Shown here: positions 1 through 64,000 of the stretch, piece by piece
Numbering within the stretch: position 1 is the first letter of the stretch
Layout of the letters: every line of letters starts with the position of its first letter
DNA from: Streptantibioticus ferralitis
Lineage (GTDB): Bacteria > Actinomycetota > Actinomycetes > Streptomycetales > Streptomycetaceae
Direction of reading: 5' to 3'
Length of the DNA: 64,000 nt
Assembly (NCBI RefSeq): GCF_029223525.1
Contig: NZ_JARHTQ010000003.1
Location: 124,001 to 188,000 of the forward strand
Translations under genes and position numbers: made by a program
The notes under the pieces: generated by a model
Database searches by the model: none
The model's input: the letters and a program-made list of their open reading frames with translations, nothing else
What the model was told of the DNA's origin: nothing

Positions 1-45
1 CTGAACAGCTACGTCAGTGCCTGGCAGGCCGCGACCGGCAGCTAG
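1..45 (+). CDS. 3' end of an unidentified gene (partial)
   Basis: The frame is open from the window edge and ends in TAG at 43-45, giving a C-terminal tail LNSYVSAWQAATGS. It is followed by a 75-bp gap before the HAD phosphatase gene on the same strand. Too little is visible to name a family. Confidence 0.35.
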   Translation: MNSYVSAWQAATGS

Positions 46-120
46 GCTCGGAGGGGTCCGGGGCGCCCCGAGCGGGGCCGCCCCGGACCCGAACACCCCA
101 GCCGAGAAGGAGTCGTCCCC

Positions 121-900
121 GTGGCAGAGCGCAAGCCGATCGAATCCTGGCTCACCGACATGGACGGGGTGCTGATCCACGAGGGCACCCCGATCCCCGG
201 GGCGGACGAGTTCCTCAAGCGGTTGCGCGAGTCCGGCAAGCCCTTCCTGGTGCTCACCAACAACTCCATCTACACCCCGCGCGACCTGCACGCCAGACTG
301 TCCCGGATGGGTCTTGTGGTGCCGGAGGAGAACATCTGGACCTCCGCACTGGCCACCGCGAAGTTCCTCGACGACCAGCGCCCCGGCGGCACCGCCTACG
401 TCATCGGCGAGGCGGGCCTGACCACGGCGCTGCACGACATCGGCTACATCCTGTCCGACGTCGAACCGGACTACGTCGTCCTCGGAGAGACCCGCACCTA
501 CAGCTTCGAGGCGCTGACCAAGGCCATCCGCCTGATCGACGCGGGCGCCCGCTTCATCGCCACCAACCCCGACGAGGTCGGCCCCTCCGCCGAGGGCGCC
601 CTGCCCGCCACCGGCTCGGTCGCCGCGCTGATCACCAAGGCGACGGGCAAGGACCCGTACTTCGTCGGCAAGCCGAACCCCCTGATGATGCGGGCCGGAC
701 TGAACGCCATCGGCGCCCACTCCGAGACCTCCGCCATGATCGGCGACCGCATGGACACCGACGTCCTGGCCGGTCTGGAAGCCGGTATGGAAACGTTCCT
801 GGTCCTCACCGGCCTCACCCAGCCAGACGACGTGGAACGCCACCCGTTCCTGCCGTCCCGGGTGGTGAACTCGATCGCGGATCTGGTGGACCTGATCTGA
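121..900 (+). CDS. HAD-IIA family phosphatase (NagD-like)
   Basis: 259 residues with the haloacid-dehalogenase motifs in order: motif I DMDGV with D13 and D15 (nucleophile and acid/base), motif II LTNN at 45-48, motif III lysine K184 in GKPNP, and motif IV GDRMDTD around D209/D214. The cap between motifs II and III is of the C2/IIA size. The family hydrolyses sugar- or nucleotide-phosphates in the cytoplasm; the substrate cannot be told here. The GTG start at 121 has GAGAAGG about 10 bases upstream. It is probably a stand-alone gene or the tail of an operon with the partial gene at the left edge. Confidence 0.9.
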   Translation: MAERKPIESWLTDMDGVLIHEGTPIPGADEFLKRLRESGKPFLVLTNNSIYTPRDLHARLSRMGLVVPEENIWTSALATAKFLDDQRPGGTAYVIGEAGLTTALHDIGYILSDVEPDYVVLGETRTYSFEALTKAIRLIDAGARFIATNPDEVGPSAEGALPATGSVAALITKATGKDPYFVGKPNPLMMRAGLNAIGAHSETSAMIGDRMDTDVLAGLEAGMETFLVLTGLTQPDDVERHPFLPSRVVNSIADLVDLI

Positions 901-955
901 CCCGCGCGACGATGACGGCCCCGTAGGCTGGGGCCGATCATTTCGGGAGGACAGC

Positions 956-1315
956 ATGAGCGCAGCAGCGCAGCACGGAGCGTCTGACGGGCCGATCATT
1001 CCCATGCCGCCGTTGACGAGGGAGGGTCTGAGAGAAGCCGTCGCAACGCTGGTTCCCTCGCGACTGCCGGAAATGTTCGGGGATATGCAGCAGGCGTTCG
1101 ACTGGGCGGCCGATCAGGGCAGTACGGAGCCCATCCGGCGGTTTTTGATCCACTGGGGTTCGATTGTCGCCATTGAGCGCGATCCGCAAAGGGCGCGGAG
1201 ACTTCATGATGCGGAGCAGCGCATCGCTGATGCGGATCCGGCCGTAAGACGGGCAGCCGTCAAAGAGGTCGGAGAGATCGTCCGCAGCGCGCGCCAAGAG
1301 GTAGCGGGTGGCTGA
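956..1315 (+). CDS. DUF6247-like protein, first copy
   Basis: 119 residues, ATG preceded by a strong GGGAGGA. The core (about 20-115) is helical: a region around PLTREGLREAVATLVPSRL, then RFLIHWGSIVAIERDPQRA and a charged C-terminal helix. It resembles actinobacterial proteins annotated DUF6247 (family assignment from memory, function unknown). The third gene of this cassette (1552-1941) is a clear paralogue, sharing the pattern LREAVA-L-P and the H/L-H-W-S/G-x-V segment. Its stop overlaps the GTG of the next gene by 8 bases, so the two are translationally coupled. No membrane segment or signal peptide is seen. Confidence 0.75.
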   Translation: MSAAAQHGASDGPIIPMPPLTREGLREAVATLVPSRLPEMFGDMQQAFDWAADQGSTEPIRRFLIHWGSIVAIERDPQRARRLHDAEQRIADADPAVRRAAVKEVGEIVRSARQEVAGG

Positions 1316-1559
1316 TTGGCGGTGGGACTGGGATCCAAGCAAGGAATGGGTCACGAAGGGGATCCCAGACGCGGTGATCGCTGAGGTCGAGAAGATCGCC
1401 GCCGAACTTGCGGTAGTCAATTCCATGATCTACCTCGATGGGGCCGAATACACCGGACCGTCCCCAGGCGTGCGCATCGAGTGGCGGCCGAACGTCGCGG
1501 TTCGATATCTGACCGTCGTACGCGACGAATGCGTCTACGTGGTCGACATCATTGCGTGA
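1308..1559 (+). CDS. small protein between two DUF6247 paralogues, possible toxin-like partner
   Basis: 83 residues, GTG start inside the end of the upstream gene (overlap 1308-1315), so expression is coupled. The protein has an acidic/aromatic N-terminus (MADWRWDWDPSKEW), one helix, and a C-terminal run of beta-strand character (RYLTVVRDECVYVVDIIA). The size and the terminal strand pattern are reminiscent of RelE/ParE-fold toxins, but no catalytic residues can be assigned, so this is only a suggestion. The downstream gene starts within its stop region as well, making a tight three-gene unit. Confidence 0.65.
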   Translation: MADWRWDWDPSKEWVTKGIPDAVIAEVEKIAAELAVVNSMIYLDGAEYTGPSPGVRIEWRPNVAVRYLTVVRDECVYVVDIIA

Positions 1560-1941
1560 CCCCTATGCGCCGCGGCCGCGCGTCTCAACGCCGCCCGGAA
1601 CCGAAGCCGCCCTCAGGGAGGCAGTGGCGCGGCTCAGCCCTGTCAGCGTCGCCCAGTTCGATACTGAACTTCGGCAGGTGTTGAAGGCGGGGGCTCGGGC
1701 GGGAAACAGCGCAGCTCTGCACACCTTCCTGCATCGTTGGTCCGTCTTCGTCGTGATCAAGCGACAGCCGGAGCGCGCCACACGACTGCGGGAGTTCGAG
1801 CGGATCGTGAGTGAGTCCGAGGACCGGAAGGAACGACGAGCGGCAGCCGCCGGGATCGGGGCCTTGCTGGCTGAGGCCGAGGAGGCCGTCCGGCTGGCCG
1901 CCAGACCCGACTCGCCCCCCACGGGGGCGCCCGGCACATGA
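1552..1941 (+). CDS. DUF6247-like protein, second copy
   Basis: 129 residues from a TTG start that overlaps the upstream stop by 8 bases. It is paralogous to the protein at 956-1315: LREAVARLSPVSVAQFDTEL matches the first helix and FLHRWSVFVVIKRQPERA matches FLIHWGSIVAIERDPQRA. The C-terminal tail (about 105-129) is rich in Pro/Ala and not shared. No start other than TTG fits the coupling well, but the exact first residue is uncertain. The function is unknown. The paralogue-partner-paralogue order suggests duplication of an immunity-like or regulatory subunit around the small middle protein. Confidence 0.65.
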   Translation: MRDPYAPRPRVSTPPGTEAALREAVARLSPVSVAQFDTELRQVLKAGARAGNSAALHTFLHRWSVFVVIKRQPERATRLREFERIVSESEDRKERRAAAAGIGALLAEAEEAVRLAARPDSPPTGAPGT

Positions 1942-2001
1942 CGGTGGCATGCGGCGCGCGGTCGGCGGCCCGCTCCCCTCAGGTCCGCCGACCGGCGGCC
2001 C

Positions 2002-2547
2002 TCACCCTCGGGCGCTTGGACTGCGGGAGGTGTCCGGTGCGGCCGGGTGAGGTTCAGGGGAGTCCGTCGACCTGGGCAGCGGTGTCCGGAAGCGGACGAG
2101 CACCGCACCGTCCAGTGCGTGGTGCACCTGCACGCCGTCCAGTCGCGAACCGTCCACCGCGTGCCCGGACAGCTCATGGCACAGCTCTGCCGTGACATGC
2201 GAGGGAGGCGCGTGCAACGCGGCGGTGGCGGGTGCGTCGGGGGGCTGGTCGTATCCGTAGTCGGTGACCGAAACCGTGCAGCGGGTGTCGTCCATGCCGA
2301 GGGTGACGCGGTATCGCCGGGCGTAGCCGTAGTCCAGAACATAGCGGCAGGCGAGGGCGGTTGCCTCCGCGATCTGCGCACAGGGCACGTCATGGGTGCC
2401 GATCGTGGTGAGCGCGGCGTGGGTCATCCGTTCCGCGAGGGCGTCGCTTCCGTCGGCACGTGCCAGCGAGAACGTCCAGCAGACATCCAACGTCGAGCGT
2501 CTGGGATCGGACAGCGGAAGGCGTGCGGCAGCAGTGCCCTTCACCAT
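2002..2547 (-). CDS. ATP-binding-like protein (degenerate anti-sigma/HATPase fold), uncertain
   Basis: 181 residues. The stretch from about 20 to 155 has the strand-helix order of the RsbW/HATPase_c anti-sigma fold common in Streptomyces: a helical segment with AQIAEATALACRYVLDYG, strands RYRVTLGMDDTRCTVSVTDYG, and a terminal strand DGAVLVRFRTPLP. The N-box asparagine and a clear G1 box are not evident, so it may not bind ATP. It lies convergent with the DUF6247 cassette. The identity is an inference from fold-like patterns only. Confidence 0.5.
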   Translation of the reverse strand: MVKGTAAARLPLSDPRRSTLDVCWTFSLARADGSDALAERMTHAALTTIGTHDVPCAQIAEATALACRYVLDYGYARRYRVTLGMDDTRCTVSVTDYGYDQPPDAPATAALHAPPSHVTAELCHELSGHAVDGSRLDGVQVHHALDGAVLVRFRTPLPRSTDSPEPHPAAPDTSRSPSARG

Positions 2548-2823
2548 GGCTGGACCACGTCCTGCGTCGTCGGGGGTATGCGGCTGTACTCAGGTGCGGT
2601 GGCGACACGGTGGCCGGGGTCCTGGGCCACACACATAACCCTAGAACAGGCCAACGGCCAACGGGTAGAGCGAGTTGACGCCAAGTCAAAACTCGGCCAC
2701 GCACGGCGACGCCTCGCTGGTGCGGGCGTGCGGCGGTGGGCGGCTGCCCGGCGGTCCCGACCGATGGTCCGGTTTCGCGAGTCGTCGCAAATCGTGCAGT
2801 GGCGGGTCGTTGTGCGCTCTGAC

Positions 2824-3588
2824 TCAGTTGTCCCGTAGAGCGTCAGAATCAAGGGAGTTGTCCACTATCCGGCGAGCCAGTTCGGACAACCGGAGCCGAT
2901 GGGTGCGCGCATAGCGGCGCAGTGCGAGGAACGCGGTGTCCACGCCGACCCCCCACCGCTCGGCGAGTACGCCTTTCGCCTGTTCCACCACGACCCTGCT
3001 GTCGAGCGCCGACTGGAGCTGGTCGGCGAGCAACCCACTGCGGGCGATGGCCCGTTGCCGCAGTATCCCTATCGTCGCGGCGTCCGCGAGCGACTGGGCC
3101 AGTGCCACGTCACCGGCGCGCGGCGGGCCCGGTTCGGTGCGGAACAGTTGCAGCGCGCCGATGGCCGTCTCCCGCAACCGCAGCGGTACGGCGTAGGTGC
3201 CGATGACACCGTGGCTGACCGCCTGTTCGGTGAACCGCGGCCACGGTGCCGGGCCCGCGGTCAGATCCACCGGCCCGATCACGGCCGCGGCGCGGTAGCA
3301 GTCCAGCGCCGGTCCGCCGTCCCGCTGCAGGTCCAGCAGTCCGCGCGGCCACTCGTGCCCCTCGCGGACGGCGACGGTGCGCAACTTGCCGTAGGCGTCG
3401 GCCAGTATCAACCCGGCGCCCGACACATCGAGGAGTTCCAGGCACCGGGCGCCGAGCCTGCGCAGGAACTCGGTCTCCTCGAAGTCGTCCGCCAGGGTGT
3501 CGGCCAGCTCGACAAACGTTTCGGCTAACCGTTGTTCCCTCGGGTGTTCCGCCGGGTCCCTGGGGATCGTGCTCATGACACCACTCAC
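2824..3588 (-). CDS. GAF and ANTAR domain regulator
   Basis: 254 residues: a GAF sensor domain (about 25-175) followed by an ANTAR RNA-binding domain (about 188-245), with the typical helix around ALDSRVVVEQAKGVLAERWGV and the conserved A-x-x-x-L-R-x-Y-A-R segment. ANTAR proteins bind paired hairpins in nascent mRNA and prevent termination. The target is not visible here. A second in-frame ATG lies at residue 5 and either could be the start. No adjacent kinase is present. It is followed downstream (gene orientation) by about 275 bp without a gene. Confidence 0.85.
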   Translation of the reverse strand: MSGVMSTIPRDPAEHPREQRLAETFVELADTLADDFEETEFLRRLGARCLELLDVSGAGLILADAYGKLRTVAVREGHEWPRGLLDLQRDGGPALDCYRAAAVIGPVDLTAGPAPWPRFTEQAVSHGVIGTYAVPLRLRETAIGALQLFRTEPGPPRAGDVALAQSLADAATIGILRQRAIARSGLLADQLQSALDSRVVVEQAKGVLAERWGVGVDTAFLALRRYARTHRLRLSELARRIVDNSLDSDALRDN

Positions 3589-3678
3589 ATCCGCTTGCCG
3601 CGCGGCCCTGGAGGGCGCCGGATTTCTGCCGGAATAGTAGCCGCGCCTGCCCGGCGGGATCCCGCGGCGCCGGGGGAG

Positions 3679-4881
3679 CTATCGCGGGCGGGCCAGCAGC
3701 AGGAGGACCGAGTCATCGCCGAGGGTGCCGCCGACATGCCCGAGCAGATCGGCGTAGAGGCGGCCGACCGCCGCCTCCAGGTCGCGCGCCGCACCCGCCA
3801 CCAGCGTGCCGACCCGGTCGGCGAGCGGGTAGAAGCCGCCGTGCCGTGGATCGCGGGCCTCGACGACCCCGTCGGTGCACAGCACCAGCACCTCGTCCGG
3901 ACCGAGCGGCACCCGCCACGGTTCCGGCGCGCCGGAGACGAAGCCGGTGAGCCCCAGCGGCACCCACGGCTCCGGCGGATCGAGCGAGGTCACCCGCCCG
4001 TCCGGGGAAACCCGAAGCGGCGGTACGTGCCCGTAGTGCAGCAGTGCGATCTCGCCGGAGCGGTCCGCCCGGGGGGCGGTGGGTGCGAGGGGCAGGGCCG
4101 AACCGTGCCGCCCGGTCACGGTCGGGGCGGGGTGCGCCGGTGCCGCCGGGAACTCCGTGGGGAACTCCAGGAACAGTGCCGTGGTGAACTCGCCGTCCAG
4201 GACGTGCCGCCGCACGCTGGCGTCCACCCGCTGTGCCACCCGGGCCAGGCCGCCCTCGTCGTACGCGGCCTCCCGGAACGCGCCCATCACCACGGCCGAG
4301 GTCTGCACCGCCTCAAGCCCCTTGCCGCGTACGTCGCCGACCAGCGCCCGTACCCCGTGCGGGGTGTCCAGGACCGCGTACAGATCGCCGCCGATCTGCG
4401 CCGCGTCCGCGGCCGAGGCGTACCGCACCGCCAGGCTGACGTTGCCGACCCGGGGCCCCGGTGGGCGCAGCAGTGCTCGCTGGGCTGCCTCCGCGACGGT
4501 GACCACCGCGCGGTACTGCTCGGTGCGGACCTCACGCCACCACGCCGCGTACGCGCTGAACAGCACCACGGCGAGATAGCTGATGGCCATCCCGGCCAGG
4601 ATCCGACGGTCCTGGGTGTTCAGCACGCCGTCGTACGGCACCAGCGCGGCCTGGACCGCGGCGCCGAGCAGCCCGATCAGCAGGGTGCGCCTCCAGGTGG
4701 TGGTGACCACGGCCAGCGCGGGCGCCATGACCATCATCGGGGCCAGGAAGTGGTTGCGTCCGGCGAGCAGATCGGCGGCGGCGACCGCGGCGATCGCGGT
4801 CAGAGGGATCGCCATGCCCTGATGGGTGGAGATGACGCCCCCCAGGGCGTCGATCGCCTTCCGGAATCCTCTGGTCCACAC
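3679..4881 (-). CDS. membrane PP2C/SpoIIE-type serine/threonine phosphatase
   Basis: About 400 residues. The N-terminal quarter holds four hydrophobic segments (about residues 20-115, for example AIPLTAIAAVAAADLLAG and ILAGMAISYLAVVLFSAYAAWW). The C-terminal two thirds is a SpoIIE-type PP2C domain with the acidic metal-binding motifs QIGGDLYAVLD, VGDVRGKGLEA, LCTDGVVEA and LGDDSVLLLL. Such enzymes dephosphorylate anti-anti-sigma factors; the partner is not in the window. I chose the GTG at 4881 because it precedes the first membrane segment and leaves an 81-bp divergent spacer to the penicillin-binding protein. No good ribosome site is seen, so the start is tentative. Confidence 0.85.
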   Translation of the reverse strand: MWTRGFRKAIDALGGVISTHQGMAIPLTAIAAVAAADLLAGRNHFLAPMMVMAPALAVVTTTWRRTLLIGLLGAAVQAALVPYDGVLNTQDRRILAGMAISYLAVVLFSAYAAWWREVRTEQYRAVVTVAEAAQRALLRPPGPRVGNVSLAVRYASAADAAQIGGDLYAVLDTPHGVRALVGDVRGKGLEAVQTSAVVMGAFREAAYDEGGLARVAQRVDASVRRHVLDGEFTTALFLEFPTEFPAAPAHPAPTVTGRHGSALPLAPTAPRADRSGEIALLHYGHVPPLRVSPDGRVTSLDPPEPWVPLGLTGFVSGAPEPWRVPLGPDEVLVLCTDGVVEARDPRHGGFYPLADRVGTLVAGAARDLEAAVGRLYADLLGHVGGTLGDDSVLLLLARPR

Positions 4882-4962
4882 ATTCAGAACATATCGGGTT
4901 CGAACCTGTGAGATCGCACCGAGTTGGAACCAACCACCTCTCCACGGGCGTTGTTGACTGGG

Positions 4963-6420
4963 ATGAACAAGACGATCAGGCGCACAGCGGTCTTCTGCTT
5001 CCTGCTGGTCATCGCCCTCTTGGCGCGGGTGACGTGGGTGCAGGAGGTCGATGGCCAGGCACTCGCGGACGACAAGTACAACCGGCGGAACATGATCGCG
5101 CAGTACGCGAACCCGTTCGGCGACATCATCGTGGGCGGACAACCGGTGACGGGGTCGGCCCAGACCTCCAACGGCGACTTCAAGTACAAGCGCACCTACA
5201 CCGACGGCCCGCTGTACTCGGCGGTCACCGGACGTATGTCGCAGGTCTACGGCGCGACCCAGCTTGAGGGCATCTACCAGGGCGTGCTCAACGGCACCGA
5301 CTCCCGTACCAAGAGCCTGCTCGACGTCGTCATCGGCAGCCACGGCAAGCCGGGTGATGTACTCACCACGATCGAGCCGGCCGTGCAGAAGACCGCGTAC
5401 AAGGGACTCGGCAACAAGAACGGCGCGGCCGTCGCCATCGACCCGAAGACCGGCAACATCCTGGCCATGGTCAGCACCCCCAGCTACGACCCGTCGAAGA
5501 TCGCCGGTGGCTCCAAGGCCGACGGCCAGGCGTGGCAGCAGTACAGCCAGGACAAGAGCCGGCCGTTGGACAACCGCGCACTGCGCCAGACCTATCCGCC
5601 CGGCTCCACCTTCAAGCTGGTCGTCGCGGCCGCCGCCCTGCAGGACGGCCTGTACTCGTCGATCGACCAGTCGACCAGCAGCCCCAACCCGTACACCCTG
5701 CCCGGTACGGTGAGCCGGCTCACCAACGAGAACCCTGCGGCGCCGTGCGAGAACGCCTCGATACGCACCGCCCTCGAATACTCCTGCAACACGGTGTTCG
5801 CCAAGATGGCCGTGGACCTGGGCCAGGACAAGGTCAAGGCGATGGCCGACGCCTTCGGCTTCGACAGTGGCAATCTGGACATTCCGGTACGGGCCGCGCA
5901 GAGCGTCTACCCGACGAAGATGCCGAAGTCCTCGCTCGCGCAGACCGGCATCGGCCAGTTCGACGTCCGGGCCACCCCGCTGCAGATGGCCATGGTGGTG
6001 TCCGCCATCGCCAACGGCGGCAAGCTGATGGCCCCGCACATGGTCTCCAAGGTCACCGACTCCGGCGGCGACCCGCTGCAGACCTTCGAACCGCAGCGCA
6101 AGTCGCAGCCCATCAGCGAGAGCACCGCCAAGCAGCTGCAGGACGCGATGGTCTCCGTCATCCAGAAGGGCACCGGCACCAACGCGCAGATCCCCGGCGT
6201 CGAGGTCGGCGGCAAGACCGGCACCGCCCAGCACGGCGTGGACAACGGCGACAACCCGTACGCCTGGTTCGTCTCCTACGCCAAGGACGGTTCCGGCAAG
6301 CAGGTCGCGGTCGCTGTCATGGTCGACGACCCGGACGCGGTCCGCTCCGAGATCAGCGGCAACGGGCTGGCCGGACCCATCGCCAAGTCGATGATGCAGG
6401 CCGCGCTGAAGACCTCCTGA
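4963..6420 (+). CDS. PbpA-like class B penicillin-binding protein (transpeptidase)
   Basis: 485 residues with an N-terminal membrane anchor (about 8-26), a short pedestal region, and a transpeptidase domain with all three active-site motifs: S215-TFK218, S274-C-N276 and K418-T-G420. It cross-links peptidoglycan outside the membrane. It matches the PbpA subfamily that in actinobacteria normally sits with rodA/ftsW and pkn genes. Here it stands alone, divergent from a phosphatase gene, so it is probably a paralogue of the canonical copy. ATG at 4963 gives MNKTIRR, typical of the family; a TTG 39 bases upstream is possible. Confidence 0.92.
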   Translation: MNKTIRRTAVFCFLLVIALLARVTWVQEVDGQALADDKYNRRNMIAQYANPFGDIIVGGQPVTGSAQTSNGDFKYKRTYTDGPLYSAVTGRMSQVYGATQLEGIYQGVLNGTDSRTKSLLDVVIGSHGKPGDVLTTIEPAVQKTAYKGLGNKNGAAVAIDPKTGNILAMVSTPSYDPSKIAGGSKADGQAWQQYSQDKSRPLDNRALRQTYPPGSTFKLVVAAAALQDGLYSSIDQSTSSPNPYTLPGTVSRLTNENPAAPCENASIRTALEYSCNTVFAKMAVDLGQDKVKAMADAFGFDSGNLDIPVRAAQSVYPTKMPKSSLAQTGIGQFDVRATPLQMAMVVSAIANGGKLMAPHMVSKVTDSGGDPLQTFEPQRKSQPISESTAKQLQDAMVSVIQKGTGTNAQIPGVEVGGKTGTAQHGVDNGDNPYAWFVSYAKDGSGKQVAVAVMVDDPDAVRSEISGNGLAGPIAKSMMQAALKTS

Positions 6421-6571
6421 GCCCATAGCACCCGGCGGGGTCAGCCGATTGGCGTGAATGTGTTGCGCCGCATGAACCTTGTGTGACGACGGGGCCCGAA
6501 TTGCTGGCCGCCGCTCACAGGTTCTGCATAGCCTGCCAACTGTTCCTTCTCCCCGACCAGTTGGAGGGCAA

Positions 6572-8083
6572 GTGCTGCGCAACAACGCGCGCAAAAGAAC
6601 CGTCGCCTCGACCGCGATGGCCGCCGCTTCCGCCCTTACGCTGTTGCTGGCGATCCCGGCGGCAGCCGGAACGCCAACCCCCGGCGCCCCGAGCATCGGC
6701 GACCCGTACTACCCGACGTACGGCAACGGCGGATACCGCGTCTCGCACTATGACCTGCGGTTGAAGTACCAGCCGAAGACCGACGAACTGCGCGGCACGG
6801 CGACGATCCTGGCGTCCGCCACGCAGGACCTGTCCCGCTTCGACCTCGACTTCTCCCTCGACGTCAGCAGCGTGCTGGTCAACGGGCGGCCGGCCGCCTT
6901 CACCGAGACCCCCGCGGCCCACAAGCTGCAGATCACCCCCAGCGCGCCGTTGGCCAAGGGCAGTGACGCCACGGTCGTCGTGCGCTACTCGGGCGTACCC
7001 TCCAAGGTCGTCGTGAGCGGCATCAACGGCTGGCTGCGCACCCCGGACGGTGCGGTCGCGGCGGACGAGCCGGAGGCGGCGTGGTGGTGGTTCCCCAGCA
7101 ACGACCACCCGCTCGACAAGGCCACCTACGACGTGTCGGTGGAGGTGCCCAAGGGCACCCAGGCGGTCAGCAACGGCGTACTGACCGACCAGCGGGACAC
7201 CGTGGACGGCACCCGCTACAGCTGGCGACAGGACCGGCCGCAGGCCACCTACCTCGCCACGCTCGCGGTCGGCAGGTTCGACATCACCACCGGGAGGACC
7301 GGCGACGGCATCCCGGTCTTCAACGCCTACAGCAAGGACCTCGGCGACAACGCGGCGGCGGCCCGGGCCAGCGTCGAGCGGTCGGCGGAGATCATCGACT
7401 GGGAGAGCGGGTACTTCGGCAAGTACCCGTTCAACGCGCTGGGCGGCTACGTCCCCAACGTCAAGACCCACTATGCGCTGGAGACGCAGACCCGGCCGTT
7501 CTACAGCCCGGCGCAGTTCGCCCGCGGCTCCAACGCCTCGGTCGTCGTCCATGAACTCGCCCACCAGTGGTTCGGTGACGACGTCTCGCTTGAGCGCTGG
7601 CGGGACATCTGGCTGAACGAGGGCTTCGCCACCTACGCCCAGTGGCTCTGGTCGGACTACCAGGGCGAGGGCACCACCCAGCAGCTCGCCGACTACGTCT
7701 ACGCCCAGCACCCGGCGAACGACCCGTTCTGGAAGGTCAAGCCGGGCGACCCGGGTGCGGCCCACCAGTTCGACGACGCGGTCTACGACCGAGGCGCCGC
7801 CGCGATCCAGGCGCTGCGCACGACCGTCGGCGACAAGGCGTTCTTCCAGCTCCTCAAGGCGTGGACCAAGGAACACGCCTATGGAAACGGCGACTTCGCG
7901 GACTTCCAGGGCCTCGCGGAGAAGATCTCCGGCAAGCCGCTGGCCCGGCTGTTCCAGACCTGGCTGTTCACCCCGGAGCGCCCGGCCGCGGCCGCGGCGG
8001 CCAGGGCCGGGCTGCGTGCGTCGGCCGTGGTCGGGCACCAGCCGAAGTCGTGGCAGCAGATCCACGCCGCGTACCGCCGCTGA
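6572..8083 (+). CDS. secreted M1 family metallopeptidase
   Basis: 503 residues. The GTG at 6572 follows GGAGGG with good spacing and starts a signal peptide (basic RNNARKR then a hydrophobic stretch ending about residue 33). The gluzincin motif H327-E-L-A-H331 with the third zinc ligand E350 in WLNEGFA fits HExxH-x18-E of M1 aminopeptidases. An N-terminal beta domain (about 45-240) precedes it. It is exported and would trim peptides outside the cell. It is shorter than full-length aminopeptidase N (the ERAP C-terminal domain is missing), as is usual for this secreted actinobacterial group. Confidence 0.9.
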
Positions 8084-8156
8084 GGTCGGCTCAAAGCAGA
8101 ACCGGGCAGTCACCCCAAGTGACGGTTTGAGTGGGCGGTGCGGCTATACAGGCAGC

Positions 8157-9278
8157 ATGACCGACGCCATGACCGCACCGCCCGAGTCCATCGAGCTGGA
8201 CGTCAACCGACACGACCCGGCCTACCGCGGCTGGCTCAGGGAGGCCGTCGGCAAGGTCCAGGCCGACGCCAACCGCTCCGCCGACACCCATCTGCTGTCG
8301 GTGCCGCTGCCTGTGGAATGGGGCATCGACCTCTATCTGAAGGACGAGTCCACCCACCCCACCGGCAGCCTGAAGCACCGACTGGCCCGGTCCCTCTTCC
8401 TCTACGGCCTGTGCAACGGGTGGATCCGCCCGGGACGCCCGGTGATCGAGGCGTCCAGCGGTTCCACGGCGGTCTCCGAGGCGTACTTCGCGAAGCTGAT
8501 CGGAGTGCCGTTCATCGCGGTCATGGCCGCGTCCACCAGTCGCGCCAAGATCGACCTGATCGAGTTCCAGGGCGGCAGCTGCCACCTGGTCGACAACCCC
8601 TGCGAGGTCTACGAGGCCGCCGCCCGGCTCGCCGACGAGACCGGCGGCCACTACATGGACCAGTTCACCTACGCGGAACGGGCCACCGACTGGCGCGGCA
8701 ACAACAACATCGCCGAGTCGATCTTCCGCCAGATGTCCGCGGAACGGCACCCCGAACCGTCCTGGATCGTCGCCACGGCGGGCACCGGCGGCACATCCGC
8801 GACCATCGCCCGGTACATCCACTACACCCAGCGCGACACCGGCGTCTGCGTGGCCGACCCGGAGAACTCCGCGTTCTTCGAAGGCTGGCGCACCGGCGAC
8901 GACTCGGTCACCACCGACCACGGCTCCCGCATCGAAGGCATCGGCCGCCAGCGCGTCGAGCCCAGCTTCATCCCCGGCGCCGTGGACCGCATGATGCGGG
9001 TCCCCGATGCCGCCGCCATCGCCACCATCCACACCCTGGAACGCCTGCTCGGCCGCAAGACCGGCGCGTCCACCGGCACCGGCACCTGGGCCGCGTTCCG
9101 GATCATCGCGGAGATGCTCGCCCACGGCGAGCGGGGCAGCGTGGTCACGCTGCTGTGTGATCCGGGTGAGCGTTATCTCGACAAGTACTACTCGCAGGAA
9201 TGGCTTGCCTCCCAACGCATCGACGTCGCGCCGTACGCGGCGCGGCTGGAAAGGTTCCTGACGGAGGGACGCTTGTAG
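8157..9278 (+). CDS. PLP-dependent cysteine synthase family protein
   Basis: 373 residues of the fold-type II PLP family. The Schiff-base lysine is K73 in TGSLKHR; the substrate loop is [12 protein letters not shown], and the phosphate-binding Gly-rich loop is [12 protein letters not shown]. The family includes cysteine synthase, cystathionine beta-synthase and related amino acid lyases. The lack of a neighbouring cysE leaves the substrate open. The ATG at 8157 has no clear ribosome site; a TTGAGT at 8127 and TATACA at about 8146 might form a promoter close to a leaderless start (weak). The gene is convergent with the TauE gene, with only 23 bp between them. Confidence 0.85.
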
Positions 9279-9301
9279 TCTGCGGTGTTGAACAACCGCG
9301 A

Positions 9302-10054
9302 CTAGCCCACTGCGCAGCGGACCGCCAGATACCCCGCCACCGCCACCGTCAAGGTGGCGAACGCGCGGGTCAAGGTCGCGGACGGGACGCGGGCCGAGGC
9401 GCGGCGGCCGAGGAGCGAGCCAATGACGGCGGCGGCGGTCAAAGGGGCGATGACCGCCCAGTGGAGCGTTTCCTCGCCGGCCCTCGCGGCCAGCGCCACC
9501 GCCGAGTTGATCGCGATGACCAGAAGCGACGTCCCGACGGCCACCGGCATCTCGTAGCCCAGGGCGCCCACCAGCGCAGGGACGATGACGAAGCCGCCGC
9601 CCACGCCGAGGAAGCCGGTGAGGAAGCCAACGGCCAGGCCGGAGGCGAGGATTCGCGCCACAGGCGTCTTCCGCGTGCGCTCCGGGACCGGTGCGCTGGT
9701 GCGGCCGCGTCGGAACATCGCCACCGCCGAGACCACCATCAACGCGGCGAAGCACAGCATCAACACGGTCGGGTTCACCAACCTGTTCAGCGCCGTGCCC
9801 CCGTACGAGGCCGCTATGCCCGACGCACCGAAGGCGGCACCGGCCCCCCAGCGGACGTTGCCCGCGCGGGCGTGGCTCCAGGTGCTGCACACCGCGGTCA
9901 GGCCGACGACGACCAGGCCGCCCGTGGTGGCCGACTGTGCGCTCTGGCCGAGCGCGTAGACCAGTACCGGGACCGTCAGGATCGAGCCGCCACCGCCAAG
10001 TGCGCCCAGGCACAAGCCGATCAGACCGCCCAGAGCCATGCCGAGCAGGGTCAT
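9302..10054 (-). CDS. TauE/SafE family sulfite/sulfur exporter
   Basis: 250 residues with about eight hydrophobic segments in two repeated halves, each opening with the Gly-rich motif typical of TauE/SafE: GALGGGGSILTVPVLVY and GFLGVGGGFVIVPALVG. It is a membrane permease for sulfite or other sulfur anions. I chose the ATG at 10054 because it overlaps the rhodanese stop by four bases (ATGA) and gives the normal N-terminus. It is the last gene of a GntR-rhodanese-TauE operon divergent from the persulfide dioxygenase and sulfide:quinone oxidoreductase genes. Confidence 0.9.
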   Translation of the reverse strand: MTLLGMALGGLIGLCLGALGGGGSILTVPVLVYALGQSAQSATTGGLVVVGLTAVCSTWSHARAGNVRWGAGAAFGASGIAASYGGTALNRLVNPTVLMLCFAALMVVSAVAMFRRGRTSAPVPERTRKTPVARILASGLAVGFLTGFLGVGGGFVIVPALVGALGYEMPVAVGTSLLVIAINSAVALAARAGEETLHWAVIAPLTAAAVIGSLLGRRASARVPSATLTRAFATLTVAVAGYLAVRCAVG

Positions 10055-10407
10055 ATGACGGTTCCCGGCCGCCCGCCGGGACGGCACACCGGGAGCCCGG
10101 CGAGCGACCAGGCCTGCATGCCGCCGCGCAGGTTGTAGGCCGCCCTGCCCGCCGCCCGCAGCCGGCCGACCGCGAGCGCGGACCTGCGTCCTGATCGGCA
10201 GACGACGACCAGCAGTTGGTCGTCGGTCAGCTTCGCGGTCAGTTCCCTGAGGCGTTCATCAGCCGTGGACAGCGGTACGTGGATCGCCTCCGGTGCGTGC
10301 CCGGCCTCCCATTCGTCGGCTTCCCGTACGTCCAGCAGCACCGCCACGCCGGAGCTGACCAGCCCCCGCGCCTCCAGCGGATCCACTTCCCGCAGCGTCT
10401 CGAACAC
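10051..10407 (-). CDS. single-domain rhodanese sulfurtransferase
   Basis: 118 residues forming one rhodanese domain with the active-site loop C70-RSGRR and the CH2A-like motif LLDVREADEWEAGHAP. It moves sulfane sulfur between thiols (for example from glutathione- or mycothiol-persulfide to thiosulfate or back). The GTG start follows a G-rich ribosome site. It sits 18 bp downstream of the GntR gene and overlaps the TauE gene, so it belongs to the sulfur-detoxification operon. Confidence 0.9.
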   Translation of the reverse strand: MFETLREVDPLEARGLVSSGVAVLLDVREADEWEAGHAPEAIHVPLSTADERLRELTAKLTDDQLLVVVCRSGRRSALAVGRLRAAGRAAYNLRGGMQAWSLAGLPVCRPGGRPGTVI

Positions 10408-10425
10408 GCCAACCCCCCAAGCCCG

Positions 10426-11214
10426 TCACTTCGTCAGGGCGAAGGTCCCCGCCCCCGCCAGGTCCAGCCGGTAGCCCTTCGCCGAGAACTCGGCGCGGGC
10501 GGTGAAGCGGTCGCCGCGCACCAGCGTGTAACGCCACTCGACCGGACGGTCGCCCGCGCAGCCGAGGCGGTCGACGGCGAAGGCGGCAACGCCCTCGTCG
10601 ATGCCCAGCAGTCGGCGCTCCGCAGGTGTGGGCACCACCGCCCGCAGCACCTCCCGGCCGCCGGTCAGCCGTACGCCGGTGCGCGCCGCCAACTCGTCGT
10701 AGAGGGAGGTGTGGGTGAAGTCCGCCTCCCGCAGCGGGGCGGCCAACTCGGCGGGCAGCCATACCCGGTCGACGGCCAGTGGTTCGTCGTCGGCCAGCCG
10801 AAGGCGTTCCAGGTGCAGTAGCGGAGCAGACTCCTCCAGGCCGAGGCGGGCGGCGAAGACCCCGTCGGCGCGGATGTCCAGTACCCGCACCACGCTGCGC
10901 TGCACCCGGCCTGCCGCCTCGACCGAGGCGAACAGGCTGTAGAGCGCGCCCAGCGGCTGCTCTATCTCGGCGGGAACGGCGAGTCGCGGCGGACGGCCGC
11001 GCTCGGCGATCACCAGACCTTCGGCGCGTAGCTGGCGCAGAGCCTCGCGGACCGTGTGGCGGCTGACGCCGTACTCCTCGACGAGGGCGAGCTCCCCCGG
11101 GAAGGCGGTGCCGAACTCGCCGGACTCCACCCTCGACCGCAGATCATCGCGGATCTGGGCCCATAGTGGAAATGGACTGGAACGGTCCGGTTTGGTTGCT
11201 CTACTCGATCGCAC
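10426..11214 (-). CDS. GntR family regulator (HutC/UTRA type) of the sulfide operon
   Basis: About 262 residues: an N-terminal winged helix-turn-helix (about 15-80, with EEYGVSRHTVREALRQLRAEGLV) and a UTRA ligand-binding domain (about 95-255). The frame stays open further upstream, but the GTG at 11214 has AGG just upstream and leaves the perfect palindrome at 11221-11234 outside the gene, so I prefer it. The regulator heads the operon with rhodanese and TauE and faces the persulfide dioxygenase gene. It very likely represses both directions through that palindrome and responds to an unidentified sulfur compound or metabolite. Confidence 0.85.
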   Translation of the reverse strand: MRSSRATKPDRSSPFPLWAQIRDDLRSRVESGEFGTAFPGELALVEEYGVSRHTVREALRQLRAEGLVIAERGRPPRLAVPAEIEQPLGALYSLFASVEAAGRVQRSVVRVLDIRADGVFAARLGLEESAPLLHLERLRLADDEPLAVDRVWLPAELAAPLREADFTHTSLYDELAARTGVRLTGGREVLRAVVPTPAERRLLGIDEGVAAFAVDRLGCAGDRPVEWRYTLVRGDRFTARAEFSAKGYRLDLAGAGTFALTK

Positions 11215-11220
11215 CGACCT

Positions 11221-11234
11221 AATGTACGTACATT
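11221..11234. promoter_or_regulatory. 14-bp perfect palindrome, likely GntR operator
   Basis: AATGTACGTACATT is fully self-complementary and sits in the 46-bp divergent gap between the GntR gene and the persulfide dioxygenase gene, where it would overlap promoters of both. A site of this size and symmetry fits binding of a GntR dimer. Binding itself is inferred. Confidence 0.6.
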
Positions 11235-11260
11235 CGTTCATTGGCGAAAGGGGTGGGTCA

Positions 11261-12589
11261 ATGGTTGAGGTTGAGGTCATCGACACGTCGGAGCTGGGCA
11301 ATCGCAGCTATGTCGCGCACGATGGCCAGGTCGCGGTCGTGATCGATCCGCAGCGCGATCTGGACCGGGTCGAGGCGGTGCTGGCGGCGGCCGGTCTGTC
11401 CTGTGGGCTGGTCGTGGAGACGCACGTCCACAACGACTACGTGACCGGTGGATACGAGCTCGCCCGGCGCAACGGGGTGCCGTACGTTCTCTCCGCCGCC
11501 GAGTCGGTCTCCTTCGACCGCTACCCGGTGGAGGACGGCGACCGGCTCGCCGTGGGCAGCCTGTCCGTCGAGGTCGTCGCGACCCCCGGTCACACCGACA
11601 GCCATCTGTCGTACGTCATCTCCGACGGGGACGGGCCGCCCGCGGTGTTCACCGGTGGATCGCTGCTGTACGGGACCGTGGGAAGGACCGACCTGGTGCA
11701 CCCCGACCGTACGGAGGAGCTGACCCGGGCGCAGTACCGTTCGGCCCGGCGGCTGGCCGCCGAACTCCCCGACGAGGCGGCCGTCTTCCCCACCCACGGC
11801 TTCGGCAGCTTCTGCTCCTCCAACTCCACGGCGGGCGGTTCGGCAGCCACCATCGGCGATGAGCGAATACGCAACGACGCGCTCACCGAGCCCGACGAGG
11901 ACACCTTCACCGCACGACTGATCGCGCAACTCACCGCCTATCCGGCCTACTACGCGCACATGGCGCCGCTCAACCGCCAGGGGCCGTCGGCCGCCGACCT
12001 CACGCCTCCCGAGCCCGTGGACGCGATCGCGCTGAAGTCCCGGATCGCGGCCGGGGAGTGGGTGGTGGACCTGCGGGACCGCACCGCCTACGCGGCCGGG
12101 CACCTGGCCGGGACGGTCGGCATCGAACTGGGCAGGCAGTTCGCCACCTATCTGGGGTGGCTGCTGCCCTGGGGCAGCCCGGTCACCCTCATCGGCGAGA
12201 CGGCGGAGCAAGTGGCGCAGGCTCAGCGGCAGTTGGTGCGCATCGGCATCGACCGGCCCGCGGGGGCGGCGGTCGGTCCGGTGGCGGGCGAGTGCTCCTA
12301 CCCCCGGGTGGGCTTCGCCGACCTCCCCACGATGGCGGACGGAGTGATCCTCGACGTACGCCGGAACGACGAGCGGGCCACCGGGGCCATACCCGGCTCG
12401 CTGCACATTCCGCTGCACCAGCTCCTGGACCGGCTGGGCGAGCTGCCGGAGCGCAAGCTGTGGATCCACTGCGGCACCGGCTTCCGGGCCAGCGTCGCCG
12501 CCGCGCTGCTGGAGCGGGCCGGACGCGATGTCGTGCTCATCGACGACGACTTCGGCAACGCCGCCACCGCCATGAACCCGCAGGCCTGA
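11261..12589 (+). CDS. persulfide dioxygenase-like MBL protein fused to two rhodanese domains
   Basis: 442 residues. Residues 1-240 form a metallo-beta-lactamase domain of the ETHE1/persulfide dioxygenase type: H55-V-H57-N-D59, H111 in TPGHTDSH and a later THGFGSFC segment provide iron ligands. Two rhodanese-like domains follow (about 260-345 and 350-440). The first lacks a catalytic cysteine; the second has C404 in IHCGTGFRAS. It oxidises persulfide made by the sulfide:quinone oxidoreductase encoded 11 bp downstream and passes sulfur on. The ATG at 11261 is preceded by AAAGGGGTGGG. Confidence 0.9.
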   Translation: MVEVEVIDTSELGNRSYVAHDGQVAVVIDPQRDLDRVEAVLAAAGLSCGLVVETHVHNDYVTGGYELARRNGVPYVLSAAESVSFDRYPVEDGDRLAVGSLSVEVVATPGHTDSHLSYVISDGDGPPAVFTGGSLLYGTVGRTDLVHPDRTEELTRAQYRSARRLAAELPDEAAVFPTHGFGSFCSSNSTAGGSAATIGDERIRNDALTEPDEDTFTARLIAQLTAYPAYYAHMAPLNRQGPSAADLTPPEPVDAIALKSRIAAGEWVVDLRDRTAYAAGHLAGTVGIELGRQFATYLGWLLPWGSPVTLIGETAEQVAQAQRQLVRIGIDRPAGAAVGPVAGECSYPRVGFADLPTMADGVILDVRRNDERATGAIPGSLHIPLHQLLDRLGELPERKLWIHCGTGFRASVAAALLERAGRDVVLIDDDFGNAATAMNPQA

Positions 12590-12600
12590 GGGAGGACGCC

Positions 12601-13797
12601 ATGTCGCAGCACTCCAGGATCCTCATCATCGGCGGTGGCACCGCGGGCATCACCGTCGCCGCCCGCCTGCACCGCGCCCGCACCACCGGAGTCACGGTGC
12701 TCGAACCCAGCGACACCCACTACTACCAGCCGCTGTGGACGCTCGTCGGCGGCGGCTGCGCACCACTCGGGGAGAGCGCCCGCAGCGAGGCGTCCGTCAT
12801 GCCGCGCGGGACACGGTGGGTCAAGGGCCGTGCGGCGGAGATCGATCCGGCCGCGCACGTCGTGACCACATCGGACGGCGCGCGGCTCGGCTACGACCAT
12901 CTCGTGGTCTGCCCCGGCATCCAGCTCGACTGGCACAAGGTCCCGGGGATGGCCGACGCCGTACGCTCCCCGCACGCGTCATCCAACTACCTGCCCGAAC
13001 TGGCACCGAAGACCTGGCAGTTGATACGCGGGCTGCGCAAGGGCACGGCGGTGTTCACCATGCCGTCCGGGCCGATCAAGTGCGCCGGCGCACCGCAGAA
13101 GATCGCGTATCTGGCCGCCGACCACTGGCGCCGCCAAGGGGTGCTGAAGGACATCCGGGTGGTGCTGGTGCTGCCGACCCCGGCGATGTTCGGACTGCCC
13201 GCCTTCTCCGCCGAGTTGGCGCGGGTGGCCGCCCGCTACGGCATCGAGGTCCGGCTGAACAGTGAGCTGACCCAGGTCGACGCCGACTCCCGCAAGGCCG
13301 TCATCGTCAACAACGCCGACGGGTCGAGTGAGTCGATCGGCTACGACCTGCTGCACACCGTGCCCCCGCAGTCCGCGCCGAATTGGATCGCGAGCGGTCC
13401 GCTCGCCGACCCCGGCAACCCCAACGGCTATGTCCAGGTCGACAAGCACACCCTGCGCCATGAGAGGTATCCGGACGTCTTCGCGTTGGGCGACGCGGGC
13501 TCGACCCCCAACTCCAAGACCGGCGCGGCGGTCCGCAAGCAGGCCCCGGTCGTGGTGGCGAACCTCCTGGCGACCATGGCAGGACGCGAGCCCGCCGCCC
13601 GCTATGACGGTTACGCGTCCTGCCCGATCACCACCGCCCGGGACCGCATGCTGCTCGCCGAGTTCGACTACACCATGCGGCATACGCCGTCCATCCCGCT
13701 GATCGACACCACACGCGAACGGCGGGACATGTGGTACGTCAAGCGGTACGGACTGCCGCTGCTGTACTGGCGGTTGATGCTGCGCGGCCTTGCCTGA
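12601..13797 (+). CDS. sulfide:quinone oxidoreductase-like flavoprotein
   Basis: 398 residues. An FAD-binding dinucleotide motif IIGGGTAGITVAARL occupies the N-terminus (8-22). Three cysteines lie where sulfide:quinone oxidoreductases carry theirs: C104 in VVCPGI, C161 in IKCAGAP and C341 in YASCPIT. The C-terminus is amphipathic (WYVKRYGLPLLYWRLMLRG), consistent with monotopic membrane attachment near the quinone pool. The gene is 11 bp after the persulfide dioxygenase stop and has GGGAGGA as ribosome site. It oxidises hydrogen sulfide to persulfide and feeds electrons to quinone. Confidence 0.9.
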   Translation: MSQHSRILIIGGGTAGITVAARLHRARTTGVTVLEPSDTHYYQPLWTLVGGGCAPLGESARSEASVMPRGTRWVKGRAAEIDPAAHVVTTSDGARLGYDHLVVCPGIQLDWHKVPGMADAVRSPHASSNYLPELAPKTWQLIRGLRKGTAVFTMPSGPIKCAGAPQKIAYLAADHWRRQGVLKDIRVVLVLPTPAMFGLPAFSAELARVAARYGIEVRLNSELTQVDADSRKAVIVNNADGSSESIGYDLLHTVPPQSAPNWIASGPLADPGNPNGYVQVDKHTLRHERYPDVFALGDAGSTPNSKTGAAVRKQAPVVVANLLATMAGREPAARYDGYASCPITTARDRMLLAEFDYTMRHTPSIPLIDTTRERRDMWYVKRYGLPLLYWRLMLRGLA

Positions 13798-13805
13798 CGA
13801 GCCGG

Positions 13806-14702
13806 TCAGCCCGCCTTCAGCAGCTCCAGGACCTCGCCCGTCGTGTCCAGCGTCTGCTGCGGGCCATCGGCCGCTGGAAAGTGCAGGAAGGCGTGCTCAA
13901 TGCCCGCCCGGTCGCGCAGCGTGCGCAGCGCGGTCGCGAGATCGGCCGCCGACAACGGCCGGGTCGCGATGAGCCGCGGCACCGAACCGATGGCGGACGG
14001 GTCGCGTCCAGTGTCCCGCGCCGCCTGGTCGATGACGGCTCGGGCCTGGATCAGCGGTTCCGGGTCCACTCGGTCGGAGAGCAGCACCGCGGGCAGCCAG
14101 CCATCGGCCCGACGGCCTACGCGACGTAGCGCCGTGGGGCCGATCGCCCCGAGGTGGATCGGTGGCCGGGGCCGCTGCACCGGCTTGACGTCCACGTACG
14201 AAGCGGGCACCTGCCAGAACTTGCCCTGGTACTCGACCGGGCTCTCGCTCCACCACCGCTCCAGGACGTCCAGGCTCTCATCGAGCCGCGCCCCGCGCGA
14301 CGCGAACGGGATGCCCGCGGCCGCGTACTCCTCCGGGGACCAGCCGATGCCGAAGCCCGGGATGAGACGGCCGCCACTGAGCTGGTCGATGGTGGTGAGC
14401 TGGCGGGCCAGCACGGCGGGGGAGTACTGGGTGATGTTGATGACGCTGCTGCCGACCAGGATGCTCTCGGTGACCGCGGCAGCGGCGGTCAACAGCGCGA
14501 ACGGGTCGAGTACGGCGCGGAATTCCTCCGGAATGGTGTCCGTGCCCATGTAGCCGACGGTGGGTCTCACCGGCGCCAGCAGTCGGTCCCCGACCCACAG
14601 GCTCGCCGCCCCGAGTCGCTCGGCCTCCCGGGCGAAGCCCGCGATCGCGGACGCCTCCTGGGCATGTCTTCCGTTCTGCGGCAGCGCGATTCCGACGTGC
14701 AT
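13806..14702 (-). CDS. LLM class F420-dependent oxidoreductase
   Basis: 298 residues with the luciferase-like TIM-barrel pattern: an opening strand MHVGIALPQ, the segment ASLWVGDRLL, and SGGRLIPGFGIGW typical of F420-dependent members. The substrate is unknown. I prefer the ATG at 14702, which gives the family-typical first strand and has AAAGGA upstream, over a longer frame. It ends 8 bp from the sulfide:quinone oxidoreductase stop, convergent with it. Confidence 0.85.
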   Translation of the reverse strand: MHVGIALPQNGRHAQEASAIAGFAREAERLGAASLWVGDRLLAPVRPTVGYMGTDTIPEEFRAVLDPFALLTAAAAVTESILVGSSVINITQYSPAVLARQLTTIDQLSGGRLIPGFGIGWSPEEYAAAGIPFASRGARLDESLDVLERWWSESPVEYQGKFWQVPASYVDVKPVQRPRPPIHLGAIGPTALRRVGRRADGWLPAVLLSDRVDPEPLIQARAVIDQAARDTGRDPSAIGSVPRLIATRPLSAADLATALRTLRDRAGIEHAFLHFPAADGPQQTLDTTGEVLELLKAG

Positions 14703-14845
14703 CAGATGATGTCCTTTCGGTATCCCCTTGCGGCGGGCCGTAGTTGACGGCCCGTTCGACATTCGACCATGTGTCGGCCCTGGCGTGGACCTCGGCCCGG
14801 CGTGCCGTTCTCCTGCGCCGGGCGCGGTTGGCCGAAAGCGTCAGC

Positions 14846-14890
14846 CATGACGACTGAGGCCATGACGACTGAGGTCATGACAACCGAGCA
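14846..14890 (+). repeat. 15-bp tandem repeat, three copies
   Basis: The unit CATGACGACTGAGGC occurs at 14846, 14861 and, with changes, 14876. It encodes the repeated pentad MTTEA/MTTEV/MTTEQ in one frame and lies upstream of a short ORF and of the MarR gene. Confidence 0.7.
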
Positions 14891-14927
14891 GGAGCCGCGA
14901 CGATGAGCGGGCAGTCGGCCGCAGTCG

Positions 14928-15074
14928 GTGTTGCCGGTCGCGGCCGTGCTGGTGCTGGTGCTGCCCGCCGGAGTGGTGGGGGAGCTCACCGCGGCGCTCA
15001 CCGTGGCGCTCGGGGTGACACCGAGAGCGCGCGGGGCGCGGCTGGAGGCGCGGGAGGTGCGCCCGGGCCCGTAG
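14928..15074 (+). CDS. possible 48-residue membrane microprotein
   Basis: A GTG-started frame gives a hydrophobic stretch LPVAAVLVLVLPAGVVGEL followed by a basic, polar tail ending EAREVRPGP. That is one predicted membrane helix. Just upstream a 19-residue ORF (14847-14906) ends ATGA into a second start at 14903 in another frame. The three frames together look like the remains of a single small membrane protein broken by a frameshift, or a coupled leader arrangement. Support is codon use and hydrophobicity only. Confidence 0.3.
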   Translation: MLPVAAVLVLVLPAGVVGELTAALTVALGVTPRARGARLEAREVRPGP

Positions 15075-15129
15075 TGGCTGCGGCTTCGCGCCCTGGCAGA
15101 TAGTTCGTACGGAGAGCTAAGACTATGGT

Positions 15130-15585
15130 ATGGCGGCAGCGGAACTTCCCGACGCACTCGCTGATGTCCTCACCGGCATCCAACGGCTGATCCGGCGCAG
15201 GTTGCGTGCCGGTATGTCCGTCCCCCGGCTGCGCGGAGCGCAGATCGAGCTGCTGCGGCTGGTGGTCGCCAATCCGGGGATCCGGGTCTCGGCGGCGGCC
15301 AAGGAGCTCTATCTGGCGGGCAATTCGGTCTCCACCCTGGTCAACCAACTGGTCAAAGCCGGGTTGTTGCACCGTGAGACCGATCCGGTCGATCGTCGTT
15401 CCACCCGGCTGCTCCCCACCCCGGACGCGGAGGCGCGGCTACGGGACTGGGCGGAGCAGCGCACCGCGCTGGTACGGCAGCAGATGGAGCGGCTCTCCGA
15501 GGAGGACCGTGCGGCGGTGACCGCCGCCATTCCGGCGTTGCGCAGGCTCGCCGAGGGCCTGCACGAGGAGGTGGTGGGGCGATGA
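15130..15585 (+). CDS. MarR family transcriptional regulator
   Basis: 151 residues with a winged helix-turn-helix: RLVVANPGIRVSAAAKELYLAGNSVSTLVNQLVKAGLL (given here only by positions about 37-75) and the wing segment ETDPVDRRSTRLLPT with the conserved D-x-R. It overlaps the ABC transporter ATPase start by four bases, so it is the first gene of a regulator-exporter operon and probably responds to a compound that the exporter removes. An interrupted inverted repeat ATAGT...ACTAT at 15100-15127 spans the promoter region and could be its operator. TAAGAC at 15118 placed 7 bases before the ATG suggests a leaderless transcript. Confidence 0.85.
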   Translation: MAAAELPDALADVLTGIQRLIRRRLRAGMSVPRLRGAQIELLRLVVANPGIRVSAAAKELYLAGNSVSTLVNQLVKAGLLHRETDPVDRRSTRLLPTPDAEARLRDWAEQRTALVRQQMERLSEEDRAAVTAAIPALRRLAEGLHEEVVGR

Positions 15586-16427
15586 GCGACGACGGGCCGA
15601 TAGCCGAGGGCGGGGCAGCCCTGGTGTGCAACGGGCTCGCCTACTCCTTCGGGGAGACGAGAGCGGTTGACGGCCTCGATCTCTCGGTGACCGCCGGTGA
15701 GGTCTTCGGCCTGCTCGGACCCAACGGCGCGGGCAAGACCACCGCGATCCGCTGTATCACCACCCTGCTGCCGGTGCCCGCGGGCATGGTGCGGGTCCTC
15801 GGCCATGACGCGGCCAGGGAGCGGATGGCGGTGCGCCGCCTCCTCGGCTACGTACCGCAGCAGCTGTCCGCGGACGCTGCGCTGACCGGGCGGGAGAACG
15901 TGGCGCTGTTCGCCCGGGTTTTCGACGTCGCCCGCCGCGAGCGGGCGGACCGGGTGGCGCAGGCGCTGGAGGCGGTCGATCTCACCGAGGCCGCCGACCG
16001 GATGGCGAGTACGTACTCCGGCGGCATGGTGCGCCGCCTGGAACTCGCCCAGGCACTGGTCAGCGCGCCCCGGCTGCTGATGCTCGACGAGCCGACCATC
16101 GGCCTCGACCCGATCGCCCGTACCAGCGTGTGGGACCACATCAACGCGGTCCGCGCCGCGACCGGCATGACGGTGCTGGTGACCACGCACTACATGGACG
16201 AGGCCGATCAGTACTGCGGCCGCGTCGCGCTGATGCACCGCGGCCGGATCCGCGCACTCGGCACCCCCGAGGCGCTCAAGGCCGATCTCCGTGACCGGCG
16301 CGGTGACGGAGCGAAGCCCACGTTGGAGGACGTCTTCCGCGATGTCGCCGGCAGCGGGCTGGACGCCCAGGGAGGAGAGTTCCGCGATGTCCGCCGTACC
16401 CGCCGCACCGCATCCCGCGTCGGCTGA
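15582..16427 (+). CDS. ABC exporter ATP-binding protein (DrrA-like)
   Basis: 281 residues. Walker A is GPNGAGKTT at 46-54, the signature is YSGGM, Walker B is LLMLDEPTIGLDP, and the switch histidine is in VTTHYMDEAD. The DrrA-type C-terminus TLEDVFRDVAG identifies the drug/antibiotic exporter class. It is coupled to MarR upstream (ATGA) and overlaps the permease gene by about 40 bp. The partner permease gene is interrupted by the integrated element, so the exporter may be inactive in this strain. Confidence 0.92.
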   Translation: MSDDGPIAEGGAALVCNGLAYSFGETRAVDGLDLSVTAGEVFGLLGPNGAGKTTAIRCITTLLPVPAGMVRVLGHDAARERMAVRRLLGYVPQQLSADAALTGRENVALFARVFDVARRERADRVAQALEAVDLTEAADRMASTYSGGMVRRLELAQALVSAPRLLMLDEPTIGLDPIARTSVWDHINAVRAATGMTVLVTTHYMDEADQYCGRVALMHRGRIRALGTPEALKADLRDRRGDGAKPTLEDVFRDVAGSGLDAQGGEFRDVRRTRRTASRVG

Positions 16428-17055
16428 TCCGGTCGAGCCCGGCCCGGCGGCCGATCGGGGCCTTGACCTGCTGCTGGTCCCGCCGCGGGCCCGTACCGGC
16501 TGGCGGGTGGTGCCCGCCCGTGTCCTCGCCATGTGCGTGGTGGAGCTGCAGAAGCTCCGGCACGACCGCACCGAGCTCTACACCCGCGCCGTCCAGCCCG
16601 CGCTGTGGCTGTTGATCTACGGAGAGACCTTCACCCGGATTCGGGCGATCCCCACCGGTGGCATTCCGTATCTCGACTATCTGGCGCCGGGCCTCATCGC
16701 CCAGTCCGCGATGTTCATCGCGATCTTCTACGGGATCATGATCATCTGGGAGCGGGACTCCGGCATCCTCACCAAGCTGCTGGTCACGCCCACACCACGG
16801 ACCGCGCTGGTAACGGGGAAGGCCTTCGCGGCGGGAGTCAAGTCGCTGATCCAGGCGATCGTCGTGGTCGTGATCGCCGCGCTGCTCGGTGTCGCGCTGA
16901 CCTGGAATCCGCTGCGGCTGCTCGGCGTGGGCGGCATCGTGCTGCTCGGCTCGGCGTTCTTCTCCTGTCTGTCGATGACCATCGCGGGGATCGTGCTCAC
17001 CCGTGATCGGCTGATGGGTATCGGGCAGGTCAAGCCTCCTTCGCAAGCTATTTGA
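16387..17055 (+). pseudogene. ABC-2 permease, 5' fragment cut by the integrated element
   Basis: The first 213-214 codons encode a normal ABC-2 (DrrB-like) permease up to RDRLMGIGQ: a cytoplasmic N-terminus followed by about four membrane segments. At the shared CAGG (17026-17029) the reading passes into element DNA and adds a foreign tail VKPPSQAI before a TGA at 17053. Joining codon Q214 (CAG at 17026) to the matching CAG at 28645 continues the frame through AITMPLFFGSS to a stop at 28881, giving 291 residues, a normal length. The truncated product lacks the last membrane segments and is probably inactive. The start ATG at 16387 overlaps the ATPase gene. Confidence 0.9.
17026..17029. other. 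left attachment junction (attL core CAGG)
   Basis: Left of this core is permease coding sequence (CTGATGGGTATCGGG); right of it is element DNA. The same CAGG at 28645-28648 is followed by the rest of the permease gene. Serine integrases need only a short identical core, so 4 bp fits; the exact crossover dinucleotide within it cannot be fixed from sequence. Confidence 0.85.
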
Positions 17056-17099
17056 CACTCGCTCATGAGGTCGCTGTGACCCCCTTCGTGGACATGCAG

Positions 17100-17138
17100 A
17101 CGCCCCCGGCCGGTATCGGCGCTTGGGCCCGGGGGCGT
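17100..17138 (-). terminator. hairpin after the DUF397 gene
   Basis: ACGCCCCCGG (17100-17109) pairs perfectly with CCGGGGGCGT (17129-17138). It lies just downstream of the minus-strand DUF397 stop, so it probably ends the XRE-DUF397 transcript. Confidence 0.55.
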
Positions 17139-17146
17139 CGGGCAGA

Positions 17147-17347
17147 TCAGGCGAAGCGCTCCGCCTTGACTGCGTTGATGAAAGCGGCCCACTCCTCAGC
17201 CGAGAAGGTCAGCGCTGTGCCGTGCGGGTCTTTGCTGTCGCGTGCTGCCACCACTTCACCGAGGCTTGCCGTCTCTACGCATTGACCGTTTCCGCTGCTG
17301 TATGAACTCTTCCGCCACACGGCTTCGGAGAAATTCACCTTGTTCAT
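17147..17347 (-). CDS. DUF397 protein
   Basis: 66 residues with the family signature: WRKSSYSSGNGQCVETA near the N-terminus and the AARDSKDPHGTALTFSAEEW core. DUF397 proteins pair with Scr1/DUF5753 XRE regulators in actinobacteria and are thought to act as a small partner in their control circuits. Its ATG overlaps the XRE stop by four bases (17344-17347), the usual arrangement. Confidence 0.9.
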   Translation of the reverse strand: MNKVNFSEAVWRKSSYSSGNGQCVETASLGEVVAARDSKDPHGTALTFSAEEWAAFINAVKAERFA

Positions 17348-18225
17348 GTCGTTACCTCCTCTCCTACTTCAATCTCCTGGGCCAGTGTGGTGAGCAATTT
17401 CGACGTGGCTCCGGGGCTCAGCGCCTCGGCGCGTAGGTTGTCGAAGATCGCGCCAAACCGGCGTACGTCCACGTCAGCCTCAAGGAAAAGATCACCCGCC
17501 ATACTGTCGATGTAGATGAGTTCGGGATCGTCTACGTCCGGGAAGCTCATGAGGACGAACGATCCGGGCATCCCTGGGTGTGCTCCTGCGCTGAACGGGA
17601 TGATCTGAAGCGTCAGGTTCGGCTCAGCTGCGGCCTTCCTCAGGTGCTGCAGTTGCTCCCGCATGACCTTCGGGCCACCAACCATACGATGGACGGCGGC
17701 TTCATCGATGATCGCCCAGAGTTGTAGGGCGTCGTCCTTGGTTAGTACTGCCTGGCGCTCCATGCGTGCTTGTACCCGCTGCTCGATTTCCCTGGGGTTG
17801 GCCATCGGCAACACGCCAGTAATCACGGCACGTGCGTAGTCTTCGGTCTGCAAAAGACCGGGGATGAACAGGCTTTCATAGTTGCGTACCGTCCGCGCCT
17901 CAGCTTCAAAGCTGATGTACGCAGTGTATTCCTCGGGTAGTTCGCTGTGATACGGCCGTAGCCATCCCTCGTCGCTCGCCCCTTGCAACAGCGCCAGGAT
18001 TTCGCCACGTTGTTGCTCTTGAACGTTGTACAGGTCGAGCAAGGAAACAAGGGCACGTTTCTGCGGTTGGACGCGCGCCTTCTCGATCCGGTACAGCGTT
18101 GCGGGATTGATGCCGGTGCGCGCGGTGACGTCATCCCTGGTCAACTCAGCAGCGGCGCGGAGACGGCGGAGCTCTGCGGCCAGTCGTCGGAGTCGCACTG
18201 TCGGCGCCTGCCGCTTCGCGGCCAT
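17344..18225 (-). CDS. Scr1-type XRE regulator (helix-turn-helix plus DUF5753)
   Basis: 293 residues from the ATG at 18225, which follows GAAAGGG. The N-terminal helix-turn-helix (about 15-65, TRDDVTARTGINPATLYRIEKAR) is joined to a DUF5753 ligand/partner domain (about 95-285, including the motif FIPGLLQTEDYARAVI). It is the first gene of the pair with DUF397. Repeated TGCAAGG boxes in the upstream gap (18287-18335) are the likely autoregulatory sites. Within the element it probably controls the divergent small-gene cluster to the right. Confidence 0.9.
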   Translation of the reverse strand: MAAKRQAPTVRLRRLAAELRRLRAAAELTRDDVTARTGINPATLYRIEKARVQPQKRALVSLLDLYNVQEQQRGEILALLQGASDEGWLRPYHSELPEEYTAYISFEAEARTVRNYESLFIPGLLQTEDYARAVITGVLPMANPREIEQRVQARMERQAVLTKDDALQLWAIIDEAAVHRMVGGPKVMREQLQHLRKAAAEPNLTLQIIPFSAGAHPGMPGSFVLMSFPDVDDPELIYIDSMAGDLFLEADVDVRRFGAIFDNLRAEALSPGATSKLLTTLAQEIEVGEEVTT

Positions 18226-18286
18226 GGTCCACACCCTTTCATCTGCACAGCAGCCCTCGCGATTCTGTCCGGCAACTGCCCTTACC

Positions 18287-18335
18287 TGCAAGGCAGGTTC
18301 GCATATGCAAGGTATGCATCTTCAGACCTTGCATA
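18287..18335. promoter_or_regulatory. three TGCAAGG boxes, likely XRE operator
   Basis: TGCAAGG occurs at 18287 and 18306 in direct orientation, and inverted as CCTTGCA at 18327. The second and third form a 9-bp inverted repeat, TATGCAAGG (18304-18312) with CCTTGCATA (18327-18335). They lie in the divergent gap between the XRE gene and the right-hand small genes. Confidence 0.55.
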
Positions 18336-18443
18336 CGACGGGTCGTCAGGTGCATCCTGGGCTTCCGATCGCCTTGCGTGACCGTATCGTCACGGGTTGG
18401 CGATCTTGATGCTGAGTCATGTCTAAAGGGCGGAGGTCTCGGC

Positions 18444-18854
18444 ATGACATCGGAGGACGCGCCCGCAGGTGGCGCGGAGGCTCATGGCGACCCGAACGAT
18501 CACACGGGCGAAGGTGGGCTGTTGACGGCGATGGCGGAACAAATGCAGGTAGCCGCTGGGGTGTTGGTGAAGGTGCTGATAGAGCACGCAGAAGAGATCT
18601 CTACTGGCCTACAGCGTGGCGTGAGCGCTGATTACGTGCCGGAGGTGGGTGCCGTGGTGAAGGACACGACGCGTGACCTCGTGGGCGTCGTCGTGGAGGT
18701 AGACGGCTCGCTGGTGCGGCTACGTCCCGCCGGTGCCGGTGGTTGGCGGTGGCGCGCGCTGGTAGCTGACGTGGAACCAGCGGGGCCGACGTGCGAGATG
18801 GGCGCGCGTGCTGCTGACATCAGCGCACGCTACGACTTAAGGCGTCTCCGGTGA
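18444..18854 (+). CDS. element protein of unknown function
   Basis: 136 residues from the ATG at 18444 (GGCGGAGG upstream). The N-terminal half is acidic and then helical (LLTAMAEQMQVAAGVLVKVLIEHAEEI). The C-terminal half (about 65-120) is a small beta-rich module VGAVVKDTTRDLVGVVVEVDGSLVRLRP, a pattern seen in many small Streptomyces proteins found beside XRE/DUF397 pairs. No catalytic motif is seen. It is divergent from the XRE gene across the TGCAAGG boxes and coupled (GTGA) to the small membrane protein that follows. Confidence 0.75.
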   Translation: MTSEDAPAGGAEAHGDPNDHTGEGGLLTAMAEQMQVAAGVLVKVLIEHAEEISTGLQRGVSADYVPEVGAVVKDTTRDLVGVVVEVDGSLVRLRPAGAGGWRWRALVADVEPAGPTCEMGARAADISARYDLRRLR

Positions 18855-19000
18855 GCCGCCACAAGCGCCGGCCACCCTGGATCGTTGCCTTCGCGGGGCG
18901 GATTGCTCGGGTGACGGGCTTGATCTTCATCATCGCCACTTCGGCGGTTGCTGGTTCCGCGATCACCTTAGCCATCGTCAGCACTCCTAACACCCCCTGA
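18851..19000 (+). CDS. 49-residue single-span membrane microprotein
   Basis: The GTG start overlaps the upstream TGA (GTGA, 18851-18854). The protein has a basic N-terminus (SRHKRRPPW), one clear membrane helix around VTGLIFIIATSAVAGSAITL, and a short polar tail. Translational coupling and the positive-inside layout support a real gene. The function is unknown. Confidence 0.65.
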   Translation: MSRHKRRPPWIVAFAGRIARVTGLIFIIATSAVAGSAITLAIVSTPNTP

Positions 19001-19095
19001 TCCCCGCTCCCTGCCGGTGACCGATGGTGCCCTATGGCCTCCCTATGCACGGGCACCCCCCTGGCGGGGAGTGGGTTCACCCTTGGGAGGGGCCG

Positions 19096-19389
19096 ATGTT
19101 GTGCCCGTGGGGGCTGCACGAAGTCGAACCATGCGACGACACGCCAGGGTGGTACCGGTGTGAACCGTGCGGCGTGGTGGTGATCTTCACCAGTGAAGGT
19201 GGCGGCGGCGATGCTGTGTCCTGGGTCTGTCATCTATGTGACTACCGACTTACCGCTGAAACCGCCGAGATAAGCCGTGACCTGGACGAAGACGATGACG
19301 AGTGGTGGACCACGGTTGTCTGTGCGGATGGGGCGGCATGCAAGGAACGCCAGAGGAAGGATCCGTTCGCCGACGAACTACACCAGTGA
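19096..19389 (+). CDS. cysteine-rich element protein, probable zinc binding
   Basis: 97 residues from the ATG at 19096, chosen because GGGAGGGG lies 6-7 bases upstream; the frame also allows 19024. It contains several cysteine pairs (LCPW, CEPC, CHLC, CADGAAC) expected to bind one or two zinc ions, and an acidic stretch DLDEDDDEWW. It is the first of a run of cysteine-pair proteins. Its stop overlaps the next start (GTGA at 19386). The function is unknown. Confidence 0.6.
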   Translation: MLCPWGLHEVEPCDDTPGWYRCEPCGVVVIFTSEGGGGDAVSWVCHLCDYRLTAETAEISRDLDEDDDEWWTTVVCADGAACKERQRKDPFADELHQ

Positions 19390-19490
19390 TCTCTACCGCT
19401 GGAAACGGAGGTTCAGGAGCGCTCTGCGGTAGGTGCGGCGCGGTGGTCATCGAGGGGCCGAATGGTGGCTATGTCTGCGGAAGTTGCTAG
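19386..19490 (+). CDS. 34-residue zinc-ribbon microprotein (family member 1)
   Basis: GTG start coupled to the preceding gene by a four-base overlap. The sequence ends CGRCGAVVIEGPNGGYVCGSC: two CxxC knuckles spaced by the conserved core VIEGPxGGYV. The next two genes encode the same core. It is short enough to be missed by gene finders; coupling and family repetition support it. Confidence 0.6.
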   Translation: MISTAGNGGSGALCGRCGAVVIEGPNGGYVCGSC

Positions 19491-19562
19491 CTACTACTCA
19501 GTTGGCCCGGCACGGTAGAGCAGCAAGCATGTTCTCTTTACCATGACCTGAGGGAGGATCAC

Positions 19563-19646
19563 ATGCACTGTACGAACTGCGGGGCCTCAGTGATCCAGGG
19601 CCCGGACGGAAGCTGGTCGTGTAACAACTGCGGGGCGTCCGGGTGA
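19563..19646 (+). CDS. 27-residue zinc-ribbon microprotein (family member 2)
   Basis: An ATG with a strong GAGGGAGGA upstream. The whole protein is essentially one zinc ribbon: CTNCGASVIQGPDGSWSCNNC. The CxxC-x(3)-VIxGPxGxY/W-x-CxxC layout is shared with its two neighbours. Such a strong ribosome site in front of a 28-codon frame argues that it is translated. Confidence 0.6.
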   Translation: MHCTNCGASVIQGPDGSWSCNNCGASG

Positions 19647-19667
19647 TGCAGCAGAGTGGAGCCGGGT

Positions 19668-19850
19668 ATGCGCTGTGAGAACTGTCAACAACCTGTCATC
19701 GAGGGTCCAGAGGGCGGCTATGTCTGCGGCCTGTGCTTCCACCTGGTGGAGCCGAACGGGTACTCCACAACTCGGGCCGAGGGCGTGAAGGCTGCCGCTG
19801 CACAACGGCGCGCTCGCACGCTCGCACGCAGGAAATCGTCAGATAGCTAG
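19668..19850 (+). CDS. 60-residue zinc-ribbon protein with basic tail (family member 3)
   Basis: An N-terminal ribbon CENCQQPVIEGPEGGYVCGLC is followed by a basic C-terminal helix rich in Ala/Arg (AAAAQRRARTLARRK), suggesting nucleic-acid or membrane-surface contact. GGAG lies upstream. It is the longest member of the three-gene ribbon family in this element. Confidence 0.65.
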   Translation: MRCENCQQPVIEGPEGGYVCGLCFHLVEPNGYSTTRAEGVKAAAAQRRARTLARRKSSDS

Positions 19851-19916
19851 CCCGCGCACGATTGGCCCTGATCGTCCACGTTTCGGTTGACGGTCGGGGC
19901 CATTTGCCGCACTCGG

Positions 19917-19962
19917 CTTAGGCAGGGGACCAGTGAACCAGTTGACCACTTCCCTGCCTAAG
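19917..19962. promoter_or_regulatory. 46-bp inverted repeat, KorSA-like operator upstream of the SH3 genes
   Basis: CTTAGGCAGGG (19917-19927) is exactly repeated in inverse as CCCTGCCTAAG (19952-19962). The left part, CTTAGGCAGGGGACCAGTG, recurs with one mismatch over 25 bases at 23131-23155 beside the GntR repressor gene. Confidence 0.65.
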
Positions 19963-20033
19963 TTGCATGCTGGGGGTCTCGCGTGATGGGCGCCGTAAGG
20001 GGCGCTTGTTGGCGACGACTCAAGGGGATAGCT

Positions 20034-20483
20034 GTGCAAAATCTGAGAATACGTCAGCATCTGCGGGCGCTGGCGCTGGTGGGCGTTGTGGCTGCCGGGT
20101 TGGGTGTTACGGCTTCTGTGGCTGTGCCTGCCGTGGCGGCGGTGCCTTCCGATGGCGGCGGGTCGTCGGTGGCTGGTCCGGCTGCGGCGGAGATCAGTGC
20201 TCCGGTTCCGGTGCTGGTCGATGGGCTGCGGCTGCGGACTGCGGGCAACCTCAACGGCGGCGTTCAGGGCCTGCTGTACACCAGCGATCAGGTCAACGTG
20301 ATTGCCGCGTCATCCGACCTGGACGGCGGGACCTGGTACGAGGTCTCTCTTCCGGAGTCCAGCGCGGGGGGCCTGGATGCTGGGTCTGTCGGCTGGGTCT
20401 ACGCGGACTACGTGGGTACTCCGTCGGTCGTGCCCGGGGATGGCTACTACGGTCCCGGCAATCCGGTGGCGGGCCACAACTGA
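20034..20483 (+). CDS. secreted SH3-like domain protein, copy 1
   Basis: 149 residues from the GTG at 20034 (AAGGGGA upstream). A Sec signal peptide (RIRQHLRALALVGVVAAGLG, cleavage near AVA-AVP) is followed by a bacterial SH3-like domain (about 62-140): LVDGLRLRTAGN opening, DQVNVIAASS, TWYEVSLP, and the closing VGWVYADYV. SH3b domains bind cell-wall peptides. A paralogue follows at 20601. Both lie under KorSA-like boxes, which hints at a role at the cell surface during transfer. Confidence 0.8.
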   Translation: MQNLRIRQHLRALALVGVVAAGLGVTASVAVPAVAAVPSDGGGSSVAGPAAAEISAPVPVLVDGLRLRTAGNLNGGVQGLLYTSDQVNVIAASSDLDGGTWYEVSLPESSAGGLDAGSVGWVYADYVGTPSVVPGDGYYGPGNPVAGHN

Positions 20484-20509
20484 TCGAAGCCCAGTTTCTT
20501 TCGGGCGAA

Positions 20510-20531
20510 CTTACATAGGGGACCAGTCCCC
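20510..20531. promoter_or_regulatory. KorSA-like operator between the two SH3 genes
   Basis: CTTACATAGGGGACCAGTCC starts here; its first 14 bases recur exactly at 23061. It includes the inverted repeat GGGGAC-CA-GTCCCC at 20518-20531. Confidence 0.55.
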
Positions 20532-20600
20532 TGACTGAGTGGATGGGTGGCGTCGGGGGGCGTCCCGGCGCCACGCACCCGGCAACAAGGAGGTTTGGCA

Positions 20601-20981
20601 GTGAGTTCCTTGCGTATGCGGCTCGGCGCGGTGGCGGCGGCTGTAACGGTGGTTGTGCTCGGCCTGGTCGCGGCCCCGGCGAATGCCGCCGCTCCGGCTG
20701 CTGCGGTCCGCCATGCGGTGCGGGTCACGCCTCGGGACGTGTATCAGACAGAGATTGAGGCGGACGGGGTGAGGCTGCATGACGGCTCGGGCTCCGGTCC
20801 GGTGATCGGCCTGCTGTATTACGGCGATCAGGTGGAGGTGACGGCTACTTCGGGGTCGTGGTCGCGGGTCTATCTGGACGGTGACAGCGCGGGCGGTCTG
20901 CCTGCCGGGTCGTCTGGCTGGGTGTGGAGTGGCTATCTGCAATGCGAGCCGTCTACCCCCACGGGAGGGGTCTGCGGCTGA
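20601..20981 (+). CDS. secreted SH3-like domain protein, copy 2
   Basis: 126 residues from the GTG at 20601, preceded by a strong AAGGAGG. It has a signal peptide (RMRLGAVAAAVTVVVLGLVAAPANA) and an SH3-like module EADGVRLHDGSGSGPVIGLLYYGDQVEVT, closing with GWVWSGYL; residues are given in short pieces. It is paralogous to the protein at 20034, including the spacing SAGGL-xAGS-GWV. A single C-terminal Cys pair (CEPSTPTGGVC) could form a disulfide. Function in the element is unknown. Confidence 0.8.
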   Translation: MSSLRMRLGAVAAAVTVVVLGLVAAPANAAAPAAAVRHAVRVTPRDVYQTEIEADGVRLHDGSGSGPVIGLLYYGDQVEVTATSGSWSRVYLDGDSAGGLPAGSSGWVWSGYLQCEPSTPTGGVCG

Positions 20982-21007
20982 CAAACCGGCTGGTGAGAAG
21001 GTTATGG

Positions 21008-21033
21008 GCCCCTTCCCAATCCCGGGAAGGGGC
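21008..21033 (+). terminator. hairpin after the SH3 pair
   Basis: GCCCCTTCCC (21008-21017) and GGGAAGGGGC (21024-21033) pair perfectly around a six-base loop, 27 bp after the stop of the second SH3 gene. It probably ends their transcript. Confidence 0.6.
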
Positions 21034-21239
21034 TCGAAAAGTGGAGTGTGCAGGCGTACGATTCGAGGTTCCCCTGAGGCCGACGTGACGGTTGGTCTCT
21101 TCGTGGGGGTGCGTCAACTCCCTCCAGTCTGTGTGACCTTGGGGATTCGGCTCGTGTGGGCTGTGGGTGGTCGGCGTGGCATCGACAGCGGTCCGGGGCG
21201 CCTGTGGGGGGTCCTGGCAGATGGGAAGGTGTTGCGACG

Positions 21240-21515
21240 GTGGACGGCGCGGCCACCTGGAACGAGGACCACGACGAATACGACGACGGCGAGCACTTGC
21301 CGGAGGTGGACTATGCCAACCGATATGCGGAAGCGGAGACAGCGGCGCGGGAGCTGTGCCACGAATTAGCACGGGCAGGCGTGACGGCGGACGCGCGAAC
21401 GCTGCGGGTGCGACCGCACATGACCAAGACAGGGCGGCCGTGGGTGAAGCTCTCCGCCCGGTCGGCGCAGCTCCTTACGGCCTACCTGGCGTCGCATGAC
21501 GCTTGCCCGAAATGA
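21240..21515 (+). CDS. conserved small element protein
   Basis: 91 residues from a GTG with GGGAAGG upstream. The acidic N-terminus (WNEDHDEYDDGEHLPEVDY) is followed by a helix ANRYAEAETAARELCHELARAG and a C-terminal segment LRVRPHMTKTGRPWVKLSARSA. Proteins of this layout recur in Streptomyces integrative elements (recollection, function not established). No cysteine motif or membrane segment is seen. Confidence 0.65.
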   Translation: MDGAATWNEDHDEYDDGEHLPEVDYANRYAEAETAARELCHELARAGVTADARTLRVRPHMTKTGRPWVKLSARSAQLLTAYLASHDACPK

Positions 21516-21797
21516 CGGCGCGGGGTGGGAGACTGTACGGCGCTCGGCCACATCGCGGCAGCAACCCGCCCGTGCCGCGCAGCGGTACGGCTCACGGCCT
21601 TAAGCCTCCGCGACAGGTGATGGCGACGGTGTCGCAGCGCCCCGACTTTCCCCTCTTCCTGCCAGCCTTCATCGCGCACAACAGCGGTACGGACAGCCGG
21701 CGACTTACCCGCCATGTAAACCGCTTAGCAGTGCCGCCCCCAGCAAAACCCCCCGGCGGGGGCGCGCAATCCGCGGAACTACGGGAAGGGCATCACC
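21516..21797. other. 282-bp gap without a recognisable gene
   Basis: No frame here has good codon use or a ribosome site. Near its right end ACCCCCCGGCGGGGGCG (around 21750) can form a short GC hairpin. I see nothing else. Confidence 0.4.
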
Positions 21798-21956
21798 ATG
21801 CGATGGAAGAACAAATCCGGTCACGAGGTGTGGGTGGAAGTGACGCAGCGGGGCGAGTTCTTACGCTGTGCCGGGTGCCGGGCGCGGCGGCTCATCACGG
21901 GCGTCCAGCCCAGCCGGTTCACCGCCCAGCAGCACGCACGCGAGTGCGCCCGGTGA
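21798..21956 (+). CDS. 52-residue zinc-finger-like element microprotein
   Basis: An ATG with GGGAAGGG upstream. After a beta hairpin (HEVWVEVTQRGEFLRC) it has CAGC and, 18 residues later, HAREC: a CxxC...HxxxC arrangement suited to one zinc. It resembles the small C2HC-type proteins often found near the transfer genes of Streptomyces mobile elements; identity is an inference. It is followed by a terminator-like hairpin at 22024. Confidence 0.6.
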   Translation: MRWKNKSGHEVWVEVTQRGEFLRCAGCRARRLITGVQPSRFTAQQHARECAR

Positions 21957-22023
21957 GGTACGGCAGGTGCGTCCTAGCGCTGCTCGTGCCCTAGGTCTGA
22001 CACCGAGACGGGGCACAAAGCGG

Positions 22024-22052
22024 CCCCCGCTGGCTGATGCTGGCGGGGGTTT
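22024..22052 (+). terminator. terminator hairpin followed by TTT
   Basis: CCCCCGC (22024-22030) pairs with GCGGGGG (22043-22049), followed by TTT. It lies 68 bp after the microprotein stop. Confidence 0.55.
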
Positions 22053-22082
22053 CGTACTGCTCGGGGAGGAGACTTGCGCGCG

Positions 22083-22139
22083 CGACGCCCGCCCGGCGAC
22101 CGACCGGACCGACGGAACGCCGCAGCCGGGCGGGCGTCG
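22083..22139. repeat. 15-bp perfect inverted repeat
   Basis: CGACGCCCGCCCGGC (22083-22097) and GCCGGGCGGGCGTCG (22125-22139) are exact complements around a 27-base spacer. It sits between the small-gene cluster and the 3' end of the GntR repressor gene, directly before a 27-G run. Confidence 0.7.
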
Positions 22140-22146
22140 GGCGGGC

Positions 22147-22173
22147 GGGGGGGGGGGGGGGGGGGGGGGGGGG
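22147..22173 (+). repeat. 27-base guanine homopolymer
   Basis: Positions 22147-22173 are all G. Such a run can fold as a G-quadruplex and is prone to slippage; it may also mark an assembly or sequencing weak point, so its true length is uncertain. Confidence 0.9.
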
Positions 22174-22215
22174 CCCGCGCCGTAAGGCGCGCGCCCTTGA
22201 GTAAGTAAAGAAAAG

Positions 22216-23004
22216 TTACTCCGCGTCGGTGTCGGCCACCTTGCGGGGGCGCTTGGCCTTGGGCCTGGTCGCGGTGAGTGGGTAGGCGAGGCGCGTGCGA
22301 GCGGCTGAGGCGCGCAACTCCTCGACCATCAGCGGGCGCTCGTCGGAGTGCGTGACGCGGTAGGTGATCAGAACGGTGGGGCTGGTGTCGCCGACCATGA
22401 GCGCCAGCCGCTCATCGGGCAGAGCGGGGCGCGCGGTGACGTACTCGGTCCACGCAAGATCGTGCCCGGCTTCCTTGAGGTCGTCATAGAGATCGGTCAT
22501 CGGCCGGTTCGGGGAGTTGATCACCTCAGGCGCAGTACTCGACAGATCCATAGGGAGGGTCACCCGGTGCAGCGCCCGGTGTCCCGTGTGATCGACAAGT
22601 ACCCGATCCACCCGTAGGGCCTCGTCCTCGTCATTTGGGTCCCGGCCAAGGAAGCCTGCTGACGCTCCTTCAATTACGGTCCGCTGTACGGTGGGCTCTC
22701 CCGCCTCGGTGTAACCCTGTTCCATGTGGTGGCGACCGCTGCGGGTGATCTGGCGCGCGATGGTGGCGGCCGGTGCAGGAGCGGCAAGAACGAACGTTCC
22801 TTTGCCTTGCTGGCTCTCGGCCAGACCCATATTGCGCAACTCTTGCAACGCGTATCGAACCGTGTTCTTACTGACCCCCCACCGAGCCATCATCTCTGAC
22901 TCACTCGGCAGCCGGGCGCCGGGCGAGTATTCACCAGCGGCGATCCGGTCGGCAAGATGGCGGGCGATCTGCTGAAACCTGGCGGCTGGCGGCTGCAGCT
23001 CCAT
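22216..23004 (-). CDS. KorSA-like GntR repressor of the element
   Basis: 262 residues: a winged helix-turn-helix at about 8-75 (SEMMARWGVSKNTVRYALQELRNMGL) and a UTRA domain at about 95-240. The C-terminus is basic (RPKAKRPRK). In pSAM2-type elements a GntR protein of this class (KorSA) represses transfer and replication genes and its own gene. Here it is divergent from the tra/rep operon, and the gap carries two copies of repeated boxes that also occur at the SH3 genes. The start ATG at 23004 is family-like (MELQPPAARFQQIARHL). Confidence 0.88.
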   Translation of the reverse strand: MELQPPAARFQQIARHLADRIAAGEYSPGARLPSESEMMARWGVSKNTVRYALQELRNMGLAESQQGKGTFVLAAPAPAATIARQITRSGRHHMEQGYTEAGEPTVQRTVIEGASAGFLGRDPNDEDEALRVDRVLVDHTGHRALHRVTLPMDLSSTAPEVINSPNRPMTDLYDDLKEAGHDLAWTEYVTARPALPDERLALMVGDTSPTVLITYRVTHSDERPLMVEELRASAARTRLAYPLTATRPKAKRPRKVADTDAE

Positions 23005-23060
23005 AGCGGGCGGGTCTCCTTCGGCGGTGAGTGTCAGACCAGCGTGGTATACGGGCGCGA

Positions 23061-23101
23061 CTTACATAGGGGACAGGATAGGTGCTTGTCTGGACCTGTC
23101 C
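23061..23101. promoter_or_regulatory. KorSA-like operator at the repressor gene
   Basis: CTTACATAGGGGAC (23061-23074) is identical to the site at 20510. Within it GGACAGG (23071-23077) is matched by inverted CCTGTCC (23095-23101). Confidence 0.55.
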
Positions 23102-23130
23102 AGGGGCGCATGGGGGGCGCACCTGGTGCA

Positions 23131-23155
23131 CTTAGGCAGGGGACCAGTGGACCAG
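23131..23155. promoter_or_regulatory. KorSA-like operator upstream of the tra/rep operon
   Basis: CTTAGGCAGGGGACCAGTGG starts at 23131 and matches the site at 19917 with one mismatch over 25 bases. It is about 75 bp upstream of the first gene of the transfer operon. Confidence 0.6.
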
Positions 23156-23227
23156 GGAACCTGCGGATGAGTGGATCCGTTAAGGGATGTAGGGGCGCCA
23201 ACTGGCCCCCTGGAAGGGAAGGAAGCG

Positions 23228-23584
23228 ATGAACAAACCGATAGCGGCGGATCGTTTTGAAGCGGCGATCTGTCTGGTTCCGCCGCGTCAGCGCACGGATC
23301 AGAACGGGCAACCGCGCAAGGATCGCGACGGCGTCATTCAGTGGGTCGTCTCGGTCGCGGTGACGGCCAACAACGGGCGACGCACCGACTCAGAGGTGAT
23401 TGAGGTCGTGCTCTCGGGTGAGCCGCAGGGCATCACTACCGGTATGCCGGTCAAGATCATTGATCTGTGGCATAACGACTGGGAGATCGAAGGACGCACG
23501 GGCGTCACGTGGTCGGCAGCGGCGATCACTGCGGGCGGTCCGGTGTCGTCTGGGCGGGGTGGCAAGTCGGGGGGTGACGCGTGA
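23228..23584 (+). CDS. SCO3933-type regulatory protein of the element
   Basis: 118 residues, ATG after GGAAGGGAAGGA. The beta-rich sequence with FEAAICLVPPRQRTDQNG, WVVSVAVTANN and IIDLWHNDWEIEGRTGVTW matches the short proteins that open tra operons in Streptomyces elements and are annotated SCO3933-family (recollection). The biochemical role is not known. It is the first gene of the operon and is coupled to the next gene. Confidence 0.75.
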   Translation: MNKPIAADRFEAAICLVPPRQRTDQNGQPRKDRDGVIQWVVSVAVTANNGRRTDSEVIEVVLSGEPQGITTGMPVKIIDLWHNDWEIEGRTGVTWSAAAITAGGPVSSGRGGKSGGDA

Positions 23585-23796
23585 TGCCGCTCACCTTCGA
23601 TTCTGAGGGGCAGTTCGCGCACTTGATGCACAGCCTTCGGTCTTTGGCTGGTGCTGAGGCGCTGCTGATGAGTGAGGGTGACATACCCGCCCTCGAATAC
23701 CTGCTCGCACTGGTCGGGCGTCGGGCAGAAGACGCATCTCAGATTGCTCGGTTGCTGCTGGTGCGTCTCCAGGCTGCGCAGGAGGAGGGGGACTGA
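23584..23796 (+). CDS. small helical element protein
   Basis: 70 residues. ATG at 23584 (or GTG at 23581) overlaps the previous stop. It is predicted to be all-helical (FAHLMHSLRSLAGAEALLM, ALEYLLALVGRRAEDASQIA). No motif is recognised. It lies directly before the DNA translocase gene, separated by one base, with GGAGGAGGGG at its own 3' end serving as the ribosome site of that gene. Confidence 0.7.
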   Translation: MPLTFDSEGQFAHLMHSLRSLAGAEALLMSEGDIPALEYLLALVGRRAEDASQIARLLLVRLQAAQEEGD

Positions 23797-23797
23797 C

Positions 23798-25129
23798 GTG
23801 GTCGCGCGCTATATCTGGCTGACCGCCTTGGTCCTGGTGGGCATCGCCTACCTCACCCGGCGGCGGTGGGAGCCTCGGCTGACTCGTCGCGGTATCGACC
23901 TGCGGGCGGTGCCGTGGCGGTGGTACCTGGCGGGGTTCCCGGCGACCGTGATTCGGATGCGGTTGACCTGGCGGCAGACCTGCCTGCTGAACAATCTGTC
24001 CATCTCGCCTAGGGGTAACCGTGGGCTACTCGGCGGCTTGGTGGTGCAGGGCAGTGCGCTGCGGCAAATCCCGCCGCGCTTGGGCCTGCCGCGTCCTACA
24101 CGTGGGGGCCTGGTCGTCAAGGTCGGCTTACATGCCGGACAGACACCCGCGCCGTTCGTACAGGCGGTGGACGCGCTTGCGCACGCGTGGGGGGTGTACG
24201 GGGTGCGTGTCACCTCCCCGGCGCGCGGCCTCGTGGTGATCACGGTGACAGCCCGCGATCCGCTCACGGACGCAGAGGTCGCGGAAACGCCGGAGCCTGC
24301 ACGGCTGTTGATGGCGCGGGTCGGCCGGATCGAGAGCGGCGGCGCGTGGCTGGTCGATTTCCGGACGGTGGCTCATTGGCTGGTCGTCGGCGCGACGACG
24401 TCCGGCAAATCCAACTGGTTGGGAGCGCTCCTCGTGGCGCTGGCTCGTCAGCCGGTGGGCCTGGTCGGTATCGACTGCAAAGGCGGTCTTGAGCTGTCGC
24501 TGTGGGCTCCTCGGCTCTCGGCCCTGGCGATCAATCGACGGCAGGCGCGGGCGCTGCTGGAAGCGCTGGTGACGGAACTGGAAAGCCGTATGTCCGTCTG
24601 CCGTGCGGCGGGCGTGCGCAACGTGTGGGAACTGCCAGAAGATGACCGCCCGATGCCGCTGGTGGTGATCGTGGACGAGATCGCCGAGTTGTACCTGTCG
24701 GACGGGTCGCGCGAAGCACGCGATGAGACGACCGCGTGCGCGGTGCTGCTGCTCCGACTGGCGCAGCTCGGGGCGGCGCTCGGGGTCCACCTGGTGGTCG
24801 CAGGCCAACGGTTCGGTGCCGAACTCGGCGCGGGCGTCACGGCGCTGCGGGCACAACTGAGCGGGCGCGTGGCTCATCGCGTCAACGATCCCACCACTGC
24901 CGAAATGGCGTTGGGCGACCTGGCTCCGGATGCCCTCGCGGCGGCTCAGATGATCACGGAGGAGGAACGGGGGGTCGCGGTGACCACAGTTGGCGGCCGG
25001 TGGCTGCGGGCTCGCTCCACCCATGTGCCAACCGACCACGCGCGCGAGGTTGCTGCCGAGACTGCCTGGCTCCGGCCGGACTTCCCGGCGCTGGCGTCCG
25101 CCACTGCAGAAGGGGTGGAAGCGGTATGA
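23798..25129 (+). CDS. TraB-like FtsK/SpoIIIE DNA translocase for conjugative transfer
   Basis: 443 residues. An N-terminal membrane helix (about 5-20) and a basic region precede a RecA-type motor: Walker A GATTSGKS at 198-205, Walker B LVVIVDEIAEL with D293/E294. A C-terminal region around 385-425 with RVNDPTTAEMALGD follows. TraB-type proteins form a hexameric pore and move double-stranded DNA between mycelia, the hallmark of Streptomyces conjugation. The gene is in an operon with the SCO3933-type protein, a small membrane protein and Rep. Confidence 0.9.
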   Translation: MVARYIWLTALVLVGIAYLTRRRWEPRLTRRGIDLRAVPWRWYLAGFPATVIRMRLTWRQTCLLNNLSISPRGNRGLLGGLVVQGSALRQIPPRLGLPRPTRGGLVVKVGLHAGQTPAPFVQAVDALAHAWGVYGVRVTSPARGLVVITVTARDPLTDAEVAETPEPARLLMARVGRIESGGAWLVDFRTVAHWLVVGATTSGKSNWLGALLVALARQPVGLVGIDCKGGLELSLWAPRLSALAINRRQARALLEALVTELESRMSVCRAAGVRNVWELPEDDRPMPLVVIVDEIAELYLSDGSREARDETTACAVLLLRLAQLGAALGVHLVVAGQRFGAELGAGVTALRAQLSGRVAHRVNDPTTAEMALGDLAPDALAAAQMITEEERGVAVTTVGGRWLRARSTHVPTDHAREVAAETAWLRPDFPALASATAEGVEAV

Positions 25130-25329
25130 CCACACCGATTAACCCGAGTGAGCTGTACCTAGTCGAGATCGTCTTGGGTGTCATCTGGTTTATGGCCGTG
25201 CGCAGTAAAGAAATCCGCGTGTGGCATGTGGTGGTCATTGGGGTCTTCTTCTTTGAGATTGGTATGACTCCCGTTGGCTACGGTGTCGCGTGGATCATTA
25301 ACGGCATTCTGCACATGTTCTTGCCGTGA
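25126..25329 (+). CDS. small membrane protein, possible Spd-type spread protein
   Basis: 67 residues whose ATG overlaps the translocase stop by four bases. Two membrane segments are evident: LYLVEIVLGVIWFMAV and VVVIGVFFFEIGMTPVGYGV. Small membrane proteins in this position of Streptomyces elements aid intramycelial spread (Spd proteins); assignment is by position and topology only. Confidence 0.65.
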   Translation: MTTPINPSELYLVEIVLGVIWFMAVRSKEIRVWHVVVIGVFFFEIGMTPVGYGVAWIINGILHMFLP

Positions 25330-25486
25330 ATGCGCTGCGCTGTGGTGGCTGGGGTAAGCCACCTGTCCGCGAGCGGTGAGAAAACGCTCTCATCGACTGC
25401 AAGGAAACCATGACCGTCCTACCTCCTATGTCGATCCACGTTGTGGCGGCTCTGCGTTGGGCCGCTCCCCTTGGAAGGTCTCCGCC

Positions 25487-26956
25487 GTGTCCATATCCGG
25501 TAACCCGCATACAGACGTTGACACGCGGCGCTCAGTCCTTGACCTGGCTGAGCGCTTGCGCGCGCTTTCCCCTACACAGGCGGATATGGTCCGCGTGGCG
25601 AACGAGCCGGGATTTTCCCGGTGGTTGGAACAGATACGCAATATCGGCGGCTGCGCGCACCCCATTTACCTGTCGGGTCAGACCACATGGCGTGACCCGG
25701 TTTCGGGGAGCATCATCCGGCGCTATTCGACTGAGGCTGAGCCGGGTGGACGGCTGGCACTGCGTTGCAACAACCGTCGGAAATCACGGTGCGGGCCGTG
25801 TAGCTACCTGCACGCTGGCGACACGTATCACGTGGTGCGCTCCGGCCTGGTCGGCGGGAAAGGCACTCCGGTGGCGGTGCGGGATCATCCCCGGTTGTTC
25901 GTGACCCTGACAGCTCCGTCTTTCGGCGCCGTGCACAGTACGGGCGGCCGGTGCCACCCGAGGCGGGACGGTGGCGTCTGCGAGCACGGGCGGCCGGTCG
26001 GCTGCGGCCTGCGCCATGCCGACACCGACCCTGCGGTAGGGCAACCGCTGTGCCGCGACTGCTATGACCTCGTCGGGCACGTGCTCTGGCATGCCATGGC
26101 GGGCACGCTGTGGACCCGTTGGACGCACGCGGTGCGGCGACACCTGGCGACCCGGGCGGGCATCAACCAAAGTGCCTTCCCGCAGTATGCACGGCTGTCC
26201 TTCGCCAAAGTCGCGGAGTACCAAAAGCGCGGTGCCGTGCACTTCCATGCTGTGATCCGGCTCGATGGTCCCGACGGACCGGATGCGTCCCCGCCCGGGT
26301 GGGGTTCGGTCGAACTCCTGCAAGACGCAGTGCGATCTGCTGCCGAAACGGTGGTTGTGCGGACTCCGTATTCGGCTGCCGTGGGCGAACGGGTCATCAG
26401 GTGGGGCACGCAAATCGACGTTCACCCTATCCACGCCTTCGGGGACGGGGAGGCCGTGAGCGATGACGCGGTAGCGGCTTACATAGCGAAGTACACATCG
26501 AAAAGCATCGGCGACGCGGGCGGCACGGATCAGCGCGTGATCTCACTCGGGGAAATATGGCTGCTGGCAGTAAACCCTCATGTGCGAGCACTGATGGCGA
26601 CGTGCTGGCGCTTGGGTGGTCTACCCGAATTCGAGGGCCTACGGCTGCGGGCATGGGCTCACACACTTGGATTTCGCGGGCACGTGCTCACTAAATCCCG
26701 GGTGTACTCCACCACGTACGCAGCCTTACGCGTGGCCCGTGCCGCCTACCGGCAAAAGGCGGCAGGCGATCAGACGGCCTACGGCGTCGGCGTGGCGGTC
26801 GTTGAGTCGGCCTGGCGCTACGTCGGTAGCGGTCACAGCCTCGGCCAAGCATGGTTCGCCCGGGCGATAGCAGAGCAACAAGCACACGCCCGTGAGGACG
26901 GCAGGGAAGCTTTGGCCGACTGTCGCGGGAGGTGGTCGCTTGGCGAAGCAGCCTGA
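25487..26956 (+). CDS. rolling-circle replication initiator (RepSA-like)
   Basis: 489 residues from the GTG at 25487 (GGAAGG upstream). A cysteine-rich N-terminal region (CNNRRKSRCGPCSYLHAGD) is typical of RepSA. The metal-binding HUH motif is H252-F-H254 in GAVHFHAVI, and the nicking tyrosine is expected in AAYIAKYTSKS (Y332/Y336). The enzyme nicks the plus-strand origin and drives rolling-circle replication of the excised element. The frame extends upstream to 25376 but with poor codon use. The origin itself was not identified. Confidence 0.88.
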   Translation: MSISGNPHTDVDTRRSVLDLAERLRALSPTQADMVRVANEPGFSRWLEQIRNIGGCAHPIYLSGQTTWRDPVSGSIIRRYSTEAEPGGRLALRCNNRRKSRCGPCSYLHAGDTYHVVRSGLVGGKGTPVAVRDHPRLFVTLTAPSFGAVHSTGGRCHPRRDGGVCEHGRPVGCGLRHADTDPAVGQPLCRDCYDLVGHVLWHAMAGTLWTRWTHAVRRHLATRAGINQSAFPQYARLSFAKVAEYQKRGAVHFHAVIRLDGPDGPDASPPGWGSVELLQDAVRSAAETVVVRTPYSAAVGERVIRWGTQIDVHPIHAFGDGEAVSDDAVAAYIAKYTSKSIGDAGGTDQRVISLGEIWLLAVNPHVRALMATCWRLGGLPEFEGLRLRAWAHTLGFRGHVLTKSRVYSTTYAALRVARAAYRQKAAGDQTAYGVGVAVVESAWRYVGSGHSLGQAWFARAIAEQQAHAREDGREALADCRGRWSLGEAA

Positions 26957-27083
26957 TTCAGAGACGGAACGCGCCCGGCACTTGGAACGTATCTGCGCCA
27001 AATTGCCGACTCGCATTAGCCAAGAGAGTGCGCGTCGTTTAGCTCGGTTGCTCAGACTTCCTTCTGAAGAGGACGGCGAATGA
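26940..27083 (+). CDS. 47-residue helical protein in the Xis position
   Basis: A TTG start at 26940 sits seven bases after GGGAGGTGG and overlaps the rep stop region. The sequence is highly charged and helical (ETERARHLERICAKL, SQESARRLARLLRL). In many integrative elements a small basic protein here is the excisionase or recombination directionality factor. No helix-turn-helix is evident, so this is only a positional guess. It is convergent with the integrase gene. Confidence 0.55.
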   Translation: MAKQPDSETERARHLERICAKLPTRISQESARRLARLLRLPSEEDGE

Positions 27084-27087
27084 TTGC

Positions 27088-27111
27088 GGGGGACCCTGAA
27101 TCGGGTCCCCC
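27088..27111. terminator. bidirectional terminator between the rep operon and the integrase
   Basis: GGGGGACCC (27088-27096) and GGGTCCCCC (27103-27111) pair perfectly around TGAATC. It lies between two convergent genes, 5 bp after one stop and 8 bp from the other. Confidence 0.75.
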
Positions 27112-27118
27112 GTATTCG

Positions 27119-28615
27119 TTACAGCGGATTAGGGTCGATATCGACTCGCCCGTAGTCGAATGCCCGGCCGCGCGTACTAGATGCGTCAATTATTACGGCG
27201 GCGAACAGGAAACGGAGAACGGCGTTCATTCGCTCGAACTCTTCGGCCTCTTCCAGCGCTTCCCAACTTGCGCGCGCTTGGGGTCCCACCAACCCTTTAA
27301 GGACCTCAACGGTGGGTCGCACGACTAGCTTTCGCCGAAGGCTGGAGATGCGATCTTCGATCGTCTTTCGCATCTCTCGGTACTCGCGGGTTTTGATCTC
27401 TCGGGCATCCCACATCGCCTTTAGTTCTTCTAGCTCTCGCTCGTCTTCCTCAATGGCTGATTTGTCATCCGCCCCCAATTCCGGCGCGCTAGTAGCTCCT
27501 GTGATATCCAACTTTTCGAGCTGCTTGATTGCCGCATCTACGATGAATCTTTCGAGCGTGGGCGCGCTTGCCGCGCGTCCGCATGCTTGGCTGTCGGTGC
27601 GCTGGCTGCGGCTGCACAAGTACCGTCCATCCGAACCTGACATATAGGTGCCGCATCGCTTGCAGGTGACGATTCCCCGCAGAAGGTAGAAGCGGTTTGA
27701 GTCATTGTCCGCCGGTTTCGGGACTGAGCGGTATTGGCGTCGGTCTCGTGCCTCGTTCCATGTTCCCCGGTCGATGATGGCTGGCCATTCCCCATCACCT
27801 ACTTCTTTGCCTCGGAAAACCCTGATTCCGGCCACGTGGTAATTGTCGAGTAGTGCGCGAACGTTGTGCGGGTTCCACTCCTTGCCTAGGGCCGTGGGCA
27901 CCTTCCTTTCGTTAAGCTCCCGTGCAAGTTTCTGGGGCGTCTTCCCGTCCAGGTACCCGGCGAAAATCTCGCGAACGATTTCGGCTTCTTCAGGAATGAC
28001 CTTGAGTCCGGTCTTGTCATACCCGTACCGGCGCTTGCCTCCGTGCGGTAGGCCATCCTTAGCCCGATCGATTGTCGCGTCCGTGAGACGTCGCGAAGTG
28101 TCATCACTGGAGCGGCAAGCGTGGGCTACCTCGATGCGGAGGAAAAAGCGGTCATCCGGGTCTGACAGATCCCGCTGGTTCGCTTGACCGTGCAATGTTA
28201 GGTCGTTGTCGTCCGCGACCTGTAGCAGCTCCTCCAGGTCGTAGGGCTGCCGCATCAGGCGGTCCGGGTGGTAGACGAGGATGTGACGTACCTGACCTTC
28301 GCGGGCGGCGTTGAGTAGGGCGTCCCAACCCTTCCGCTTGCGCTTGCGGCTCCACGCAGACCGGTTGTTGTCCACAAAGACAAGATCATTGGGCACGTTG
28401 AGCTGTAGGCGTTCAGCTACCTCTCGGCATAGTCGCTGCTGGCGGTCCACCCCGGTTTGGTCGTCGTCGTTGACATGCGAGATCCGGCAGTAGATCGCTG
28501 CCGTTTCGCCTGCCCAACTGGAGCGGTGGCGCTTCCCTCGCTGAGTGCCTGCGATCTTTGCTATCCGACGGCTGCGTAAGGGGGTCGGGCCGCTGGCCTG
28601 CTCGTTTGTCGTCAT
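27119..28615 (-). CDS. large serine integrase of the element
   Basis: 498 residues. The N-terminal resolvase domain has AAIYCRISHVND with R44 and catalytic S46, then GVDRQQRLCREVAERL and LVYHPDRLMRQPYDLEELL. A recombinase domain follows (about 190-300), then a zinc ribbon (TCKRCG and CSRSQRTDSQACGR), and a coiled-coil region (about 390-450) rich in Glu/Lys/Arg. It catalyses attP x attB recombination by a 4-strand serine mechanism. ATG at 28615 gives MTTNEQ; a longer frame to 28651 would run through the -10 box and the att core, so it is rejected. The gene ends the element and reads away from attR. Confidence 0.93.
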   Translation of the reverse strand: MTTNEQASGPTPLRSRRIAKIAGTQRGKRHRSSWAGETAAIYCRISHVNDDDQTGVDRQQRLCREVAERLQLNVPNDLVFVDNNRSAWSRKRKRKGWDALLNAAREGQVRHILVYHPDRLMRQPYDLEELLQVADDNDLTLHGQANQRDLSDPDDRFFLRIEVAHACRSSDDTSRRLTDATIDRAKDGLPHGGKRRYGYDKTGLKVIPEEAEIVREIFAGYLDGKTPQKLARELNERKVPTALGKEWNPHNVRALLDNYHVAGIRVFRGKEVGDGEWPAIIDRGTWNEARDRRQYRSVPKPADNDSNRFYLLRGIVTCKRCGTYMSGSDGRYLCSRSQRTDSQACGRAASAPTLERFIVDAAIKQLEKLDITGATSAPELGADDKSAIEEDERELEELKAMWDAREIKTREYREMRKTIEDRISSLRRKLVVRPTVEVLKGLVGPQARASWEALEEAEEFERMNAVLRFLFAAVIIDASSTRGRAFDYGRVDIDPNPL

Positions 28616-28622
28616 GGGGAAT

Positions 28623-28651
28623 AGTCTACGAAAGAGGCATGGCCCAGGCAA
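28623..28651 (-). promoter_or_regulatory. integrase promoter spanning attR
   Basis: On the minus strand TAGACT (28623-28628) lies 7 bases before the integrase ATG. In the integrated state TTGCCT (28646-28651) lies 17 bp upstream as a -35, part att core and part host gene. In the excised circle the left end (17028-17033) would put TTGACC at an 18-bp spacing instead. The short distance to ATG implies a leaderless mRNA. Confidence 0.5.
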
Positions 28652-28881
28652 TCACCATGCCGCTGTTCTTCGGCTCCAGCGCGCTGTACCCGGTGTCCGT
28701 GATGCCGGGCTGGCTCCGGGTGGTCAGCCGGATCAATCCGCTCAGCTACGAGGTCGATGCTCTGCGCGGTCTGTTGATCGGGACTCCGTCCCGCCTGGGC
28801 TTGGACTTCGGTGTGCTGGCCGTGGCGGCGGCGCTGGGGATCGCGGCTGCGTCGTCGCTGCTGGGGCGGCTGGCGCGGTAG
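28639..28881 (+). pseudogene. ABC-2 permease, 3' fragment
   Basis: The last 78 residues of the split permease: AITMPLFFGSSALYP, VSVMPGWLRVVSRINPLSYE and a final membrane segment near LAVAAALGIAAASSLLG, ending at TAG 28879-28881. The element supplies an ATG at 28639 in frame with the fragment (MAQAITMP), preceded by AAAGAGG, so the remnant might be translated. Without the N-terminal part it should not form a transporter. Confidence 0.85.
28645..28648. other. right attachment junction (attR core CAGG)
   Basis: Left of the core is element DNA up to GGCATGGCC; right of it the permease coding sequence resumes with CAATCACCATGCCG. See the left junction at 17026. Confidence 0.85.
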
Positions 28882-28890
28882 CCGCGACGC

Positions 28891-28927
28891 ACGTAGGGCC
28901 CCTCGCGTTATGCGAGGGGCCCTACGT
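28891..28927 (+). terminator. strong hairpin between permease remnant and tRNA-Lys
   Basis: ACGTAGGGCCCCTCGC (28891-28906) and its exact complement at 28912-28927 enclose GTTAT. It can stop both the exporter transcript and the minus-strand tRNA transcript. Confidence 0.75.
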
Positions 28928-28933
28928 GACTGG

Positions 28934-29006
<73 letters not shown>

Positions 29007-29030
29007 TCACCGACGTGGAAATATTACCTG

Positions 29031-29432
29031 ATGGGAGCGGGTTCCGGTGACCGCCTCCGGTGCGGGGTTTTGGGGACCCTCCCTCTCGCCCGTTGCCGGG
29101 ACCGTTTGGGTGCCGTTGCGCTGGGTCGTTTGTGGGCGGGGTCGGGGCCGGAGGGGTGGGGGGCCATCACGATCCGCAGGGGGTGCGATTCTTTTGGCCC
29201 TCTTCCCCTCGGGTTCGTATCCCCACCCACTCAGCCGGGAGCGCAGTCGACGGCGGAAGGGGGTGGGCCGGGCGGCAGCCGTGCGCAACGGCAAGATGCG
29301 GACACCGGCAACGGGGGGTGGGAGGGAAATCTCCGTACCCGGAACCGCCAAGCGCGAGCGGAACCGTTACCGGGCCGGAGGCCGCCCCGCGTAACGGCAA
29401 GATACGGGCACCGGCAACGGGGGGAGAGAGAA
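29031..29432. repeat. mosaic intergenic repeat, copy A
   Basis: This gene-free stretch has two modules that recur at 59031-59432. Module 1 is about 73 bp (29162-29234), starting GGCCATCACGATCCGCAGGG and ending ATCCCCACCCACTCAG. Module 2 (29281-29432) is a tandem array of about 110 bp units with GCGCAACGGCAAGATGCGG, CCGTACCCGGAACCGCCAAG and CGGGCCGGAGGCC; the second unit is partial. Long open frames in several frames on both strands are a by-product of the composition. No ribosome sites were found. Confidence 0.7.
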
Positions 29433-29445
29433 CTGAACGCAAAAA

Positions 29446-29471
29446 GGCCCCTCACGCAAGCGTGAGGGGCC
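29446..29471 (-). terminator. terminator of tRNA-Lys copy 2
   Basis: GGCCCCTCACGC (29446-29457) pairs with GCGTGAGGGGCC (29460-29471). On the minus strand the stem is followed by TTTTT, a classical intrinsic terminator 5 bp after the tRNA 3' end. Confidence 0.8.
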
Positions 29472-29475
29472 GTGG

Positions 29476-29548
<73 letters not shown>

Positions 29549-29608
29549 TCGCTCACAGGAAACTCTACCGGATCCGGAAGGGTGCTCATGACCATGCGCT
29601 CGAGCGGT

Positions 29609-29624
29609 ACTGGTCCAGTCCAAT
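29609..29624. promoter_or_regulatory. dre-like DasR site upstream of the first chitinase
   Basis: ACTGGTCCAGTCCAAT fits the DasR-responsive element consensus (A-C/G-TGGTCTAGACCA-C/G-T) at most positions. DasR is the N-acetylglucosamine-sensing GntR repressor of chitin genes in Streptomyces; regulation is inferred from the match and location 77 bp upstream of the start. Confidence 0.65.
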
Positions 29625-29628
29625 CTAT

Positions 29629-29644
29629 TGACGCGATCGCGTCA
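29629..29644. promoter_or_regulatory. 16-bp perfect palindrome at the chitinase promoter
   Basis: TGACGCGATCGCGTCA is fully self-complementary and overlaps a possible -35 (TTGACG at 29628). It lies immediately after the dre-like site and could be a second operator. Confidence 0.45.
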
Positions 29645-29700
29645 CCGGGACACTCTGTGGGGCATTGGTCTGTACCACCTCCACCCCCACAGGAGGCCCT

Positions 29701-30912
29701 GTGCCCAGCAGACTCAAATCGCTCGCGGCCGCCGCGTCGGCGGCCGCCCTCGCCATCGGTGCCCTGACCACCGTCGTGGCCACCAGTCATGCCGCCCCGG
29801 CCGCAGCCAGCGGGGTCGGCGGCAACTGGTACGCGGCGGCGCCGTACCTGATGCCGCTCGACAACGATCCGCCGGACCCGGGCGCTGTGATGGATGCCAC
29901 CGGTCTGAAGGCCTTCCAGCTGGCGTTCGTCCTCGCGCCGAACGGTGGCGGCTGTTCGCCCACCTGGGGCGGCACGGACGCGGTCTCCTCGGACACCGCC
30001 GTGGCCAATGTGATCTCCGCCATCCGCGCCAAGGGCGGCGATGTCTCGGCCTCCGTCGGCGGCTACGGCGGCACCAAGCTCGGCCAGACCTGCGGTACGC
30101 CGGAGGCCACCGCGGCCGCGTACCAGCAGGCGATCGACAAGTACGGTCTCAAGGCGATCGACTTCGACCTTGAGGAACCCGAGTACGAGAACTCCGCCGC
30201 CATCCACAACGAGATCGGCGCGGCCAAGATCCTCCAGCAGCAGAATCCCGGCATCTACCTCTCGGTGACCACCGCGGGCACCACCGACGGCACCGGCTGG
30301 TTCGGCAAGCAGATGCTCAACGAGGCCAAGACGCAGGGGTTCACCCCGAACAACTTCTCCATCATGCCGTTCGACGGAGGTTTCAACGGGGCGGCGGCGC
30401 AGACCAGCGCGCTCACCAACTTCAACTCCATCCTGCAGTCGACCTTCGGCTGGGACGCGGCCACCGCGTACGCGCACGAGGGCATCTCGCAGATGAACGG
30501 CCGCAGCGACAGCGGCGAGTACTTCTACCAGTCCGACTTCCAGACGGTGCTGGACTACGCGACCAGCCACCACATGGCGCGCTACACGTTCTGGTCGGTC
30601 AACCGGGACCGGCAGTGCAGCCCACCGGACAACAACGGCAAGACGTCCGGGACGTGCAGCAGCGTTCCGCAGGGCGACTACGACTTCACCAAGTACTCGG
30701 TGCGGTTCGCGGGATCCAACCCGCCCACCACGACACCCACGCCGACCCCCACCGGGCCGTGCGCGGCGCCCGCGTACAACAACAGTGCGGTCTACGTCGG
30801 CGGCGACCAGGTCTCGTACAACGGCCACACCTGGAAGGCCAAGTGGTGGACGCAGGGCGAGGCGCCCTCCACCGGAGGCTCAGGCGTCTGGCAGGACGAA
30901 GGCCCCTGCTAG
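29701..30912 (+). CDS. secreted GH18 chitinase with C-terminal chitin-binding module
   Basis: 403 residues from the GTG at 29701 (AGGAGG upstream). A signal peptide (to about residue 35) is followed by a compact GH18-like barrel, with the catalytic signature D154-F-D156-L-E158 in KAIDFDLEEP. A short PTTTPTPTPT linker follows, then a CBM5/12-type module (about 355-403: YVGGDQVSYNGHTWKAKWW, ending GVWQDEGPC). It hydrolyses chitin outside the cell. The binding module is closely similar to that of the chitinase at 46496. A dre-like site lies upstream. Confidence 0.92.
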   Translation: MPSRLKSLAAAASAAALAIGALTTVVATSHAAPAAASGVGGNWYAAAPYLMPLDNDPPDPGAVMDATGLKAFQLAFVLAPNGGGCSPTWGGTDAVSSDTAVANVISAIRAKGGDVSASVGGYGGTKLGQTCGTPEATAAAYQQAIDKYGLKAIDFDLEEPEYENSAAIHNEIGAAKILQQQNPGIYLSVTTAGTTDGTGWFGKQMLNEAKTQGFTPNNFSIMPFDGGFNGAAAQTSALTNFNSILQSTFGWDAATAYAHEGISQMNGRSDSGEYFYQSDFQTVLDYATSHHMARYTFWSVNRDRQCSPPDNNGKTSGTCSSVPQGDYDFTKYSVRFAGSNPPTTTPTPTPTGPCAAPAYNNSAVYVGGDQVSYNGHTWKAKWWTQGEAPSTGGSGVWQDEGPC

Positions 30913-30925
30913 CACGGCAGGGCCT

Positions 30926-30963
30926 CGCATGATGGGTCGGGCGCTCGCCCGGCCCATCATGCG
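30926..30963. terminator. terminator between chitinase and IclR gene
   Basis: CGCATGATGGGTCGGGC (30926-30942) pairs with GCCCGGCCCATCATGCG (30947-30963) with a single wobble. It serves two convergent genes. Confidence 0.7.
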
Positions 30964-30964
30964 T

Positions 30965-31723
30965 TCAGATCGACAGTGACAACAGCACCGGCGCGGCGCG
31001 CTTGTTGAGCGTGTCCGCCGCCTTCCGCAGGGAGTGCGCACGGTCCAGCGGCATCGAGACCGCCAGGCAACCGACCGCCGCGCCGATGGTGATGGGAACC
31101 GCCGCGCACACCGTACCCACCGCGTATTCCTGCAGATCCAGCGTGGGGACGGTGGAGGGCTGGCTGTCCAACGTGGTGAACAGCACCCGCTCATTGGTGA
31201 TCGTCTTGGACGTGAAGCGGGCCACCTTGTGCCGCGAGACGTGGTCCCGGCGGCCGTCCAGGTCGAGTTGGGTGAGCAGACACTTCCCCACCGCGCTCGC
31301 GTGCGCGGCGTCGCGGAAGTCCACCCACTCGTTGACCTTGGGCGCCGTCGGCCCGTCCGCGTAGTCGACGATCCGCACCTCACCGTCGTCGTAGCGGCTG
31401 AAGTACACCGCGGCGCCGACCTCGTCACGCAACCTGGTGAGGATCGCCTTGAGCTTGTCGCTCAGGGCGCGCTGCCGAGTGCCGCTACCGAGCAGGACCG
31501 CCGATTCGCCGACCACATAGGCGCCACCCGGCTGGAGATCGAGATAGCCCTCGTTCTTCAGCATGGAAAGCAGTGGTGCCAGATAGTCGACGGGTACGCT
31601 TATGTCACGGGAAAGCTGGTCGGCCGTCACGCCGCGGCCATGGCGGTCCACGGTTGCCAGTACGCGCATTGCGTACTGGACCGCCGCGTAGGCCGGCGCG
31701 GTTTGTCGGTGCTCCAGCGACAC
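30965..31723 (-). CDS. IclR family transcriptional regulator
   Basis: 252 residues from a GTG at 31723 with GGGGGA upstream. An N-terminal winged helix-turn-helix (about 12-65: LATVDRHGRGVTADQLSRDI) precedes an IclR effector domain (about 75-245) with VGKCLLTQL and the closing VPITIGAAVGCLAVSMP. IclR proteins control catabolic genes in response to small acids. It lies next to the Ehu-like transporter and reads in the same direction, though a terminator at 31955 separates them; the target operon cannot be fixed. A longer frame upstream lacks good codon use. Confidence 0.85.
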   Translation of the reverse strand: MSLEHRQTAPAYAAVQYAMRVLATVDRHGRGVTADQLSRDISVPVDYLAPLLSMLKNEGYLDLQPGGAYVVGESAVLLGSGTRQRALSDKLKAILTRLRDEVGAAVYFSRYDDGEVRIVDYADGPTAPKVNEWVDFRDAAHASAVGKCLLTQLDLDGRRDHVSRHKVARFTSKTITNERVLFTTLDSQPSTVPTLDLQEYAVGTVCAAVPITIGAAVGCLAVSMPLDRAHSLRKAADTLNKRAAPVLLSLSI

Positions 31724-31954
31724 GGTGTCCCCCTCGCAGGTATGACCGCTTGCGTCATGGTCGCGGCTGCCGGGTGCCTGTCGAAGAGATCGGCAGACCG
31801 GTCCCGGCAGCGGACCGGCTTCTACGATAGCCCCAACCGGGGTGCCAAGAGCAGTGGTTGCGCACTTCGATGAGGGTTCTCGCGCGTATATGCAGGGACG
31901 TACCACTCTGGCATATGCCCACGTCATGAACCCTGTTGGTGTGGCCCTGCTAAT

Positions 31955-31985
31955 TCCGCCGGATGCCCCTTGTGCATCCGGCGGA
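31955..31985 (-). terminator. terminator of the Ehu-like transporter operon
   Basis: TCCGCCGGATGC (31955-31966) and GCATCCGGCGGA (31974-31985) pair perfectly around a seven-base loop, 22 bp after the ATPase stop. Confidence 0.7.
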
Positions 31986-32006
31986 TATCCGCAGTACCCG
32001 GGCCGT

Positions 32007-32768
32007 TCAGTGCACCGCGCTGAGAAATTCGCGGGTCCGCTCGTGTTCGGGTGCACCGAAAATCTGCTCCGGCGGACCGGACTCAATCACCCGGCCCTCG
32101 TCAAACATCAGTACCCGATCCGAGATGTCCCGTGCGAAGTTCATCTCATGTGTGACACACAGCATGGTGATGTCCGTGCTGCGGGCGATGTCCCGTAGTA
32201 CGTCCAGCACCCCTGCCACCAACTCCGGGTCGAGCGCCGAGGTCACCTCGTCCAGCAGCAGCACCTGCGGACGCATCGCCAGCGCACGCGCGATCGCCAC
32301 CCGCTGCTGCTGGCCACCGGACAACTGCGTCGGATACGCGTCCAGTTTGCCACCGAGTCCGACCATCTCCAACAGGCCCTTGGCGCGCTCCACCGCCTCG
32401 TCCTTGCTCAGTCCCAGGACATGCACCGGCGCTTCGGTGACGTTGCGCAGCACCCGCATGTTGGGGAACAGGTTGAACTGCTGGAAGACCATGCCGATCT
32501 TCTTGCGCACCTCCGCGTCAAGGGGCTGACCGTCCACCAGGATCCGCCCGTCGTCCGGGGTGAGCAGCGTCATCAGCAGCCGCAGGATCGTGGTCTTGCC
32601 GGAGCCGGACGGGCCGATCAGGGTGACGTGCTTGCCCTGGCTGACGGTGAAGTCCAACCGGTCGAGGACGGTGGTCGCGCCGAAGCGCTTGGTGACCTTC
32701 TCGAAGCGGACCAACTCGCCGCCCGCAGTGGTCTCGGAAGTCGTCTGGTGAGGGATGTCAGTTGCCAA
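32007..32768 (-). CDS. ehuA: ectoine/hydroxyectoine-type ABC transporter ATP-binding protein
   Basis: 253 residues of the polar amino acid transporter ATPase class: Walker A GPSGSGKTT at 52-60, Q-loop VFQQFNLFP, signature LSGGQQQR, Walker B VLLLDEVTSALDP and switch THEMNFA. The substrate class (ectoine/hydroxyectoine) is inferred from resemblance of the whole four-gene set to EhuABCD. It is the last gene of the B-C-D-A operon; its TTG start overlaps the EhuD stop by 11 bases. Confidence 0.88.
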   Translation of the reverse strand: MATDIPHQTTSETTAGGELVRFEKVTKRFGATTVLDRLDFTVSQGKHVTLIGPSGSGKTTILRLLMTLLTPDDGRILVDGQPLDAEVRKKIGMVFQQFNLFPNMRVLRNVTEAPVHVLGLSKDEAVERAKGLLEMVGLGGKLDAYPTQLSGGQQQRVAIARALAMRPQVLLLDEVTSALDPELVAGVLDVLRDIARSTDITMLCVTHEMNFARDISDRVLMFDEGRVIESGPPEQIFGAPEHERTREFLSAVH

Positions 32769-33411
32769 GGCGGCGCTCCAGGGCTCGCATCAGAAGGGAC
32801 GTCGGGTAGGCGATCAGCACGAACAGCAGGCCGACCACCGTGATCGGCTCGGTGTAGCGGAAGGACTCCGCGCCTGCCTCCTCGGCCTGTTTGAGCATGT
32901 CCAGCACCGTGATGGCAGCGAGCATCGGCGTGTCCTTGAACATCGCGATGACGTAGTTGCCGAGCGCAGGGACCACCCGGCGGATCGCCTGCGGCAGGAT
33001 CACCGCGATCCAGGTGCGGCGGCGCGGCAGGCTCAACGCGGTCGCCGCCTCCCACTGCCCGACCGGCACCCCGTCGATCCCGGCGCGGTACACCTCGGCG
33101 GTGTAGGTCGAGTAGTGCAGCCCGAGGCCGATCACCCCCGTGGTCAGCGGGGAGAAGGTGATACCGGCGGTCGGCAGCACGTAGAACAGGAAGAACAACT
33201 GCACCAGCAGCGGGGTGTTGCGGATGAACTCCACCACCGCGCCCACCGGCCAGCGCACCCAGCGGGTCGGTGTGCGCAGCGCCAGCGCCCACACCAGGCC
33301 AAGCAGGAAGGCCAGCACGGAGCCCAGCGCGGTCGCCTCCAGCGTGACCAGCAGCCCGCGCAGCAGGTCGGGCAGCACATGCCCGGTGTACGACCAGTCC
33401 CAGGTCTTCAT
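32758..33411 (-). CDS. ehuD: ectoine/hydroxyectoine-type ABC transporter permease
   Basis: 217 residues with about five membrane segments and the inner-membrane component signature EAATALSLPRRRTWIAVILPQAIRR (EAA loop, shown in part) that docks to the ATPase. FIRNTPLLVQLFFLFYVLP is typical of the amino acid (HisM/Q) class. ATG at 33411 overlaps the EhuC stop by four bases. Confidence 0.87.
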   Translation of the reverse strand: MKTWDWSYTGHVLPDLLRGLLVTLEATALGSVLAFLLGLVWALALRTPTRWVRWPVGAVVEFIRNTPLLVQLFFLFYVLPTAGITFSPLTTGVIGLGLHYSTYTAEVYRAGIDGVPVGQWEAATALSLPRRRTWIAVILPQAIRRVVPALGNYVIAMFKDTPMLAAITVLDMLKQAEEAGAESFRYTEPITVVGLLFVLIAYPTSLLMRALERRLGN

Positions 33412-34139
33412 CGGGCGCCACCGCCGATCGTGCCGACGCCCGGGCCAACGGCGCCGGGCGGCACCCGTTTCGCGGTGGTCCGGTCGCGTTGCGGTACCCG
33501 GCCGACCGAGGCCTTGGCACGCCGCTCCAGCAGTCGCATACCGCGGGTGATCAGGAACGCGACCACGAAGTACATCACCAGGATGATCCCGTAGACCTGG
33601 GCGCTCTGCCCGGTGGCGAGCCGCACCAACTGGGCGCCGAAGGCGAGTTCACCGATGCCCAGGACCGAGGCGAGGGCGGTGCCCTTGAGCAGCTCGATCA
33701 GCAGGTTGCAGAACGGCGGCACCATCTCCGGGACCGCCTGCGGCAGGATCACCAGCCACATCCGCTGCCACGGGGTGAAGCTCAGCGCGAGCGCCGCCTC
33801 GCGCTGCGCGGCCGGGACCGCGCGGATCGCACCGCGGACCACCTCCGAGCCGTAGGCGCCGTAGGAGAGCCCGAGCGCCAAGGTGCCCGCCCACAGCGCG
33901 GCCAGCTGCCAGCCGAGCAGCGGCAGCGCGAAGAACAGCCAGAACATCAGGACCAGCGCCGAGGTGCCGCGGAAGAACTCCACGTAGACGCCGGAGACGA
34001 AGCGCACGATCCAGAACCGGGACAGCCGCGCCAGACCGGCCGCGAAGGCGATCAGCGCCGCCAACACGGCGCTGAACACGGTGAGTTGGAGGGTGACCCA
34101 CAGGCCCTTGAAAAGGAGTTCGTAGAGTCCGGTCGTCAT
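33408..34139 (-). CDS. ehuC: ectoine/hydroxyectoine-type ABC transporter permease
   Basis: 243 residues with about five membrane helices, the FFRGTSALVLMFWLFFALP segment and the EAA loop QREAALALSFTPWQRMW. The C-terminus after residue 215 is a disordered Gly/Pro-rich tail not needed for transport. ATG at 34139 overlaps the EhuB TGA by one base (TGATG), so the two are coupled; a start three codons upstream is less likely. Confidence 0.87.
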   Translation of the reverse strand: MTTGLYELLFKGLWVTLQLTVFSAVLAALIAFAAGLARLSRFWIVRFVSGVYVEFFRGTSALVLMFWLFFALPLLGWQLAALWAGTLALGLSYGAYGSEVVRGAIRAVPAAQREAALALSFTPWQRMWLVILPQAVPEMVPPFCNLLIELLKGTALASVLGIGELAFGAQLVRLATGQSAQVYGIILVMYFVVAFLITRGMRLLERRAKASVGRVPQRDRTTAKRVPPGAVGPGVGTIGGGAR

Positions 34140-35065
34140 CAGCCGCACAACTCCTTAGCGGTGAGCGTGGTCGATTCGGTCTCGGTGAAGCCGAACGGCC
34201 GGATCAGACGGAGGAGTTCACCGCTGGAACGCATTTTGTGCAGCTCGGAATTGAAGGCGTCGCGCAGCCGGGTCTCACCGGGCCGGAATCCGTAGCCGCC
34301 CGCGCCGTACTGCTTCTTGCCGCCGACCACCGGAATGAAGGGCTCGGTCAGCTCGACCTTCGGGTGATGTCCGGTGGCGAGCAGATTGCGCAGTGTGAGG
34401 CTGGTGCCCGCGAAGCAGTCCATACGGCCGGCCTCGATTCCCTCCAGCCCGCTGAGCTGGTCGTTGTAGATATCGACCTTGCCGCCGGGTACGCCGTAGC
34501 TTTTCGCGTACTGGATCTCGATGCCGCCGGTGGCCACGCCCATGGATGCGCCGGACCTGGCGATGTCCGCGTAGCTGCGCAGTTTCTTCGGATTGCCCTT
34601 GGGGACGATGAGTGCTTCTTGCACCTGGTAGTCGGGGTCGGAGAACAGGACCTGCTGACACCGGGTGGGGTTGATGAACATCCCGGCCGCGATGACGTCG
34701 AACTGGTTGGACCGCAGACCGGGGATGAGGGAACCGAAGTCGATGGGTACCGGTTGGGTGTGCGGAACGCCGAGCCGGCTGAAGATGGTCTTGGCGACGG
34801 TCGGCGCCTCGCCGGTCAGCCGGCCGTTCTTGTCGATGTACGCGTACGGGATCTCACCCGCGATCCCCACGCGTACGGTGCCCTGCTTGCGCAGCCGGTC
34901 CAGCAGGTTGCCGCCGTCGGTGGCATCGGCGGTGGGGACCCGGCTGCATCCGGCGGCGGCGAAGGCGCCGAGGCCCAGGGCGGCGAACGCCGCACCGCCG
35001 CGCAGCAGACCGCGTCTGGTGAGCGCCTGTGTTTCGTGATGGTCAGGGTCGTCGTGGTAACTCAT
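34139..35065 (-). CDS. ehuB: substrate-binding lipoprotein of the ectoine-type transporter
   Basis: 308 residues. A twin-arginine region LTRRGLLRG leads into a hydrophobic segment and a lipobox LGAFAAAGC, so it is a Tat-exported lipoprotein. The rest is an SBP family 3 fold (GTVRVGIAGEIPYAYID, GVATGGIEIQYAK, YGAGGYGFRPGE). It captures the solute outside the cell for EhuC/D. ATG at 35065 follows GGAGGAG. First gene of the transporter operon. Confidence 0.88.
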   Translation of the reverse strand: MSYHDDPDHHETQALTRRGLLRGGAAFAALGLGAFAAAGCSRVPTADATDGGNLLDRLRKQGTVRVGIAGEIPYAYIDKNGRLTGEAPTVAKTIFSRLGVPHTQPVPIDFGSLIPGLRSNQFDVIAAGMFINPTRCQQVLFSDPDYQVQEALIVPKGNPKKLRSYADIARSGASMGVATGGIEIQYAKSYGVPGGKVDIYNDQLSGLEGIEAGRMDCFAGTSLTLRNLLATGHHPKVELTEPFIPVVGGKKQYGAGGYGFRPGETRLRDAFNSELHKMRSSGELLRLIRPFGFTETESTTLTAKELCG

Positions 35066-35167
35066 GCTCCTCCAGGCGCAGTTGTGCCATCGCGCCTTTC
35101 CGGGGGGCGGCGCGCGGGTCATGGCCGCGCGGCTACCCGACCTGGCGGAGGGTATGAGGACCGAAAC

Positions 35168-35198
35168 CAACCCGTGACCGTAGGCCGGTCACGGGTTG
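35168..35198. terminator. hairpin after the DsbA-like gene
   Basis: CAACCCGTGACC (35168-35179) pairs perfectly with GGTCACGGGTTG (35187-35198) around a seven-base loop, 16 bp after the minus-strand stop. Confidence 0.7.
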
Positions 35199-35213
35199 CC
35201 CGGGGACGTCCCG

Positions 35214-36047
35214 TCAGTGCGCCCGCTCGACCTCGGCGGCGAAGCCCGTGGGGGCGACCGGCCCGGTCTGGGTGAGTACGTTCAACCGTGCGCCGTTGAG
35301 CAGCACGGTCGGGGTGCCGCCGATCGGCTTGCCGTCGCGGGCCTTGGCGTCGTTGAACGCCTTTCCGGTCTTCACCGCCCACGGGACGAACATTCCCTCG
35401 CGGACCTCGCGCTCGAATGCCGGGGTCTTCAGCCCCGGCACCTTTCCGGCCAGCTCCAGCGGGTAGTCGGTGTCCGCGAAGCGGTCGGTCTGCTCCTCGG
35501 GCTGGTTCTCGAACAGCACCTTCTTGTACGCGAGGTACTTCGGCACACCGCCCTGGTCGAGTGCGGCGCCGAGCGCGGCCAGCGCGGTCCTGGAGCCGGA
35601 CTCGTCCGCGGAGCGGTCGAGGAAGGTGGCGGAGTGGTATTCGACGCGGTACTTGCCCTGGTCGGCCAGCCTGCGCACCTCGTCGCCGTCCGTCTGCTCG
35701 AACATCTTGCAGATGGAGCAGCGCGGATCCTCGTACACCGACAGCACGTTGGCGTTGTGCGGGTCGCCGTACGGGACCGTGATGCCGTCGGTGGCCACGT
35801 TCTTCGGGGTCTTCAGCGGCTTGGACGCGGCGTCGGCGGGTATCCGGGCCCAGTTGTCGCCCTCGCCGGAGCCGGAGGCCGAGCCGGCGAACACCACGCC
35901 CGCGGCGGCAGCGGCGACCGCGGCGACGGCGACCGCGCCGATACCGAGACGCCGCCGCAGCTTTGACCGCCGCGCCGCGCGCTCTCGATCGGCCTTCAGC
36001 CGCTCACGTGCCGACTGCTTGTTCTGCCAACTGTTCCTGCTGCTCAT
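35214..36047 (-). CDS. membrane-anchored DsbA-family thiol:disulfide protein
   Basis: 277 residues. A charged cytoplasmic N-terminus (to about 33) and one membrane helix (about 34-55) place a thioredoxin-like domain outside. The redox pair is C110-S-I-C113 in EDPRCSICKMF and the cis-proline is in IGGTPTVLL. Proteins of this type (Thioredoxin_4/DsbA) oxidise or isomerise exported proteins. It lies between the transporter and the aminotransferase gene but is probably an independent unit with its own promoter and terminator. Confidence 0.88.
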   Translation of the reverse strand: MSSRNSWQNKQSARERLKADRERAARRSKLRRRLGIGAVAVAAVAAAAAGVVFAGSASGSGEGDNWARIPADAASKPLKTPKNVATDGITVPYGDPHNANVLSVYEDPRCSICKMFEQTDGDEVRRLADQGKYRVEYHSATFLDRSADESGSRTALAALGAALDQGGVPKYLAYKKVLFENQPEEQTDRFADTDYPLELAGKVPGLKTPAFEREVREGMFVPWAVKTGKAFNDAKARDGKPIGGTPTVLLNGARLNVLTQTGPVAPTGFAAEVERAH

Positions 36048-36145
36048 GAAGGGGCGCTGCTCCTGCTGTTCGCTGTGTTGCCGGGAATGCCACCTCCGAA
36101 CCTACCTGATAGCCATATAGGTCATAGTTCAACTACAACCATCGC

Positions 36146-37435
36146 TTATCGGTCATCCAACCGGGTGTTGGAACCGCTCGTTGCGGCCGTCACCGCTTCC
36201 GACCACAGCGTCAGGGCCTCGTCGACCTGCTCGGCGGTGACGATCAGCGGCGGAATCATCCGCACCGTATTGCCCAGCGCACCACAAGTGAGCAGCAACA
36301 GGCCACGTGCGGAGGCCTCCTGCTGTACGCGTGCCGCGGTCGCCGGATCGGGGCGGCCGTCCGGGTCGGTGAACTCGCTGGCGCACATCAGCCCGAGACC
36401 CCGGACGTCCCCGATCGCTGGATGCGCCCCGGCGGTCGAGCGTAGTCCGGCCAGCAGTCGGGCGCCCTGCTCGGCCGCGTTCGCCACCAGCTTCTCCTCG
36501 CGGATGACGTCCAGCGTGGCGAGCGCCGCCGCGCAGGCGACCGCGTTCCCGCCGTACGTGCCGCCCTGCGAGCCGGGCCGGGCGTTCGCCATCAGCGCGC
36601 TCGGCGCGGCGATGGCGGACAGCGGGAAGCCGGAGGCCAGGCCCTTCGCCGTGATGAGGATGTCGGGCAGTCGGGTCTCGGTCGCGAAGTGCTCATGGCC
36701 CCAGAAGCGCCCGGTGCGCCCGACGCCGGTCTGCACCTCGTCCAGGACCAGCAGGATGCCGTACCGGTCGGCGCGTTCCCGCAACCCCCGCAGGAAGCGG
36801 GTGTCGGCCGGTACGTAGCCGCCCTCGCCCAGCACCGGTTCGACGATGAACGCCGCCGTGTCCTCGGGGGCGCACACCGTGGCGAGCAGATAGTCGAGTT
36901 CGTCGAGGGCGAAGTCCACGGCCTGCTCCTGCGGCCAGCCGTGCCGGAAGGCGGTAGGGAAGGGCGCGATGGCCACGCCGGGCATCATCGGGCCGATTCC
37001 TGCCCGGAACTTGGTGGACGAGGTGGTGAGCGCTCCCGCGCCCATCGTGCGGCCGTGGAAGCCGCCGTGGAACGCGACGATGTTCTGCCGTCCGGTGGCG
37101 TGCCGGGCCAGCCGTACCGCCGCCTCCACCGCCTCGCTTCCGGAGTTCACGTAGAACAGTGAGTCGAGGCCGGACGGCAGTACCTCCCCGAGCCGGTCGG
37201 TCAGTTCGAGCAGCGGGCGGTGCATCACCGTTGTGTACTGGCCGTGGATCAGCGTCCCGACCTGGTGCTGGGCGGCGCGCACCACGACTGGATGGCAGTG
37301 TCCTGTGCTGGTCACGCCGATTCCGGCGGTGAAGTCCAGGTAGCGGCGGCCGTCGGCGCCGAAGAGGTGGACGCCTTCGCCGCGCTCGGCGAGCACCGGT
37401 GTGGCCTGCTTCAGCTGGGGGGACAGGGCGGTCAT
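36146..37435 (-). CDS. class III PLP-dependent aminotransferase
   Basis: 429 residues of the acetylornithine/4-aminobutyrate aminotransferase family: GIGVTSTGHCHP, VNSGSEAVEAAVRLAR, FHGRTMG, FIVEPVLGEGG, LVLDEVQTGVGRTG, and the Schiff-base lysine K264 in ITAKGLASGFPL. With the divergent semialdehyde dehydrogenase it would convert an omega-amino acid to a dicarboxylate (for example 4-aminobutyrate to succinate, or diaminobutyrate to aspartate in ectoine breakdown). ATG at 37435 follows GAGGGAG. The 92-bp divergent gap carries the palindrome TTGTCGACAA. Confidence 0.9.
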   Translation of the reverse strand: MTALSPQLKQATPVLAERGEGVHLFGADGRRYLDFTAGIGVTSTGHCHPVVVRAAQHQVGTLIHGQYTTVMHRPLLELTDRLGEVLPSGLDSLFYVNSGSEAVEAAVRLARHATGRQNIVAFHGGFHGRTMGAGALTTSSTKFRAGIGPMMPGVAIAPFPTAFRHGWPQEQAVDFALDELDYLLATVCAPEDTAAFIVEPVLGEGGYVPADTRFLRGLRERADRYGILLVLDEVQTGVGRTGRFWGHEHFATETRLPDILITAKGLASGFPLSAIAAPSALMANARPGSQGGTYGGNAVACAAALATLDVIREEKLVANAAEQGARLLAGLRSTAGAHPAIGDVRGLGLMCASEFTDPDGRPDPATAARVQQEASARGLLLLTCGALGNTVRMIPPLIVTAEQVDEALTLWSEAVTAATSGSNTRLDDR

Positions 37436-37462
37436 GGGCACGACTCCCTCACGGTCGTAGGA

Positions 37463-37472
37463 TTGTCGACAA
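37463..37472. promoter_or_regulatory. TTGTCGACAA palindrome, likely FadR/GntR operator
   Basis: A perfect 10-bp palindrome in the divergent gap between the aminotransferase and dehydrogenase genes. A nearby GACAACTGTG (37497-37506) may be a half site. The same motif with A for G occurs at 42094 in the other divergent gap of the cluster. FadR-subfamily GntR proteins often bind TTGTnnACAA-like sites. Confidence 0.6.
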
Positions 37473-37527
37473 CCTGCCCGGCATGCAAGCATGGCCGACA
37501 ACTGTGCGCAAAGAACAGGGAGTTGGC

Positions 37528-39000
37528 GTGAATTCGATGGACAAACGCGAACGCCTCGTGGTTGAGCACGTGCCCAAGGGGCTGTTGATCGGCGGTCGGT
37601 GGCAGCCGGCCGCCAGCGCGGCGGAGTTCGAGGTGGAGGACCCCTCGCTGGCCACACCGCTGTGCGCGGTACCGGACGCCGGAGCCGAGGACGGGCTCGC
37701 CGCCCTGGCCGCCGCCGGCGAAGCGCAGCCGGGCTGGGCCGCGGTGCCACCGCGGGAACGCGGGGACATCCTGCGCCGCGCCTACGAGGAACTCATCCGC
37801 CGACAGGACGAGCTGGCGCTGCTGATGACTCTGGAGATGGGCAAGCCCGTCGCCGAGTCGCGCGGCGAGGTCGGCTACGCGGCGGAGTTCTTCCGCTGGT
37901 TCTCCGAGGAGGCGGTACGCATCGACGGCGGTTGGCAGACTGCCCCCGACGGCGGCGGCCGCATCTGGACCATGCGCGAACCGGTGGGCCCGGCCCTGCT
38001 GATCACCCCGTGGAACTTCCCCATGGCGATGGGCACCCGCAAGATCGGCCCGGCTGTCGCCGCGGGCTGCACCATGGTCGTCAAGCCGGCCCACCAAACG
38101 CCGCTGTCCATGCTCGCGCTCGCCGGAATCCTCCAGGAGGCGGGGTTGCCGGACGGCGTGCTGAACGTGGTCACCACCACCCGGCCCGCCGAGGTGTGCG
38201 AACCGCTGCTCCGTGACGGACGGATCCGCAAGCTGTCCTTCACCGGATCGACGGCGGTCGGGCGGCGGCTGCTGGCGCGCAGTGCCGACCAAGTCCTGCG
38301 TACATCGATGGAGTTGGGGGGAAACGCGCCGTTCATCGTCTGCGCGGACGCGGATCTGGACAAGGCGGTGAGCGGTGCGGTCACCGCGAAGATGCGCAAC
38401 ATCGGCGAGGCCTGCACCGCCGCCAACCGGCTCTATGTGCACGCCTCGCTGGCCGAGGAGTTCACCGGGCGGCTCGCGGAACGGCTCGCCGCGCTGCCGG
38501 TCGGCCGGGGGACCGAGCCGGGGATCCAGGTCGGCCCGTTGATCGACGCGGCGGCTCGCCGGAAGGTCGCCGACCTGGTGGACGACGCCAGGCGCGGCGG
38601 CGCCCGCGCCGTCCTGGGCGGGGAGCCGGTGGACGACCTGCCGGGCTACTTCTACCCGCCGACCGTGCTGGCGGATGTGCCGCCTGACGGGCGGCTGCTG
38701 CGCGAGGAGATCTTCGGGCCGGTGGCGCCGGTCGTCACCTTCGAGTCGGACGACGAGGCCATCGCGCTCGCCAACAACACCGTGCACGGGTTGGTGAGTT
38801 ATGTCTTCACGGAGAGCCTGCGGGGGGCGCTGCGCTATGCGGAGTCGTTGGAGGCGGGGATGATCGGCCTCAACAAGGGGCTGGTGTCCACGCCCGCGGC
38901 GCCGTTCGGCGGCATCAAGCATTCGGGGCTTGGGCGGGAGGGGGGCCGCCTCGGCATCGAGGAGTTCCTGGAAACGAAGTATGTGGCGCTGGACGCGTAA
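37528..39000 (+). CDS. NAD(P)-dependent succinate-semialdehyde dehydrogenase family
   Basis: 490 residues with aldehyde dehydrogenase hallmarks: ITPWNFPMAMGTRKIGPA, FTGSTAVGRRL, the general base E262 in MELGGNAP and the nucleophile C296 in GEACTAANR. It oxidises the semialdehyde produced by the neighbouring aminotransferase. The GTG at 37528 has GGGAG upstream; an ATG three codons later is possible. Confidence 0.9.
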   Translation: MNSMDKRERLVVEHVPKGLLIGGRWQPAASAAEFEVEDPSLATPLCAVPDAGAEDGLAALAAAGEAQPGWAAVPPRERGDILRRAYEELIRRQDELALLMTLEMGKPVAESRGEVGYAAEFFRWFSEEAVRIDGGWQTAPDGGGRIWTMREPVGPALLITPWNFPMAMGTRKIGPAVAAGCTMVVKPAHQTPLSMLALAGILQEAGLPDGVLNVVTTTRPAEVCEPLLRDGRIRKLSFTGSTAVGRRLLARSADQVLRTSMELGGNAPFIVCADADLDKAVSGAVTAKMRNIGEACTAANRLYVHASLAEEFTGRLAERLAALPVGRGTEPGIQVGPLIDAAARRKVADLVDDARRGGARAVLGGEPVDDLPGYFYPPTVLADVPPDGRLLREEIFGPVAPVVTFESDDEAIALANNTVHGLVSYVFTESLRGALRYAESLEAGMIGLNKGLVSTPAAPFGGIKHSGLGREGGRLGIEEFLETKYVALDA

Positions 39001-39096
39001 GCCTCCCACCCGTTCGCCCTTTCCGGGGGCTGCGCGCCCCGGAGCGCCCCAGCCCTCGACGGGCTGGTGTCCCGTCTGTCGCTGGAGGTGGAAACG

Positions 39097-39597
39097 ATGG
39101 CAGAACGCTTCGTCGAGATTGGCCTCGCCAAGCGGGCGGTGGCTTGTCGGGTGCGGTTGTTGGCCGATCGGGCGCCGGTGACCTGCGCCGCCGTGTGGGA
39201 CGCGCTGCCGTTGGCGGGGGACGTGTACCACGCCAAGTACGCGCGTAACGAGATCTACACCCTGCTGCCCGCCTTCGCTCGGGAGGAGCCGCCGTTGGAG
39301 AACCCGACGATCACGCCGATCCCCGGTGACCTGATGTACTTCTCCTTCACCGACACCCTGCTGGGGACGGCGAGTTACGGCTACGGCAGCGAGACGGGAC
39401 ACGCCGGTCACGCGAAGATCGTGGACCTGGCGCTGTTCTACGAACGCAACAACCTGCTGCTGAACGCCGACACCGGCTTCGTGCCGGGCACGGTGTGGGG
39501 CACGGTCGTCGAGGGGCTGGAACAGCTGGCCGCGGCGGCACACTACCTGTGGCGGGCAGGCGCGCTGGGGGAGACGCTCACCTTCCGGCGGGCGTGA
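39097..39597 (+). CDS. DUF3830 protein (cyclophilin-like fold)
   Basis: 166 residues. ATG at 39097 sits behind GGAGGTGG, so the longer frame from 39067 is not needed. Features are VRLLADRAPVTCAAVWDALP, the Tyr-rich YHAKYARNEIYTLLPAF and FYERNNLLLN, as in DUF3830 proteins that accompany amidase/racemase clusters. The activity is unknown; related folds bind small molecules or act as lyases. Its 3' end overlaps the convergent amidase gene by 20 bases. Confidence 0.8.
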   Translation: MAERFVEIGLAKRAVACRVRLLADRAPVTCAAVWDALPLAGDVYHAKYARNEIYTLLPAFAREEPPLENPTITPIPGDLMYFSFTDTLLGTASYGYGSETGHAGHAKIVDLALFYERNNLLLNADTGFVPGTVWGTVVEGLEQLAAAAHYLWRAGALGETLTFRRA

Positions 39598-40990
39598 GAC
39601 GGGGCGACGCGGGCGGCGTACCGCGTTCGAGCGCGTGCGCCGCGCGCAGTACCAGCGCGTCCGCATGGCGGGCCGCCACCAACTGGGCGCCGATGGGCAG
39701 TCCGTCGGGATCCGTGCCGCACGGCAGCGAGGCGGCCGGTTGCTGGGTCATGTTGAACGGGTACGTGAACGGGGTCCAGCCGGTCCAGCGGCGGCCGGGT
39801 GCGCCCGCTGGTGTCTCCACTCCCGCCGCGAAGGCGGTGATCGGCACGGTGGGCGTCAGCAGCAGGTCGTACTTCTGGTGGAATCCCCCCATCGCGTGCC
39901 CGAGTGCCATCCGGACCTGCGTGGCGCACAGGTAGTCCAGCGCGCTGTAGCGTGCGCCCTGCTCGCAGACCTCCGCCAGGCCCGGGTCCAGCAGCTCGCG
40001 TTGGGCATCGGTGAGCCGGTCCACCACCTTTGCCGCACCGCTGAACCACAGCACATGGAACGCCTCGACCGGGCCGGGGAACGGCGGGTGCGCCTCCTCG
40101 ACCCGAGCGCCCAGATCCGCCAACCGGTCCGCCAGTCGGCGAACCGCAGTCTCGACCGGCGGAGCCACCGGTACCGAACCGCCCAGATCAGGGCTGTACG
40201 CGATGCGCAACCCGGCCACCCCGCCCGCCAACGCGTCGCTGAAGCCGCCCGCTTGGGGTGCGGCGCCCGACCAGTCCCGCCAGTCCGGGGCGCTGATGAC
40301 GTCCATCAGCAGGGCGGCGTCGGCCGCGGCCCGGGTCATCGGTCCCACGTGCGACAGCGTTCCGAAGGCGCTGGCCGGATACAGCGGCACCCGGCCGTAC
40401 GTCGGTTTCAGCCCGAAGATCCCGCAGAACGCGGCCGGAATCCGCACCGAACCCCCGCCGTCCGTGCCCAGGCTCAACGGCCCCGCGCCCAGGGCGACCG
40501 CCGCCGCACTGCCGCCGCTTGAGCCGCCGCAGGTGCGCCGCGGGTCGTACGGGTTGCGGGTCACGCCGTGCAGCGGGCTGTCGGTGACGCCTTTCCAGCC
40601 GAATTCCGGGGTGGTCGTCTTGCCGATGAAGACCGCGCCGTGTTCGCGCAGCCGGGCCACCGAGGGCGCGTCCTCGTCCCAGGTGCCGGCGGCCGGGTCG
40701 ATCGTGCGCGAACCGCGCAGCGTCGGTGCGCCACGCTGCAGCAGGATGTCCTTCACCGACACCGGCACACCGTCCACCAGCCCGGCCGGCTCACCGCGCC
40801 GCCACCGCTCCCTGGACGCCTGCGCGGCCTCCAGCGCGCCCTCCTCGTCCACCCGGCAGAAGGCGTTGACGGTGCCGTTGACCGTCTCGACCCGGTCCAG
40901 TACCGAACGCACCGCGTCGACCGGGGTGAACGCGCCGGAGCGGTACCCGGCGATGAGTTGGCGTGCCGTCAGTTCATGTAGGTCAGTCAT
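39578..40990 (-). CDS. amidase signature family enzyme
   Basis: 470 residues with the Ser-cisSer-Lys triad: K80 in VSVKD, S157 in the GGSSGGSAAAV loop and nucleophile S181 in GTDGGGSVR. It hydrolyses an amide bond in the cytoplasm. The ATG at 40990 lies inside the end of the D-2-hydroxyacid dehydrogenase gene (8-base overlap), so the two are coupled. With a solute importer, transaminase and dehydrogenase nearby it likely opens or deacylates the imported substrate. Confidence 0.9.
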   Translation of the reverse strand: MTDLHELTARQLIAGYRSGAFTPVDAVRSVLDRVETVNGTVNAFCRVDEEGALEAAQASRERWRRGEPAGLVDGVPVSVKDILLQRGAPTLRGSRTIDPAAGTWDEDAPSVARLREHGAVFIGKTTTPEFGWKGVTDSPLHGVTRNPYDPRRTCGGSSGGSAAAVALGAGPLSLGTDGGGSVRIPAAFCGIFGLKPTYGRVPLYPASAFGTLSHVGPMTRAAADAALLMDVISAPDWRDWSGAAPQAGGFSDALAGGVAGLRIAYSPDLGGSVPVAPPVETAVRRLADRLADLGARVEEAHPPFPGPVEAFHVLWFSGAAKVVDRLTDAQRELLDPGLAEVCEQGARYSALDYLCATQVRMALGHAMGGFHQKYDLLLTPTVPITAFAAGVETPAGAPGRRWTGWTPFTYPFNMTQQPAASLPCGTDPDGLPIGAQLVAARHADALVLRAAHALERGTPPASPRLTPAGR

Positions 40991-41975
40991 CGGGACCTCC
41001 TGATGCTTGGCCAACGGGCACGTAACCCAGCTGTTTGTCCACCACATTGAGCAGCGGCCGCCCCGCCGTCCAGCGCGCGAAGTTGTCCAGGAACTGTTCG
41101 GCGAGCTCATCGCGCCAACCGAAGGTGTCGCCGCTCATGTGCGGCGAGATCAGCAAACCCGGTACGTCCCAGAGCCGGTGGTCGTGCGGGAGCGGCTCGT
41201 CGTCGAAGACGTCCAGTACCGCGCCGGTGATCCGGCGCGCCAGCAGCGCCCTGACCAGGTCGTCGGCGACCACCAGTGGTCCCCGGCCGACGTTGATGAA
41301 GCGCGCCGACGCCTTCATCCGGTCGAAGGCCGCGGCGTCGAACATCCCTCGGGTCTCCTCGGTGAGCGGCGCCGCGCACACCACCCAGTCCGCCTCCGCC
41401 AGCAGTACCGGAAGCTCCACGCGACAGCGCACCCGGCCGAAGTCCGGGTCACCGTCCCGCCCCGTGCGCCCCACCAGCGCCACCTGGATGCCGAGCGCCG
41501 CCAGTGTGCTGCCCACCGCCCGTCCGATGGGTCCGGCGCCCACCACCACCGCCTGTGATCCGGCCACCCGCATCGTCTCGCGGTGCCGCCATCGCCGCTG
41601 CCGCTGCAACTCCCAGGTGCCCTGGAAGTCCTTCGCCATCGCCAGGACGAGCCCGGCGACGTACTCGGCGATCGGCTGCTCGAAAACGCCCCGGGCGTTG
41701 GTCAGTACGGTGCGGGACGCGATCAGGGCGGGGAAGACCAGCCGGTCCACGCCCGCGCTCGCGGTGTGCACCCATGCCGGTACCCGGCCCCGCTCCGGCC
41801 AGGCGTCGCGTACCGCGTCGGAGGTGAAGTCCCACACCAGCACCACGTCGGCGGCGGCGAGTTGATCTCGCAGCCGCGTCGGCTCGGCCCGCATGATCCT
41901 GGCTGCGGGCCCCAGGAGGTCCAGTTGCCGGGGAGGTTGGTCGCCGAGGACAAGTACCGTCGAAATGCCGCCCAC
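40983..41975 (-). CDS. D-2-hydroxyacid dehydrogenase (NAD-dependent)
   Basis: 330 residues. The Rossmann motif GAGPIG at 146-151, R231 in NVGRGPLV, E260 in FDDEPLP and H279 in ISPHMSG are the usual catalytic and cofactor residues. It reduces a 2-keto acid to a D-2-hydroxyacid or the reverse. I chose the GTG at 41975 (GGGAAGGGCG upstream), since the frame further upstream is antisense to the EutA-like gene. First gene of the dehydrogenase-amidase operon, divergent from the EutA pair. Confidence 0.87.
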   Translation of the reverse strand: MGGISTVLVLGDQPPRQLDLLGPAARIMRAEPTRLRDQLAAADVVLVWDFTSDAVRDAWPERGRVPAWVHTASAGVDRLVFPALIASRTVLTNARGVFEQPIAEYVAGLVLAMAKDFQGTWELQRQRRWRHRETMRVAGSQAVVVGAGPIGRAVGSTLAALGIQVALVGRTGRDGDPDFGRVRCRVELPVLLAEADWVVCAAPLTEETRGMFDAAAFDRMKASARFINVGRGPLVVADDLVRALLARRITGAVLDVFDDEPLPHDHRLWDVPGLLISPHMSGDTFGWRDELAEQFLDNFARWTAGRPLLNVVDKQLGYVPVGQASGGPDD

Positions 41976-42093
41976 CCGCCCTTCCCGGGGCTGCCACCCG
42001 AGCCCCGCTAGGCCCTGTACACCGCTGGCGACGGACCGCGTACCGCCGTCGTCCAGTGGATGGATTGACCACGCTAAGAATCCGTATCTACCG

Positions 42094-42103
42094 TTGTCAA
42101 CAA
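42094..42103. promoter_or_regulatory. TTGTCAACAA motif, likely second FadR/GntR operator
   Basis: TTGTCAACAA is a near-perfect palindrome in the 195-bp divergent gap between the dehydrogenase and EutA-like genes; CTTGTTGTCC (42121-42130) follows as a possible half site. It differs by one base from the palindrome at 37463. Confidence 0.55.
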
Positions 42104-42170
42104 TCCTCCTGTCCACACTGCTTGTTGTCCTTTGCACTTCTCCCGTCCTGCGTCCGCAAAGGGGACCTCG

Positions 42171-43076
42171 TTGGACATCACCTTCCTCGGCGGGCCGTTG
42201 CCGCAGCGCGGTGTCGGCGTCGTCGCGCCGTTCGACTTCGCACTCGACCGCGAGCTGTGGCGCTGGGTGCCGGATGATGTGTCGCTGCATCTCACGCGTA
42301 CTCCGTTCGTACCGGTCGAGGTCAGTCTCGACATGGCCCGGATCGTCAGTGAGCACGAGACGTTGCGGGAAGCGGTACGCGCGCTGCACGCGGTCAAGCC
42401 GGAGGCGCTGGCGTACGCGTGCACCTCCGGCAGTTTCGTCGGGGGAGTGGCGGGTGAGCGGGCCATGAGCGCGGCGATGAGCCAGGCGTCGGAGGTGGCC
42501 CTGCCCGCGGTGACCACCTCGGGCGCGCTGCGCGCGGCGCTCGCCGAGATCGGCGCCCGCCGCATCGCCGTGGTCACCCCGTACACCAGGTCGGTGACCG
42601 ACTCCCTGGAGGCCTATCTGCGCGAGGCCGGGATCGCGGTCACCGGACGGGCCTATCTCGGGCTGACCCGGGAGATCTGGCGGGTACCGTACCGCGACGT
42701 GGTGGACATGGCCCGCAGCGCGGTGGTCGGCGCCGCCGACGCGCTGTTCATCAGCTGTACCAATCTGCCGACGTACGACGTGATTCCGCAGCTGGAGGCG
42801 GAGTTGCGGCTGCCGGTGCTGTCCGCGAACCAGGTGACGATGTGGGCGGCGCTGCGGTGCATCGGAGCGGCGGCCGTCGGCCCGTATCAGGCGCTGCTGG
42901 ATTCGGCGGCGCGGCCCGGGGCCGGTCTGGTGGCAGGGCTGCCGGTCGGGCCGTTTCCGGTGGTCGACACATCGGTGCTGCCAGAAGTCGCCCTCGCCGG
43001 GCAGTCGTTCGGTGACGCCGAGGTCTTCGAGACCCTCGATCCGCCGCCTCCGCCGGACGATCCGCTGGTCAACTGA
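42171..43076 (+). CDS. EutA-like maleate cis-trans isomerase family protein
   Basis: 301 residues from a TTG at 42171 with AAAGGGGA upstream. It belongs to the Asp/Glu racemase superfamily: the two catalytic cysteines are C84 in AYACTSGSF and C196 in FISCTNLP. In ectoine-utilisation clusters the homologue is called EutA, and related enzymes are maleate isomerase and arylmalonate decarboxylase. The exact reaction here is not known. It is followed by a second member of the same superfamily. Confidence 0.85.
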   Translation: MDITFLGGPLPQRGVGVVAPFDFALDRELWRWVPDDVSLHLTRTPFVPVEVSLDMARIVSEHETLREAVRALHAVKPEALAYACTSGSFVGGVAGERAMSAAMSQASEVALPAVTTSGALRAALAEIGARRIAVVTPYTRSVTDSLEAYLREAGIAVTGRAYLGLTREIWRVPYRDVVDMARSAVVGAADALFISCTNLPTYDVIPQLEAELRLPVLSANQVTMWAALRCIGAAAVGPYQALLDSAARPGAGLVAGLPVGPFPVVDTSVLPEVALAGQSFGDAEVFETLDPPPPPDDPLVN

Positions 43077-43101
43077 GACGTGAAGCGTGGAAGGGGTTCG
43101 C

Positions 43102-43848
43102 ATGACCGTCGGTTTCCTCTACCCCGGCCGCTCGGCGGAGGACGACTATCCACGGCTGGAACGGCTCCTCGCGCAGTCGGGGCCGCCGGTCCGGCTGCCG
43201 CTGGTGCACACCGACATCGGTGAGGACGCCCACCGCGTCGACGCGCTGCTGGAGATGGGCTCGGCGGCCCGACTGGCGGACGGGGCCCGGCAGTTGGCCG
43301 GGGCGGGTGTACGGGCCGTCGTCTGGGCGTGCACCAGCGCCAGTTTCGTCTTCGGCTGGGCGGGCGCGGGGGAGCAGGTGCGGGAGCTGTCCCGTACCGC
43401 GGGGCTGCCCGCCTCCTCGACCTCGTTCGCCTTCGCGCACGCGGTACGGGCGCTGGGCGTCAGCCGGGTCGCGGTGGCCGCGACCTACCCCGAGGACGTG
43501 GCCGGGCACTTCGCCGCCTTCCTCAAGGAGGCGGGGGCGGAGGTGGTGAGCAGCCGCGGCAGCGGCATCATCACCGCCGCCGAGGTCGGCACCTGGGGCC
43601 GCGCCGAGGTGCTGCGGCTCGTCAGGTCCGGAGACCATCCGGATGCCGAGGCCGTGCTGCTGCCGGACACCGCGCTGCACACGGCGGCCTGGCTCGGCGA
43701 CCTGGAGGCCGAGGTGGGCAAGCCGGTGCTCACCGCGAACCAGGTCACCGTGTGGGAGGGGCTGCGGCTGATCGGCGCGGACCGCGTACGCTCCGGGCTG
43801 GGTACGCTTTTCGCCGCGGCGGGCACATGGGTCGCCGCGCGCACATGA
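43102..43848 (+). CDS. second Asp/Glu racemase-superfamily protein, one catalytic cysteine missing
   Basis: 248 residues, ATG after GGAAGGGG. The first cysteine is present (C77 in VWACTSASF), but the second site reads LLPDTALHT, with D189-T190 in place of the Cys-Thr pair of its neighbour (C196). One-cysteine members of this superfamily include decarboxylases rather than isomerases or racemases. It lies 25 bp downstream of the EutA-like gene and 14 bp upstream of the GntR gene. Confidence 0.85.
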   Translation: MTVGFLYPGRSAEDDYPRLERLLAQSGPPVRLPLVHTDIGEDAHRVDALLEMGSAARLADGARQLAGAGVRAVVWACTSASFVFGWAGAGEQVRELSRTAGLPASSTSFAFAHAVRALGVSRVAVAATYPEDVAGHFAAFLKEAGAEVVSSRGSGIITAAEVGTWGRAEVLRLVRSGDHPDAEAVLLPDTALHTAAWLGDLEAEVGKPVLTANQVTVWEGLRLIGADRVRSGLGTLFAAAGTWVAART

Positions 43849-43862
43849 GATGAGGGGGAATG

Positions 43863-44597
43863 ATGACCTCCGGCCCGAGACGCAAGTCGCCCTCCGGCGC
43901 GGGGATACTCGCGCCGGTCAAGCGTGAGCCCGCCGCCATCGTCATCGCACGCCGCCTCACCGAGGCGGTCGTGGACGGCACGCTCGCGCCTGGCCGCCAG
44001 CTCGGCGAGGTCGAACTCGCGGCCCAACTCGGCGTCAGCCGCGGCCCGTTGCGCGAGGCCATGCAGCGTCTGGTACAGCAGGGGATTCTGCGCAGCGAAC
44101 CGCACCGCGGGGTCTTCGTCGTCGAACTGACCGCCGACGACGTCACCGACATCTACCTCGCCAGGACCGCCATCGAGGCGGCCGCCTGCCGGATCGTGAT
44201 CCGCGACCATCCGCAGCGCACCGCGGACCGGTTGGCCGAGGCGCACCGCGCGATGGCCGAGGCAGCCGGGCTCGGTGACCCGGCGGCGCTGGCCGCCGCC
44301 GACATGGAACTGCACCAGATCCTCATCGCCGAATCCGGCAGCCCCCGGCTGGCGCGGATGGCGGACACGCTGTTCGTGGAGACGCGGATGTGCCTGTCGG
44401 CGCTGACCGTCACCCACAGCGCTCCGGTCGATCTGGTCGCGGAGCACGCGGCGATCATCGAGGCGCTGCGCGCCGCGGACGAGCGGCTGTTGATCGAGCT
44501 GCTGGAGGAGCACATGCTCGACGCGTTGCGTCGACTGGCGCCGCAGTCGACGCCCGGTACGCGGGTCCCGGACACCCGGGAGGACCGACCCGCATAG
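43863..44597 (+). CDS. FadR-subfamily GntR regulator of the catabolic cluster
   Basis: 244 residues: a winged helix (about 20-85, LAAQLGVSRGPLREAMQRLVQQGIL) and an FCD all-helical effector domain (about 95-230) with the metal/ligand pattern D...H...H (DMELHQILI, VAEHAAIIEALRA, EEHMLDAL). FCD regulators sense carboxylates. I chose the second of two adjacent ATGs for better spacing to GAGGGGG. It is the third gene of the EutA operon, and the TTGTC(G/A)ACAA palindromes at 37463 and 42094 are its likely targets. Confidence 0.87.
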   Translation: MTSGPRRKSPSGAGILAPVKREPAAIVIARRLTEAVVDGTLAPGRQLGEVELAAQLGVSRGPLREAMQRLVQQGILRSEPHRGVFVVELTADDVTDIYLARTAIEAAACRIVIRDHPQRTADRLAEAHRAMAEAAGLGDPAALAAADMELHQILIAESGSPRLARMADTLFVETRMCLSALTVTHSAPVDLVAEHAAIIEALRAADERLLIELLEEHMLDALRRLAPQSTPGTRVPDTREDRPA

Positions 44598-44686
44598 GCC
44601 TGCCCGGCCGGGGGGCGCCATGGGCGGGCCTGCCCGGCCGGGGTTGGCTACGGGTGGGCCTGCTCGGCCGGGGGGCGTCACGGGGT
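44597..44686. repeat. 30-bp tandem repeat, three copies
   Basis: Copies begin at 44597, 44627 and 44657, each opening GGCCTGC(C/T)CGGCCGGGG. The array starts at the last base of the GntR stop codon. Confidence 0.85.
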
Positions 44687-45161
44687 GCGGCGGGTTGCCA
44701 CCGCCGGTCCGCGCTGTGGTGGGTTGTTGGCCGCCGCGGCGGCACCTTTCTGGCGTTGCGGTGGGCTGGATGCCGCCGCGGCGGCGTTGTCGGGGTTGCT
44801 CGCCGTCACGGCAGTGAGATTTCCGGCCTTGCAGTGGATTCGGGAACGCCGGCCCACGCTGTGGGGGCTTGCTCGCCGTCGCGGCGGCGAGTGGTTGCCG
44901 TCAGCGGCCAAGCGAGTGGTTGCCGTGTGATGGCCAGAAATCGCCGCCGCGACGGCGAGCCACCCCCGGTGATGGGATCGGCGGCATCAAACGGCCCGCA
45001 GCGCCATAATTCCCGCCGCGACGGCGAGCAAGCCGCCACAGCGCGGACCGGCGGTCCCGAACCCGCCGCAACCCGGCGAAGGTCCGCCGGACGGCCGTCC
45101 CGCTCGGGAGGGAATAACCGGAGCCACCATCCGGTTAACCGCCTTCGGCAGGAAACAACGC
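44687..45161. repeat. gene-free region with palindromic GC repeats
   Basis: No credible gene. A 21-bp segment at 44867-44887 (starting GCTTGCTCGCC) has its exact inverse at 45013-45033. Related cores containing GCCGTCGCGGCGGC or GCCGCCGCGACGGC also occur near 44720, 44772 and 44942. The whole looks like degenerated copies of one palindromic unit. Confidence 0.65.
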
Positions 45162-46292
45162 ATGAGCGGAAGGCGACTCGACGTGGGTGACGAGCAGCGC
45201 AGCGGCGATGAGATTCGCGGGGTGGTGCGCGGAACCGCGCCCGTACCGCTGTCCGTGCTGGACCTGGCGACGGTCGGCAGCGGGCTGACCGCCACACAGG
45301 CACTGCGCACCAGCGCCGAGCTCGCCCGGCTGGCCGAGGCCCGCGGGTTCCAGCGTTTCTGGGTCGCCGAGCACCACTCGATGCCCGGTGTCGCCAGCTC
45401 CTCCCCGGCCGTGATCCTCGCCAACATCGCCGCGCACACCGAGACCATCCGGCTGGGCTCCGGCGGAGTCATGCTGCCGAACCACGCGCCGCTGGTCATC
45501 GCCGAGCAGTTCGGCACCCTGGAGGCGCTGGCGCCCGGGCGCATCGATCTGGGGCTCGGCCGAGCCCCGGGTACGGATGGCGCCACCGCTGCGGCGCTGC
45601 GCCGCAGCGACTCGCTGCGCGAGGACGCCGACGACTTCCCGCGCCAACTCGCCGAGCTGATCCGCTTCCTGGACGACGACTTCCCCGACGGCCACCCGTA
45701 CCAGCGGATCCACGCCGTACCAGGCCCGGTCCAGGGCCGTGCGCCGGGCGGTGTGCAGTCGCCGCACCGGCCGCCGGTGTGGCTGCTCGGGTCCAGCGGG
45801 TTCAGTGCGCGGCTGGCGGGCGAGCTCGGACTCCCGTTCGCCTTCGCACACCACTTCTCGGCGCGGAACACGGTTCCGGCGCTCGAACTGTACCGGGAGA
45901 CCTTCCGCCCATCGGCGGTGCTCGACCGCCCGTACGCCCTGATCGGTGTGCAGGCCTTCGCCGCCGAGGAGGAGAAGGAAGCACGCCGCCAGGTGCTGAG
46001 CGGCGCGCTGTCGATGCTCCGGTTGCGCACCGGCCGCCCCGGCCTGGTGCCCGCGCCGGAGGAGGCGGAGGCGTACCCGTTCAGCCCGATGGAGCGGGAC
46101 TTCGTGGACTCCTGGCTGTCGAACGTCGAGTACGGCACGCCCGAGACGGTGCGCGAAGGGCTGAACGCGCTGCAGAAGCGCACCGGGGCGGACGAGTTGA
46201 TGATCACCTCCAATGCACATGGGCGGGAGACGCGGCTGCGTTCGTACGAACTGATCGCGGACGCCTATGAGTTGCCCGCCGCGCGAGGCTGA
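45162..46292 (+). CDS. LLM class flavin-dependent monooxygenase
   Basis: 376 residues of the luciferase-like family: PLSVLDLATVGSG opening, RFWVAEHHSMPGVASSSP, RLGSGGVMLPNHAPL, and APGRIDLGLGRAPGTD. These motifs mark the group that uses reduced FMN (MsnO8-like). The substrate is unknown. The ATG at 45162 follows AGGAA; homologues often begin nearer VRGTAPVPLSV, so the true start could be about 20 codons later. Transcription ends in the strong hairpin at 46315. Confidence 0.85.
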   Translation: MSGRRLDVGDEQRSGDEIRGVVRGTAPVPLSVLDLATVGSGLTATQALRTSAELARLAEARGFQRFWVAEHHSMPGVASSSPAVILANIAAHTETIRLGSGGVMLPNHAPLVIAEQFGTLEALAPGRIDLGLGRAPGTDGATAAALRRSDSLREDADDFPRQLAELIRFLDDDFPDGHPYQRIHAVPGPVQGRAPGGVQSPHRPPVWLLGSSGFSARLAGELGLPFAFAHHFSARNTVPALELYRETFRPSAVLDRPYALIGVQAFAAEEEKEARRQVLSGALSMLRLRTGRPGLVPAPEEAEAYPFSPMERDFVDSWLSNVEYGTPETVREGLNALQKRTGADELMITSNAHGRETRLRSYELIADAYELPAARG

Positions 46293-46314
46293 CGCCTCGG
46301 CGGCGGGTGGTGGT

Positions 46315-46350
46315 CCAGGCCGGTGAGCTGCACCTCACCGGCCTGGACTT
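46315..46350 (+). terminator. intrinsic terminator after the monooxygenase gene
   Basis: CCAGGCCGGTGAG (46315-46327) and CTCACCGGCCTGG (46334-46346) pair perfectly and are followed by ACTTTT. Confidence 0.8.
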
Positions 46351-46364
46351 TTCTCGGCACGAGA

Positions 46365-46396
46365 ATTGGTCTAGTCCAAGATTAGTCCGGACCATT
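46365..46396. promoter_or_regulatory. two adjacent dre-like DasR sites upstream of the second chitinase
   Basis: ATTGGTCTAGTCCAAG (46365-46380) is close to the DasR consensus; ATTAGTCCGGACCATT (46381-46396) is a weaker second match. They abut each other and the second overlaps the -35 at 46395. Confidence 0.65.
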
Positions 46397-46423
46397 GACG
46401 TGGACCTGACCGGTCGGTATTTC
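46395..46423 (+). promoter_or_regulatory. promoter of the second chitinase
   Basis: TTGACG (46395-46400) and TATTTC (46418-46423) are separated by 17 bp, 73 bp upstream of the GTG. The overlapping dre-like sites would block polymerase when DasR is bound. Confidence 0.5.
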
Positions 46424-46495
46424 CATAACCAGCCGGTGATATCTCGGGGCCCTGCCCCGCGACCCGGCCTCCACCCTGCTCAGGAGGTCCCCCAC

Positions 46496-48238
46496 GTGCG
46501 CCTTTCCCCCAAGCCCAGCAGACCGCTGACGGCCGCGCTGTCCGTGCTGGCGCTCGCCGCGGCCGGTCTCGGCGCCGCCGCGCAGGCCGACGCGTCGTCG
46601 GCCGCCAAGCCCGCGGCGGTCGCCGCGCCCGCGTCCAACAGCACCGGCGCGGGAGCCACCAGTGGCGGCCTCAAGGTCGCCTACTACGACCAGTGGTCGA
46701 TCTACCAGAACGCCTTCTACCTCAAGAACGTCGACAGCGAGGGGATGGCGGGCAAACTCGACTACCTGATCTACGACTTCGAGAACATCGACCCCACCAA
46801 CCTCACCTGCTTCGAGGCCACCAAGGCCACCGACCCCGACCCGGGCGGCGAGAGCGACCCCAACGCCGGTGACGGCGCGGAGGACTCCTTCGCCGACTAC
46901 CAGAAGTCCTTCGGCCCGGACATCAGCGTCGACGGCAGCAGCGACACCTGGAACCAGCCGATCGCCGGCAACTTCCATCAGCTCCAGGAGCTCAAGGCGA
47001 AGAACCCGCACCTCAAGGTGCTGCTCTCACTGGGCGGTTGGACGTACTCCAAGTACTTCTCCGACGCGGCGGCCACCGATGCCTCGCGCAAGAAGCTGGT
47101 CTCGTCCTGCGTCGACATGTTCATCAAGGGCAACCTCCCCTCACAGGGCGGCTACGGCGGCAACGGCACCGCCAAGGGCATCTTCGACGGCTTCGACATC
47201 GACTGGGAGTACCCGGGTGGCGGCGGCCACCTCGGCAACCACTCCAGCACCGCCGACAAGCAGAACTTCACCGCGCTGCTCGCCGAGTTCCGCTCCGAGC
47301 TGGACGCCCAGGGGCAGGCCGACGGCAGGAGCTACGCGCTCTCCGCGGCACTGCCCGCCGGTCAGGACAAGATCGCGAACGTGCAGACCGACAAGATCGG
47401 CCAGTACCTGACGTTCGGCGACCCCATGACCTATGACATGCACGGCGGTTGGGAGTCCACCGGCCCGACCAACCATGCCGCGCCGATCTACGACAACCCC
47501 AACGACCCCAGCCAGCCGGTCGCCCCCGGCACGGAGAAGTACTCCGCCGACGCGGCGATCAAGGCGTACACCGTGGGCGACGCGCCGTACGGCATCCCCG
47601 GCGGCTTCCCCGCCAACAAGCTCAACATCGGGGTGCCGTTCTACTACCGCGGCTGGACCGGCGTGCCGGCGGGCAGCAACCACGGCCTGTTCCAGACCGC
47701 GACGGGCCCCGCGGGCGGCGCCGCGGACTCCGGGAACGTGCCCGGCATCCGGATGTACAAGGAGCTCTCCGGCGTCGTCGACAACCCCAACGACACCTTC
47801 TGGGATCCGGCGGGGCAAGCGGCGTACTTCTACGACGGCAGCAACTTCTGGTCGGGCGAGGACGCCCAGTCCATCCAGGCCAAGGCCGACTACCTGCACT
47901 GCAACGGGCTCGGCGGCAGCATGATGTTCTCGCTCTACGACCTGGACCAGGGCGCGACGCTGTTCAACGACACCGTCAGCGACACCAACGGTTCCGCGGC
48001 GTCCTGCACCCCGAGCCCGAGCCCGACCCCCACGCCGACCCCGACCCCGACTCCCACGCCGACTCCCACCCCGCCGGGCACCTGCACCGCCGCGCCCTGG
48101 GACAAGTCCGCGATCTACACCGCGGGCAACACCGTCTCGTACGGCGGGCACAGCTGGAAGGCGAAGTGGTGGACGCAGGGCGAACAGCCCGGCACCACCG
48201 GCCAATGGGGCGTCTGGCAGGACCTCGGCGCCTGCTGA
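46496..48238 (+). CDS. secreted GH18 chitinase with PT linker and chitin-binding module
   Basis: 580 residues from the GTG at 46496 (AGGAGG upstream). A signal peptide (to about 32) is followed by a GH18 barrel (about 58-500). The complete catalytic signature D231-G-F-D234-I-D236-W-E238 and LLSLGGWTYSKYF are present. A repetitive Pro-Thr linker (about 515-535) leads to a CBM5/12-type module (about 536-580). It is an extracellular endo-acting chitinase by family. Its C-terminal module resembles that of the chitinase at 29701, but the catalytic domains differ. Confidence 0.93.
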   Translation: MRLSPKPSRPLTAALSVLALAAAGLGAAAQADASSAAKPAAVAAPASNSTGAGATSGGLKVAYYDQWSIYQNAFYLKNVDSEGMAGKLDYLIYDFENIDPTNLTCFEATKATDPDPGGESDPNAGDGAEDSFADYQKSFGPDISVDGSSDTWNQPIAGNFHQLQELKAKNPHLKVLLSLGGWTYSKYFSDAAATDASRKKLVSSCVDMFIKGNLPSQGGYGGNGTAKGIFDGFDIDWEYPGGGGHLGNHSSTADKQNFTALLAEFRSELDAQGQADGRSYALSAALPAGQDKIANVQTDKIGQYLTFGDPMTYDMHGGWESTGPTNHAAPIYDNPNDPSQPVAPGTEKYSADAAIKAYTVGDAPYGIPGGFPANKLNIGVPFYYRGWTGVPAGSNHGLFQTATGPAGGAADSGNVPGIRMYKELSGVVDNPNDTFWDPAGQAAYFYDGSNFWSGEDAQSIQAKADYLHCNGLGGSMMFSLYDLDQGATLFNDTVSDTNGSAASCTPSPSPTPTPTPTPTPTPTPTPPGTCTAAPWDKSAIYTAGNTVSYGGHSWKAKWWTQGEQPGTTGQWGVWQDLGAC

Positions 48239-48290
48239 GTGATCCGCCGCACCGCCTCTCCCCACCCGTGATGCTCGGCGGGCCCGCCGC

Positions 48291-50084
48291 TCAGTGCCCG
48301 CCGAGCATCGCGGAGATGCGCTCCGCCGCGACCGGGCGCGAGTAGAACCACCCCTGACCGGTGTCGCATCCGATCCGCCGCAGCCGCTCGGCCTGTTCCG
48401 CGTTCTCCACGCACTCCGCGGTGACGGTCAGGCCGAGCCGGTGCGCCAGGTCCACCAGGGCCACGACGATCGTTTCGTCGGCGGGATTCGGATGCTCCTG
48501 CGAACGGAAACCCCGCACAAACGATCCGTCCAACTTCAGCGCGGCCACCGGGAGTCGGCTCAGGTACGCCAGATTCGAATAGCCGGTCCCGAAGTCGTCG
48601 ATGGCGATCCGCACGCCCATCTCGCTCAGCGCGTGCAGCGTCTGCAGCGGTTGTCCCGCCGATCCCATCACCGCCGACTCGGTCAGCTCCAACTGGAGCA
48701 GTTCCGGGGGCAGTCCGGTCTCGTCGAGGATCTCGGCCACATCGGTCACCAGATCCGAGTCCCACACCTGCCGCACCGCCACATTGACGCTGACGAACAG
48801 CGGCTCGTCCGGGTGGTCCTTCTGCCAGGCCCGTGCTCGGCGGCACGATTCGGCCAGCACCCAGTGGCCGAGCTGGACGATCGACCCGTTCTCCTCGGCC
48901 AGTCCGATGAAGCGATTCGGCGCCAGCCTGCCGAACTGCGGGTGCTCCCAGCGGACCAGCGCCTCCACCCCGCGCAGCGTGCCGCCGGACAGTGCGACCA
49001 GCGGCTGGTACTCCAACACGAACTCGCCGCGCTCCACCGCCTGTCGTAGCGTGCTGGACAGCGACTGACGGGTCATCCGGTGGGCGTTGCGCTCGGGGTC
49101 GAAGAGGGTCCAGCGCGCCTTGCCGTCCGCCTTGGCCCAGTACAGCGTGGTGTCGGCGGCCTGCATCAGGCAGGTCGGCGAGGTACCGGCGGTGGGCCGC
49201 TCGACCACGCCGATGCTGGCCGAGACCGCCAGCCGGTGCCCTTCGAGCTCGAACGGCCTTTGCAGCGCGGACAGTACGGTGTCGGCGAGCGCCACCAACT
49301 GTTCGGTGTCCTGCGACTCCTCCACCAGCAGGGCGAATTCGTCGCCGCCGAGCCGGGCGGCCAGATGGCCGCCGTCCGCCACGCAGGCGAGCAGCCGGGT
49401 GGCGACCGCGGCCAGCAGCCGGTCGCCGATGGCGTGCCCCAGCGTGTCGTTGACCGCCTTGAACCCGTCGAGGTCGAGGTAGCAGATCCCGACCCGGCCA
49501 CTGGTCGGCGAGCGCAGCGCGGCCGAGAGCCGCTCGAAGAACAGGGCCCGGTTGGGCAGCCGGGTCACCGGGTCGTGCATCTGCAAGTGGCGCAGCCGGG
49601 CGGCCAGTTCGCGCTGCTCGGTCACGTCCTCCACGGACAGCAGCGCGCCCGCGGCGGGTACGCCCTGGTCGCACTGACGCAGCGCCTCGACCGTCACTTC
49701 GGCCCACATCCCTTGGCCGTCACGGCTTTTGAGCCGACAGGTCCGGCGCAGCCGGTCGCGCGCGCCGCGCAGTACGTCCTGGTAGGCGTCCCTGGATCGT
49801 TCGTCGCCGTTCAGTCCGACGAGTTCGGCGGCCCGGCGATCGGCCAGCCGCGCCGGGTCGGCGCCGAGCAACGAGCCCAGCGCAGGGTTGGCCGCCAGCA
49901 GTCGCCCGTCGCGGTCGACCAACGCCATCGCGGTGCGCGCGGCGTTGAAAGCGGCGTGATAGTCGCGGAGCTCCGCGGCAGGGCTTCCAGGGATCGGATT
50001 GTCACACTCCGTGACGTCTCTGGAGCACTCCGCGGGCTCGCTCTTCCGGCCGAACAATGTTCCGCCTTCAGCTTGCTCCCGCAT
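48291..50084 (-). CDS. PAS-GGDEF-EAL cyclic di-GMP protein
   Basis: 597 residues: a PAS sensor (about 40-165, HAAFNAARTAMALVDRDGRLL), a GGDEF domain with intact GGDEF at 246-250, and an EAL domain with E374-A-L in GVEALVRWE, plus later DDFGTGYSNL and KLDGSFV motifs. Both enzyme halves look competent, so it could make and/or degrade cyclic di-GMP, the second messenger that holds Streptomyces in vegetative growth. No membrane segment is seen. It is convergent with the chitinase gene. The start may be the GTG one codon upstream. Confidence 0.9.
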   Translation of the reverse strand: MREQAEGGTLFGRKSEPAECSRDVTECDNPIPGSPAAELRDYHAAFNAARTAMALVDRDGRLLAANPALGSLLGADPARLADRRAAELVGLNGDERSRDAYQDVLRGARDRLRRTCRLKSRDGQGMWAEVTVEALRQCDQGVPAAGALLSVEDVTEQRELAARLRHLQMHDPVTRLPNRALFFERLSAALRSPTSGRVGICYLDLDGFKAVNDTLGHAIGDRLLAAVATRLLACVADGGHLAARLGGDEFALLVEESQDTEQLVALADTVLSALQRPFELEGHRLAVSASIGVVERPTAGTSPTCLMQAADTTLYWAKADGKARWTLFDPERNAHRMTRQSLSSTLRQAVERGEFVLEYQPLVALSGGTLRGVEALVRWEHPQFGRLAPNRFIGLAEENGSIVQLGHWVLAESCRRARAWQKDHPDEPLFVSVNVAVRQVWDSDLVTDVAEILDETGLPPELLQLELTESAVMGSAGQPLQTLHALSEMGVRIAIDDFGTGYSNLAYLSRLPVAALKLDGSFVRGFRSQEHPNPADETIVVALVDLAHRLGLTVTAECVENAEQAERLRRIGCDTGQGWFYSRPVAAERISAMLGGH

Positions 50085-50390
50085 CACAGTCGTCTCGCAC
50101 AGGTAGTCGGGGAGGTGTGGGAGAACCGCCGGAAGCGGTTCCTATGCTGGAAATGTGGCGATCATAGAGGTTCGTGGCGGGCCTGAGCCACTGTCATGGT
50201 GGTGATTCTTGGCACGTGAAATGGGGCGGGAATCGGAGTGACCGTTCCTCCGATATTGATGTACCCCTCAGCATCGAATGCTGCACCCAATTGATCGAAC
50301 GGGATCGTTGATCACAGAGCGTAGTTAGCTGAGTCTGTCTCAAACGGCTCAGTAGAACAGGGCGTACACCCGCAAACCATCCCAGGCTGG

Positions 50391-51854
50391 ATGGGGTCAG
50401 CGAGAGTGGCCCGAGTCCTTCCGGGCCGGATCCGTCCGGGAGGCGGTGTGCGAGATCGCCTACGGCGCGTTCGGAACCGCCTCCGAGCCCGCACGCGCGG
50501 CATCGCAAGCCGTCGCACGCCCAATGCGCTCGGTGTGCCGGCGTTGCCGGATGCCTCAAATGCTCCTGTTGTACGGGGCTCGGCGGGTTTGACCGGCAGG
50601 CCCGCTGGATTGGGCCGTTCGGGGGCGCCGCCGGTCGCGCGGGGCGACGGGTGGGATCGGCGGCGGGTGGCGGCCATGGCGGTGGGGTTCGTGGCGCTGG
50701 TGGCCTGGAGCCTGGTCGCGGGACCCGCGGCCGCCGCACCGGTGCGGGGGCCGTGCGCGCTGGAACGCACCGATGTGCGGCACTCGGAAGGTGTGGACCG
50801 CTGGAACAGCGGCTACCCGCGGCCGTTGGGTGACGTCAACGCCGTCATGCTCTTCCTCGACTTCCCCGACCATGTGCCCGACGTCGACACTCGGGCGCTG
50901 ACCGCGGACCACTTCCCGGCCACCACCACGTTCCTCGCCCGCGCCTCCTACGGGCGCTTCCGGCTTCACCCGCATGTCCTACAGCGATGGTTCCGGATGC
51001 CGCGCCCCTCGACGGCGTACGGAATCCATCGCGACTGGGCCGACGGCCTGCGCACCCAGTACCTGCAGGACGCGATCGCCGCCGTCGGCAGGGACGTCGA
51101 CTTCCGGCGCTATCCGGTCATCTACCTGGTCGCCGACCCGGGGGCGCGCGGCGTGGACGCGGACGCCACCAAGGTGATCAACCTCGCTCGTCCCATCCAC
51201 TCCGGCCGCGCCACGATCGACCGGCTGGTGACCGTCTTCGAACACCACCCGCCGGACCAGAACGTCCTCGCTCATGAGACCAACCACGTCTTCGACCTGC
51301 CCGACCTCTACCTCCGCCCGCCCACCGGCAGCAACGACTCCTGGGACACCCGGGTGGGCGACTGGGACCTCATGGGCAGCCAGTTCGCCCTCGCCCCCGA
51401 CCTTTTCGCCTGGCACCGCTGGAAGTACGGCTGGATAGACCCCGGCCAGGTCATCTGCGTGGACCACCCCGGCACCACCACACGCACCCTGACGCCGGTC
51501 GAGGTGCCCGGCGGCACCAAGCTGATCGTGGTCCGGGTCAGTGTCACCACCGCCCTCGCGATCGAGGTGAGGGAGGCCCGGGGCAACGATGAACATGCCT
51601 GCGCCCAGGGCGTATTGCTGTACGAGGTACGCGCCGATGTCGAATCGGGCGAGGGGCCGATCACGGTCATGGACGGCCACCCGTGGACCGGAGCCTGCTA
51701 CGGCACCTCCGTCTACCCGCAGCTGGCCGATGCTCCCCTGGGCGCCGGTGAGTCGTACATGTACCACTTCGGGCGCCTGGCACAGGACGTGCTGCGTATC
51801 CGTGTCGACCGCCATGACCGCCGAGGCTGGACCGTGACGGCGGACGAGCGATGA
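50391..51854 (+). CDS. secreted M6-like metalloprotease, first of two
   Basis: The longest frame gives 487 residues, but the first 90 codons have poor third-position GC. A signal-like segment (VAAMAVGFVALVAWSLVAG) begins only at about residue 93, so the real start may be the GTG at 50667. The catalytic zinc site is H295-E-T-N-H299 followed by VFDLPDLY (numbering from 50391). The domain also has NAVMLFLDFPDH and ARASYGRFRLH, as in immune-inhibitor-A-type proteases. It is exported. The last four bases (ATGA) overlap the start of a paralogue. Confidence 0.82.
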   Translation: MGSARVARVLPGRIRPGGGVRDRLRRVRNRLRARTRGIASRRTPNALGVPALPDASNAPVVRGSAGLTGRPAGLGRSGAPPVARGDGWDRRRVAAMAVGFVALVAWSLVAGPAAAAPVRGPCALERTDVRHSEGVDRWNSGYPRPLGDVNAVMLFLDFPDHVPDVDTRALTADHFPATTTFLARASYGRFRLHPHVLQRWFRMPRPSTAYGIHRDWADGLRTQYLQDAIAAVGRDVDFRRYPVIYLVADPGARGVDADATKVINLARPIHSGRATIDRLVTVFEHHPPDQNVLAHETNHVFDLPDLYLRPPTGSNDSWDTRVGDWDLMGSQFALAPDLFAWHRWKYGWIDPGQVICVDHPGTTTRTLTPVEVPGGTKLIVVRVSVTTALAIEVREARGNDEHACAQGVLLYEVRADVESGEGPITVMDGHPWTGACYGTSVYPQLADAPLGAGESYMYHFGRLAQDVLRIRVDRHDRRGWTVTADER

Positions 51855-53119
51855 CCCCTTCGACGTGCCGCTCGAACCGGCGACGAAGCCGGGGAACCGT
51901 CGGCAAGGGCATACGGGGCGCCGCCATAGCCGGGGTCCTGCTGCTGGGCGGCGGCTCCACCGTGATCGGCAGCACCCCGGTGTCCAGCAGCACACCGCAC
52001 GCGGCTCCGCGCGCCCGGCCCTGCGCCCTGCGGGCCCATCGGGACACCGAGATGTCCGAGGGGTTCCCCACGGGTCGCGACCCCGCCTACGCGAAGTCCA
52101 CCGGTGAGCTGCGCGCCCTCACCCTGTTCATAGACTTCCCCGACGCGCCCGCCCGGGAGAGCGTACGCGCCCGTCATGCCGAGTTCTTCCCGTTCGTACC
52201 GCAGTGGTACGCCCGGGCCTCGTACGGCAGGCTGCGCTACCGCTCGTTCCCGGTGCTCCGGTACTTCCGGATGCCGCGCACGTTCGAGTCGTACGGCATA
52301 GCGCGTGGCTACGGGTGGTCGGTGCATCGCGCGATGATGCGGGACCTGGCCGCGGTCGTCGGGCGCAGCGTCGACTTCCGCGGCTACGACCTGGTCAATG
52401 TGATCGCCACGCCGAACGCGGGACCGCCCGCCAACGAGACCGTGCTCTCCGTCACCTGGACCGGCGGCACCGCCGCGCGCACCCATGACGGCGCCCAGCT
52501 CGACCGGGTCTCCGTGATCTACGGACACGACCAGGCCGGGCCCCGGGTGCTCGCCCATGAGAACGGCCACTCACTCGGGCTGCCCGACCTCTACGCGGTC
52601 GACGACTTCCACAGAACCGACCTCCTCGCCGGTCAGTGGGACACCATGTCGTTGGACTGGGGCCTGCAGGGCGATCTGTTCGCCTGGCACAAGTGGCGAC
52701 TCGGCTGGCTGGACGACGCACAGGTCGGCTGTGTGACAACGCGCGGGACGCAGGACTTCCAGCTGGCCCCGGTGGAGCTGCCCGGCGGCCGCAAGGCCGT
52801 GGTGATCCCGTACGGCCGCTACGTCGCGTATGTCGTGGAGGCGCGCACGGCGCAGGGCAACGACAGCGCGGCGTGCAGCGAGGGCGTGCTGGTCTACCGG
52901 GTACGCACCGATGTGGACTCGGGGGACGGTCCGATCAAGGTCATCGACGCCCATCCGGCCACCAGTGCCTGCGACTTCAGCAGCAGCGCGTTCAACTCCC
53001 TCAACGACGCGCCGTATCGGACGGGCGAGCGGTTCGCCGACCCGGCCAAGGGGATAGGGGTCGCTGTACTGGGGCGGGACGCCGAGGGTGGATGGACGAT
53101 ACGGGTCACTCGGCGCTAG
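51851..53119 (+). CDS. secreted M6-like metalloprotease, second of two
   Basis: 422 residues. An N-terminal signal region (RGAAIAGVLLLGGGSTVIG) is followed by a domain parallel to the upstream protein: ALTLFIDFPDAP, YARASYGRLRYRSF, and the zinc site H236-E-N-G-H240-SLGLPDLY, closer to the HExxHxxGxxD consensus. Both proteins share the C-terminal pattern with CAL...EGVLVYRVRTDVDSGDGPI. The ATGA overlap indicates coupled expression. Likely extracellular proteolysis; substrate unknown. Confidence 0.87.
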   Translation: MTPSTCRSNRRRSRGTVGKGIRGAAIAGVLLLGGGSTVIGSTPVSSSTPHAAPRARPCALRAHRDTEMSEGFPTGRDPAYAKSTGELRALTLFIDFPDAPARESVRARHAEFFPFVPQWYARASYGRLRYRSFPVLRYFRMPRTFESYGIARGYGWSVHRAMMRDLAAVVGRSVDFRGYDLVNVIATPNAGPPANETVLSVTWTGGTAARTHDGAQLDRVSVIYGHDQAGPRVLAHENGHSLGLPDLYAVDDFHRTDLLAGQWDTMSLDWGLQGDLFAWHKWRLGWLDDAQVGCVTTRGTQDFQLAPVELPGGRKAVVIPYGRYVAYVVEARTAQGNDSAACSEGVLVYRVRTDVDSGDGPIKVIDAHPATSACDFSSSAFNSLNDAPYRTGERFADPAKGIGVAVLGRDAEGGWTIRVTRR

Positions 53120-53156
53120 GTCATCCGTACGCAGCGTGATGGGCCGTGGATCGCGT

Positions 53157-53188
53157 CAAGGCCTCCCACGTGAACGCGAGAGGCCTTG
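53157..53188 (-). terminator. terminator of tRNA-Lys copy 3
   Basis: CAAGGCCTC (53157-53165) and GAGGCCTTG (53180-53188) pair exactly, five bases from the tRNA 3' end. Confidence 0.6.
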
Positions 53189-53192
53189 GTGG

Positions 53193-53265
<73 letters not shown>

Positions 53266-53378
53266 TCGCCGGTGGAGAAATACTACCTGATGGGAACGGG
53301 TGCCCATGACCACCCGCGACTCGGTGACGGGGTCCCGGGAAACCCTTCGCGGGGCGCGGGGCCCCGCGAAAAGCACCG

Positions 53379-53404
53379 GGCCCCACGCGTGAACGCATGG
53401 GGCC
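53379..53404 (-). terminator. terminator of tRNA-Lys copy 4
   Basis: GGCCCCACGCG (53379-53389) pairs with CGCATGGGGCC (53394-53404) with one mismatch, eight bases from the tRNA 3' end. Confidence 0.55.
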
Positions 53405-53411
53405 TTGGTGG

Positions 53412-53484
<73 letters not shown>

Positions 53485-53552
53485 CGGTTGACGTCGAAGA
53501 CCTTAGCATCCGGATCCGGAGGATGAAAAATCGATAAGTCTTCAGCTCCGGT

Positions 53553-54146
53553 TCACTCCGGAATGCCCCCTTCCGGGCGGGTCGCAGCCCCCTCCGCGCC
53601 GGCCGCGCGCAGGCACGCCCAGAGCAGTACGGGGGCGCCGGGCAGCCAGGGATGGCGGGTACCGGGCGCCACCAGCCAGCGCGAGGGGCGCCCCTGGACC
53701 CGCCGCGCGCCGTCAGTGTGACATCCGCCACGTCGCCATCCGGGCGCCGGTACCAGCGGCGGCACCGTCACCGTCTCGCCGAGCCCGTGGCACAGCAGCG
53801 GCGGCACCCGCGCGCCCCACTCCTCCCAGGTCAGCAGCGAGGGCAGCCGCTCGGCGGTGCCGGGCCGGGCGAACACCAGGATCCGTCCGCGGTGCACCGC
53901 CACCGGTCCGCAGCCCGGACCGGCCGCCCATAACCGGTCCAGGACCCGGCGACCGAACAGTGATGGGAGGTTCACCACGTCGAACGTCGTGCCGCACGGC
54001 AGCGCGCTGGGCTCCGTGGGGCGCACCGACCACAGGGCCTGGACGCTGCGGGGGAAGGCGCTGGCCGAAGCGAGCCAGTCCGCGCCGTCGACCGTGACGT
54101 ACTCGGCACGCAGCATGGCGTCGGGCTCCCAGGTCCAATCCGTCAT
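53553..54146 (-). CDS. conserved actinobacterial protein, primase/polymerase-like annotation
   Basis: 197 residues beginning MTDWTWEPDAMLRAEYVTVDG, followed by PCGTTFDVVNLPSLFGRRVLDRLW, CGPVAVHRGRILVFARPGTAERLPSLL and a C-terminal WLVAPGTRHPWLPGAPVLLWA; quoted in pieces. Homologues are often labelled bifunctional DNA primase/polymerase because the fold resembles the N-terminal Prim-Pol domain (recollection). I see no clear DxD metal site, so activity is doubtful. It lies just upstream of the tRNA-Lys pair on the same strand. Confidence 0.6.
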   Translation of the reverse strand: MTDWTWEPDAMLRAEYVTVDGADWLASASAFPRSVQALWSVRPTEPSALPCGTTFDVVNLPSLFGRRVLDRLWAAGPGCGPVAVHRGRILVFARPGTAERLPSLLTWEEWGARVPPLLCHGLGETVTVPPLVPAPGWRRGGCHTDGARRVQGRPSRWLVAPGTRHPWLPGAPVLLWACLRAAGAEGAATRPEGGIPE

Positions 54147-54310
54147 GGCAGACAGATCTACCGGTGCGCCATGTTCCGTTCCCCTGGATCAGCGGAAACC
54201 GGGACGGCCGAGCATGCCCGGCAGTAATGTTCTTGCATATGCCACTGGCCTGTGGATCCCGTGCATCGGCACGTGCAGAGCGTCACGGTCGGACCGCGCT
54301 GGAGGCGGTT

Positions 54311-54676
54311 TCACTCCGGCGGCGGCTGCTCGTTGAGCAGCTCCAGGCCGAACTCGACCATGCGCTTGGCGTAGTCCTCGCTCCACTCGGCGCGCTCCGC
54401 GATCGCGGCGATCGACACCCGGTCGAACCGTCCGGGGTCCGCCAGCTGCGCGGCCGCCATCGCCTGGAACTCCGTGGCACGGTCGGCAGCCGCCCGGAAG
54501 GCGATGGTCAGCTCGGTGGAGCGGTCGAGCAGCCGCCCCGGGTCCTCTATCGACTCCAGGTCGAAGAAGTGCTCGGGGTCGGAGGCCGCCGCCTCGGGTT
54601 CGAAGAGCAGTCGCGCGGGCCGCATCCGGTGCTGGGCTCCGTCCGGCGTCTGCTGAGCCGACTGCGGCTCGGACAT
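54311..54676 (-). CDS. conserved hypothetical helical protein
   Basis: 121 residues. The middle and C-terminus are helical (ELTIAFRAAADRATEFQAM, SIAAIAERAEWSEDYAKRMVEFGLELL), and the segment IAAIAERAEWSEDYAKRMV could be a small helix-turn-helix. ATG at 54676 has an AGGTACC just upstream. The function is unknown. A typical Streptomyces core-genome size and composition. Confidence 0.65.
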   Translation of the reverse strand: MSEPQSAQQTPDGAQHRMRPARLLFEPEAAASDPEHFFDLESIEDPGRLLDRSTELTIAFRAAADRATEFQAMAAAQLADPGRFDRVSIAAIAERAEWSEDYAKRMVEFGLELLNEQPPPE

Positions 54677-54787
54677 CTAGGTACCTCCAGATTGTGGGCC
54701 GCCTACCATTGTCCCGCACGATGCAAGGCCGCCGGGAGAATCACCGCCCACGGTCCGGCCAAGGCCTCGTTACGATCTCCACCGCAC

Positions 54788-54842
54788 CCGGTGTTCCGAC
54801 AGCCGGGCCAGTACCGCGTGGTTCGCCTCCCAGCCGTCCGGG
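54788..54842. repeat. 55-bp direct repeat, outer copy
   Basis: Identical over 55 bp to 54932-54986, which encodes the C-terminal end of the SF1 helicase. This copy lies beyond the helicase stop and starts CCGGTGTTCCGACAGCCGGG. Confidence 0.9.
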
Positions 54843-54913
54843 CTGCGTCTATTGGCCGCCTCCGGCGGCATGCCGGACTTCGTCCGGTGGGAGGGGTGGT
54901 GCCGGGGAGCTGG

Positions 54914-56278
54914 TCACGGGTGCCATGCGATCCGGTGTTCCGACAGCCGGGCCAGTACCGCGTGGTTCGCCTCCCAGCCGTCCGGGAACTTCACCATCAC
55001 GCCCAGCTGCACCGGCTCCATCGACGGATGCTCGTCCAGCAGCCCGGTTACGCCCGCCCGGCACACCACCACGCACGCGTGCCGGTGCCGCGACGCCAGC
55101 ACGCACAGCCGCCCCGTCTCCAGATGGAACGCGGTCGCGTCCGGACGCCCGGACAGCGGATGCAGCACCACCGTGACGTCGAACTCCCGTCCCTGCAGCC
55201 GGTTCGCGGTGTCCACCGCGACGCCGGTCACCCCGAGCCTGGCCAGCGCGGCCCGTACCGCGGCGGCCTGGTCGCGGTGCGCGGTGCCCACCGCGATGCG
55301 GTCGGCGGTGAGCGGTACCGGGTCTTCGGCCCGCTCGCTCACCGTGACCCCGCCCCGGTCCAACAGCCGCCGCACCACCTGTGCCAGGGCGGCGACCGCC
55401 TCCGGGTCGGTCCGCGGAGTGTGCCGGGCGGGCAACTCCAGCAGCCCCCAGCCCGACGCGGCCGCCTCGTCAAGGACCCGATCGGGGCCGCTGCCGTCCG
55501 ATACCACACCGAAGGACAGACCGCGCTCCCCAGGAGCGGTACCGCTGCGGAACGGGGTGTACGGATAGAACGCGTCCGAGATCAGCGGCGCCGCCGAGGC
55601 GGGCAGTCGCCAGGAGACCGGCAGCCGGTGTTGCGGCAGCTGCGGATTGTGCGCCAGCAGCGTGACCACCGCACTCGCCGACGGGTCGTATGACAGCCCC
55701 GCCCACTGCTCCGCGCCCACCACGCTGAACGGATCCAACTGGCCCGGATCGCCGACGAACAACGCCCGCTCGAAGAGTCCGGCCACCCGCAGCAGCGCGT
55801 CGGAGCGCATCTGGTACGCCTCGTCGACGATCGCGTGCCGCCAGGGTTCAACGCCCTTGACATAGCCCCACTTCGCGGCGGTGGCGATCACCACCTGCCG
55901 TTCCCGCAGGTCCGCGACCTTGGTCGACTTCACCACCGACGTATGCCGCTCCAGCACGGGATCGGGCGGCGAGTCACTGCCGTGCAACCGGCCGATCGCC
56001 AGCTCCGGATCGGCCGTCGCCAGCCGATCCACAAGATCGTCCACCTGGGCGTTGGTCTGTGCGACGATCATCAACTGCTCGCCCGCCGAGGCCAGTTCCC
56101 GCGCGGCACGCACCACCAGGGTGGACTTTCCCGCGCCGGGCGGGGAGTCGACGACCACCCCGCGGTGCGGGCTGTCGCGGGTGTCGCGCAGGATCGCCTC
56201 GGTGGCGGCCGCGGCTGCCCGCGCCGGGTCGCTCGCGGCTTCCCGGCCCGTGCCGGAGGCCAGGGGCGCTTCGCTCAC
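54914..56278 (-). CDS. superfamily 1 helicase (UPF1/Dna2-like)
   Basis: 454 residues. Walker A is DSPPGAGKST at about 44-53, Walker B is IVDEAYQM with D152/E153, then FVGDPGQLDPFSVVG (motif III), and the C-terminal RecA half has GTAHRDQAAAVRAAL, NRLQGREFDVTVV and LASRHRHACVVV. This order is that of SF1B enzymes such as Dna2/UPF1. It overlaps the upstream unknown gene by GTGA, so the GTG start at 56278 is well placed; the longer frame is rejected. It is the last gene of a three-gene operon with a Cas4-like nuclease. Confidence 0.88.
   Translation of the reverse strand: MSEAPLASGTGREAASDPARAAAAATEAILRDTRDSPHRGVVVDSPPGAGKSTLVVRAARELASAGEQLMIVAQTNAQVDDLVDRLATADPELAIGRLHGSDSPPDPVLERHTSVVKSTKVADLRERQVVIATAAKWGYVKGVEPWRHAIVDEAYQMRSDALLRVAGLFERALFVGDPGQLDPFSVVGAEQWAGLSYDPSASAVVTLLAHNPQLPQHRLPVSWRLPASAAPLISDAFYPYTPFRSGTAPGERGLSFGVVSDGSGPDRVLDEAAASGWGLLELPARHTPRTDPEAVAALAQVVRRLLDRGGVTVSERAEDPVPLTADRIAVGTAHRDQAAAVRAALARLGVTGVAVDTANRLQGREFDVTVVLHPLSGRPDATAFHLETGRLCVLASRHRHACVVVCRAGVTGLLDEHPSMEPVQLGVMVKFPDGWEANHAVLARLSEHRIAWHP
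54932..54986. repeat. 55-bp direct repeat, copy inside the helicase gene
   Basis: Encodes most of the last 18 residues before the stop (PDGWEANHAVLARLSEHRI on the minus strand). The second copy is 144 bp away. Confidence 0.9.
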
Positions 56279-57831
56279 AGGTAGTCCTCGCTCGTTACGG
56301 GGTCCGGGGCGTCGGCGGACAGCGCGGTGGTCGGCGGACCGCCATGGGTCCACGGGGTGGCTTCGGCGTCCGGCAACTCCGGGCCGCTGCGCGACGTGTG
56401 CTCGAACAGCGTCCAGCACACCCGGTCGCCCGGCGCCGGAACCGAGCCTTCGTCCGGCGCCTTGCCGCGGCCCATCCCGTTCAGCAGCTGTACGACCAGC
56501 ACGCCGGGCGCCGCCCATGCCATGAACCGCGCCTCCTGCGTCCGGCCGTCCGGGAGCGCCCGGTACACCGTGCCGCCCTCGTCCAGATGCGGCAGGTCGC
56601 CGGTGGCCACCGTCAGCAGCGGGCGCGGCCTGGGCACCTTGGCGTCGGAGTACGCCATCTCCACCGCGCTGACCTCGCCCGCGAACGCCTCACCGGCCAA
56701 CCGCCGCCCGGCCATCACCAGCGGATCGTCCAACGCCTCCTGCGCCTCAAGCCGCACCTGGGCGGTCTCGCGGCCCGCGAGCTTCTGCGCGGCGGCGATC
56801 GCGTCGTCCAGCTTGGGCTGCGGCGGCTCACCCGCCCGCAACCGGTCGCGGTGGCCGGTGTACGACCAGCGGTCCCGCTTCCAGCGGTCCTCGACATGCC
56901 CGCCCGGCGGCAGGGCGCGCAGCAGATCGATACCGCGCCACACGTCGTCCCACGTCGGCCGCAACTGGCTCTCCAGCAGCGCGCGGATCTCCCGTTCTGC
57001 CGGGACGGTGTCCGCTCCGGCAGAACGTGCAGTGTCGTAGCGGGTCATGGCCGGGGCGAGCGCGGTGTTGTCGAAGACCGGATCGGTGGCGGGACCGGCG
57101 GGCGGGCAGCGCAGCAGCCCGTCCGGGTCCCTGCCGACCTGGGCGTGCAGCGCCGCCGCCGCGCCGTCCATGCCCTGCGGCGGGTCCAACCACGCCAGCA
57201 GACCGCCCAGGTGCTGGTCCTCAAGACCGCTCTGACCGGTGGCCCAGTGCCTGGCCAGCACCTCCGTCATGGCGAGCAGCAGCGCGCTGCCGGGGGTGCG
57301 GGCCCGCTCGCCGTAATGCGTCAACCAGCGGCCCAGCAACGGGACCCGCGACGGCGCGGGATGCGGCTCGGCGGGATCCTCCTCGGCCGTGCGCCGGAAC
57401 CGGGTGGCCCGGCCCAGCAGCCGTACGTACTCCACCCCCGCTGTGTTCGGGACGATCAACTGCGGTGCGTCAACGCACAGTTCCCGCTCGACGGCGACCT
57501 TCTTGCCGGTCTCCGGGTCTGTCTCCTTGCCCGCTTCCAGGGCGATCCGGTCCTCGTAGGACATGAGATACGGCAGGACCTCGTCCGCGAGCTCCGCCAG
57601 GAAGGCGGACCGCAGATCGCGGTCGCGTGGCTGCGGTACGGCCAGCAGGCGCGGCGCGTCCCGTGCGGTGCCGACGAGCGCGCCCAGCGGAGCGCCCACC
57701 TCGCCCGCTGTCGTCAGCGGTACGAAGACCAGCGGCTGGTCGGAGAGCCAGCGGTGCCGCACGGTCGCCAGCGGCTGCGCCCGCCCGGCCGCCACGGCCT
57801 GGGCCTTGGCCAGCGTCTCCATCAACGGCAT
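56275..57831 (-). CDS. large unknown protein between nuclease and helicase
   Basis: 518 residues, ATG with GGAGG four bases upstream, overlapping the nuclease stop by 10 bases and the helicase start by four. I recognise no domain. Visible features: an N-terminal beta-rich region (RWLSDQPLVFVPLTTAGEVG), many Arg/Trp residues in the centre (PTWDDVWRGIDLL, RWKRDRWSYTGHRDRL), and a beta-strand segment TVYRALPDGRTQEARFMAWAAPGVLVVQLL. No signal peptide or membrane helix. Tight coupling implies that it works with the other two proteins, perhaps as a DNA-binding or scaffold subunit. Confidence 0.85.
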   Translation of the reverse strand: MPLMETLAKAQAVAAGRAQPLATVRHRWLSDQPLVFVPLTTAGEVGAPLGALVGTARDAPRLLAVPQPRDRDLRSAFLAELADEVLPYLMSYEDRIALEAGKETDPETGKKVAVERELCVDAPQLIVPNTAGVEYVRLLGRATRFRRTAEEDPAEPHPAPSRVPLLGRWLTHYGERARTPGSALLLAMTEVLARHWATGQSGLEDQHLGGLLAWLDPPQGMDGAAAALHAQVGRDPDGLLRCPPAGPATDPVFDNTALAPAMTRYDTARSAGADTVPAEREIRALLESQLRPTWDDVWRGIDLLRALPPGGHVEDRWKRDRWSYTGHRDRLRAGEPPQPKLDDAIAAAQKLAGRETAQVRLEAQEALDDPLVMAGRRLAGEAFAGEVSAVEMAYSDAKVPRPRPLLTVATGDLPHLDEGGTVYRALPDGRTQEARFMAWAAPGVLVVQLLNGMGRGKAPDEGSVPAPGDRVCWTLFEHTSRSGPELPDAEATPWTHGGPPTTALSADAPDPVTSEDYL

Positions 57832-58937
57832 CCGGCCTCCTGGAGTGCTTCGGCGCGCAGGGCCGCGGCGCGGCGCAGTGCGGCCGCGGCCGGGTCGCCA
57901 CCGGGGGCCGGTCCGGGTGTTGGCCCGAGCGCGGCGGACAGGATCTGCTCAACCGTGGTCAGCGTGCCGAGTTCACCGCGCAGCGAACGGCCGAGCGACT
58001 CCACGGCGCCGTCGGCGCGGGACCGCTCCCGGCAGTGGTAGGCGAGTTCACAGGTGTCCAGGCACTCCGGCGCGTACGCGGCGGGCACGGCGTCCACGGC
58101 GGCGGCCATCTGCGAGGCGGGCCGTTCGCAGGTCACGTCGAACGTCGTACCGTCCGGCAGCGCGTCCGCGATCTCCTCGATCCGGGTGAGCCGGGCCAAC
58201 TGGCGTCGGGTGACGGACAGTTGCTTGCGTACGTCGACCGGTCGGGCGGTCGGTACGTTGGAGAAGTCCCTGGGGCAGACCAGCAGTACCTCGTGCCGGG
58301 GCGGTGCCACGGCCAGCCGCTCCAGCGCGTACACGTAGACCGCCGCCTGCCGGGCCGCCGCCCCCACCTTCACCGCGTCGGCGCTGCCGTCCAGGATCGG
58401 GAACGACTTGACCTCGATCACCGTCGCCGAACCGTCCGGCCGCACCGCGACCGCGTCCGGCTCCAGATAGGCGGGCGCGCCCGCCACGTCGAGCACCAGC
58501 AGCGGATGGTCGAGCAGCGTCCACTGTTCGGCTGCCGCCGCCTCCTTGAGCGCCAGCCGGGTACGGGCGGCACGGGCCTGCGGCCCGGCCGCGGACAGGT
58601 CCGGCAACGTGGTGTCGGCGGTGTCGGCGGCGCCTAGCAGCTGTAGCAACTCCGCACAGTTGTCGGCCTTGACGCGGGCCTCGAACGCGTTGCCGCGGAC
58701 GAAGGCGAACCGTGACTGTCCGAACCGCGCGGGCGCCCCCAACACCTGCGCTACCGCGCCCTTGTCGACTCCGGCCGCGTCCAGCAGCGCGCGGCGCTCG
58801 CAGCCCGGGTTGGCGGCGAGCGCGGCGAGGCCCCTCGCGTCCAGCGCTCGGGGCTGGACGCTGGGGCCGCGCAGCTCTGCGAGACGGCGCCGCAAGGACG
58901 CGGCGCCTTGCGCCGCGTCGGTGGTGAAGTCGTTCAC
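57822..58937 (-). CDS. Cas4/Dna2-like PD-(D/E)XK nuclease with predicted 4Fe-4S site
   Basis: 371 residues from the GTG at 58937. The nuclease core has E86 in GNAFEARVKA, D161 in YLEPDAVAV and E175-V-K177 in VIEVKSFP, the order of RecB-family PD-(D/E)XK sites. Four cysteines have the layout of Fe-S nucleases: C46 before the core, and C292, C296 and C302 after it (APECLDTCELAYHC). That is the Cas4/AddB/Dna2 arrangement. First gene of the operon. The frame upstream of 58937 runs into the mosaic repeat and is not coding. Confidence 0.85.
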   Translation of the reverse strand: MNDFTTDAAQGAASLRRRLAELRGPSVQPRALDARGLAALAANPGCERRALLDAAGVDKGAVAQVLGAPARFGQSRFAFVRGNAFEARVKADNCAELLQLLGAADTADTTLPDLSAAGPQARAARTRLALKEAAAAEQWTLLDHPLLVLDVAGAPAYLEPDAVAVRPDGSATVIEVKSFPILDGSADAVKVGAAARQAAVYVYALERLAVAPPRHEVLLVCPRDFSNVPTARPVDVRKQLSVTRRQLARLTRIEEIADALPDGTTFDVTCERPASQMAAAVDAVPAAYAPECLDTCELAYHCRERSRADGAVESLGRSLRGELGTLTTVEQILSAALGPTPGPAPGGDPAAAALRRAAALRAEALQEAGCR

Positions 58938-59030
58938 GCCCTGAAGTCTGGCATCCTCCACCGACAGTGGGGGTTCTTCTCCCACCCCTCCACCCCGACC
59001 CCTCACGTTGTCCGCTGCGCTGCGGGCCGT

Positions 59031-59432
59031 GGCCATCACGATCCGCAGGGGGTGCGATTCCTTTTGGCCCTCTATCCCCTCGGGTTCGTATCCCCACCCA
59101 CTCAGCTGCAAGCGCAGGAACTCACGTAAGGGGGTGGGCCGGGGTGTCCCCGCAGCGACCCCAGGAAGCACCGCAACTGTGCGGTGATAGCTGGAGCGAG
59201 GAGACACCCCGGCCCGCCCCCGCCCCCACAGCAGCCGCGCGCAACGGCAAGATGCGGACCACGGCAACGGGGGGAGGGTGGGAAATCTCCGTACCCGGAA
59301 CCACAACCGGGCCGGAGGCCACCCCGCGTAACGCCAAGATGCGGGCACCGGCAACGGGTGGGAGGGAGGGAAATGTCCGTACCCGGAACCGCCAAGCGCG
59401 GGCGGAACCGCAACCGGGCCGGAGGCCACCCC
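59031..59432. repeat. mosaic intergenic repeat, copy B
   Basis: Module 1 (59031-59105) and module 2 (59239-59432, two nearly complete units) match those at 29162-29432. Between them is an unrelated insert of about 130 bp with its own inverted segment (GGGGTGTCCCCGC and GGAGACACCCCGG). No gene is credible here. Confidence 0.7.
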
Positions 59433-59434
59433 GA

Positions 59435-60295
59435 TCAGCGGACGCGAACCTCAGAGGGCTCCCGGCGGGGCGCCGGAATCCGGGTTCCGTAGGAGGCTGC
59501 CGTCACGGGCGCCCTTACCGGAGAGGTCCTGCGGCCCTGCGGTCGCAGGGCCAGAAGTCGGCGCGCCGGGCGCGTCAGAAGCAGACCAACCCCCATGACC
59601 GCCCCGCCCGCCAGGGCGTCGAGCAGATAGTGGTTGGCGGTACCGAGAACGACGAGGGTGATGACGAGGGGGTAGGCAACCCCCACCGCACGCACCCAAG
59701 GGGTGCGTGCGGACCGCCAGAGGATCACCCCGCACCACAGGGCCCAGCCGACGTGCAGGCTCGGCATCGCGGCGTACTGGTTCGTCAGGTCGCCCAGGCC
59801 CTGCGGCGCGCTCGCGTCGTCGCCCCACCAGCCGAAGGACGCGTACTGCGCCAGGGTGTCGTGGAAGCCGGAGCCCGGCGGGAGCAGCCGCGGCGGGGCG
59901 GTCGGCAGCAGGGAGAAGCCGATCAGGCCGATCAACGTGGAGATCATCAGCCAGGTCCGCATGAACAGGTACTGGCCGCCGTGCCGCCGCCACAGCCACA
60001 CCAGGATGCCCGGCGTCACCACGTAGTGCAGCGTGGCATAGCAGAAGCACGCCGGTATGCCGAGCCATGAGGCGTGTGTGAACAGGCCGTTGAGCGTGTG
60101 CTCGGGATCGACGTGCAGTGCCCGCTCGATGCGCAGGATCGATTCGCCATGGACGACGGCGGTCCCGGTGCCGCCTGCCATCAGCAGTCGTCCGGCCGAG
60201 TACGCGGCGTAGATGAGAGCGATGAGCGGCAACTCCGCCCACCAACGGGGCCTGCTCCTGGGCGCTGCCCCGGAGCGGGCCGCGGTGCTCGACAT
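59435..60295 (-). CDS. PAP2-family membrane phosphatase/transferase
   Basis: 286 residues with about six membrane segments. The phosphatase motifs are PTAPPRLLPP, S179-L-H181 in MPSLHVGWA, and H222-x3-D226 in ANHYLLDALAG. This spacing is that of the inositolphosphotransferase (Aur1/Ipt1-like) PAP2 branch. It would act on a lipid head group at the membrane. The C-terminal 35 residues are basic and unstructured. Divergent from the TetR gene. Confidence 0.87.
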   Translation of the reverse strand: MSSTAARSGAAPRSRPRWWAELPLIALIYAAYSAGRLLMAGGTGTAVVHGESILRIERALHVDPEHTLNGLFTHASWLGIPACFCYATLHYVVTPGILVWLWRRHGGQYLFMRTWLMISTLIGLIGFSLLPTAPPRLLPPGSGFHDTLAQYASFGWWGDDASAPQGLGDLTNQYAAMPSLHVGWALWCGVILWRSARTPWVRAVGVAYPLVITLVVLGTANHYLLDALAGGAVMGVGLLLTRPARRLLALRPQGRRTSPVRAPVTAASYGTRIPAPRREPSEVRVR

Positions 60296-60568
60296 CGGTG
60301 GGGTTCTCCGTCCGTGGATCTACGCGTCTGTGCGGGGTGGTCCTCGCTGCGGCTCGTGCCGCCACGTGAAGCGGCCGTGGTGCGGGTTGTTGCGGGCGCT
60401 CTACCGTACGCCGTACGTTATGCATCGTGCACACCGCCCCCGGCACCGTGCTGTTCGACGGGTGTTCACAGATCCGCGGCCGGGTACGCCGTAGGACGCC
60501 GGACGGTAACGCCAAGGTTGCCTCAGCTTCAACACAAACCACATCCGTCACAAACCCCAGATCACTCC

Positions 60569-61246
60569 ATGACGAATCGCCCAGAGCCCATCCGCCGCCG
60601 CGTCCCGCGCAACACCCTCAACCGGGAACGCGTCCTCGGCGCGGCCGTCGACCTGCTGGACCACGCCGGTCCCGACGCCTTCACGATGCGTGCCCTCGCC
60701 CAACGGCTCGGCGTCGGCACCATGGCCGTCTACAGCCACTTCAAGGCCAAGGACGAGATCATCGACGCGGTCCGCGAACGACTGCTGGCGGAAGTCGAGT
60801 TGCCCACCGTGGGCAGCGGCCGTACCCCGCGTGACGAACTGCGTGAACTGTGCCGTGCCGTCTACCGGCTGCTCGCCGACCACCCCTCCGTACTCCACCT
60901 GCTCACCGTCCGACCGGTGCACGGCGACGAGGGCACGGCCGTGGTCGAGCGCATCCTCGGGCTGCTGCTGGGGGCCGGGCTCGACCGAAGTGCGGCGGCA
61001 CGCGCGCAGACCGCGCTGATGCAGTACACCGTCGGCGCCGCCCTGTGGACCGCGCGCGGCCGACAGCGCTCGGGCGACCAGGAGGATCCGGGAACACGTC
61101 TGCGCACCCGCTTCGCCGCACTGCCCGCCGAGCGCTACCCGCACCTGGTCGACCTCGCGCCCGAGCTCGCGGCGGCGCAGGACGGCCTGCCGCAGTACGA
61201 GCACGGTCTCGACGCCCTGCTCAGCGGCCTGCTAGCTGGGCACTGA
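60569..61246 (+). CDS. TetR family regulator
   Basis: 225 residues: helix-turn-helix at about 22-62 (ALAQRLGVGTMAVYSHFKAKDEI) and a TetR_C-type ligand domain. The gene it controls is not certain; the divergent PAP2 gene across a 273-bp gap is the obvious candidate. The gap has direct CGTACG repeats (CCGTACGCCGTACG around 60403) that may be an operator. Confidence 0.85.
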   Translation: MTNRPEPIRRRVPRNTLNRERVLGAAVDLLDHAGPDAFTMRALAQRLGVGTMAVYSHFKAKDEIIDAVRERLLAEVELPTVGSGRTPRDELRELCRAVYRLLADHPSVLHLLTVRPVHGDEGTAVVERILGLLLGAGLDRSAAARAQTALMQYTVGAALWTARGRQRSGDQEDPGTRLRTRFAALPAERYPHLVDLAPELAAAQDGLPQYEHGLDALLSGLLAGH

Positions 61247-61367
61247 GCGCAGTGGGGGATGATGGACGGCGGGTCGCTCCCGACAGGGGGCCGGCCCGCG
61301 TACGTAATCGGCTGGGGGGCCGGGGGTCAGCCCCCGGGAAGTGCAGTCTGAAAGGCCCGTCCTCGGT

Positions 61368-61961
61368 ATGACACCGCGCATAGTCCTCGTCCGGCACGGT
61401 CAGACCGAGTGGGCGGTCAACGGCCGCCACACCGGCCGCACCGACGTCCCACTCACCGAGGAGGGACGGCGCACCGCACGGCTGCTCGGCGCCCGGCTGC
61501 ACCGCGCGCCTTGGAACGGGCTGCCGGACGTCGAGGTGCGTACCAGCCCGCTCTCCCGCGCCCGGGAGACCTGCGAGCTCGCCGGGTTCGGCGACCGCGC
61601 CAAGGAGTGGGACACCCTCATGGAGTGGGACTACGGCGCCTACGAGGGCCTGACCCCGGCCGAGATCAAGGCGGACCGCCCTGACTGGCTGGTCTGGCGG
61701 GACGGCGCCGCGCGGGGTGAGACGGTGGCGCAGATGACCGCGCGCGCCGACGAGACCGTGGCGTGGGCGCGTTCGGCCGACCGCGATGTGCTGGTCTTCG
61801 CGCACGGCCACTTCCTGCGCGCACTCGGCGCGCGCTGGTTCGGCCACGATCTGTCGTTCGGCGCGACGATCCGGCTGGACCCGGCATCGCTGTCGGTGCT
61901 CGGGTGGGCGTACGGTGCGCCGGCCATCGAGCGCTGGAACGACACGGGGCACCTCGACTGA
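61368..61961 (+). CDS. histidine phosphatase family protein
   Basis: 197 residues from the ATG at 61368. The phosphohistidine motif is LVRHGQTEW with H10, followed by R-rich [10 protein letters not shown], the proton donor region [10 protein letters not shown], and the second histidine in [10 protein letters not shown]. This is the cofactor-independent phosphoglycerate mutase/acid phosphatase superfamily; length and motifs suit a small-molecule phosphatase. A GTG 27 bases upstream is an alternative start. Confidence 0.87.
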
Positions 61962-61984
61962 CGTCTCGGTGACAGATCTTTTCC

Positions 61985-62806
61985 TTAGTTGGGGGCAGGC
62001 CGCCGAACCCCCGAGGAAAGCGCCTGGGCCTCGTCGTAGGACGGCAGTCCGGGATCCGCGGCATCCGGGTCCGCGATGGCGCACGCCAGTTGGACCGCGC
62101 TGTGCAGTGCGGCACGGAACAGCAGTGATCCGCAACTGACCCGGCCCACCCCCAGCTCCGCGAGCCGTTGGAAGGTCAGCCGGCCCGGTGCGTACAGGAC
62201 GTTCAGCGGAGCGTCGAGGTCCCGTACCAGACCGGCGATGGTGTGCGCGTCGGTGAGGCCGGGGACGAAGAGGCCGTCCGCGCCCGCCCGCCGGTAGGCC
62301 TCGGCGCGGGGCAGCGTCTGGCCGGTGGGCGCGTCGGCCAGCCAGTAGGTGTCGGTCCTGGCGTTGACGAACAGCCCCGGCGCCCGCTCCTTCACGGCGG
62401 CGATCACCTCGCACTGGTGGCCTGCGGGCACCAGTCTGCCGCCCGGGCGGCCGTCCTCGATGTTCACCCCCGCCACCCCGGCCCGCGCCAACTCGGCCGC
62501 GAGTGCGGCGACTTGCGCGGGGTCCTCGCTGAACCCGCCCTCGACGTCCACGGTGATCAGTGCCGGAAGCCGGGTCAACGCACGGGCGAGAGCCATCGTC
62601 TGGGCGCGGGCGGCGCCGGTCCCGTCGGGCAGTCCGGCCGCCGCCGCGACCCCCAGGCTGGTGGTGCCGATCGCGGCGAACCCGCGATCGGCCAACGCCG
62701 CCGCCGAGGAGTGGTCCCAGGCGTTCGGCAACAGAAGCGGCCGGTCGGCGTGGTGCAGCCGCCGGAACCGCGCGAACTGGTCGGAAGTCGGATCCGTAGC
62801 GTTCAT
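61985..62806 (-). CDS. isocitrate lyase/PEP mutase family enzyme
   Basis: 273 residues with the TIM-barrel pattern of the superfamily: LLLPNAWDHSSAAAL, IGTTSLGVAAAAGLPDG, magnesium ligands in ITVDVEGGFSED (D87, E89) and VNIEDGR. The KKCGH loop of isocitrate lyase is absent, so a PEP mutase or oxaloacetate/2-methylisocitrate-type lyase is more likely; the substrate is not known. Start at ATG 62806. Confidence 0.85.
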   Translation of the reverse strand: MNATDPTSDQFARFRRLHHADRPLLLPNAWDHSSAAALADRGFAAIGTTSLGVAAAAGLPDGTGAARAQTMALARALTRLPALITVDVEGGFSEDPAQVAALAAELARAGVAGVNIEDGRPGGRLVPAGHQCEVIAAVKERAPGLFVNARTDTYWLADAPTGQTLPRAEAYRRAGADGLFVPGLTDAHTIAGLVRDLDAPLNVLYAPGRLTFQRLAELGVGRVSCGSLLFRAALHSAVQLACAIADPDAADPGLPSYDEAQALSSGVRRPAPN

Positions 62807-62868
62807 GGCACCGACGCTAGGGCCGGTACGTTTCGCCCGCCGTCGAACCGTCGCCGACCGGTGCGCCC

Positions 62869-64000
62869 TCACACCGCGTGCTTGGCCACGTACCCGTTGA
62901 AGAACGCGCCCACGGCGGACCTGCGCCGGTACGGGCGCAGCGCTCGTGCCGCCACGTCCAGCATCCCCTGGATACGTGAGGACTTGACCCGTTCGCCCAG
63001 CAACTCCAGTGCGCGGCAGCCCGCCTTCGCGGACTCGTCCGGTTCCCCGCCGGCGGCCAGGTCACCGGCCAGCTCCGCGCTGTAGAGGGCGATGTTGCGG
63101 GTGAAGTGCGGGTCCTGGAGCGCGACGCCCCGGCGTGCGTGGGCCGCCGCGCGCCGGTAGTCGCCCAGGCGCGACCAGCACTGCGCCTCAAGGCCCGCCA
63201 TCTCGGCCTCGCCGTAGAACGTCATCCACTCCGGATCGCAGTCGGCCGCGCCGTGTCCGTACAGCCGCTGCGCCCGCAGCAGCGCGCGCTCGCAGGCGCC
63301 CCGGTCGCCGAGCCCGGCCCAGCCGCCCGCCTCGCGCAGCGCGAGCAGCGACAGCAGCCGCGCGGAGCCGAGCCGGGCCGCTGCCTGCTGCGCCGCCTGG
63401 GCGGCCAGTACGGCCTCCCGCGGCCGGTTGTCGTCCCGTGCCAGGAACGAGGTGTTGCAGAAGGCGTGCGCCTCCAGCGCCGGGTCGCCCGCCATCCGCG
63501 CGGTGGCCAGCGCCTCCGCGTAGTGCGAGCGGGCCTCGCCGTGCCGCCCCGAGTCATGCGCCAACCATCCGACGGAGATGGCGAGTTCACCCGAGCTCGC
63601 ATGCAACCGGTCGGCCACCGGCTGGCTGTACGCGCCATCTTCGAGCATCGCGTACGCGTTGCGCAGCCAGTGTCCGGCGCGTTGGTAGAGCCCGTCGGCG
63701 CCGTGCTTGTCGTCGAGCAGCCGGATCTGGCGTACCGCCTCCTCGACGGTCTGCACCTCGCTGCCGCCGACCCGGCGGGGCGCGGCCGAGGCGGAGCCGC
63801 GCGGCAGCGTCGCCGCCAGCGCGGCCGCTGGGCCGCTGGTCATGAATGCGCGACGTAGCACGTCGCTCTCCTCGTCACTGTGGGTATGTTCATCACGTCC
63901 ACCGAACTCGTCCACCTCCGGACCGGGAGTGCTACCGCCCGCGGGAACGGACCGTCGGGCCTCGCGTGCCCGTCGTCCACGTACCGTGTCGCGTGGCGCG
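62869..64000 (-). CDS. 3' part of a TPR-like transcriptional regulator (partial)
   Basis: The frame is open to the window edge without an in-frame stop, so the 5' end is missing; a GTG at 63915 could start a 348-residue form. The visible part begins with a polar linker, then a typical RRAFMTSGPAAALAATLP segment, and a helical repeat region (for example HYAEALATARMAGDPALEAHAF, AVLAAQAAQQAAARLGSARLL). It ends in FFNGYVAKHAV. This matches the C-terminal half of Streptomyces helix-turn-helix regulators with TPR-type sensing domains. The DNA-binding domain, if present, lies beyond position 64000. Confidence 0.75.
   Translation of the reverse strand, partial: APRDTVRGRRAREARRSVPAGGSTPGPEVDEFGGRDEHTHSDEESDVLRRAFMTSGPAAALAATLPRGSASAAPRRVGGSEVQTVEEAVRQIRLLDDKHGADGLYQRAGHWLRNAYAMLEDGAYSQPVADRLHASSGELAISVGWLAHDSGRHGEARSHYAEALATARMAGDPALEAHAFCNTSFLARDDNRPREAVLAAQAAQQAAARLGSARLLSLLALREAGGWAGLGDRGACERALLRAQRLYGHGAADCDPEWMTFYGEAEMAGLEAQCWSRLGDYRRAAAHARRGVALQDPHFTRNIALYSAELAGDLAAGGEPDESAKAGCRALELLGERVKSSRIQGMLDVAARALRPYRRRSAVGAFFNGYVAKHAV

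Follow-up and report, generated by a model that had tools for sequence, protein, structure and literature searches.

A putative Dna2-like helicase-nuclease on three chains in Streptomyces and its relatives, with accessory copies beside defence systems

RecB-type nucleases with an Fe-S cluster act on DNA in the families that have been characterised, and Dna2 joins such a nuclease to a helicase motor within one chain. In Dna2, as in the helicases IGHMBP2 and UPF1, a stalk and a 1B barrel precede the motor in that same chain. Wadjet, a system that will concern us below, cleaves small circles but leaves linear DNA uncut, and DNA ends are recognised by Rad50/SbcCD complexes (review PMC10586767). 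A further system, pPIWI-RE, was described in 2013 with a three-gene core (PMC3702460).

Here we analyse a three-gene operon, nuc-mid-hel, within a stretch of 64,000 nucleotides from Streptantibioticus ferralitis (contig NZ_JARHTQ010000003.1, positions 124,001 to 188,000; hereafter the window, to which plain coordinates refer). We propose that the three products probably constitute one Dna2-like helicase-nuclease distributed over three chains, whose core copies would serve in break or end processing and whose accessory copies have been recruited beside defence systems. Searches of open-licence papers with the family names, or for Wadjet together with SbcC/Mre11, returned no description of the cassette.

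The operon and its predicted subunits

The operon lies on the minus strand at 54914-58937, in agreement with the coordinates of the initial annotation. It begins with nuc (57822-58937; 371 aa, GTG start), a RecB/Cas4-type PD-(D/E)XK nuclease with a predicted Fe-S cluster, continues with mid (56275-57831; 518 aa, ATG start), a subunit without sequence-recognisable domains, and closes with hel (54914-56278; 454 aa, GTG start), an SF1B helicase core of two RecA domains that lacks an N-terminal 1B. Neighbouring genes overlap, nuc and mid by 10 nt and mid and hel by 4 nt (GTGA), with the GTG of hel placed on the TGA of mid. Codon-position G+C of the three ORFs (~0.77/0.54/0.89) fits minus-strand coding of the typical high-GC actinobacterial kind, and chance ORFs are excluded for nuc, mid and hel because related loci carry homologues at 60-82% identity. 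A 534-aa ORF ending at 56518 was rejected as merely an upstream extension. The operon is flanked by a PAP2-family gene on one side and a small gene on the other, no cas genes were recognised among its annotated immediate neighbours, and the nearest named relatives of the window among those retrieved are Streptomyces sp. RPT161 and Streptantibioticus.

Several features of the surroundings are recorded here in their own right. A segment of about 55 bases close to the 3′ end of hel (~54932-54987; cccggacggctgggaggcgaac...ggaacaccgg) has a second copy at 54788-54842, ~145 bases farther downstream and past the hel stop codon, which resembles the remnant of a partial duplication. On the minus strand 3′ of hel, at 53553-54146 and 54311-54676, are a small gene that is conserved and encodes 121 aa and another whose product weakly matches the Prim-Pol/SCO3374 family; most of the other core Streptomyces loci that were examined carry homologues of the two downstream of hel. 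Farther along, at 50391-53119, two neighbouring and similar secreted-protein-like ORFs of 487 and 422 aa share an HExxH-like region (AHETNHVFDLPDLY / AHENGHSLGLPDLY) and are perhaps metalloproteases.

The nuclease is poorly covered by existing models: Pfam gives a weak PDDEXK_1 match only (E 0.008), NCBIfam none at E<=0.1 (TIGR03491 included), and the Cas4 models of PADLOC do not match it. Matches of its profile to PDB sequences were mainly designed repeat proteins aligned on one short stretch, and were discarded as spurious. Its residues speak more clearly, and both the RecB-type positions and the four cysteines picked out initially are conserved in homologues. Cys46 (58800-58802, minus strand) and Cys292, Cys296 and Cys302 (58032-58064, minus strand), the predicted Fe-S ligands, are invariant in 41 of 41 homologues. 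The conserved nuclease core runs from E159-P-D161 to E175-V-K177 (58407-58463, minus strand); E159-P-D161, Q197 and Y201 vary little or not at all across the 41 homologues, and E86, E175 and K177 are kept in at least 90% of 18 aligned sequences.

The motor is readily placed. Pfam matches of hel to AAA_11, AAA_12 and AAA_30 assign it to SF1B and its closest PDB sequences are Dna2 and IGHMBP2, which bears out the Dna2/UPF1 type originally assigned. The likeness to AddAB suggested alongside it does not extend to the motor, which is Upf1/Dna2-like and not UvrD-like. A match to PLuB_AAA was not taken as an identity, as that model hits 137 of 149 genomes of the phylum and represents a generic Upf1-type signal. 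The helicase motifs are conserved, and homologues of hel start shortly before those of the motor. Walker A (residues 45-52, SPPGAGKS, with G48, G50 and K51 conserved; 56123-56146, minus strand) begins at residue 45, and hel is therefore too short at its N-terminus to accommodate the stalk and 1B barrel that Upf1/Dna2-type helicases have there.

At the level of sequence mid is as featureless as first described: none of Pfam, NCBIfam, PADLOC, PHROGs and the PDB sequences offers a credible match. A Caa3_CtaG match (E 0.0026) fell below the cut-off and finds no support in the AlphaFold model or elsewhere. That model (m5889b83d2936; mean pLDDT 77.9), built from a shallow alignment of 62 sequences, namely the window protein and 61 close relatives that are nearly all Streptomyces, is alpha/beta at the N-terminus and helical in the middle, with long helices and, at residues 380-475, a beta-barrel. 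When Foldseek candidates were re-aligned with VIA-align, residues 340-477 (56401-56814, minus strand), a stalk helix and beta-barrel resembling domain 1B of Upf1/Dna2-type helicases, ranked IGHMBP2 residues 4-140 first (Z 9.8, rmsd 5.0 Å, 116 aligned) and SETX second (Z 8.3), with Sen1 (7.8) and Dna2 (7.6) at lower ranks. The top two rows are SF1B helicases, and their alignment runs from the stalk through the barrel. Unrelated barrels also score well (FNR-type Z 7.9, F1-ATPase Z 7.5), and since the FNR-type barrels reach such a value we regard the 1B fold match as suggestive and not decisive.

The N-terminal domain of mid (residues ~31-199; 57235-57741, minus strand) tentatively resembles an RNase H/DEDD-exonuclease fold. 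Folded separately (pLDDT 75), its scores are weak, with RNase H1 as the top Foldseek match (E 0.05) and, in VIA-align, oligoribonuclease (Z 5.0) and DnaQ (4.4) in the first two places; the leading structural matches are all of RNase H-like fold. In the mid alignment the D-x-E of motif I is lacking. We tentatively interpret this modelled region as a degenerate RNase H/DEDD-like domain, which may belong to an RNase H-like family other than the DEDD exonucleases, while the modelled C-terminus appears to be the helicase stalk and 1B barrel that hel is missing. As mid appears to carry both this missing helicase piece and the degenerate domain, it is better understood as a structural subunit than as an outside partner. 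The initial annotation had envisaged a machine of Dna2 kind divided among subunits and joined by a further protein; we retain the division and not the outside partner, nor does structure prediction turn the middle protein into a metabolic enzyme.

Distribution of the core operon and of the fused TM0106-type enzyme

Genes in the fetched loci were called with a simple GC-frame caller. Across 40 diverse loci nuc was next to mid in all, and the order nuc-mid-hel was kept in 38, so the three genes are not found apart in most genomes. An extra gene separates mid from hel at locus L058, and in the two exceptions to the common order (genomes G204 and G467) hel is still encoded in the genome, tens of kb off. 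Within the family of the window (f1, which includes sampled Streptomyces) mid was present in 39 of 40 genomes, compared with 72 of 395 in the class (two marginal) and 11 of 296 in the phylum; the only sampled Streptomyces without mid, G505, is also without hel. The operon is a core chromosomal factor in Streptomyces, nearly universal in the sampled genomes, and a viral origin is not supported, a search of IMG/VR for related loci having given none.

A fused enzyme offers a parallel. TIGR03491, the TM0106-type nuclease, occurs in 137 of 395 class genomes, often within ORFs of ~1140-1250 aa that also contain a helicase, and the two fused ORFs inspected comprise Fe-S nuclease, RNase H-like, barrel and Upf1-type helicase parts. 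Among the 395 genomes mid and TIGR03491 occur together in three (G050, G520, G579) against 24 expected (Fisher p 5e-11), and the deficit persists when the family of the window is omitted (12 expected, p 2e-4). In family f84, probably Streptosporangiaceae, no genus carries both; in family f85 the sole overlap is G579; in two of the three genomes with both, the mid copy is accessory; and TIGR03491 was not found in genome G000. This near-exclusive distribution suggests that nuc-mid-hel and the TM0106 fusion share a role, a functional hint and not proof, because the pattern is clustered by clade and represents few independent events. Literal descent from a split fusion is unsupported by profile-profile alignment, in which mid did not match significantly the RNase H and 1B/barrel parts of the fusions (hhalign P 0.26 and 0.05), and we keep the fusion as a functional parallel alone. 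The layouts run side by side, with an Fe-S nuclease and an SF1B motor in each and, if the tentative fold assignments of mid hold, an RNase H-like part and a barrel as well; they differ in that the window operon uses three chains, that nuc has no TIGR03491 match and that mid cannot be aligned to the fusion.

Accessory copies and their neighbours

In f84 loci and in second copies within Streptomyces a fourth gene of 265-290 aa precedes nuc. Its product belongs to no Pfam family and is wHTH-like by appearance alone; the gene was present in 23 of 296 Streptomyces and was not found in G000. We surveyed 30 loci with the fourth gene, fetching both flanks. In 19 of them SbcD and SbcC are divergent from the cassette (G723 showed SbcD only), and 13 of these 19 have Wadjet genes, 12 recognised by tblastn (types I, II and III) and one, G700, through a match to JetC1. 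PADLOC models confirmed all four genes, JetA to JetD, at representative accessory loci. In another 10 of the 30 the cassette is divergent to PprPDDEXK, the first gene of a pPIWI-RE cluster, and the full set of PprPDDEXK, PprRE, PprDinG and PprPIWI was confirmed at G889 (shown at L269). HmaA-like matches lie near four of these ten cassettes, HmaB and HmaC being confirmed at G942. Thus 29 of the 30 accessory copies stand beside SbcCD or pPIWI-RE, and one, in G946, beside neither. By comparison, tblastn seeds for the SbcCD, Jet and pPIWI-RE genes had no match in 1.42 Mb of core loci (106 sequences), where the flanks were partly narrower, most loci having ~6 kb and ten having 17 kb. In the window, with nuc, mid and hel themselves set aside, the SbcCD, Jet and PprPDDEXK seeds had no match either. 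The initial suggestion of DNA repair or anti-phage function accordingly divides by copy, core copies lying outside defence islands and accessory copies inside.

Residues of the nuclease are changed in all ten pPIWI-RE-linked nuc copies, by E86H/E175L/K177R in seven and by loss of E159 and D161 with K177R and Y201S in three, while every one of the four cysteines is kept, as are the helicase motifs; the nuclease residues are intact in the other 20 of 20 accessory copies and in 33 of 34 core or other rows. In the mid tree the ten group as one clade, which indicates a single lineage with two end states. Core copies form their own clade, and defence-linked copies are spread over several. The sister copies of G723 (Wadjet II) and G793 (Wadjet I) have nearly identical mid proteins, from which we conclude that the Wadjet partner was exchanged. 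As mobile copies repeatedly adjoin plasmid- or phage-defence systems, the cassette is probably a reusable DNA-end-processing module.

Further observations were made at individual loci. L059, L060 and eight more type B loci are pPIWI-RE clusters with a divergent four-gene cassette and a degenerate nuclease; the cassette genes lie outside the three-gene pPIWI-RE core as published. In G750 (L258/L278) and G824 (L261/L281) an SbcCD-linked cassette lies ~20-25 kb from both ends of a single contig, positions as expected for the terminal inverted repeats of a linear chromosome. Proteins judged NYN/PIN-like by eye (motifs DVENLVG, FVDFENIHMG) recur near nuc-mid-hel in two different families (L038:4065-4544, L041:3823-4302, L062:10051-11712, L064:10517-12181). 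Finally, an SF2 helicase with helicase-associated (HA) domains lies directly 3′ of hel in three SbcCD-linked loci (L063:2794-5043, L068:8910-11150, L067:2672-5584).

A model for nuc-mid-hel in the context of related systems

In the model that we favour, hel would supply the two RecA motor domains of an ATP-driven DNA helicase-nuclease and mid the stalk and 1B barrel, with its inactive RNase H-like domain gripping DNA or bridging to the nuclease. The Fe-S-stabilised nuc would cut the strand fed to it, so that the complex may resect or degrade DNA from ends. Gene structure, conservation, linkage and residue losses are observed; the split 1B is based on predicted structure, and we infer complex formation, activity, polarity, substrates and roles. 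In Streptomyces the core complex would act in break or end processing; because the window copy is a core copy with no defence context, housekeeping end processing or repair is likelier for it than phage defence. Beside SbcCD (Mre11-Rad50), and often Wadjet, the cassette could destroy the linear DNA remaining after Wadjet has cut a plasmid: since Wadjet spares linear DNA and Rad50/SbcCD recognise ends, SbcCD and a Dna2-like enzyme together could remove the linear product. Beside pPIWI-RE, where nuc is degenerate, another PD-(D/E)XK enzyme may cut instead. A broader formulation, which we offer tentatively, is that of a portable split-1B end-processing module for at least two unrelated defence machines, degrading linear DNA with SbcCD/Wadjet and acting as a helicase for a partner nuclease with pPIWI-RE, while the core copy replaces the TM0106 fusion.

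The accessory copies could be read the other way, with the operon primarily anti-phage or anti-plasmid everywhere and the Streptomyces core copy a domesticated defence system. The near-complete association of accessory copies with SbcCD(/Wadjet) or pPIWI-RE, and the scatter of defence-linked copies in the mid tree, favour this reading, which we nevertheless consider unlikely: nearly all sampled Streptomyces have the core copy whereas mobile defence systems are usually patchy, none of the SbcCD, Jet or pPIWI-RE genes was found near it in the sequences searched, and it forms its own clade without the fourth gene. A different doubt attaches to mid, which might be an unrelated DNA-binding or scaffold protein with a barrel 1B-like by convergence, leaving hel and nuc as a two-protein helicase-nuclease. 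The FNR-type and F1-ATPase barrels do score nearly as high and the hhalign comparison to 1B is not significant, yet the two best VIA-align rows are SF1B helicases matched from stalk through barrel, hel homologues begin near the motor motifs, and mid lies directly before hel, overlaps it and is retained throughout; we hold convergence to be improbable.

The resemblance of the mid stalk and 1B to IGHMBP2 and SETX, together with an RNase H-like N-terminus, could also denote an RNA- or R-loop-processing machine, with a motor like that of UPF1, IGHMBP2 or SETX acting on RNA or hybrids, and RNA-DNA hybrids have been proposed as the target of pPIWI-RE (PMC3702460). This is the most doubtful of the readings in our judgement, as the hel sequence matches Dna2 as well as IGHMBP2, and characterised RecB-type Fe-S nucleases, SbcCD and Wadjet all work on DNA.

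If the three-chain Dna2-like enzyme is real, Streptomyces and relatives possess a resection or degradation enzyme that annotation has overlooked because every part looks anonymous by itself, and a 1B domain on a separate subunit would be an unusual solution among SF1B motors. Furthermore, the repeated pairing of the cassette with SbcCD plus Wadjet suggests a testable answer to the open question of what becomes of a plasmid once Wadjet has linearised it, and the nuclease-dead copies beside pPIWI-RE predict a role of its own for the helicase half.

Compared with known systems, Wadjet (JetABCD) and SbcCD are neighbours of accessory copies and not of the window copy, and have no subunits in common with it. 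The part of the pPIWI-RE description considered here names no nuc, mid or hel partner (PMC3702460), and ten accessory copies adjoin pPIWI-RE. With Cas4 the operon shares a RecB-type nuclease layout with 1+3 cysteines, but nuc is paired with mid at every examined locus and has no PADLOC Cas4 match. Like AddAB/RecBCD it combines a helicase with a RecB-type nuclease whose predicted Fe-S cysteines follow the arrangement of AddB, whereas its motor is Upf1/Dna2-like and not UvrD-type SF1A, and its three subunits are small. In domain order it resembles Dna2, with a RecB-type nuclease that has Fe-S cysteines, an SF1B motor and between them, by predicted fold and in trans on mid, a putative 1B barrel, which would give the order nuclease-1B-motor; unlike Dna2, the enzyme proposed here is bacterial, is encoded as three chains and not one in all examined loci, and has in mid an additional N-terminal domain that is tentatively RNase H-like.
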